Source: a virus. From it: a DNA stretch of 24,654 nucleotides. Position 1 is the first letter of the stretch, and each line of letters begins with the position of its first letter. The position numbers and the translations under genes are program-made. The notes beneath the pieces are model-generated. The model was not told where the DNA came from and ran no database searches. It was given only the letters and a program-made list of their open reading frames with translations. The stretch spans positions 1 through 24,654 of the IMG/VR virus record IMGVR_UViG_3300034152_000827, one strand, 5' to 3'. Positions 1-24,654 of this stretch are shown piece after piece.

Positions 1-9
1 ACCAGTGCA
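1..9. repeat. 9-bp terminal direct repeat (ACCAGTGCA)
   Basis: The first nine bases are identical to the last nine (24646-24654). Overlapping them keeps the tnpB reading frame open across the junction. This suggests a circular or circularly permuted source, or two cuts in the same IS sequence. The repeat alone cannot tell these apart. Confidence 0.7.
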
Positions 10-245
10 TATAGCAGCTCAGGCTGATAGACTTTTACCATCTACCACAGGTGCATTGATTATATTCCTTGCACCCAATATATCTCTGTGCGTTTTAAAC
101 CCGCACTTACATTGATACTTTCTATCCTTAGCTTTGTTTAGAGTACCGCACATAATGGCCAAATTCGCACAACAAGTGAACGCCAATTAAAATCGCCAGT
201 ATTATGTTTGAGAGCGTTAACGCGCTTCCACTTGTTATTGTGTTA
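1..245 (-). pseudogene. Decayed tnpB (IS200/IS605 OrfB), C-terminal part
   Basis: Minus-strand translation gives the end of a TnpB RNA-guided nuclease: the second half of the zinc finger (CGTLNKAKDRKYQCKCGF) followed by THRDILGARNI, which carries the last RuvC aspartate. The copy is dead. The first zinc pair reads RIWPLC where family members have a CPxC-type pair, so one Cys has become Trp. One extra base near position 150 shifts the frame between that pair and CGTLNK. A TGA at about 22-24 interrupts the frame after GKSLSA. Nothing N-terminal to about position 245 is recognisable. The frame after the TGA runs off the window at position 1 and continues in frame at the right end (24654 downwards). 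Confidence 0.8.
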
Positions 246-259
246 AGAATCTCTTCCAT
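128..259 (-). CDS. Possible 43-aa single-span membrane peptide
   Basis: The frame starts with MEEILNTITSG and continues with a hydrophobic stretch (LTLSNIILAILIGVHLL, residues 14-30) that could span a membrane. It begins 19 nt after the stop of the Hc1-like gene. The spacer holds a small hairpin (CAACC-ATT-GGTTG), and the ribosome binding site is weak. The C-terminal third overlaps the tnpB remnant in another frame, so this may be a phage gene whose end was replaced by IS sequence, or a chance frame. No family is recognised. Confidence 0.3.
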   Translation of the reverse strand: MEEILNTITSGSALTLSNIILAILIGVHLLCEFGHYVRYSKQS

Positions 260-278
260 AAACCCAACCAATGGTTGT

Positions 279-461
279 TTACTGTTTCTTTATTTCAATG
301 ACCTTTTTGCGAACGTCTTGAGCGTGTGATTTTAGCTCCTGCATAACTTTTCTAACCCTTGTTCCAGCGCTTTTGTTTCTCTTCTCGTCAAATTTATTGG
401 CGTCTTTCATGGAATCCTCTATAAGATCTCTCATTTCTTCCAACATTTTTTCTATAGACAT
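279..461 (-). CDS. Histone H1-like (Hc1/HctA-type) DNA-binding protein
   Basis: A 60-aa, Lys/Arg-rich helical protein. The central stretch NKSAGTRVRKVMQELKSHAQ matches the core pattern of bacterial Hc1-like histones (NKxAGTRVRKxMQxLK). Family members bind and compact DNA; in a virus the protein could package or organise viral or host DNA, which is inference. Two starts are possible. A TTG at 470 lies only 2 nt from AGGAGG (473-478). The ATG at 461 lies 11 nt away and is preferred, because 2 nt is too close for initiation. It is the last well-supported gene of the leftward array. No signal peptide or membrane segment is present. Confidence 0.75.
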   Translation of the reverse strand: MSIEKMLEEMRDLIEDSMKDANKFDEKRNKSAGTRVRKVMQELKSHAQDVRKKVIEIKKQ

Positions 462-506
462 TTTATTCAATGCCTCCTATTGATAATTTAAAAATGTTTA
501 GGCCTT

Positions 507-599
507 TTAACGTCCTGCCCAGGACAGGACTAAACAACCCTTGGAACAATGAGCGACCGGTCTTAGCATGTATCTTTTACATTGTCTTTGACCATTCAT
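507..599 (-). CDS. Possible 30-aa Cys-containing peptide
   Basis: The peptide begins MNGQRQCKRYMLRP and has three cysteines. Its main support is a near-perfect Shine-Dalgarno sequence (TAAGGAGGT, about 605-613) overlapping the stop codon of the methionine aminopeptidase gene, 5-6 nt before the ATG. Near its 3' end an inverted repeat GTCCTG-N7-CAGGAC could form a hairpin. The composition is not strongly protein-like and no family is recognised, so this may instead be an untranslated spacer. Confidence 0.35.
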   Translation of the reverse strand: MNGQRQCKRYMLRPVAHCSKGCLVLSWAGR

Positions 600-610
600 G
601 TCTTACCTCC

Positions 611-1360
611 TTAAAAATCAGCTAAGATTTTTGGACCTTCTGGCATTATAGCCACAGACCGCTCAAAATGAGCGGCCTTTCTTCTGTCTTTTGTCACTGC
701 AGTCCAACCGTTTTCAACAACTTCGGTTTCATAAGAACCTTCCGCCACCATTGGTTCTATGGCCAAAACCATGCCGGCCTTTAACAAATAATTGCACCCT
801 CTGTCCGGCATGTAATTAAACACAAAGGGAGACTCATGAACGTCAAAACCCACTCCATGTCCCCCGAACGTTCTTATGGCGTTAAATTCATTTTCTTCCG
901 CAACGTCTTGTATGGATTTAGAAATGTCAAAAAGTTTACCGTTGTGAACCGCTTTGTTAACGCTGTCACGCAAGCATCTTTCAGTGACTTCCACCAACTT
1001 TCTTGTGTTTTCGCTTACGTTGCCCACTGTTTTAGTAAAAGCTGCGTCACTGTAATAACCGTCTATCTCCACTCCAAAATCCACGCTTACAATGTCACCG
1101 TCTTCAATCGTTCTATCTCCTGGAAATCCGTGAACCACCTCTTCATTCACTGAGACGCACAAACAAAATGGATATCCTTTGTACCCTTTGAACGAAGGTC
1201 TAATGCCATTGTCACTGCAAAACTTCTGAGCCATTTCTTCCAATTCAAAAGTGGACGTTCCAACTCTTATACGATCTCTACACGCTTGCAACAACTCAGA
1301 ACCCACTTTGTTGGAGTATTCTATCTTTTCAATTTGAGTTGGAGTTTTCAAATAAATCAT
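611..1360 (-). CDS. map: Methionine aminopeptidase, type I
   Basis: This cytosolic dinuclear metallopeptidase removes the initiator methionine from new proteins. At 249 aa it has normal length for the short bacterial type I enzyme. All five metal ligands are present: D94 (VSVDFG), D105 (YYSDAAFT), H168 (GGHGVG), E202 (AIEPM) and E233 (HFERS). The substrate-side histidines H77 (VVHGFP) and H175 (DVHESP) are also kept, so it should be active. There is no N-terminal zinc-finger extension. It starts 12 nt after the stop of the intron-bearing gene with only a weak AAGAG ribosome site, so translation may be coupled. Why a phage carries Map is unknown; maturation of viral proteins during strong late expression is one inference. 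Confidence 0.95.
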   Translation of the reverse strand: MIYLKTPTQIEKIEYSNKVGSELLQACRDRIRVGTSTFELEEMAQKFCSDNGIRPSFKGYKGYPFCLCVSVNEEVVHGFPGDRTIEDGDIVSVDFGVEIDGYYSDAAFTKTVGNVSENTRKLVEVTERCLRDSVNKAVHNGKLFDISKSIQDVAEENEFNAIRTFGGHGVGFDVHESPFVFNYMPDRGCNYLLKAGMVLAIEPMVAEGSYETEVVENGWTAVTKDRRKAAHFERSVAIMPEGPKILADF

Positions 1361-1372
1361 AACTCTTAACCA

Positions 1373-2493
1373 TCATTCCCATTTAGGGGGTTCTTTGTCA
1401 AACTTTTTGTAATAACTGGCCAAAAAATTATGAGCTTTTTTTGCGTCAACCCCCTTCACTCCTCCCCTTGAACCGTGAACGGCGGCCATGGCTGCGCTTA
1501 CTCCTCCCCAAGTGGCCTTAAGAGTCCCACCAATAACGTCTGCAAAAGGCAACTTGTATCCTTCAAAACTTTCCTTGTTGTCCGGATCACAATACACAAA
1601 ACCTTTTGCGTATTGAGACCAGTTTATTTTGTCTTTGTCAGGACCACCTGCCTTTTTTCTCATTCTTCCTTCAGCGGCACTTCCATCCCATTCTTCTTTG
1701 TCGTCTGTAGGAAGGCTTTTGCTTCCGCATATTTTCGCCACTTCTAAATTTTCAACGTTTAAATTGGAAGCGTCCTCACCATTAAACAAATCATAAACGG
1801 CTTCTTTTTTAAACAAGTCCAATCCTGGATTTTTAATAGATCTGTTCACTAACTCTTTGGTTGTTTTAAAAACGTCAGAATCTGCCAACTCATCCTCCAA
1901 CCAATCTACGTCAGCTTTAGCTTTCTTGGAAACGTCACATCCCAACTTCTTTGCTTTTCTGTTTATGCAGGCCGCAATTTTTTTCTTAGTTGATTGAGAA
2001 AATTTAGATCTTCCTAAGTACGTTTTAGCCACACCTACCATTTAGTTTTCTCATATTACTATGAGTGTCGGACTATATCATCAATTCAAGTTTTTGTAAA
2101 ATATATTTATGACATGTTTTTTGCATTCTTACAATCACTCAAATTGCCTGGCGTATTATACGTGTTTTAAATTTACTAAAATAATTTAGTAGTAACACAT
2201 ATCTCAGCTTTCGCTTCAGTCTCTGCGGGGTCAATTACAACTTCCCTCAGGATTGTCCTCGTCAAAAGGAGTTCCCTGATATAAGCCAGGTTTTTTAATG
2301 TAAGCACCTAGATTTAGTGGCTGTAAATTTTTTCTTAATGCTTACAATCTGTTACAGGAAAACTCCTGCCGGGGCCACAGTATGCACTGTCTGGAAGTTT
2401 CTTTCTGTCCTTAGTAGAAAGCTTCTTCCCAATAGCTTTATAGGCTCTTTCTACCAATTTATCCAAAACATTAAAATCTTTATTCTTTGGCAT
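1373..2493 (-). CDS. Head-protein-like gene (DUF6582-type domain) split by a group I intron; join of 2338-2493 and 1373-2038
   Basis: Two exons join in frame at CAT|GTA. Exon 1 (from ATG 2493, after GGGAG) encodes about 52 residues ending RKKLPDSAYCGPGRSFPVTD-CKH. Exon 2 continues VGVAKTYLGRSKFS and encodes 221 residues, giving about 273 aa. The CGPxRSFPV-D-CxH motif followed by a K/R-rich helix is typical of phage proteins found with capsid-maturation or head genes. The C-terminal half (WSQYAKGF, YKLPFADVIGG, HGSRGGVKG, EPPKW) resembles the DUF6582 family; the name is from memory. An alternative ATG at 2508 overlaps the previous stop as TAATG. The apparent ATG at 2041 has no ribosome site and is better read as the intron's last three bases. 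Precise function is unknown; a head-assembly or protease-linked role is inference. Confidence 0.8.
2039..2337 (-). ncRNA. Self-splicing group I intron, 299 nt, no ORF
   Basis: The last nine bases of the 5' exon (UGUAAGCAU, 2346-2338) pair perfectly with an internal guide (GUGCUUACA, 2307-2299), ending in the conserved U.G pair at the 5' splice site. Downstream on the minus strand come P4 (UCAGGGA with UCCUGA), P5 (CUCC/GAGG), P6 (GGG/CCC), the P7 5' element GCAGAGACUGAAGC (2226-2213), P3 (GGCUU with AAGCU), a long P8 (GUGUU...AACAC with an inner ACUAAA/UUUAGU), the P7 3' element GAUAUAGUCCGAC (2079-2067) and P9 (CUCAU-N6-AUGAG). The intron ends at the G at 2039. The 3' exon GUAGGU can form most of a P10 with the bases 5' of the guide. 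P7 closely resembles that of the Tetrahymena rRNA intron. No endonuclease is encoded inside. Confidence 0.93.
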
Positions 2494-2507
2494 GTCTTCA
2501 TCTCCCA

Positions 2508-2597
2508 TTACCTTTTTCTATTTCTCATGTTTTTCATTCTTTTCTTGTACTTATGCCTTCGAATCTTCCTCCTCTTCCATTTCTTGGCGTTTGCTAT
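2508..2597 (-). CDS. Tiny basic mS38/COX24 (AURKAIP1)-type ribosomal protein, AUA start
   Basis: A 29-aa, extremely basic peptide (ANAKKWKRRKIRRHKYKK, then RMKNMRNRKR). The KRRKIxRHKYKKRxKxxR pattern is that of the COX24_C/AURKAIP1 domain, found in mitochondrial ribosomal protein mS38 and in roughly 30-residue bacterial proteins. By homology it would bind the small ribosomal subunit. There is no ATG, GTG or TTG at a usable distance. An AUA codon sits 7 nt after a perfect AAGGAGGT (2605-2612). The only upstream in-frame candidate, GTG at 2606, lies inside that Shine-Dalgarno sequence. The stop overlaps a following ATG as TAATG. The family match is from pattern recognition, but length and composition fit well. 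Confidence 0.65.
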   Translation of the reverse strand: MANAKKWKRRKIRRHKYKKRMKNMRNRKR

Positions 2598-2598
2598 A

Positions 2599-3168
2599 TT
2601 AGTCACCTCCTTGTTCAAACAACTCATAAAAAGGTTTCACAAACTTTTCTGGGGTGTACTTGTCAAACCATCCCAGCACAATCCCATTTTCATTCAATAT
2701 TCGTTTTGAGGCATTTGCAAAGTCTTTTATAACCGGTAAAGTGTCCTCGTCGATCACTGAGTAGAAATCAAGAAAAATAAAATCAAATTTCCTTCTCGTT
2801 TGATACATGTAAATCAAACCATCCGCGTTCAATATCAAATGATTGTCTGCAGTTATCGGATTTAATTGTTTGTGAGTTTTAATGACGTTTTTATTGTTTT
2901 CCACAGTGGTCAACGATTCAACTTTTGGGCACGACAATATGTACTCGGAAACAATTCCTAAACCCAACCCAATTTCCAAACAATGCCCCTTGGGTTTGTC
3001 GTTTATTTGCCACACGTAATCTTCAATTTCTGATTCCAAAGCCCACAAATTGTGTCCTGGACCGATTTCCAAATGCAAAACGTCGTTAAACCTGTACACC
3101 CTAACGTCGCCACTTTCACACATTAAATCTCCGTCTTTGAAATACACCAAACTATTTTTCTTATTCAT
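2599..3168 (-). CDS. SAM-dependent methyltransferase-like protein (spermidine-synthase-like fold)
   Basis: A 189-aa Rossmann-type protein. Motif I is CLEIGLGLGIVSEYI (about residues 63-77), the acidic end of strand 2 is TTVENN, and motif IV is FIFLDFYSVIDED. The order of motifs and the leading beta region (VYRFNDVLHLEIGPGHNLWA) resemble spermidine-synthase-like methyltransferases. Substrate is unknown. The start overlaps the end of the upstream small Cys-rich gene by 8 nt, implying translational coupling. The last codons carry the ribosome binding site of the next gene. No membrane or export signal is present. Confidence 0.7.
   Translation of the reverse strand: MNKKNSLVYFKDGDLMCESGDVRVYRFNDVLHLEIGPGHNLWALESEIEDYVWQINDKPKGHCLEIGLGLGIVSEYILSCPKVESLTTVENNKNVIKTHKQLNPITADNHLILNADGLIYMYQTRRKFDFIFLDFYSVIDEDTLPVIKDFANASKRILNENGIVLGWFDKYTPEKFVKPFYELFEQGGD
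2605..2612 (-). promoter_or_regulatory. Shine-Dalgarno AAGGAGGT positioning an AUA start
   Basis: This perfect anti-16S complement lies inside the last codons of the upstream methyltransferase gene (CAA GGA GGT GAC TAA). It is 7 nt before the AUA at 2597, the ideal distance, and it is the main reason for proposing the unusual start of the basic peptide gene. Confidence 0.7.
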
Positions 3169-3445
3169 TTAATTTACCGCGCCTTTTCAGTTCGTTGTCA
3201 ATGACTTGCTTCCTCATGTTCCAATACCTCAAACTAAGATCAAGATACTCTTTTCCCTTGTCGGAAAGTTTGTTCCCTTCTGAGCCGCCCAAAGTTGAAT
3301 AAAAACAAGCTTTGCCAGCTTCTTCTTCACACAATCTCTTTTCAGAAAACAAAATCTCCTCATCCAAAAGACATACGTAATCACCGGTTTCTCCGTCAGA
3401 CAGCTTAAAAATTGATGGGCAACGGCCGCACACGCAACCAGACAC
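3161..3445 (-). CDS. Small Cys-rich protein, unknown
   Basis: A 94-aa protein beginning MSGCVCGRCPS, with later cysteines at VCLLDE, RLCEEE and KACFYS. The spacing suggests a metal-binding fold and loosely recalls the DUF2769 pattern, which is not a firm assignment. The C-terminal half is helical and charged. Translation starts at GTG 3445, placed 9 nt after AGGAGG, which lies in the final codons of the preceding gene. The end overlaps the methyltransferase start by 8 nt. Tight packing with its neighbours suggests co-expression; function is not recognisable. Confidence 0.7.
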   Translation of the reverse strand: MSGCVCGRCPSIFKLSDGETGDYVCLLDEEILFSEKRLCEEEAGKACFYSTLGGSEGNKLSDKGKEYLDLSLRYWNMRKQVIDNELKRRGKLNE

Positions 3446-3446
3446 T

Positions 3447-3701
3447 TTAATTCGCCTCCTGTTCTTCCTTTGGAACGTCTATTTCATCTTCAAAATGAAA
3501 AACAACCATCAACTTTACGCCTTCAGCTTTGTCTTGATCGTACTTAACTCCGGTTTCCGATTTGGATTTGATTGGGTGTATGTATTTCACTCCTATGTTT
3601 CCTGATTTTGCGTTTTGTAGAAACGAATCCAAATAAGCGTTCACTTCTCGTTTAACATAGCCAATCCAAGCCTTTGCTCTCTCCTCTTTGTCATCAACCA
3701 T
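3447..3701 (-). CDS. Hypothetical 84-aa protein
   Basis: The frame is open further upstream, but the ATG at 3701 (MVDDKEERAKAW) has a perfect AGGAGG 8 nt before it, so this start is chosen. The protein is charged, with a helical N-terminal half (AWIGYVKREVNAYLDSFLQN) and a beta-like C-terminal half (GVKLMVVFHFEDEIDV). No family is recognised. It lies between a 33-aa ORF and a Cys-rich gene in the same tightly spaced array. Confidence 0.7.
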   Translation of the reverse strand: MVDDKEERAKAWIGYVKREVNAYLDSFLQNAKSGNIGVKYIHPIKSKSETGVKYDQDKAEGVKLMVVFHFEDEIDVPKEEQEAN

Positions 3702-3721
3702 AATAAAAACCTCCTTCTTAA

Positions 3722-3823
3722 TCACGCAAATTCTGGTTTTATGTGGGCAAGCACGCGTTTTACCAAATGTTCAATCCAACGCAATGCGTTTACATAAAAC
3801 GTTTCAACGTCTTTGTCAATCAT
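3722..3823 (-). CDS. Small 33-aa ORF coupled to the metallopeptidase gene
   Basis: The ATG overlaps the metallopeptidase stop as ATGA, a classical termination-reinitiation arrangement. The peptide (MIDKDVETFYVNALRWIEHL, then VKRVLAHIKPEFA) would form an amphipathic helix. It ends 21 nt before the next start codon, so it fills an otherwise empty spacer. No homology is recognised and no independent ribosome site is present, so expression depends on coupling. Confidence 0.55.
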   Translation of the reverse strand: MIDKDVETFYVNALRWIEHLVKRVLAHIKPEFA

Positions 3824-4296
3824 TGTTCGTGGTTTGCGGCTTTTTTATCCTCTTTTTCCTGCTCGTACACGTCTGAAACAACCGTGGACAATTTCCTGCC
3901 CCACTCTGGATCATCTTGATTTAACTTGATTTCAGAATAAAAATCTTCTATTTCATGACCGGTGATTTTACAACCGCCTTTTTCATCAACGAATACGTGC
4001 CTCAATTCATGAGAAATAAGCCTCTCTTTGTCTTTCTCGCCTGCCAACTCCCAAGCTTTCTTGTCAACTATGAGAACGTAATCGTATCCATCGACAGCGA
4101 CGTCGTCTTTAGAAAAAAATTTAATTTTTTCATTTGCCAATTCTATGGTCGCCAATAAAAGCTTGCCTTGTCTCACTCTTTTCTTAGTGTCAAAAATCAA
4201 TTTGAATTTCAAATTTCCATATCCTGGGAACCTTTCTTCCAAAACCCTCATAAACACTTCCACTAAATTCTCGTCACATTCCTCGTACCTGTTCAT
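3820..4296 (-). CDS. Putative phage metallopeptidase (zincin, HExxH)
   Basis: A 158-aa protein with the zincin motif SHELRHVF (H96, E97, H100) in its second half. It matches the layout of the 'putative phage metallopeptidase' domain: an N-terminal helical part, a beta region with YDYVLIVDKKAWE, then the HExxH helix. H114 or a nearby acidic residue could be the third zinc ligand. Family members are uncharacterised and are often near phage structural or lysis genes. The frame is open to 4416, but ATG 4296 follows AAGGAG at good spacing while 4416 has no ribosome site, so the shorter start is used. No signal peptide is present, so it would act in the cytoplasm. Confidence 0.75.
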   Translation of the reverse strand: MNRYEECDENLVEVFMRVLEERFPGYGNLKFKLIFDTKKRVRQGKLLLATIELANEKIKFFSKDDVAVDGYDYVLIVDKKAWELAGEKDKERLISHELRHVFVDEKGGCKITGHEIEDFYSEIKLNQDDPEWGRKLSTVVSDVYEQEKEDKKAANHEQ

Positions 4297-4496
4297 AATT
4301 CCTCTCCTTTGAAACGCTTTAAGTGGTTTGACGCCAAATTTGTTGCAAAACCAACACGCCTTTTCCAACACCACTGCAGAAAAAAAAGTTTTGTTGTCCA
4401 ACGAAAAACTTGTCATTGCGTAGGTAGGCTGTCACCGTGCCTGGTTAAAACTCGACGAAAGCCCAACTCCTTCCACTTATGGTAGACGAGCTAAAA
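4297..4496 (-). other. 200-bp unassigned spacer
   Basis: This is long for such a packed array. The minus-strand frame from about 4492 to 4419 reads LVYHKWKELGFRRVLTRHGD, which looks protein-like but has no start codon. The following frame (4416-4297) is open into the metallopeptidase but lacks a ribosome site. Together they could be a gene remnant or a structured leader. I see no clear promoter, tRNA or intron core. Confidence 0.4.
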
Positions 4497-4730
4497 TTAT
4501 TTTCGATGATACTCTTCGTCATAAAATTTTTTCAATCTTTTAAGTTTTTCAACAAGCAATCTGGAACTTTCTATTTTCTTGTTTTTGCTGGAGGTTTTTT
4601 TCTTTTTCACTTCTCCTTCATGGGCGGTGCCGTCCTTGTCGTAACAAATTCTAATGTATTTGTCACCTTTTAATTTTTTGGTAATGACCTTTCCTCCATT
4701 TTTTACACAATCATTGAAATCCTTTGGCAT
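4497..4730 (-). CDS. Small phage protein of the 'CVKNGGKV...KYIRICYD' type
   Basis: A 77-aa basic protein beginning MPKDFNDCVKNGGKVITKKL, followed by GDKYIRICYDKDG. This short beta-rich pattern recurs in phage proteins near capsid-maturation or head genes, which is from memory and carries no function. The second half is a Lys-rich linker followed by a charged helix. A GGAG about 10 nt upstream of the ATG is the likely ribosome site. It follows Hsp20 after a short spacer that contains one copy of an inverted repeat. Confidence 0.65.
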   Translation of the reverse strand: MPKDFNDCVKNGGKVITKKLKGDKYIRICYDKDGTAHEGEVKKKKTSSKNKKIESSRLLVEKLKRLKKFYDEEYHRK

Positions 4731-4755
4731 TTTTCAACTTCTCCGTATAAATATA

Positions 4756-4770
4756 ATGAGGCTCATAGGT
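4756..4770 (+). repeat. 15-bp inverted repeat flanking hsp20, downstream copy
   Basis: ATGAGGCTCATAGGT here is the exact reverse complement of 5324-5338 on the other side of hsp20. The core ATGAG-G-CTCAT is itself palindromic. On the plus strand it is preceded by TATAAT-like bases (ATATAATG), as the other copy is on the minus strand. It may be an operator or a trace of how the cassette was inserted. Confidence 0.6.
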
Positions 4771-4777
4771 TGCGTTA

Positions 4778-5296
4778 TTAACTTATTTCTATCTTAAGTG
4801 GTTTTTCCTCCTGTTTGTCGACCCCCTTTTTGCCAATAAAACACTTAACCACTCCGTCTTTGTAGTTGCATTCTATTTTGCGTTGGTCAACTTCTTTGGG
4901 AAGACGAACCACTCTTCGAAATGATCTGGAAGCTATTTCTTTCATAACGTAAGAACCTTTCTCGTCTTCAACTTCCTCTTCTTTTTCTGCGGATATGAAA
5001 AGACAATTGTCTTTAAGCTCCAAAGACACGTCGTCTTTTTCGAATCCAGCCACAGCTATTTCAACCAGATAAGAATCCTCTTTGTCTAACACGTTCACCT
5101 TAGGAAAAGAAGTTTTAGACGAGCCTGGTTGAATTTGTTTGAAAACGTCAGCAGTCCACCAACCCCAAGGGGCTACGTCATTCCAAAACGCTTCTTCCCA
5201 ATTGTCTATCATGTCGTGAAAACGACCAAAGTCAAACATCCTGCTCAACCGAGAGCCAGGATTTTGCCTTATTGTCAAGTCTTTTCTTTTTGTCAT
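4778..5296 (-). CDS. Small heat-shock protein, Hsp20/alpha-crystallin family
   Basis: An ATP-independent holdase chaperone of 172 aa. The alpha-crystallin domain spans about residues 62-160 (FPKVNVLDKEDSYLVEIAVA, GFEKDDVSLELKDNCLFISA, ASRSFRRVVRLPKEVD, YKDGVVKCFIGK). The usual GVL motif is GVV here. The C-terminal tail has the IxI oligomerisation motif (PLKIEIS). The N-terminal arm is aromatic and Trp-rich (WEEAFWNDVAPWGWW). The start has AAAGGAGG 9 nt upstream. It has its own strong promoter (5345-5372) and is bracketed by inverted repeats, so it looks like an independently controlled cassette. Hsp20 genes are known in other large phages, where a role in folding virion proteins has been proposed. 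Confidence 0.92.
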   Translation of the reverse strand: MTKRKDLTIRQNPGSRLSRMFDFGRFHDMIDNWEEAFWNDVAPWGWWTADVFKQIQPGSSKTSFPKVNVLDKEDSYLVEIAVAGFEKDDVSLELKDNCLFISAEKEEEVEDEKGSYVMKEIASRSFRRVVRLPKEVDQRKIECNYKDGVVKCFIGKKGVDKQEEKPLKIEIS

Positions 5297-5323
5297 GATG
5301 TCATTCCTCCTTTAAACGTATTC

Positions 5324-5338
5324 ACCTATGAGCCTCAT
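5324..5338 (-). repeat. 15-bp inverted repeat flanking hsp20, promoter-proximal copy
   Basis: Reverse complement of 4756-4770. It lies just downstream of the -10 of the hsp20 promoter, so it should overlap the start of the transcript. Its palindromic core (ATGAGGCTCAT) is a reasonable repressor-site candidate; no regulator gene is identifiable nearby. Confidence 0.6.
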
Positions 5339-5344
5339 GTTGTA

Positions 5345-5372
5345 AATATAATCATTTTTGTAAATTTGTCAA
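5345..5372 (-). promoter_or_regulatory. Sigma70-type promoter for hsp20
   Basis: TTGACA (5372-5367), a 16-bp spacer ending AATGAT, and TATATT (5350-5345), followed by a start region about 50 nt before the hsp20 ATG. Two other promoters in the window share the spacer length and the AAT...AATGAT bases. Confidence 0.8.
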
Positions 5373-5389
5373 GACAAAAAACGAACTCA

Positions 5390-6265
5390 TTAATTTTTTT
5401 CCGGAATTTCAAAAAGATCCGATCCTTCTGGATCCAACGATATGTTGATCTTGTCAGTCACGTCTATCGTCACTCCACCCAGCAATTTTGGTTTTCCATC
5501 TTTGCTTTCTAAGACAAACTTACAAGTCTTATACACATGATTTGTGCCGTCTTTATGAGGCACAACGTCTATAGTTTCACATTTTCCTTTAGACATGGCC
5601 ATCTTGTCCGCTTTAACCATTTTTTCAGCAATGTTTCTGGGAAATATGTCAAACGGAGTTTTGCCTAAATAATCTTCTTTTTCAACCCCAAACGCTTCAA
5701 GCATGTACTTGTTCACGTAAACTGTTTTGGATTTGTAATCTTTTATAAACACTCCTAATGGAACGTTGTCCATGAAAAAATAAAATCTTTGTTGGCTTTT
5801 CAAAAGTTTTTGTTCCACCTTTTTTCTATCAGAAACGTCCCTAAACATGCACACCGCGCCTATTACATCGTCGTTTCCATTAATTATCAACGTTCTTGTG
5901 CGTTTGTACCACCCATTTAATTTGCCTTTGAAGTGTCTTTCATCCTCCAACACTGATTCTTGAGCATTGTTATGTTTTATAAGACAAACTTTTTTTAAAC
6001 AGTCTTCATCTCCATGGTCACACAACAAATCCTTGCAAACCCTTTGTTTCTTGCCCGTCAATTCTTCCAGAGATTCTCCAAACGCTTTCAACGCCGCTTT
6101 ATTGGCGTACTTTATGTTGTGATCCGTGTCTACAATTATTACCAAATCAACCAACGAATCAAAAGCCAACTGCATTTCTCGAACCGCAAACAAAAGCTTT
6201 TCATCTCTGTCATTCAACTTTTCCGTAAGCTCTCTAAGTTTTATTATTTCGTGTATTTCTTTCAT
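5390..6265 (-). CDS. Two-PAS-domain sensory protein without output domain
   Basis: A 291-aa soluble protein with a short N-terminal coiled coil (1-33), PAS1 (about 34-146, VDLVIIVDTDHNIKYANKAA through GAVCMFRDVSDRK), a linker helix and PAS2 (about 158-270, FMDNVPLGVFIKDYKSKTVY through LLGGVTIDVTDK). PAS1 carries an inserted Cys cluster (C77, C82, C89, C94) of the kind seen in some PAS sensors with a bound metal. There is no histidine kinase, GGDEF, HTH or other effector domain and no membrane segment. PAS domains bind small ligands or mediate dimerisation; here the protein might tune a host signalling protein, which is inference. The start follows GAGG by 5 nt. Its stop lies just upstream of the hsp20 promoter. 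Confidence 0.8.
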   Translation of the reverse strand: MKEIHEIIKLRELTEKLNDRDEKLLFAVREMQLAFDSLVDLVIIVDTDHNIKYANKAALKAFGESLEELTGKKQRVCKDLLCDHGDEDCLKKVCLIKHNNAQESVLEDERHFKGKLNGWYKRTRTLIINGNDDVIGAVCMFRDVSDRKKVEQKLLKSQQRFYFFMDNVPLGVFIKDYKSKTVYVNKYMLEAFGVEKEDYLGKTPFDIFPRNIAEKMVKADKMAMSKGKCETIDVVPHKDGTNHVYKTCKFVLESKDGKPKLLGGVTIDVTDKINISLDPEGSDLFEIPEKN

Positions 6266-6276
6266 TTTTACCTCGT

Positions 6277-6783
6277 TTAACCGCCACCAAGAAAAGCCCC
6301 CTTCAAAATTCCAAGCAAAAACACGACTAAACTGCCGCCAAGAACGCTGGCCATTGCGGCAATCAAACCTAATTTAGAGAACACAGATATTTGCCTGTTT
6401 CTTATAGGAGATATTTCATCGTCTCTGATGTTTTGTATTTTATCGTCAATGTATTTAACCAAATCGGTTTTTTCCAATTCAACTATCCTATTGGTTAAAG
6501 TTTCTATAATCGTTTCCAAAGCTTTTTTAAACCTTTCCAATCTTCTCTTGTCTTCTTCTTCGCACGACTCTATCTTTCTTTCTACTTCCAACCTAACCTC
6601 TTCCTTGATTTTGGCCAATTCCTTTAACAAGCTTTCTCTTATTTTAAAATATTCAGAATGAAGCTCTGCAACACTGTTGCCTAATTTTTCTAAACTTATA
6701 AGAACAAAATTAGCCCACTTGCTCCAATCGTCGTTGTCGCTAACAGCCTCATTTATCTCCTTTGGTTTTATGTTGTCGACCAT
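6277..6783 (-). CDS. Coiled-coil protein with C-terminal membrane anchor
   Basis: A 168-aa protein starting at MVDNIKPKEIN, chosen because GAGG lies 9 nt upstream; the frame is open to 6849 but that start has no ribosome site. Residues about 30-130 form a long charged coiled coil (KIRESLLKELAKIKEEVRLE and following). The last about 30 residues are hydrophobic and Gly-rich (KLGLIAAMASVLGGSLVVFL and following), consistent with a C-terminal membrane anchor. The start overlaps the end of the upstream gene by 35 nt. It could be a holin-like or membrane-tethered structural protein; no family is recognised. Confidence 0.65.
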   Translation of the reverse strand: MVDNIKPKEINEAVSDNDDWSKWANFVLISLEKLGNSVAELHSEYFKIRESLLKELAKIKEEVRLEVERKIESCEEEDKRRLERFKKALETIIETLTNRIVELEKTDLVKYIDDKIQNIRDDEISPIRNRQISVFSKLGLIAAMASVLGGSLVVFLLGILKGAFLGGG

Positions 6784-6991
6784 TGTCTTTGACCTCGTCC
6801 AACTTGATTTTACCTCCACACATTGGACAATACGACACGTACACACCATACCTATGAACTTGTGTGTAACCTTTTTCTTCGGTCAGTTCCATCCAATTCA
6901 AACAATACTTATTCTTAGAAACGTCAAAATCAAACAAACCAGAATGACTGTTTCTTAAATACTCCCAATCTTTGCAATTACAACGCTTCAT
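6749..6991 (-). CDS. Small zinc-ribbon-like protein
   Basis: An 80-aa protein with an N-terminal CNC motif (MKRCNCKDWEY) and a C-terminal CPMCGGKI knuckle, together suggesting one zinc site. The middle part (FDFDVSKNKYCLNWMELTEE) has aromatic and acidic residues. It starts 8 nt after the preceding stop with no strong ribosome site, so coupling is likely. Its end overlaps the next gene. Function unknown. Confidence 0.65.
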   Translation of the reverse strand: MKRCNCKDWEYLRNSHSGLFDFDVSKNKYCLNWMELTEEKGYTQVHRYGVYVSYCPMCGGKIKLDEVKDNGRQHKTKGDK

Positions 6992-6999
6992 AATGAAAA

Positions 7000-7473
7000 T
7001 TAAAGAGTTCCATCATAAGCAACAGGAAAATCATACTTCCCGCCAAAAGATCTCCACCCCTCAGTGGGGTAATTTTTACCGGCAGTCATGGTGCCAACAA
7101 CAACGTCCGTGTCAGAAACGTCATGTCCTGGATAATTGATCTGAGTTCCTCTCTCATTGCTCATGCCCATTTTGAACATCTGATCATCCTTGGTTCTTTT
7201 CACGCTTGAATCAGCCACAAACGGATTGTCTTCGTACTCCGCGTCCTGAGTGAAAGGATCCAGCTCTGGATTTTCCAAGTCTGTTTTATCTTGATAGTCC
7301 AACTCGGTTCTTGTGTAATCAGCGGACATTCTACCGCCATAAAACAAAGCTCCAAAATTTGACATCTTCATTGCCGGCGCTCTGTGTTGAGCTCCAGCAG
7401 GTTTCCAATCTTGACCTATCTGATGTGGGTCAAACTGAAAAAAATTAAACTCGTTTTGTGTTGAGTCTGACAT
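7000..7473 (-). CDS. Hypothetical acidic protein, possibly structural
   Basis: A 157-aa protein, low in Cys and without predicted membrane segments, rich in Asp, Asn, Tyr and Gly (GTQINYPGHDVSDTDVVVGT, PTEGWRSFGGKYDFPVAYDG). The ribosome site AGGAGG lies about 9 nt before the ATG. The style, flexible and aromatic/acidic, is common in minor virion proteins, but no family is recognised and this is only an impression. It lies directly downstream of the dCMP deaminase gene. Confidence 0.6.
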   Translation of the reverse strand: MSDSTQNEFNFFQFDPHQIGQDWKPAGAQHRAPAMKMSNFGALFYGGRMSADYTRTELDYQDKTDLENPELDPFTQDAEYEDNPFVADSSVKRTKDDQMFKMGMSNERGTQINYPGHDVSDTDVVVGTMTAGKNYPTEGWRSFGGKYDFPVAYDGTL

Positions 7474-7494
7474 TTTACAAACCCTCCTATTAAA

Positions 7495-9537
7495 TTATTT
7501 TTTGATAAAGTCAAACAATCTGACTTTTACATCGCTTTGATCCCATAAATACTGAGTACTTAAATCATAGGTTTTAAAACTAGTTACAATAAGTTCCTCT
7601 ATACCTGCATTTATTATTTTAACAAAACATTTTGAACATGGTACACCGCAATTATGAACAGCAAAGGGACCAACTAAATACGAAGAGTCGTTAGCAACAG
7701 TCAAATCATACACATTCGTATTAGAAACCTTATTACGAGTAATTTCCTTTACTTTAATAAAACCATCACGTCTATTAACTTGATTTTTTTTGTTAGCAGA
7801 ATAATAGATAGAATAGCGTGTTTTATGTTTAGTTCCAACTTTATCTACACAACCATTACTAATATAAGCCCTAACATTATAACCCCTAAGCAACAAAATT
7901 AAACAAATTTGTTTTGCCAACGTTTTTGAAATAGTAGTAATACTCTTCTGTCTTTTAATATCAGTGCCATCTCCATTATAAATACCATCTACAATAGATA
8001 AATTTATTTCAGAAAACAATAAACTATTATGTATGTGTTTATTATCTGCCCCTTCACCGCATAATTTGGAGAAATGTTTAGCCAGCTCAGAAGAATTTAT
8101 AATAACTCGTCTTCTATTTTCCTTAACAAAAACAGATACATTAAAACCAAACTTCATAAAAAAATTTTTAATTCTATCACTGTACGTTTTCTCTTCTTTA
8201 TGTAAAGAAAACACAATAGAAGATAAATATTTACCTTCTTTAACTCTATTCACGCTCCCCTCAGCAATGTACATTCCGACTATCCAACCATAATCATCGT
8301 CTTTAAACATTTTATCAGGTATGTTTTTTCTTAAATGTCTTTCTTTTGCGCTCCTTACATCAAAATCTAAAGTAAAAAAATCACATAGATTTGGTACATA
8401 TAGATAATCAGTTTCTTCTAATTCATCAGCTTTTATTTCTTCATAATTTAAATCTTGAATATTTTTATTGCATTTTACTTTTGGACACAAGAAACAACTT
8501 CTGTTATTGCTGTTTTTATAATGACAAATACCGGCTTTTTTTCCAAATAGAACATGATCAGGCGTTACTAAAAAATTAAAAATTTCTAATCCTTCTACCT
8601 TTATATTCAACAAATCACCTGAATATTTATTTATATGTTTTTTTAATACTTTATTAAACTTTCCCGTTTTAGATAAAACCCAATCCCCTATATTGACATT
8701 TTCTATTCTTACTAAACCGTTCTTAGTTACAACTTCTGTTTCTCCAAAAAAACACGTCATGTACATTTTAGTTCCTACGGTGCTTATTCCAAGTCTGGAA
8801 CAATTTATTATGGCGTTTTCTTCGCTGTGTCCGGCAACGCACCAATCCAACCCTTCTCCCGATTTAAAACCCAACACCTGCCTAGGACATTTTCCATAAA
8901 CGTCATCATAACCGCTTATTTTGCCTTCTTTAATAAGTTTCCCAAATTCAACCATAAGCATGTTGTCAATTTTCCATCTCTCATCACACCTTGGCACCCC
9001 CCTTGGGGCTCCGTTGTATCCAGTTCCTATGACGGTTTTGTCCCTAACAATTATGGATCCTATTCTCCTGGACAAACATTTTGAATTTCTTGAAACTTGC
9101 AGGCACATGTTGTAAAAATATTCATCCCAACTTTTTACAGGATCCAGGTCTGTGGTTGACTTAAAGTTAATCTCTTCCTTTGAGCCAATTGTTTTCTTCA
9201 TCCCAACCGCTCCTCCACCTTTGGACCATAAATATTTTATCGTCAAAGCCACTATCAATTTTGAAAAATCATTGAATGAAAAAAAATCATTAACAACTTC
9301 GCTAAAAATTTTTTTCTTGCAATCCAAATAAGTTTCTCCCAAAGCGTCTGAAACTTTTATTATGTTGAGCATTTCAATGACGCACAAACTGTTTTTAGTC
9401 TTTTCACAGGCTTTTAAATAATCGTCAATGTCCTCTTCCACAAATTTGCCACCGAAATATTCTTCCACGTCATGATTGAAATCATCGTCTATTATCAATT
9501 CATTGCTAAAATTTTTGTCTTCTTCTTTACAACACAT
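7495..9537 (-). CDS. dCMP deaminase precursor with intein and N-terminal extension
   Basis: This 680-aa precursor should splice to about 312 aa. dCMP deaminase makes dUMP for dTTP synthesis, fitting the nearby dUTPase and ribonucleotide reductase. The deaminase part runs from about residue 135 (SWDEYFYNMCLQVSRNSKCL, RRIGSIIVRD, GTGYNGAPRG). The zinc ligand and catalytic Glu are H237 and E239 in GHSEENAI (HSE for the usual HAE); the other ligands are C634 and C637 in CGVPCSKC, after the intein. The first 112 residues are an extra helical region unlike known deaminases. An internal ATG (M113, 9201) has GGAGGAG 8 nt upstream (9210-9216), so a short form starting there is possible. Confidence 0.9.
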   Translation of the reverse strand: MCCKEEDKNFSNELIIDDDFNHDVEEYFGGKFVEEDIDDYLKACEKTKNSLCVIEMLNIIKVSDALGETYLDCKKKIFSEVVNDFFSFNDFSKLIVALTIKYLWSKGGGAVGMKKTIGSKEEINFKSTTDLDPVKSWDEYFYNMCLQVSRNSKCLSRRIGSIIVRDKTVIGTGYNGAPRGVPRCDERWKIDNMLMVEFGKLIKEGKISGYDDVYGKCPRQVLGFKSGEGLDWCVAGHSEENAIINCSRLGISTVGTKMYMTCFFGETEVVTKNGLVRIENVNIGDWVLSKTGKFNKVLKKHINKYSGDLLNIKVEGLEIFNFLVTPDHVLFGKKAGICHYKNSNNRSCFLCPKVKCNKNIQDLNYEEIKADELEETDYLYVPNLCDFFTLDFDVRSAKERHLRKNIPDKMFKDDDYGWIVGMYIAEGSVNRVKEGKYLSSIVFSLHKEEKTYSDRIKNFFMKFGFNVSVFVKENRRRVIINSSELAKHFSKLCGEGADNKHIHNSLLFSEINLSIVDGIYNGDGTDIKRQKSITTISKTLAKQICLILLLRGYNVRAYISNGCVDKVGTKHKTRYSIYYSANKKNQVNRRDGFIKVKEITRNKVSNTNVYDLTVANDSSYLVGPFAVHNCGVPCSKCFVKIINAGIEELIVTSFKTYDLSTQYLWDQSDVKVRLFDFIKK
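7651..8754 (-). mobile_element. LAGLIDADG intein in dCMP deaminase (368 aa)
   Basis: Spans C262 to N629 of the precursor, with Cys630 as the +1 residue. Block A is CFFGETEVVT, block B is VTPDHVLF (TxxH), the C-terminal blocks are VYDLTVANDSSYLVGP and FAVHN with His-Asn at the end. The two endonuclease motifs are WIVGMYIAEG and VDGIYNGDG. A Cys pair region (SCFLCPKVKC) sits between the splicing and endonuclease parts. All splicing residues are present, so it should be active. Insertion is just before the PCxxC zinc ligands of the deaminase. The DNA appears AT-richer than the flanking exteins. Confidence 0.93.
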
Positions 9538-9540
9538 TAG

Positions 9541-9879
9541 TTAATTTCCTTCTTCGTAACAAAAAAGCAAAAGCAACCCTTTGTGATCCATGCTTTTAGT
9601 CGCCTTCTTAATTAAATCAACCACTTCATCGACATAATCGTTTATCGCCACTACGTCAACAAAATGTTTAAAAACGCAGTTCATAAGATAGTCTTTGAAT
9701 TTTAACAACCTGCTTTCACTGTCAATGTTTTTTTCTAAAGATTTTATTCTGTCCACCAAGCCGGCTTCTATTTTTTCCTCGTCTGCTTCACCGTTAATGT
9801 TGGCCATTTTCTTGTTTATGCTTGTAGAAATAGTGAACAACATATCATCACGTCTAAAAGACTTAATGACTTTTATCAT
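9541..9879 (-). CDS. Hypothetical helical protein, 112 aa
   Basis: A mostly helical, charged protein (EEKIEAGLVDRIKSLEKNID, then SRLLKFKDYLMNCVFKHFVD) without membrane segments or recognisable motifs. The ATG is preceded by GGAGGGG at about 10 nt. It lies 3 nt before the dCMP deaminase gene, and its final codons supply that gene's AAGGAA ribosome site, so the two are probably translated together. Confidence 0.65.
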   Translation of the reverse strand: MIKVIKSFRRDDMLFTISTSINKKMANINGEADEEKIEAGLVDRIKSLEKNIDSESRLLKFKDYLMNCVFKHFVDVVAINDYVDEVVDLIKKATKSMDHKGLLLLFCYEEGN

Positions 9880-9902
9880 TTTATATGCGCCCCTCCGTAT
9901 CT

Positions 9903-10157
9903 TTAAACCACTTTGTTTTCAACGATTGCGGACCAACAAAAATCAAGATTGTCCATGTTTTCCAACATTGTTTTCCTGTTTTTTTCTGAACTGTATTGCA
10001 ATATAAGCACTCTTTTTGCTTGAAAACAATTAGGACATTTGACATCAACAACTATAACGGCGTCCTCGTCAACAGGTTTCACCATGCAAAATCCTTTTGT
10101 TGAACAATCACATGAGTAGTTTATTACATTAGCATTATTGCCTGTTATGTGGAGCAT
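9903..10157 (-). CDS. Small Cys-rich protein, first gene of its transcript
   Basis: An 84-aa protein with CDCSTKGFC in the first third and CPNC near the middle, probably a zinc site built on beta strands (AVIVVDVKCPNC). The frame is open to 10217, but the promoter -10 at 10198-10203 lies inside that extension, so the downstream ATG at 10157 is used. AGGAGG is 12 nt upstream of it, a rather long gap. A second out-of-frame ATG lies between them and would encode only six codons before a stop. Function unknown. Confidence 0.65.
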   Translation of the reverse strand: MLHITGNNANVINYSCDCSTKGFCMVKPVDEDAVIVVDVKCPNCFQAKRVLILQYSSEKNRKTMLENMDNLDFCWSAIVENKVV

Positions 10158-10197
10158 AACGTCATCGTTCCTCCTAATTAAAACACCCTCTATAAAC

Positions 10198-10226
10198 ATT
10201 ATAGTACAAAATTTCAATTTTGTCAG
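10198..10226 (-). promoter_or_regulatory. Sigma70 promoter CTGACA-N17-TATAAT
   Basis: CTGACA at 10226-10221, a 17-bp spacer and a perfect TATAAT at 10203-10198 on the minus strand. Expected start is near 10191, about 34 nt before the chosen ATG of the Cys-rich gene. It should drive the 10157-to-7000 gene group including dCMP deaminase. Confidence 0.8.
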
Positions 10227-10295
10227 CTGTATTTTTTAAAAAAAACAAAAAAAGCACTAAGCACTGTTGTTCCCATTTGGGAAAGCGGACATAGG

Positions 10296-10336
10296 TTGAT
10301 GCTCATCGGGCACCGCCCGACGATTCCAGTTGAACC
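10296..10336 (-). repeat. IS605-type right end, 41-bp repeat copy 1
   Basis: Perfect copy of 13590-13630. On the minus strand it reads GGTTCAACTGGAATC, then a hairpin (CGTCGGGC-GGT-GCCCGATG, one G.T pair), then AGCATCAA. The GAATC-hairpin-AG..TCAA order matches the element end at 24537-24568 and the 3' end of omega-RNAs of TnpB elements. TCAA is a known right cleavage tetranucleotide in this family. Confidence 0.75.
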
Positions 10337-10914
10337 GCCTTCTCGGAACTCTGGTTTAGCGGACCACCAAAAACATATTTATAATCCTGCAGAACCCGCT
10401 GTTTTCTTTCTCTGGGGTTACCTAATCTTGTATTACAAGTTTTACACAAAACACCAAAATTACAAAGTTGAAAAGTTTTAATATTTTTATTACTTACCTT
10501 ATGACATCGTAGCCACCTTGTAGGTGAACCCTGTATTAGAATATTATTACTTTTGTGGTCAAAATAAATAGATTGGTTGTAATTTACGCTTCCTAAACCA
10601 AATTTTGGGAAGGTTAAGTCTTTTCCACAACATTGGCACTTAAAGCCTTCATTCATGTTATACATTTCTTTTATAACCGGCTCCCATTTTTCTAATGTTT
10701 TGTTACGACTTTTTTCTTGTTGTTTACTTAATTTAGATTTATTTTTTTCACTTAATTTACTATATCGTTCTCTTTGCTTCTTATTTTTACAACTTTTACA
10801 CCACGAGTATTTTCCATCTCTTGCTTTTTTGTCATCAATAAATTCGTTCAGTGATTTTTTAATCCCGCAAATTTTACAGTTTTTGTGACCAAGTTTCGCT
10901 ATAAAGTTTTGCAT
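10303..10914 (-). CDS. HNH/endonuclease VII-like nuclease inside an IS605-type element
   Basis: A 203-aa protein. The N-terminal treble-clef-like zinc finger is CKICGIKKSLNEF with WCKSCKNKKQRERY. The nuclease part has CQCCGKDL, YFDHKSNN (catalytic His) and VLCKTCNTRLGNP, the layout of recombination endonuclease VII-type His-Me finger enzymes. Start ATG 10914 follows GGAG by 9 nt, and both lie antisense to the truncated tnpA. The last about 20 residues (GGPLNQSSEKAVQLESSG and following) are not HNH-like. They are encoded by bases running into the IS right end, and the stop lies in its hairpin, as is common for tnpB. This suggests the nuclease gene replaced most of tnpB and kept its tail. It could act as a homing nuclease or as a passenger of the IS. 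Confidence 0.8.
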   Translation of the reverse strand: MQNFIAKLGHKNCKICGIKKSLNEFIDDKKARDGKYSWCKSCKNKKQRERYSKLSEKNKSKLSKQQEKSRNKTLEKWEPVIKEMYNMNEGFKCQCCGKDLTFPKFGLGSVNYNQSIYFDHKSNNILIQGSPTRWLRCHKVSNKNIKTFQLCNFGVLCKTCNTRLGNPRERKQRVLQDYKYVFGGPLNQSSEKAVQLESSGGAR

Positions 10915-11217
10915 CAACACATTCTCCAAGATTTGATTTTAACTCTTCCAGAAATGGCTAAACAAATGTCTGTAAGTATTTCTGAAATCAACGGTGAAGA
11001 AGACCATATACATTTTCTTTTGGAAACTACCCCACAAGATAATCTTGGGAATGTTATAGGAGCACTAAAAGCACGGTCTTCTTCGTATCTACATGATAAA
11101 TACACTTTTCCGTATTGGGGCAAACATTCCAGAACTCTTTGGTCTTCTGGGTATTTTGTAGTGTCCACTGGTGGTGCTCCTTTAGATGTTATTAAAAAGT
11201 ATATCCAAAACCAATAA
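10885..11217 (+). pseudogene. Y1 transposase TnpA (IS200/IS605), 5'-truncated
   Basis: The only plus-strand gene. It encodes 110 residues from a GTG without clear ribosome site. The HUH motif is in GEEDHIHFLLE and the catalytic Tyr is in DVIKKYIQNQ; WSSGYFVVSTGGAPLDVIKK is diagnostic for the family. The N-terminus begins at FVTKFRYKVL, so the first strand (normally HxxHLVFVTKYR) is missing and a stop (10852-10854) blocks any upstream extension. The first 30 nt overlap the HNH gene on the other strand. Family members of about 130-150 aa move single-stranded DNA; this one is probably inactive. Confidence 0.85.
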
Positions 11218-11240
11218 TAAGCATTAAATCCTGTTTGTCA

Positions 11241-11279
11241 AGAGCCTAACCCCGAAGACCCTTCGGGGATTGCGGCTCT
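11241..11279 (+). repeat. Hairpin at the presumed IS left end
   Basis: An outer AGAGCC/GGCTCT stem encloses a perfect 8-bp stem CCCCGAAG-ACC-CTTCGGGG. It lies just after tnpA. There is no following T-run on the plus strand, so a terminator is less likely than an IS left-end hairpin recognised by TnpA. Confidence 0.6.
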
Positions 11280-11301
11280 AAAACTGTTCATTTGCTTACT
11301 T

Positions 11302-11454
11302 TCAAATTATCCCACAAAGGGCAAGCACAAGCATTAGTGAACCAGCACCTACACCCACTCCACCAACAAAAAACCACAATAAATCCGTTGAAGAACTATC
11401 TGCATCAGACAAAAATAACTGAACTGTTTGAATTATATTCTCTTTACCACCCAT
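11302..11454 (-). CDS. Small 50-aa membrane protein with own promoter
   Basis: The protein starts MGGKENIIQTVQLFLSDADS; residues about 25-50 (LLWFFVGGVGVGAGSLMLVL, then ALCGII) form a single Gly-rich membrane span at the very C-terminus. A perfect AGGAGGTA (11461-11468) lies 6-7 nt before the ATG. The promoter at 11538-11565 precedes it, and the leader holds a hairpin at 11498-11520 (CACC.G.CGG with CCGTCGGGTG). Size, topology and dedicated promoter would suit a small lysis or host-membrane effector protein, which is inference. The presumed IS left end begins just after its stop. Confidence 0.75.
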   Translation of the reverse strand: MGGKENIIQTVQLFLSDADSSSTDLLWFFVGGVGVGAGSLMLVLALCGII

Positions 11455-11537
11455 AACTATTACCTCCTAAATCAAATTTATTTATAACCTATCACTTCAC
11501 CCGACGGATACCCGCCGGTGAGTTCTGTCGTTCATAT

Positions 11538-11565
11538 AACATAATCATTATTTTTAATTTGTCAA
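11538..11565 (-). promoter_or_regulatory. Sigma70-type promoter for the small membrane protein
   Basis: TTGACA (11565-11560), a 16-bp spacer ending AATGAT, then TATGTT (11543-11538). The -35 overlaps the TGA stop of the upstream zinc-ribbon gene. Same architecture as the promoters at 5345-5372 and 20224-20251. Confidence 0.75.
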
Positions 11566-11726
11566 CTGTATTTTTCGTGAAATTTTTGATAAAAACTCCC
11601 GCTTGGCATAAACAAAACACCGCATTTATTACAAACCAAACATATGTAATTGTCGTAACCCCCCATAAAAATATTGTGAAAACCACTGTCTCCACAAACT
11701 GGACACACAGCTTTTTCTTTTGTCAT
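11562..11726 (-). CDS. Zinc-ribbon protein, 54 aa
   Basis: The protein begins MTKEKAVCPVCGDSGFHNIF, and the second half has CLVCNKCGVLF, giving two CxxC knuckles of a zinc ribbon. GGAGG lies 9 nt before the ATG. The stop TGA falls inside the -35 of the next promoter. An overlapping longer minus-strand frame (11492-11695) is a shadow of this gene. Zinc ribbons of this size usually bind nucleic acid or protein; nothing more specific can be said. Confidence 0.75.
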   Translation of the reverse strand: MTKEKAVCPVCGDSGFHNIFMGGYDNYICLVCNKCGVLFMPSGSFYQKFHEKYS

Positions 11727-11768
11727 TCAACGCAACCTCCCACTGATTTATTTAAATCCACTCACGTT

Positions 11769-12380
11769 TTACACGTCAAGCACCCCGCTAAAACTTTTTC
11801 TATGGTAAACGCACGGCCCATACTTCTTTATCGCGTCCATGTGTTCTTTTGTTCCATAGCCTTTGTTTTTGTCCCAACTATACATTGGAAATTGCTCATG
11901 AAGTTTATAAATTATTCTGTCTCTGGTTACCTTAGCGACAATGCTGGCAGCAGCCACGCTTATCGAGATCCTGTCCCCTCCCACCACGCATCTTTGGGCG
12001 GTTTTCAGCCCAGGTATTGTAAAATTTCCGTCAACTATGACGTAATCACACGCTTCCGTCTTATTGACAGCCGCCTTCATTGCCATTTTAGTGGCTTGAA
12101 GGATGTTTATCTCATCTATGACTTCGTTATCAACCATGCCAATTCCAAAATCACAACTATAAGCTATGTCCTCGTACAACTCTTCTCTCTTTTTTTCACT
12201 GAGCTGTTTGGAATCTTTGATTTTGCCTACAAATTTCGGCATGGCAAAATCAGGAATCCTCACAGCAGCCGCCACTACAACTGAATTTAGAGCACCTCTT
12301 CCAGCCTCATCCACCCCAACAACGTATTTGAATCCTTTCCCCTTTATCCTATCCTCGATTTCATAAGTTGGGCATTTCAT
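11769..12380 (-). CDS. rnhB: Ribonuclease HII
   Basis: Cleaves RNA in RNA-DNA hybrids, removing primers and misinserted ribonucleotides. At 203 aa it is normal length. All four catalytic acids are present: D24 and E25 in GVDEAGRGAL, D117 in IVDGNF, and D136 in GGDRISISVAAASIVAKVTRD. The usual GRGxLAGPVVAAA segment reads GRGALNSVVVAAA, so the Gly-Pro pair is lost, a mild departure. GAAAGG lies 8 nt before the ATG. It sits at the end of the replication and nucleotide block, with DNA polymerase, clamp loader and dUTPase upstream, so a role in viral lagging-strand processing is plausible. Confidence 0.95.
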   Translation of the reverse strand: MKCPTYEIEDRIKGKGFKYVVGVDEAGRGALNSVVVAAAVRIPDFAMPKFVGKIKDSKQLSEKKREELYEDIAYSCDFGIGMVDNEVIDEINILQATKMAMKAAVNKTEACDYVIVDGNFTIPGLKTAQRCVVGGDRISISVAAASIVAKVTRDRIIYKLHEQFPMYSWDKNKGYGTKEHMDAIKKYGPCVYHRKSFSGVLDV

Positions 12381-12385
12381 TTTTT

Positions 12386-12640
12386 TTACCTTTCTTCACC
12401 ATGAATTATGCTGTTCTCCAGTTTAACAGCCAATCGCTGCATTGATCTCACGCCCTTGAAATCACCAGCCTTAACTTGCCTTTTCATCACTTCCTTCTCC
12501 AATAAAACAGCTAAATTTCTTTTGTAAACGTGCTTACAACGAGGACAAATTAAATGAATGACCGGACCATGCAATCTGGCAGAAAACATGTTTATTTTAT
12601 ACAGCTCATTACATTTAACACACTTAACTGTAATGTTCAT
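12386..12640 (-). CDS. Small zinc-ribbon protein, 84 aa
   Basis: Two knuckles, CVKC (residues 7-10) and CPRC (about 32-35), surround a hydrophobic beta hairpin (ARLHGPVIHLICPRCKHVYK), the build of a zinc ribbon. The C-terminal half is a basic helix. GAGGAG about 10 nt upstream of the ATG lies in the last codons of the preceding gene. Function unknown; position between a Cys-rich gene and RNase HII suggests nucleic-acid work. Confidence 0.65.
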   Translation of the reverse strand: MNITVKCVKCNELYKINMFSARLHGPVIHLICPRCKHVYKRNLAVLLEKEVMKRQVKAGDFKGVRSMQRLAVKLENSIIHGEER

Positions 12641-12644
12641 TGCG

Positions 12645-12989
12645 TTATTTCTCCTCTGAAGCAGTGGTTTTAAACTTGCTTAAATCACCTGTCAACGGAT
12701 GTTTCAAATCCTTCTCTTCGTTTTCCTCCTTTAAATCTTCAATCCTTTTTAATGCCTCCTCTTCAATTCTTTTTCTGTGCTCTCTTCTCATTTGTTTTTT
12801 CAACTTGTCATCCCAAAAATAATCAGGCCTCTTAATAAAATCAGGAACGCCTTTTACTTTAACTTTGCCAACATCAAGTTCAAAATGCTCGCAAACTCTC
12901 TTCTTATTGGGCTTTATCTTGCACTTTTTAATTTTGCAATAAGAATTCAACTCATTTGAACAAGAGCCGCAAATAACTTTATTGGACAT
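12645..12989 (-). CDS. Cys-rich N-terminus plus charged helix, 114 aa
   Basis: The first 33 residues hold five cysteines (CGSCSNELNSYCKIKKCKIK, then RVCEHF), a pattern of a small metal-binding or treble-clef-like fold. Residues 45-100 are highly charged and helical (KKQMRREHRKRIEEEALKRI). AGGAGG lies 6 nt before the ATG. No family recognised. It probably works with the adjacent zinc-ribbon protein, which it overlaps in expression. Confidence 0.65.
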   Translation of the reverse strand: MSNKVICGSCSNELNSYCKIKKCKIKPNKKRVCEHFELDVGKVKVKGVPDFIKRPDYFWDDKLKKQMRREHRKRIEEEALKRIEDLKEENEEKDLKHPLTGDLSKFKTTASEEK

Positions 12990-13000
12990 GATAAACCTCC

Positions 13001-13600
13001 TTATAAATTTAAATGTTTATCTACTTCTTTCCAATTACGCACCCTCACAACGTTTTCATTTTCATACCCTTGATTCCACGGCCTGTCCATTAAAAAAAGA
13101 CCTTTCCTCCATCGTTTCTTGCACTCCGTAAGAGACTCCAAACACTCTGTGTGATCGTCTATGTAAAAATCCAACTCTAAATTTTCACATATAGTTCCCT
13201 TTTTGACTTTCCATCCGGCATGGTGCAAGCTGTTGACCGGTATGTTGTTCCTCCTCAACCATTTCATGGTGACGTCCTCTTTTTCAAGAGGTCTGTTGGA
13301 GATAAAATGTATCGAATGCCCTTTGTCTTTGTAACGTCTTATACATCTAACTGCTTCTTCATACGGCTCAAAAGAAAGATGAACTTCTGGGTCATTGACA
13401 AGAGTGACTAAATGATCCGATATTTTTTTATTGAGGGTTTTGTTGCCTTTAACAAACTCGGTTTTTTCGAAAGAGTAGGAATTGAACTTTTCATAACTCC
13501 AATCTATATTATAAAACTCTTTCATAAGTTTTATTATCGTTTTTATGGTGCTGCAAACCACCTCATCAATGTCAAAACCCAACCTGTATTTGATGCTCAT
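13001..13600 (-). CDS. 5'(3')-deoxyribonucleotidase-like HAD hydrolase
   Basis: A 199-aa HAD-fold protein. Motif I is LGFDIDEVV (DxD nucleophile and acid), motif II is FISNRPLEKE, motif III lysines lie in WKVKKGTICE and motif IV is FYIDDHTE. The FLMDRPWNQGY segment is typical of the deoxyribonucleotidase/NT5C group. It would dephosphorylate (deoxy)nucleotides and fits the neighbouring nucleotide genes. The start codon is unusual: the ATG and following AGCATCAA belong to a 41-bp IS right-end repeat (13590-13630). No good ribosome site is present, so the element may have supplied the start or destroyed an original one. Confidence 0.8.
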   Translation of the reverse strand: MSIKYRLGFDIDEVVCSTIKTIIKLMKEFYNIDWSYEKFNSYSFEKTEFVKGNKTLNKKISDHLVTLVNDPEVHLSFEPYEEAVRCIRRYKDKGHSIHFISNRPLEKEDVTMKWLRRNNIPVNSLHHAGWKVKKGTICENLELDFYIDDHTECLESLTECKKRWRKGLFLMDRPWNQGYENENVVRVRNWKEVDKHLNL

Positions 13601-13630
13601 CGGGCACCGCCCGACGATTCCAGTTGAACC
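13590..13630 (-). repeat. Solo IS605-type right end, 41-bp repeat copy 2
   Basis: Identical over 41 bp to 10296-10336 but without any transposase or nuclease gene attached. It fills the gap between the ribonucleotide reductase stop and the nucleotidase. It looks like the scar left after deletion of an IS, or a short non-autonomous copy. Its hairpin lies immediately before the nucleotidase start codon and could occlude the ribosome site. Confidence 0.75.
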
Positions 13631-13654
13631 ACTTTTTTCATAAATCTCCCCTTT

Positions 13655-16456
13655 CTATATTTCACATTTGCCAGAAGCGCACTGCACTGATTCTATGCCT
13701 GCGTTTTCTTCTATCTTTACGCCATTATTTTTTAAATGCTTCCTGACTTCCGTGTAATTTATTTTGTTCAATATTTGACCAAACTTACTGCCATCAACAT
13801 ACACAGTTACTCCCTTTAGATCATATATATATTCCAAAGTCAGCTTGCTTAGATCTTCAGGCGTGGCGTTAGAAGGCATATTAATTGTTTTTGAGATCGC
13901 GCCGTCACAAAAACGCTGTGCCGCAACCTGAACTTCAAAATGATCAGTAGGAGACAAATCACTTGTATCTACATACCAGTTTGGAACTTTATTGTTTTTT
14001 GATATAATCTCTTTATATATGTCATGAACGTATATTCTTTCACTAACTCTATCTTTTCTTTTGTACGCTTTCATAAACAACGGTTCTATTCCAGAAGTAA
14101 CCTCAGCCAGCAAACTAATAGTATTGTGAGAGACAACGCTGTTTGCTATGTAAGTAACAGTGCTTGGAACTTCTATGTCATAAGTGTCGGTTGTAGAGTT
14201 TTCAATATTTACCACTTCATCTACCACGCACATATCTAAACCTAAGTCTTCTAATTGTTTCTTTTTTAACTGCTCTGCTTTAGGCCTGAATTTATAAATA
14301 CCCTGTTTTATATAAACCCTAAACATTTTAGTTCCCAACCCAGAAACGTTTTCTCGTATTTTAACGTCCTTGCCTAAAGATCTTAAAATAACAAGCATTT
14401 CTTTCGCAAGTTTTTTACTGGAGGTGTCCAAATATTCTGTGTTTCCAGTTCTTGACCCATCAGCAAATAAAATACCTTTAACAAAAGACTGAATACAGTT
14501 TTTACTGGACATGCGCACAAGCTTAGGCACAGAGACATTGGGTGATTTTTGTTTTAATAAACCATTGACTTCAAAAAATTTTAAAAGTAAATTGGAATTA
14601 AAACACACAGACATACAATTACGTCCATTATCCTCAAATATAGGTTCTATGCCAAAAAGATCTGTGCCTAATTTTGCTACATATAAATAATTTTCTTCTT
14701 CATGCACGTTACAACTAATGCGTATGCCTTCTGTATGATTACTTCCATCTCCAAAATAGATGCCCAGAAACTCTGCCAATTCTTCGGTCATAAAAGGAAT
14801 AGAGTTTATGTCATTCTGATTATGATGCTTTTTGGCAACTCCAGTTAAAGGCGGGTTGGACGCTTTATTGTATGTATTTAACGCTGATATTATGTCGTCC
14901 CCAACAATTAGTTCGTCCGCTCTTTTCCATATATACTTGCCATCTTGTAACACTCTATACTGATGATTATAAGTAGACTCTAAAACATTACCGCTCTTTA
15001 ATAATATTTTTTTAGTGTCCTGCACCCCATTAACATAAAATTTAGTTGCTAATTCCTCCTTACCATAATATTCTTGGCAGACCTTCAAATTTATGTTCTG
15101 CCACTTAGCGCCATTAATGTCCCCAAGCTCTTCTAAAGTTAACAAACCGCCATCCGTTACAAGCATGGTTTCTTTGTTTTGGCAGCCAGTAGGCGCCACA
15201 GCCTGCCCCGTGACACATCTAACCCCGTGTTCTTTTATGGACATTCTTAAAGAAGCCGGTAGCTTCCTAATAAAAGAAGCCTTGCCATAAGCGACTGGGT
15301 CAAATTTAGGAAACGCCCCCTTTTCTATTGACAGCTCCACTAAAGTTTCATATATTACGTCTCGTATAAATCTCATCAATCTTTCTATTTCAGCTATGGA
15401 TTTTTTGGAGCCGTATCTAACTTTTTTGGCAAACAAGTATTCAGCCAAACCCATAACTCCCAAACCAATTCTTCTCGAGTTGTGCTCAGAAATGTCTATT
15501 TCTTTCAAAACGTATTTATTGATCTCTATGACGTTGTCTAAAAACCTAACTGAAAGCTTAATAGTTTCCTCTAACTTTTTCCAGTTGGTGTTAACGGTTC
15601 CGGTAATGAAATTAGGTAAAACAAGGGACCCCAAATTACAACATGAATAAGCGCTCAACGGAACTTCGCCGCAGGGATTGACTCCCAGTATTGGTTGAAA
15701 ATAATAAGAGTTGTTTTTAGAAAGGTTGCTCCAATTCAAAACACCAGGTTCCGCGTGTTTAACCATGTTTTCCACAATTTTGTCCCATATGTCTTTGGCT
15801 GGAACAGTCCCATACGATTGGTGAGCAAACTTGAACTCCCATTCTTTGTTGGCCTCGACGGCCTCAAAAAAACCGTTAGTTGCTGCCACGGAAATGTTGA
15901 AATGTGGTAGTTTACCATCCTCCACTTTGGCGTCTATAAACCTAATTATGTCAGGATGAGACACGCTCATGCACGCCAAAGCGGCAGCGCGTCTCGAACC
16001 TCCGGATTCCACCGTCTTTGCTATGGCGTCTGACGCCTCCAAGAAACTTACAGGTCCTGACGAATAACCACCTACTCCTTTTATTGGATCTCCTTTGGGC
16101 CTAAGCTCACTTATATTTACACCAATTCCTCCTCCTTCACCCCACAGTATCAATGAATCTTTGTAGTATTGACCTATCTCTTCTCTTGAGTCTCCAATCG
16201 GTAGAACGTAACAATTGAACATGGACCCCCTTGGTCTCCCAGAGTTTCTCAATATCCTGCCGCCCGGAAGGAAATCCATCTCATGTATCATTTCAAAAAA
16301 TTTCTCGAAATATTCATCGCTTTTGTTAGTTTCAACAGAAGAAACGACTCTTGCGCATCTCCTCGCGCAGTCCTCCCAAGTTTCATTTTTTTCGTTCATA
16401 AAATATCTGTCTTGGGCAATCTTTAAAGCGCTTTCAGACAATTTTGAGTTACCCAT
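13655..16456 (-). CDS. nrdJ: Class II (adenosylcobalamin) ribonucleotide reductase precursor with intein
   Basis: A 933-aa precursor, about 579 aa after splicing, which suits the compact B12-dependent class II enzyme. It reduces ribonucleotides without oxygen or a separate radical subunit. Active-site residues are N260, C262 and E264 in VNPCGEVPL; the redox pair is C82 (FNCYVLP) and C273 (SCCNLGS). The C-terminal shuttle pair is C926 and C931 (CASGKCEI). The substrate loop APTG|TISLLAE is interrupted by the intein. Other family segments are LPGGRILRN, GGGIGVNIS and ESGGSRRAA. AGGT about 10 nt upstream of the ATG serves as ribosome site. The adjacent dUTPase gene ends 24 nt before it. Confidence 0.94.
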   Translation of the reverse strand: MGNSKLSESALKIAQDRYFMNEKNETWEDCARRCARVVSSVETNKSDEYFEKFFEMIHEMDFLPGGRILRNSGRPRGSMFNCYVLPIGDSREEIGQYYKDSLILWGEGGGIGVNISELRPKGDPIKGVGGYSSGPVSFLEASDAIAKTVESGGSRRAAALACMSVSHPDIIRFIDAKVEDGKLPHFNISVAATNGFFEAVEANKEWEFKFAHQSYGTVPAKDIWDKIVENMVKHAEPGVLNWSNLSKNNSYYFQPILGVNPCGEVPLSAYSCCNLGSLVLPNFITGTVNTNWKKLEETIKLSVRFLDNVIEINKYVLKEIDISEHNSRRIGLGVMGLAEYLFAKKVRYGSKKSIAEIERLMRFIRDVIYETLVELSIEKGAFPKFDPVAYGKASFIRKLPASLRMSIKEHGVRCVTGQAVAPTGCQNKETMLVTDGGLLTLEELGDINGAKWQNINLKVCQEYYGKEELATKFYVNGVQDTKKILLKSGNVLESTYNHQYRVLQDGKYIWKRADELIVGDDIISALNTYNKASNPPLTGVAKKHHNQNDINSIPFMTEELAEFLGIYFGDGSNHTEGIRISCNVHEEENYLYVAKLGTDLFGIEPIFEDNGRNCMSVCFNSNLLLKFFEVNGLLKQKSPNVSVPKLVRMSSKNCIQSFVKGILFADGSRTGNTEYLDTSSKKLAKEMLVILRSLGKDVKIRENVSGLGTKMFRVYIKQGIYKFRPKAEQLKKKQLEDLGLDMCVVDEVVNIENSTTDTYDIEVPSTVTYIANSVVSHNTISLLAEVTSGIEPLFMKAYKRKDRVSERIYVHDIYKEIISKNNKVPNWYVDTSDLSPTDHFEVQVAAQRFCDGAISKTINMPSNATPEDLSKLTLEYIYDLKGVTVYVDGSKFGQILNKINYTEVRKHLKNNGVKIEENAGIESVQCASGKCEI
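14123..15184 (-). mobile_element. LAGLIDADG intein in ribonucleotide reductase (354 aa)
   Basis: Runs from C425 to N778, with Thr779 as the +1 residue, inserted in the conserved APTG/TIS loop, a site where reductase inteins are known. Block B has TYNH (T495, H498); the end is TYDIEVPSTVTYIANSV then VSHN. Endonuclease motifs are FLGIYFGDGS and VKGILFADGS. All splicing residues are intact. The homing endonuclease acids (D570, D666) are kept, so it may still be mobile. Confidence 0.94.
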
Positions 16457-16480
16457 TTTTATTCAATACCTCCACGTTAT

Positions 16481-16924
16481 TTACCCAGTGTGCCCAAAAC
16501 CACCGCTTCCTCTTTCTGAATCGCTCAATTCTTCCACTTCAACGAAATTGGCTTTGTATACCTGAGCAAACACCAGTTGTGCGAATCTTTCTCCATTTAA
16601 AATCATGGCAATTTTGTTGCTTAAATTAAACAGAGGCACCAAAATTTCTCCCCTGTAGGCGCTGTCAATAGTGGCCGGAGAGTTAATTATCGTAATCTTT
16701 TGCTTAACGGTCAATCCACTCCTTGGCCTTATCTGCGCTTCCACCCCAAGAGGAATCTCCAAGCTTACTCCAGTCCTAACCAAACAAACTTCCATTGGCT
16801 TAATGGAGTAATCCTCCACTGCATATAAATCACATCCAGAATCTCCAACCATAGCGTAAGTTGGGGCTTGCGCTTTTTTATGCAACTTCTTAAACTTAAC
16901 TTCAATTGATTTTTCCCGACTCAT
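16481..16924 (-). CDS. dut: Trimeric dUTPase
   Basis: Hydrolyses dUTP to dUMP and pyrophosphate, keeping uracil out of DNA and feeding dTMP synthesis together with dCMP deaminase. It has 147 aa with all five motifs: GDSGCDLYA (1), IRPRSGL (2), TIDSAYRGEI (3), RFAQLVF (4) and RGSGGFGHTG (5). Motif 3 reads SPATIDSAYRG rather than the common GxIDxxYxG, a small variation next to the catalytic Asp. AAGGAG in the last codons of the polymerase gene gives the ribosome site, so the two are tightly coupled. Confidence 0.96.
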   Translation of the reverse strand: MSREKSIEVKFKKLHKKAQAPTYAMVGDSGCDLYAVEDYSIKPMEVCLVRTGVSLEIPLGVEAQIRPRSGLTVKQKITIINSPATIDSAYRGEILVPLFNLSNKIAMILNGERFAQLVFAQVYKANFVEVEELSDSERGSGGFGHTG

Positions 16925-18844
16925 TTAAGAATTCTCCTTGCCGCATTTGGCACAAACAATTTTAGTGCCGTATTTGTTGTCCTTTGCGCATTTCATTTCA
17001 AAATGACCGCATTGTTTGCACTCGTTTTTCAACCAACAAGGGCCGATCAAACCATCGGCCTCCATAGGTATTAAATCAAAATAATGTCCGAACCCGTCTA
17101 TCAAAGACTGATCTACAAGCTTTTTAACGTCATGGGCCTGTTCTTCAACAACCTCAACAACCATTTCATCGTGAACCGTTAACAAAAGCTTTGCGTCATA
17201 TCCGTTTTCTTCCAATCTCTCCACGCAATATATCATCGACTGTTTTATCGTGTCCGCGTTGCTTGATTGAATGGGCATGTTCTTAGACTGCCTTTCTATG
17301 CTTGATTTAATTCTGTTGAAATTGGGATCCGAATAATCGGGAAGAGCGTAAAATCTCTTTCTGCCAGCTATGGATCTGCTGTATCTTTTGTAGACTCCTT
17401 CTTTGGCAGACTCATCCAAATACCTCTTCACTTTTCTATACTTGTTGAAATACCTGTCAATTAGCTCTTGAGCGTGCTCCTCGGTTATTTTCAACCTGGT
17501 CGACAAACCAAACTTTGACAAACCATAAATGATTCCGAATTGTATTGCCTTGGTGTTGTCCCTCATCTCTTTCGTAACTTCGTCCATTGAAACTTCAAAA
17601 ACCTCAGATGCAGCTTTCGTGTGCAAATCTATTCCATTTCTGTACGACTCGACGAAAATAGGATCCTCGGAAAGATTCCCAAGTATTCTCAACTCTGCCC
17701 CCGCCATGTCGCTGGTTATCAATTTATAACCGCGCTTGGCTATAAAACAGCTTCTATACTTCTGTTGTTTGGGTATGTTTTGAAGATTAGGATTGGCGCT
17801 TGACATTCTACCGGTGGCAACCATTTGTTTAAAAGACGTATGTAGTCTTCCGGTTATTTTGTGCATTCTCTCCAACAAAGGCTCTCCATAAGTGGTTATA
17901 AGCTTAGAAAGTTTCCTATAATTAAGTATGTCGCTAATTATAGGAGAGTTTTTGTGCTTGCTAAGCTCTTTGACGTCTGTGTTTGGCAAGTTAAATCCCA
18001 AATCGTTCAACGCTTTCTTAAGCTGGGCAGGACTATCTATGTCTATCAACGATATGCCAAACAGAGTCATTTGATCTTCTAAAGGAATCAACATGTCGTT
18101 TATTTTAGATTCAATTGAATTCCTTTCCAATTCAACTTCTTCCATTATAATTCGCCATTTGTCCACGTCCAAACTGATTCCATTCAATTCCATTTCACAG
18201 AGAGGTTTGGTGAATTCAAACTCCAAACGGCACGCGTCCTCAAAACTGTGTTTCTTTATCAACGGCAACTGAAGATTGCGTATTTCAGGCAGCACAAGAA
18301 CGTCGTTGGCCGCATATTCCAATTGATAGGTTTTAAATTTCTGATAATAATCAGTGAACGTGCCTCGCGTCTGTTTCTCCATCTTCAAACCAAGATATTT
18401 GTTCACTAAATAATCCAAACTTGCTTTGGAATGCAAACCTAAAGTCAGCAGCTGTTCCACCAACATGGTGTCATAAACGTTCTTCAAATAAAACCCATAA
18501 TTCACTTTAAACAACTTCATGTCATAAGTGGCGTTTTGCAAAACTTTCAACTTTGTCTCATCTTTTAACAAAGTCAAGATAATTTCAGCGTTTAAACTGC
18601 TGTGTTCGGTGTCGTGTCTGACGTCGAATACATAAGCTTTGTTGGGAATTCCTATTTGAATTAAAGAAATTTTTGCTTCATAGGCGTCCAATGCCGTGGC
18701 TTCTACGTCCACATACAGAATTTCATGTTTGTTCAATTCAAACACAATTCTTTTGGCCAGCTCAGGATCATTGACGTACTCATAGTTTGGCTTTGGCATG
18801 TCAGCAAACACTGAAGCCTTGTCAAAAACAAATCTATCGGACAT
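16925..18844 (-). CDS. polA: Family-A DNA polymerase with 3'-5' exonuclease and C-terminal zinc ribbon
   Basis: A 639-aa replicative-type polymerase without 5' nuclease domain. Exonuclease residues are D46 and E48 (YVDVEAT), D108 (NATYDMK), and Y177/D181 (YAANDV). Polymerase motif A is SDMAGAELRIL (D379, E384), motif B is KAIQFGIIYG (K432, F436, Y440), and motif C is LTVHDEMVVEV (D559, E560). Phe at 436 predicts normal discrimination against dideoxynucleotides. After the palm, residues 603-636 add a zinc ribbon (CKQCG, then C619, C631 and C634) not present in bacterial Pol I. GAGG lies 6 nt before the ATG. Together with the adjacent clamp-loader gene it forms a replication module. Confidence 0.96.
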   Translation of the reverse strand: MSDRFVFDKASVFADMPKPNYEYVNDPELAKRIVFELNKHEILYVDVEATALDAYEAKISLIQIGIPNKAYVFDVRHDTEHSSLNAEIILTLLKDETKLKVLQNATYDMKLFKVNYGFYLKNVYDTMLVEQLLTLGLHSKASLDYLVNKYLGLKMEKQTRGTFTDYYQKFKTYQLEYAANDVLVLPEIRNLQLPLIKKHSFEDACRLEFEFTKPLCEMELNGISLDVDKWRIIMEEVELERNSIESKINDMLIPLEDQMTLFGISLIDIDSPAQLKKALNDLGFNLPNTDVKELSKHKNSPIISDILNYRKLSKLITTYGEPLLERMHKITGRLHTSFKQMVATGRMSSANPNLQNIPKQQKYRSCFIAKRGYKLITSDMAGAELRILGNLSEDPIFVESYRNGIDLHTKAASEVFEVSMDEVTKEMRDNTKAIQFGIIYGLSKFGLSTRLKITEEHAQELIDRYFNKYRKVKRYLDESAKEGVYKRYSRSIAGRKRFYALPDYSDPNFNRIKSSIERQSKNMPIQSSNADTIKQSMIYCVERLEENGYDAKLLLTVHDEMVVEVVEEQAHDVKKLVDQSLIDGFGHYFDLIPMEADGLIGPCWLKNECKQCGHFEMKCAKDNKYGTKIVCAKCGKENS

Positions 18845-18845
18845 T

Positions 18846-19142
18846 TTATACCTCGTAATACCCTTTTAAAGTAACGTTGCTGTCCCTAACAACCTCGACT
18901 ATGTCCCTGTCATCCAAAAACAAAGACATTCCACAATATGAAGGATCTTTGGCAACAATCGAAGCGCAGTTCCTTTGTCCCAAAACGTTTATTTCTTTGT
19001 TGGGAATCATGGACACAAACAGAACATCTGGATTTCCATGTAAATAAAACAAGTTTCCTGGGATAAGTTTGCCAAAAGTTGTCTTGGTGGTTTCCATAAC
19101 GATTGCTTTTGTGTATCTTAAAAATTTATCATCGTCGCTCAT
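18846..19142 (-). CDS. Hypothetical 98-aa protein between clamp loader and polymerase
   Basis: The ATG at 19142 overlaps the clamp-loader stop as TGATG and has GGAGG 8 nt upstream; a GTG one codon earlier is less well placed. The sequence is beta-rich (FGKLIPGNLFYLHGNPDVLF, SLFLDDRDIVEVVRD) and may be a small SH3-like or OB-like barrel. No motif is recognised. Its place between two replication genes suggests an accessory role in DNA synthesis, which is inference. Confidence 0.7.
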   Translation of the reverse strand: MSDDDKFLRYTKAIVMETTKTTFGKLIPGNLFYLHGNPDVLFVSMIPNKEINVLGQRNCASIVAKDPSYCGMSLFLDDRDIVEVVRDSNVTLKGYYEV

Positions 19143-20185
19143 CACTTAATCCTCCATATGTTTATCACTTTGTATATGTAATGCAACAACCTGTTTTCGC
19201 CAGTCTTTCCTGTTTCATAAATTGGGGAATCCAAAACTTCCATTGCAGATGAGTATCTTCCACCACTAAACAAACTGCTTCTTCTTAAGCCCCCAGCAAA
19301 ATAACCAAACATGGCCAATCTAATCGATTCCGGAGAAGTGTTTAAACGACTCAATATTTTTTTGGATTCATCCCATTTTCCTTTCATAACCGCCTTGCAC
19401 AAAGCAATGATTTCTTCAGCCCCTTCATCTATTAAAATGCCGGTTATTTCTTTGGCAGATTCCATAGTCCAAGATCCTTCTGCGTTTACTTGATCCAAAT
19501 AAACAAGAGCGGTTCTTGGAACCCCTTCAGCTTTTTCAGAAATGTGATCCAACACGTCTTCTTTGTATGGCATGCCTTCGGATTCAGCAACGTTGTAAAG
19601 AAGTTTAAAAATCAACTCTTTTGGTATTCTTTCAAAGTGCATCACTGAACATCTTTGTATGAAGGCAGCCGTTAGTTTTTCCGGCTTATTGGTGACAAAC
19701 ATGAAAAAAACGTGTTGATAGCCCTTCTCTATAATCATAAGAAGTAAATCTTGTGCGGCTGATGTCAGTTTGTGGCACTCATCAAACAACACCACTTTGT
19801 ACCTTGAAGAAAAGGGGGCGGTAGGCAAGTCTTCAACAATCTTGTCCACAGCGTCTTTCCCACCACTTTGACCCACGTTTATAAATTGCAAATCCATGTT
19901 GTTGCCGTTTATTATGGACAAACAAGAATCGCATTTCATGCAAGGATCCACGCTTACGCCTTTCACTTCACAATTTACGGCTATGGCAAGCAACAAGGCT
20001 GCCGTAGTTTTTCCACAACCCGGCGGTCCAGTAAAAAGCAAACACCTGGACAAATTTTTAGAACCCAACCAATTAGACAAAATCTTTTTGTTAGTGCTGT
20101 TCCCCAACATTTCAGACACTTTTCTTGGCCTGTAAATGGTGTGTAAACTGTTGCTTCCAGTGCTCGATGGACGTCTTATAATCAT
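19142..20185 (-). CDS. dnaX: DnaX-like clamp-loader ATPase
   Basis: A 347-aa AAA+ ATPase like the gamma form of bacterial DnaX, which loads the sliding clamp. Walker A is GPPGCGKT (53-60). The DnaX zinc module has C72, C82, C85 and C88 (PCMKCDSC). Walker B is VVLFDECH (131-138). Sensor 1 is VTNKPEK, and the arginine-finger motif reads QRC (177-179) in place of SRC. The C-terminal collar region follows with no tau extension. No sliding clamp or delta subunit is in this window, so it may use other viral or host proteins. AAGGA lies 7 nt before the ATG. The promoter at 20224-20251 makes it the first gene of the replication operon. Confidence 0.9.
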   Translation of the reverse strand: MIIRRPSSTGSNSLHTIYRPRKVSEMLGNSTNKKILSNWLGSKNLSRCLLFTGPPGCGKTTAALLLAIAVNCEVKGVSVDPCMKCDSCLSIINGNNMDLQFINVGQSGGKDAVDKIVEDLPTAPFSSRYKVVLFDECHKLTSAAQDLLLMIIEKGYQHVFFMFVTNKPEKLTAAFIQRCSVMHFERIPKELIFKLLYNVAESEGMPYKEDVLDHISEKAEGVPRTALVYLDQVNAEGSWTMESAKEITGILIDEGAEEIIALCKAVMKGKWDESKKILSRLNTSPESIRLAMFGYFAGGLRRSSLFSGGRYSSAMEVLDSPIYETGKTGENRLLHYIYKVINIWRIK

Positions 20186-20223
20186 TTTCCCTTCCTTTCA
20201 ACAACGCTCCTCTTCGTTATTAC

Positions 20224-20251
20224 AACATAATCATTAAATTCGATTTGTCAA
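20224..20251 (-). promoter_or_regulatory. Sigma70-type promoter for the replication operon
   Basis: TTGACA (20251-20246), a 16-bp spacer ending AATGAT, then TATGTT (20229-20224). It overlaps the end of the upstream HAD gene and lies about 40 nt before the dnaX-like start. It matches the promoter at 11538-11565 at both hexamers and most of the conserved spacer. Confidence 0.75.
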
Positions 20252-20752
20252 ATTTTTCCTTCGTTTCATTTCCCCGCTTAATAATTCATACAACGCGCAA
20301 ACCACTCCGTTTCCACCATAAACGTCCAAGGTTAAATAAGATTTCTCTTTGACCTCCTTTGGACTGTCGTAAGTGCACACCGAAAAAGGCGTCAACATCA
20401 AACATTCCATGTCAGAAAACGAATTGCCCAAATATATCGTCTCTTCTGGGGACACATTGTATCTTCTCATTATCTCAATCAATTTGTCTTTTTTGTTTTT
20501 GGGAGAATCCGCTAAAAAAAACGGTATTTGTTTTCTCCTACACAAATTGTAACTAACTGAGTTGTCATATGACAAAAACACAAACTTAAATTCTCTCTTA
20601 AGGTTGTTAATAGCCTCAAAATCCCTCATAAAAAAATGCTTGAACGGAACGTTTCCTATTTCGTCTATTGGAGAAAATCCCTCTGTGACAATTCCGTCAA
20701 CCTCGCTGACTATCAACTTTATATTGGAACACAAATCATTGAAATATCCCAT
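20234..20752 (-). CDS. KdsC-like HAD protein with altered catalytic residues
   Basis: A 172-aa protein aligned by eye with KdsC-type phosphatases (KDO-8-phosphate phosphatase and relatives): IKLIVSEVDGIVTEG, FMRDFEAINNLKRE, FVFLSYDNS, NKKDKLIEIMRRYNVSPEET and YLGNSFSDMECLM. The first Asp of the DxDG nucleophile motif is Glu17 (codon GAG), and the metal-binding GDDxxD becomes GNSFSD. Both changes would damage phosphatase activity, so it may be a binding or regulatory pseudoenzyme, or have different chemistry. It is last in the sugar/sulfate operon, 3 nt after the methyltransferase gene, consistent with a role linked to acidic sugars. Confidence 0.75.
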   Translation of the reverse strand: MGYFNDLCSNIKLIVSEVDGIVTEGFSPIDEIGNVPFKHFFMRDFEAINNLKREFKFVFLSYDNSVSYNLCRRKQIPFFLADSPKNKKDKLIEIMRRYNVSPEETIYLGNSFSDMECLMLTPFSVCTYDSPKEVKEKSYLTLDVYGGNGVVCALYELLSGEMKRRKNLTNRI

Positions 20753-20755
20753 AAT

Positions 20756-21394
20756 CTACACCACCTTTTGGCACAAGCACATAATTCTGGGGCCGCCCTT
20801 TCCTTGACCGCCTTTATTGAACTCATAATAGACTATTTCAAACAACCCTTCAACCAATTCATACATCTCTTGTTTAGTAAAACGAACCTCATGGACTTTC
20901 CCAGTTTTTATGTCAGACCTGTCTTTAATTTCCTCTTTGGGGTTTTGAGTTCCAGGCACTTCAACGTAAAACAACCCATCCTCTTTTAGAACTCTATAGA
21001 CGTTTTTCACAACCTTTTTAGTGTTGTAACAATGTTCCAAAGAATGCAACATGATGACTGCGCAAAACTCGTTGTCCTCAAACACAGACATGTCGTGAGC
21101 GTCATTCAACACGACGTCCAAACCCCTTGAAACAGCTTCTTTTACAGCCAATTCCACCAAGTCCGCGCCTTTAATGTTAACAAAACCTTTACTAATTAGA
21201 TATTCCATGCAGCAACCAAACCTACAACCAACGTCCAGTATAGGTTTGTTCTTGTACAACAACTTGTCTAATTGTTTACAAGCGTTGGAATACCTAAGTT
21301 TTAACACTGGTCTTTCGTCCAACGGTAAATGTGCTTTCTTCCAATGTTTCTCAACTTCCTCCAACTGTCTGTCAACGTAAATGTTGTTTTCCAT
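20756..21394 (-). CDS. Class I SAM methyltransferase (type 11)
   Basis: A 212-aa enzyme with motif I PILDVGCRFGCCMEYL (51-66), acidic D78 at the end of strand 2, the NDAHDM segment (98-102) and HSLEHCYNTKKVVKNVYRVL (117-136), typical of Methyltransf_11. The substrate is unknown; surrounding glycosyltransferase, sulfotransferase and FkbM genes suggest methylation of a glycan or lipid carrier. GAGG about 11 nt upstream of the ATG. No membrane segment, so cytoplasmic. Confidence 0.85.
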   Translation of the reverse strand: MENNIYVDRQLEEVEKHWKKAHLPLDERPVLKLRYSNACKQLDKLLYKNKPILDVGCRFGCCMEYLISKGFVNIKGADLVELAVKEAVSRGLDVVLNDAHDMSVFEDNEFCAVIMLHSLEHCYNTKKVVKNVYRVLKEDGLFYVEVPGTQNPKEEIKDRSDIKTGKVHEVRFTKQEMYELVEGLFEIVYYEFNKGGQGKGGPRIMCLCQKVV

Positions 21395-21410
21395 TTTATT
21401 TTATTCCTCA

Positions 21411-22046
21411 CTAAAAATTATACCCAAACTTTTCTATGTCCTCCCTATAAACCCTTTCAACAACGTTTTTAGATTCATCGGCATACAATTCTCTGTAATT
21501 AAATTTACTGTTTGTTGATTTCCTATTTCTTGGAATGTCTTCTACAACCAACCCCATCTTCGAGCACAAATACCTAACCTCAACGTTAAAGTTCTCATAA
21601 CTGGAAACATGATCCACCATAATCCTTCCGTCTTCATCGGTTATCCATTTAATTTGCGGTGTCAAATGATTAAATTTTTTGTCAACTACGCCCCAATTAA
21701 AATTTAAAACAAAGTCATTTAAATCAACGTATCCTTTTACAATGCCTGCTCCTGCTGGTTTTCTTCCTCCAACATCCAAAAAACCGTGCTTCTTGGCATG
21801 AAAAAACGAAGACAACCTGTCCCAAGGGTTTCTCACGAAACAAAATTTGAAGTATTTATCAAATTCTTCTGGGTATTTATTTTTAATAGCCATGGAAGAC
21901 TCATGACTGTACACGTCAGCTGACGGAACTTTAACAAAAACATTGAACACTCCCTTTTTAAAATTGTCGTTGGAATATACGCTGGTCCCCCCTGTCTTGG
22001 GTATGTGAATGAATATGAATTTGTATTTATGACACACAATTGTCAT
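21411..22046 (-). CDS. PAPS-dependent sulfotransferase (family 2-like)
   Basis: A 211-aa enzyme that should transfer sulfate from PAPS to a sugar or other hydroxyl. The 5'-phosphosulfate loop is IPKTGGTS (15-22) and the 3'-phosphate motif is FVRNPWDRLSSFF (70-82), both canonical. It is cytosolic, without a membrane anchor unlike Golgi relatives. GGAG lies 9 nt before the ATG, in the last codons of the preceding gene. In context it would sulfate a glycan made or modified by the adjacent glycosyltransferase. PAPS must come from the host, as no synthesis genes are visible. Confidence 0.88.
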   Translation of the reverse strand: MTIVCHKYKFIFIHIPKTGGTSVYSNDNFKKGVFNVFVKVPSADVYSHESSMAIKNKYPEEFDKYFKFCFVRNPWDRLSSFFHAKKHGFLDVGGRKPAGAGIVKGYVDLNDFVLNFNWGVVDKKFNHLTPQIKWITDEDGRIMVDHVSSYENFNVEVRYLCSKMGLVVEDIPRNRKSTNSKFNYRELYADESKNVVERVYREDIEKFGYNF

Positions 22047-22601
22047 TCATTTAATCTCCGCGACAAGCACGTCGTTTTTAAAAACCTCTTTAGTTGAAAC
22101 CCCATCGACGTAATACAAGTTGTAATTGTGGTTTATTTCCTTAAGTTTGTTTATTATGTGAGCCTCGCTTATGTTGTTCCACAAAGCAATGGGTTTTCTA
22201 AATATTCTTATGTCGTCTATTAAAATCGTGTGGTTTACAACGTTATGATTTTTAATACACTCAAGCTCTCTTAAAATAGGACACGTATCGGCAAGGGGTT
22301 TAGTGTGATATTTTCCAGAACCGCTATAATGAGAGTCCAACCAAAAAGTCACTCTCTCAACAACGTCCTCCAACGCTTCACACAACAACTCACCGCTGTC
22401 GCCACACAGTAGAGTCACGTTGTCCTTGCCTTTAAATCTTTTTACGCAATTTGCATATTTCTCAGGATAAAACTCTATGCTGATAAGTTTTTCAAACCCA
22501 GCGTCATAAGCCTCTTGAAGTCCGGAACCGTTGCTTGTTCCTGTTTCTATGAAAATTTTGTTGTAATTAAATTTTTCTAAAGTTTCTTTGTCTATCGGCA
22601 T
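22047..22601 (-). CDS. SAM methyltransferase-like Rossmann protein
   Basis: A 184-aa protein with a glycine-rich motif I variant (FIETGTSNGSGLQEAYDAGF, 17-36), an acidic strand-2 end (SIEFYPEK), the CGDSGELL segment and FWLDSHYSGSG (about 86-96), followed by HTILIDDIR. This resembles small class I methyltransferases found in polysaccharide clusters, but the SAM loop (ETGTSNG) is weaker than in its neighbours. GGAGG lies 7 nt before the ATG within the previous stop region. Exact substrate is unknown. Confidence 0.7.
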   Translation of the reverse strand: MPIDKETLEKFNYNKIFIETGTSNGSGLQEAYDAGFEKLISIEFYPEKYANCVKRFKGKDNVTLLCGDSGELLCEALEDVVERVTFWLDSHYSGSGKYHTKPLADTCPILRELECIKNHNVVNHTILIDDIRIFRKPIALWNNISEAHIINKLKEINHNYNLYYVDGVSTKEVFKNDVLVAEIK

Positions 22602-22603
22602 GC

Positions 22604-23335
22604 TTATCCTCCCTTGGCCAACAAATTAGGGTTCAAGTTGCTTTTGTCTATCTTTGTTAACTTTTTCAAACCTACTTCTTTTCCTGTTTTCTCGTCATAC
22701 AAAACATATCCCATAGACCACAACTTCTCTCCAATCTTGACTGCGTTTCCACATCCAAACTCCACCAACAAAACAGGCCTGAACAAATCTATCGTCTCTT
22801 GAGCCCCTTCCAATATTTCAAATTCGGTTCCGTCAACGTCTATTTTTATAAAATCAAGCCTGTTCAAACAACTGTAAAAAAACCAGTCGTCAAAACTGAC
22901 TACTTCAGACTTGCAATATCTGTTTAAATCATCGTCCTTTTTGATCAAATCAACAATTGCGGTTGAAGGAAACCCACGTTTAAACAAACACTTTTTGCGT
23001 TTGCTGTATACTCCTTTGTTTATGGCAACTACATTGCGCAGTTTGTTTAATTCTATGTTGGAAATAAGTCTGTCATAAAAATAATTAAACGGTTCAAAAG
23101 ATATAACTTTTCCAACGTCTCCAACCAATTTGGAAAACAACAAGGTGAAATATCCTATATTGGCTCCCACGTCAATGACAACGTCTCCTTTCTTCACTGT
23201 GTTTTTAACCAACTTTGTGGCGTTTGGTTCCCAACACCCATTTCTAATTATATCCCTGTCTATGCAACTGTTGTGATTGGTGCTAAGAAAATATTTAAAC
23301 CCACCCTTATTGAACAATTTTAAATTTTCGTTCAT
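22604..23335 (-). CDS. FkbM family methyltransferase
   Basis: A 243-aa enzyme of the FkbM O-methyltransferase family. Motif I is VIDVGANIGYFTLLFS (53-68), strand 2 ends SFEP (E81), and the family signature RLDFIKIDVDGTEFEILEGA is at 159-178, then LLVEFGC where relatives often have VEI/VEF. FkbM enzymes methylate sugar or polyketide hydroxyls and are frequent in surface-polysaccharide loci. The ATG overlaps the glycosyltransferase stop as ATGA, so the two are coupled. Cytoplasmic. Confidence 0.92.
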   Translation of the reverse strand: MNENLKLFNKGGFKYFLSTNHNSCIDRDIIRNGCWEPNATKLVKNTVKKGDVVIDVGANIGYFTLLFSKLVGDVGKVISFEPFNYFYDRLISNIELNKLRNVVAINKGVYSKRKKCLFKRGFPSTAIVDLIKKDDDLNRYCKSEVVSFDDWFFYSCLNRLDFIKIDVDGTEFEILEGAQETIDLFRPVLLVEFGCGNAVKIGEKLWSMGYVLYDEKTGKEVGLKKLTKIDKSNLNPNLLAKGG

Positions 23336-24504
23336 ACGGCGTCTCTAAACACTTCAATTATTTTCTTGGCTCTTGCTTCAACTGTGTGTCTTTTTTGCAC
23401 CATTTCTCGACCAGCCTTTCCTATCTCTTTGTACATGTCTGAATCCAACACCTTGTTAATTTCATTAAGATTAAAAATCTTTACGTAAGTTTCTCCATCT
23501 ACAAAACCGAACTGTTCCATCAACGGAAGCTCGTGACTAACAAGACACGCCCCGTTGTTGCACACTTCATAATATTTTGGAGGTATGAACCTGTCATGTA
23601 TTCCACCGCTAAAATAATATTTGGTCTTTTTTATTTTTCTTTGATACTCATCGTTTGGAAGAGGATACTTTCCAAATGATCCGCAAGACAAGACAACGTC
23701 CTTCCTGTTCAATTTTTTAAGGTAATTGTAAATTAATTTTCTCTTAGAATAGGCGTTGTCTATGCAACCAGTACACATGGCAGTTATTTTTTTGTCTTCG
23801 ACGTAAGACTCTTTATCCGTCACAAACCAAGGGACGAGTTCAACCCTGCATCCTATGCTCTTGCCAAACCTAACGAGCTCGTCCGGACAATATTGCAAAC
23901 AACCCATTAGATCCGGCCTCACTTTTTTCATCCATTCCTTGGTTCTTTTCTCATCGCCAAAATAATCACTGACAAAAGAATAAATGAATTTAGCCGGCCT
24001 TTTTTCACCTTTAGGAACTCTGGGTTTTTGAATGTAAGCAATGTCAAAATCCCCATGTACTGGATAAAACTCAAAGTTGTTCTTAGTGACCACCACGTGC
24101 CGAGTTCTTCCTATTTTTTCTTGCAGAGCGATCCCTATCCCGTCATACCAAAAATTCCAATGAGCCTCTGGAGTGCCGGGGCCGTGATAAGAAACTACGT
24201 TCAAATTAGAACTAACTTCAATGACGTCTCCACTAAATGAACCTGACTTTCCACTTGTTTCTTTAACTAATCTTTCTTCTTCAACGTTCCCAGATCTTGA
24301 ATCGTCACAAGGATCGTCTTCATTCGCGGCCCTTGCCTGTTCTGCAGCTGGGGCCGTTGTGCAAACAGGAAGATCTTCTCCTTCCTCTTCAATAACGTCA
24401 GTAAGCTCTATAATCTCCTCTTCATCCTCTTCTTCTGATTTAAAAAAATCTCTGTCTATCTCTTCCATCAATTTCCTTCTTTTCTGTTCTTCAAAATCAT
24501 ACAT
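23332..24504 (-). CDS. CgeB-like glycosyltransferase with acidic N-terminal tail
   Basis: A 390-aa protein. Residues 1-105 are very acidic and low complexity (KSEEEDEEEIIELTDVIEEE), probably disordered. From YHGPGTPEAHWNFWYDGIGI onward it matches the CgeB/Glyco_trans_1_2 fold: PVHGDFDIAYIQKPRVP, the PWFVTDKESY segment, and the C-terminal nucleotide-sugar region GIHDRFIPPKYYEVCNNGAC followed by LVSHELPLMEQFGF. It should add a sugar to a glycan or a viral protein. It heads the surface-chemistry operon, with AGGAGG 8 nt before the ATG. No promoter is evident in the short gap to the IS end, so transcription probably enters from beyond the window edge. Confidence 0.82.
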   Translation of the reverse strand: MYDFEEQKRRKLMEEIDRDFFKSEEEDEEEIIELTDVIEEEGEDLPVCTTAPAAEQARAANEDDPCDDSRSGNVEEERLVKETSGKSGSFSGDVIEVSSNLNVVSYHGPGTPEAHWNFWYDGIGIALQEKIGRTRHVVVTKNNFEFYPVHGDFDIAYIQKPRVPKGEKRPAKFIYSFVSDYFGDEKRTKEWMKKVRPDLMGCLQYCPDELVRFGKSIGCRVELVPWFVTDKESYVEDKKITAMCTGCIDNAYSKRKLIYNYLKKLNRKDVVLSCGSFGKYPLPNDEYQRKIKKTKYYFSGGIHDRFIPPKYYEVCNNGACLVSHELPLMEQFGFVDGETYVKIFNLNEINKVLDSDMYKEIGKAGREMVQKRHTVEARAKKIIEVFRDAV

Positions 24505-24536
24505 GTCAAATTCCTCCTAAATTAGAATTCTCAGCT

Positions 24537-24568
24537 TTGACACTCCCACAGCTAAAGCAATGGGATTC
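24537..24568 (-). repeat. IS200/IS605 right end of the decayed tnpB element
   Basis: The minus strand reads GAATC, an imperfect hairpin (CCCATTGC-TTTA-GCTGTGGG), then AGTGTCAA. It follows the tnpB stop by a few bases and ends in TCAA at 24537. The same order (GAATC, hairpin, TCAA) is seen in the 41-bp repeats at 10296 and 13590, though the stem sequence differs, so it comes from a different IS. Confidence 0.75.
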
Positions 24569-24576
24569 TTGAGTGA

Positions 24577-24654
24577 TTAAACAACAGTCCATTTCTGTCC
24601 ATCGAGTATGACCTCAAGCTTAGGGTATGCCATTACCCCTCCTGAACCAGTGCA
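24577..24654 (-). pseudogene. tnpB C-terminal tail, continuous with the left end
   Basis: The minus-strand frame from the window edge reads TGSGGVMAYPKLEVILDGQK then WTVV and a TAA at 24579-24577, followed directly by the IS right-end hairpin. It continues in frame from the tnpB remnant at positions 245-1 when the nine shared bases are overlapped. It is the C-terminal end of a TnpB with no function of its own. Confidence 0.7.

Follow-up and report, generated by a model that had tools for sequence, protein, structure and literature searches.

A group I intron with a likely endonuclease remnant in a small phage gene

The window, meaning the whole stretch of viral DNA analysed (24,654 nucleotides, IMG/VR record IMGVR_UViG_3300034152_000827), contains a group I intron of a well-known kind (PMC3984707, PMC11878797), which a preliminary description made from the sequence had found and bounded correctly at 2039-2337. 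The element is very probably a self-splicing intron of group IA type that interrupts a phage gene, presumed to splice and to have moved by homing in the past. What is added here is a relative at the same site that carries an endonuclease-like ORF, L054, and a likely endonuclease remnant in the window copy. The interrupted gene consists of:

2338 to 2493, minus strand: exon 1, 52 codons from the ATG at 2493, with an upstream in-frame ATG at 2508; homologous to L002, L003, L109 and others up to the junction
2039 to 2337, minus strand: group I intron, first in-frame codon TAA, last base G; supported by RF00028 and the same-site relative L054
1373 to 2038, minus strand: exon 2, 221 codons and a stop; the remainder of the CGPxxSFPV domain, followed by a C-terminal domain

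The covariance search that the preliminary description had proposed gives a single Rfam match, RF00028 (group I intron), at 2371-2049 on the minus strand, with 57.4 bits against a gathering score of 50 and an E value of 2.4e-12; besides RF00028, nothing in the whole 24,654-base window is matched even at E <= 1. The intron (2337-2039, minus strand, 299 nt) lies exactly where it had been placed, and its last base, G2039, is the terminal G of group I introns. Exon 1 (2493-2338) ends ...AAGCAT at 2338 (...TGTAAGCAT) and is directly followed by the in-frame TAA of the intron, while exon 2 begins with GTAGGT (GTAGGTGTG) at 2038. Unspliced, exon 1 halts at this TAA, the first in-frame codon of the intron. 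The spliced product reads ...SFPVTDCKH|VGVAKTYLGRSKFS... and has 273 aa counted from the ATG at 2493. A mechanical ORF call gives exon 2 a false ATG at 2041, built from the last three intron bases; this false start, and the loss of the N-terminus when the intron is not annotated, had been foreseen. We infer splicing from the sequence and structure of the intron, the compensatory changes, the uninterrupted homologues and the same-site relative.

Among the loci fetched with the motif CGP...DCxH, 67 distinct viral sequences are continuous through the junction, while one, L054, is split. DC-x-H|V-x-V-A-K is unbroken in L002, L003, L109 and other viral homologues, the general pattern at the junction being DC-x-H | V/Y..., and several intronless homologues, for instance L108 and L121, have the identical bases CAT|GTA. 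It had been proposed that the two flanking ORFs form one protein and that splicing restores the frame at CAT|GTA. Both proposals agree with the junction positions and with the homologues, since all 67 are continuous at the same codon and have in one piece the domain that is split midway here. The spliced protein is matched on both sides of the junction by PHROG family phrog_16160, whose function is unknown (E 2.3e-9; residues 29-86, counted from the ATG at 2508); taken by itself, the exon 2 ORF gives nothing in PHROG or Pfam. The loci L059, L070, L071, L073, L076, L082, L083, and L094 first looked truncated at the junction and were found on inspection to read through it. Two separate genes with a structured intergenic spacer and no splicing could be considered, as both ORFs have usable starts on a mechanical reading, but this is very improbable given that the domain cut midway is continuous in the 67 homologues, and given a full ribozyme core with compensatory changes that reach into both exons.

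The preliminary description called this a phage head-type gene with a DUF6582-like end. The latter was not found in Pfam. The former term describes the domain and not this gene: the CGPxxSFPV domain is also found in many phages within large prohead-protease-like ORFs with capsid-like genes next to them (judged by eye from sequence), and in Thermus phage Riverbug the match sits in a gene annotated as a head maturation protease, but the window gene itself is surrounded by non-head genes. A methyltransferase and a metallopeptidase come before it in the window, L054, L147, and L109, and a methionine aminopeptidase-like gene comes after it in the window. L002 and L003 encode the C-terminal domain in a gene of its own ahead of the CGP gene, while the two are fused in the window; these separate genes are adjacent and in the opposite order (L002 4881-5829; L003 4905-5819). 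No description of a group I intron in this gene was found in the literature, which given the limited coverage of the search is weak evidence.

The helices assigned to the intron RNA are the following:

2338 to 2346, minus strand: P1 exon strand UGUAAGCAU, with the terminal U of the U.G pair at 2338
2309 to 2312, minus strand: P10 intron strand UCUA, pairing with exon 2 bases 2037-2034 (UAGG); 4 of 4 pairs changed on both sides in L054
2299 to 2307, minus strand: P1 intron strand (internal guide sequence) GUGCUUACA; 3 of 9 pairs changed on both sides between the window and L054
2285 to 2290, minus strand: P3 5' strand, with its 3' strand at 2152-2147
2247 to 2279, minus strand: P4 (2279-2274/2252-2247) and P5 (2270-2267/2259-2256)
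2227 to 2246, minus strand: P6 (2246-2244/2229-2227), invariant in both introns, and P6a (2241-2239/2232-2230)
2218 to 2221, minus strand: P7 5' strand GACU, with its 3' strand AGUC at 2074-2071
2158 to 2215, minus strand: P7.1 (2215-2213/2208-2206) and P7.2 (2202-2197/2163-2158), between the P7 5' and P3 3' strands
2082 to 2146, minus strand: P8 (2146-2138/2090-2082) and its loop
2050 to 2065, minus strand: P9 hairpin (2065-2061/2054-2050)

As in other group I introns, P1 (9 bp) has a terminal U.G pair, U2338.G2307, at the splice site, and there is a P3-P7 core with P4-P6 and P8. The 9-bp P1 with its U.G pair, P10 and P4 to P9 had all been recognized previously; P7.1 and P7.2 were absent from that list. 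All 62 assigned pairs are standard in both the window and the L054 intron, 16 being changed on both sides, 7 on one side and none broken; the helices were picked by hand on the same two sequences, so the number of standard pairs is favoured by choice and the double changes are the informative part. The tally of 62 used base 2230 in both P6 and P6a, and P6 moved by one base has the same invariant pairs. When the 3' partners were slid by 1-3 bases as a control, 15-28 pairs and 0-4 double changes were obtained. The folding energy of the window intron RNA is better than that of 100 out of 100 dinucleotide shuffles (z -3.88), and the minimum-energy fold recovers P1, P3, P4, P5, P7.1, P7.2, P8, and P9 unaided.

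In the window P1 reads GUAAGCAU/GUGCUUAC and the exon strands encode K-H|V-G; in L054 it reads GUGCCCAU/GUGGGCAC and they encode A-H|Y-T. Since the exon strands thus encode different amino acids, the intron strands of P1 and P10 have been re-fitted to the exons, and this re-fitting provides strong comparative evidence that these pairings are used.

The presence of P7.1 and P7.2 between P7 and P3 is the layout of group IA introns. In the window intron both helices are found between the P7 5' strand and the P3 3' strand and both covary, and by this layout the intron is placed with the IA introns, presumably IA2-like ones. Group IA introns of T4-like, Twort-like and Bastille-like phages (PMC3984707, PMC11878797) share this layout, and also a loop hosting endonuclease ORFs and an in-frame stop after the 5' splice site. 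They are mostly found in genes for DNA polymerase, ribonucleotide reductase, terminase or thymidylate synthase, while the window intron interrupts a small gene of unknown function.

After transcription the intron would pair with the end of exon 1 (P1) and with the start of exon 2 (P10). A guanosine cofactor would then cut the RNA after U2338, a cut would also be made after the terminal G2039, and joining of the exons would give ...DCKH|VGVAK... and a single protein of 273 aa. The TAA right after the 5' splice site would end translation of unspliced RNA and thereby keep ribosomes off the ribozyme. Earlier the intron would have spread by homing while its P8 loop contained an endonuclease gene, of the kind that the same-site intron of L054 still has, and in the window copy this gene would have been deleted except for a few end codons.

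In L054 (IMGVR_UViG_3300025111_000052, 152 kb) an intron of 1,061 nt occupies precisely the same codon. There GATTGTGCCCAT closes exon 1 and TATACCGCAGC opens exon 2, which gives the codon boundary seen in the window. L052, L053, and L055 are identical copies of L054 and represent one virus, so that the comparison rests on two independent introns. These are alike in gene, codon and helices (P1-P10 with P7.1/P7.2), and their cores are identical at 77 of 92 positions; they differ in length, in the guide sequence, which in L054 is fitted to its own exons, and in the presence in L054 of an endonuclease-like ORF in P8. This ORF of 284 aa (1760-2614), located in the P8 loop, contains LFLDIFLPDHSIALEYDGKQHF and matches PHROG families of homing and HNH endonucleases (phrog_9084, 6.5e-13; phrog_559, the best, 5.6e-19). 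Phage terminase introns are reported to contain phrog_559 as a nuclease of the VSR type (PMC11878797), and judged by these matches the ORF is VSR-type homing-endonuclease-like. Rfam does not detect the L054 intron even at E <= 1, giving only a weak potC match that corresponds to P1, because of the ORF insert; alignment and the helices served to establish it.

When IMG/VR was scanned for the core pattern and for the endonuclease, the L054 virus remained the one close case of an intron at this site, a result that covers the loci other than 75 more distant endonuclease relatives. Pattern matches to the intron core in L101, L104, and L105 were due to chance, lying in coding DNA or on a group II intron. 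Nine related phage records have no group I intron detectable by Rfam, a search that an ORF-bearing intron would escape, and megablast of the window against phage records gave no close relative.

An intact endonuclease ORF is present only in L054. That the window intron lacks one had been noted; it contains instead:

2073 to 2126, minus strand: mini-ORF of 17 codons, MQKTCHKYILQKLELMI and a stop, with its start and stop at the places of those of the L054 endonuclease ORF; probable remnant

The ends of the mini-ORF align with both ends of the L054 ORF (MNKEC...EYFLDKLKLVV and a stop). The P8 loop of the window is 45 nt long. Both where it begins (GATTGTAAGAATGCAAAA) and where it ends (AATATATTTTACAAAA) it resembles the corresponding end of the L054 ORF region, with a combined score of 21, compared to a shuffle mean of 5.4 (s.d. 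3.6) and with none of 1000 shuffles as good; the score of the loop start alone was reached by 23 of 1000. There is furthermore an ungapped match of 69 nt, 72% identical, that extends from inside the L054 ORF through P8, P7, and P9. Related endonucleases end in a helix-like stretch after a conserved R-[IF]-x-Y-x-E motif, and since this kind of end is shared the codons of the mini-ORF are plausibly endonuclease codons. The window intron has thus probably lost its endonuclease gene by internal deletion. We put the deletion no higher than probable because this AT-rich sequence of 45 nt is short, and because its last codons coincide in part with P8 and P7, where the RNA itself constrains the bases.

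Gain of the gene in the L054 lineage is the alternative to loss in the window, the direction of change being one that we infer. The intron may then never have had an endonuclease gene before L054 gained one in P8, and any movement of the window copy would depend on a nuclease encoded outside it (collaborative homing). Free-standing nucleases that serve introns lacking an ORF have been described (PMC3984707), the window intron has no endonuclease ORF, and a free HNH/endonuclease VII-like protein is encoded at 10303-10929 (phrog_2633, 2.4e-13). This gene is, however, located 8 kb off beside an IS200-like transposase and does not adjoin the intron, and the loop ends match both ends of the L054 ORF, with start and stop in the same places. 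We consider this explanation unlikely, if still one to be kept in mind, and prefer the deletion.

An IStron, the fusion of a group I intron with an IS605-type transposon, or what is left of one, is scarcely credible. The window has a TnpB-like C-terminal fragment at its left end and an IS200-like transposase at 10885-11217, but the intron contains no transposase sequence, and its same-site relative carries a homing endonuclease-like ORF instead. With no IS605-type ORF within the intron, the IStron is refuted as far as tested.

Between the window and L054, exon identity is 60% (over 87 nt) and 58% (over 102 nt), while the intron cores are about 84% identical (77/92), which fits transfer, as judged from two independent introns only. 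The closest relatives of the exons lack the intron: L147 shares 93 and 81% identity with the exons of L054, and for the window exons the nearest homologue at the protein level is L109 (69 and 78% identical). Vertical inheritance from a common ancestor, with loss of the intron in many relatives, would agree with the local gene order shared by the two phages (metallopeptidase, small gene, methyltransferase, interrupted gene) and with guide sequences that match their own exons. It is nevertheless unlikely in view of these intronless relatives and of the gap between exon and core identity, part of which strong constraint on the core could explain. The comparison suggests that lateral spread by homing fits better than vertical descent with many losses, although two introns are not proof. 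The preliminary description held that the intron must rely on another nuclease or be vertically inherited; this is to be revised, as the sister intron at the same site has its own endonuclease-like ORF, the window copy appears to be a deletion derivative and the exons speak against simple vertical descent. Whether one codon here displays three stages of a homing cycle, empty (67 homologues), endonuclease-bearing (L054) and with only the end codons of the endonuclease left (window), the two helices that pair with the exons having been re-fitted to the codons around them, we regard as evenly balanced.

Group I introns in phage DNA polymerase genes (Edwardsiella phage vB_EtA_DT115P1, Escherichia phage ECBP2, Flavobacterium phage Fpv20) have the same fold, and from P7 to the end they are up to 36/40 identical to the window intron. 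They differ in host gene and site and in having an HNH or homing endonuclease ORF, and two of the polymerase introns, L190 and L191, give Rfam group I matches below the cut-off. Their best local scores against the core are 13-15, compared to 62 for L054; as they are at background in the 5' half, the resemblance in the core is peculiar to the two introns at this site. From P7 to the end, the window intron is identical at 36 of 40 positions to the Edwardsiella phage polymerase intron and at 25 of 33 to L054, and recombination among introns may lie behind this 3'-end likeness. Over its final 45 nt the window intron shares 91% identity with the 3' end of the Edwardsiella phage intron (L190 1301-1345).

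For this phage group the gene calls can now be corrected for the false start and the lost N-terminus, and an uncommon host gene is added to those known for phage group I introns. No new mechanism is revealed; the three-state site opens endonuclease loss and the re-fitting of guide sequences to exon codons to study.

Other elements are also found in the window. The large subunit of ribonucleotide reductase (13655-16456, minus strand) has an in-frame intein (Intein_splicing, weak LAGLIDADG_3), and a dCMP deaminase (7495-9537, minus strand) is split by an intein-like insert with a LAGLIDADG-like domain; with the group I intron this makes three splicing elements in 24.6 kb. The endonuclease VII/HNH-like gene (10303-10929, minus strand) and the IS200-like transposase gene (10885-11217, plus strand) are divergent and overlap in their start regions. 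The TnpB-like C-terminal fragment (CGTLNKAKDRKYQCKCGFKTHRDILGARNI...; 1-130, minus strand) lies at the contig edge, with stop codons preceding it. A block of sulfotransferase, FkbM methyltransferase, HAD hydrolase and glycosyltransferase-like genes is found at 20234-24504 (minus strand) of this phage contig.
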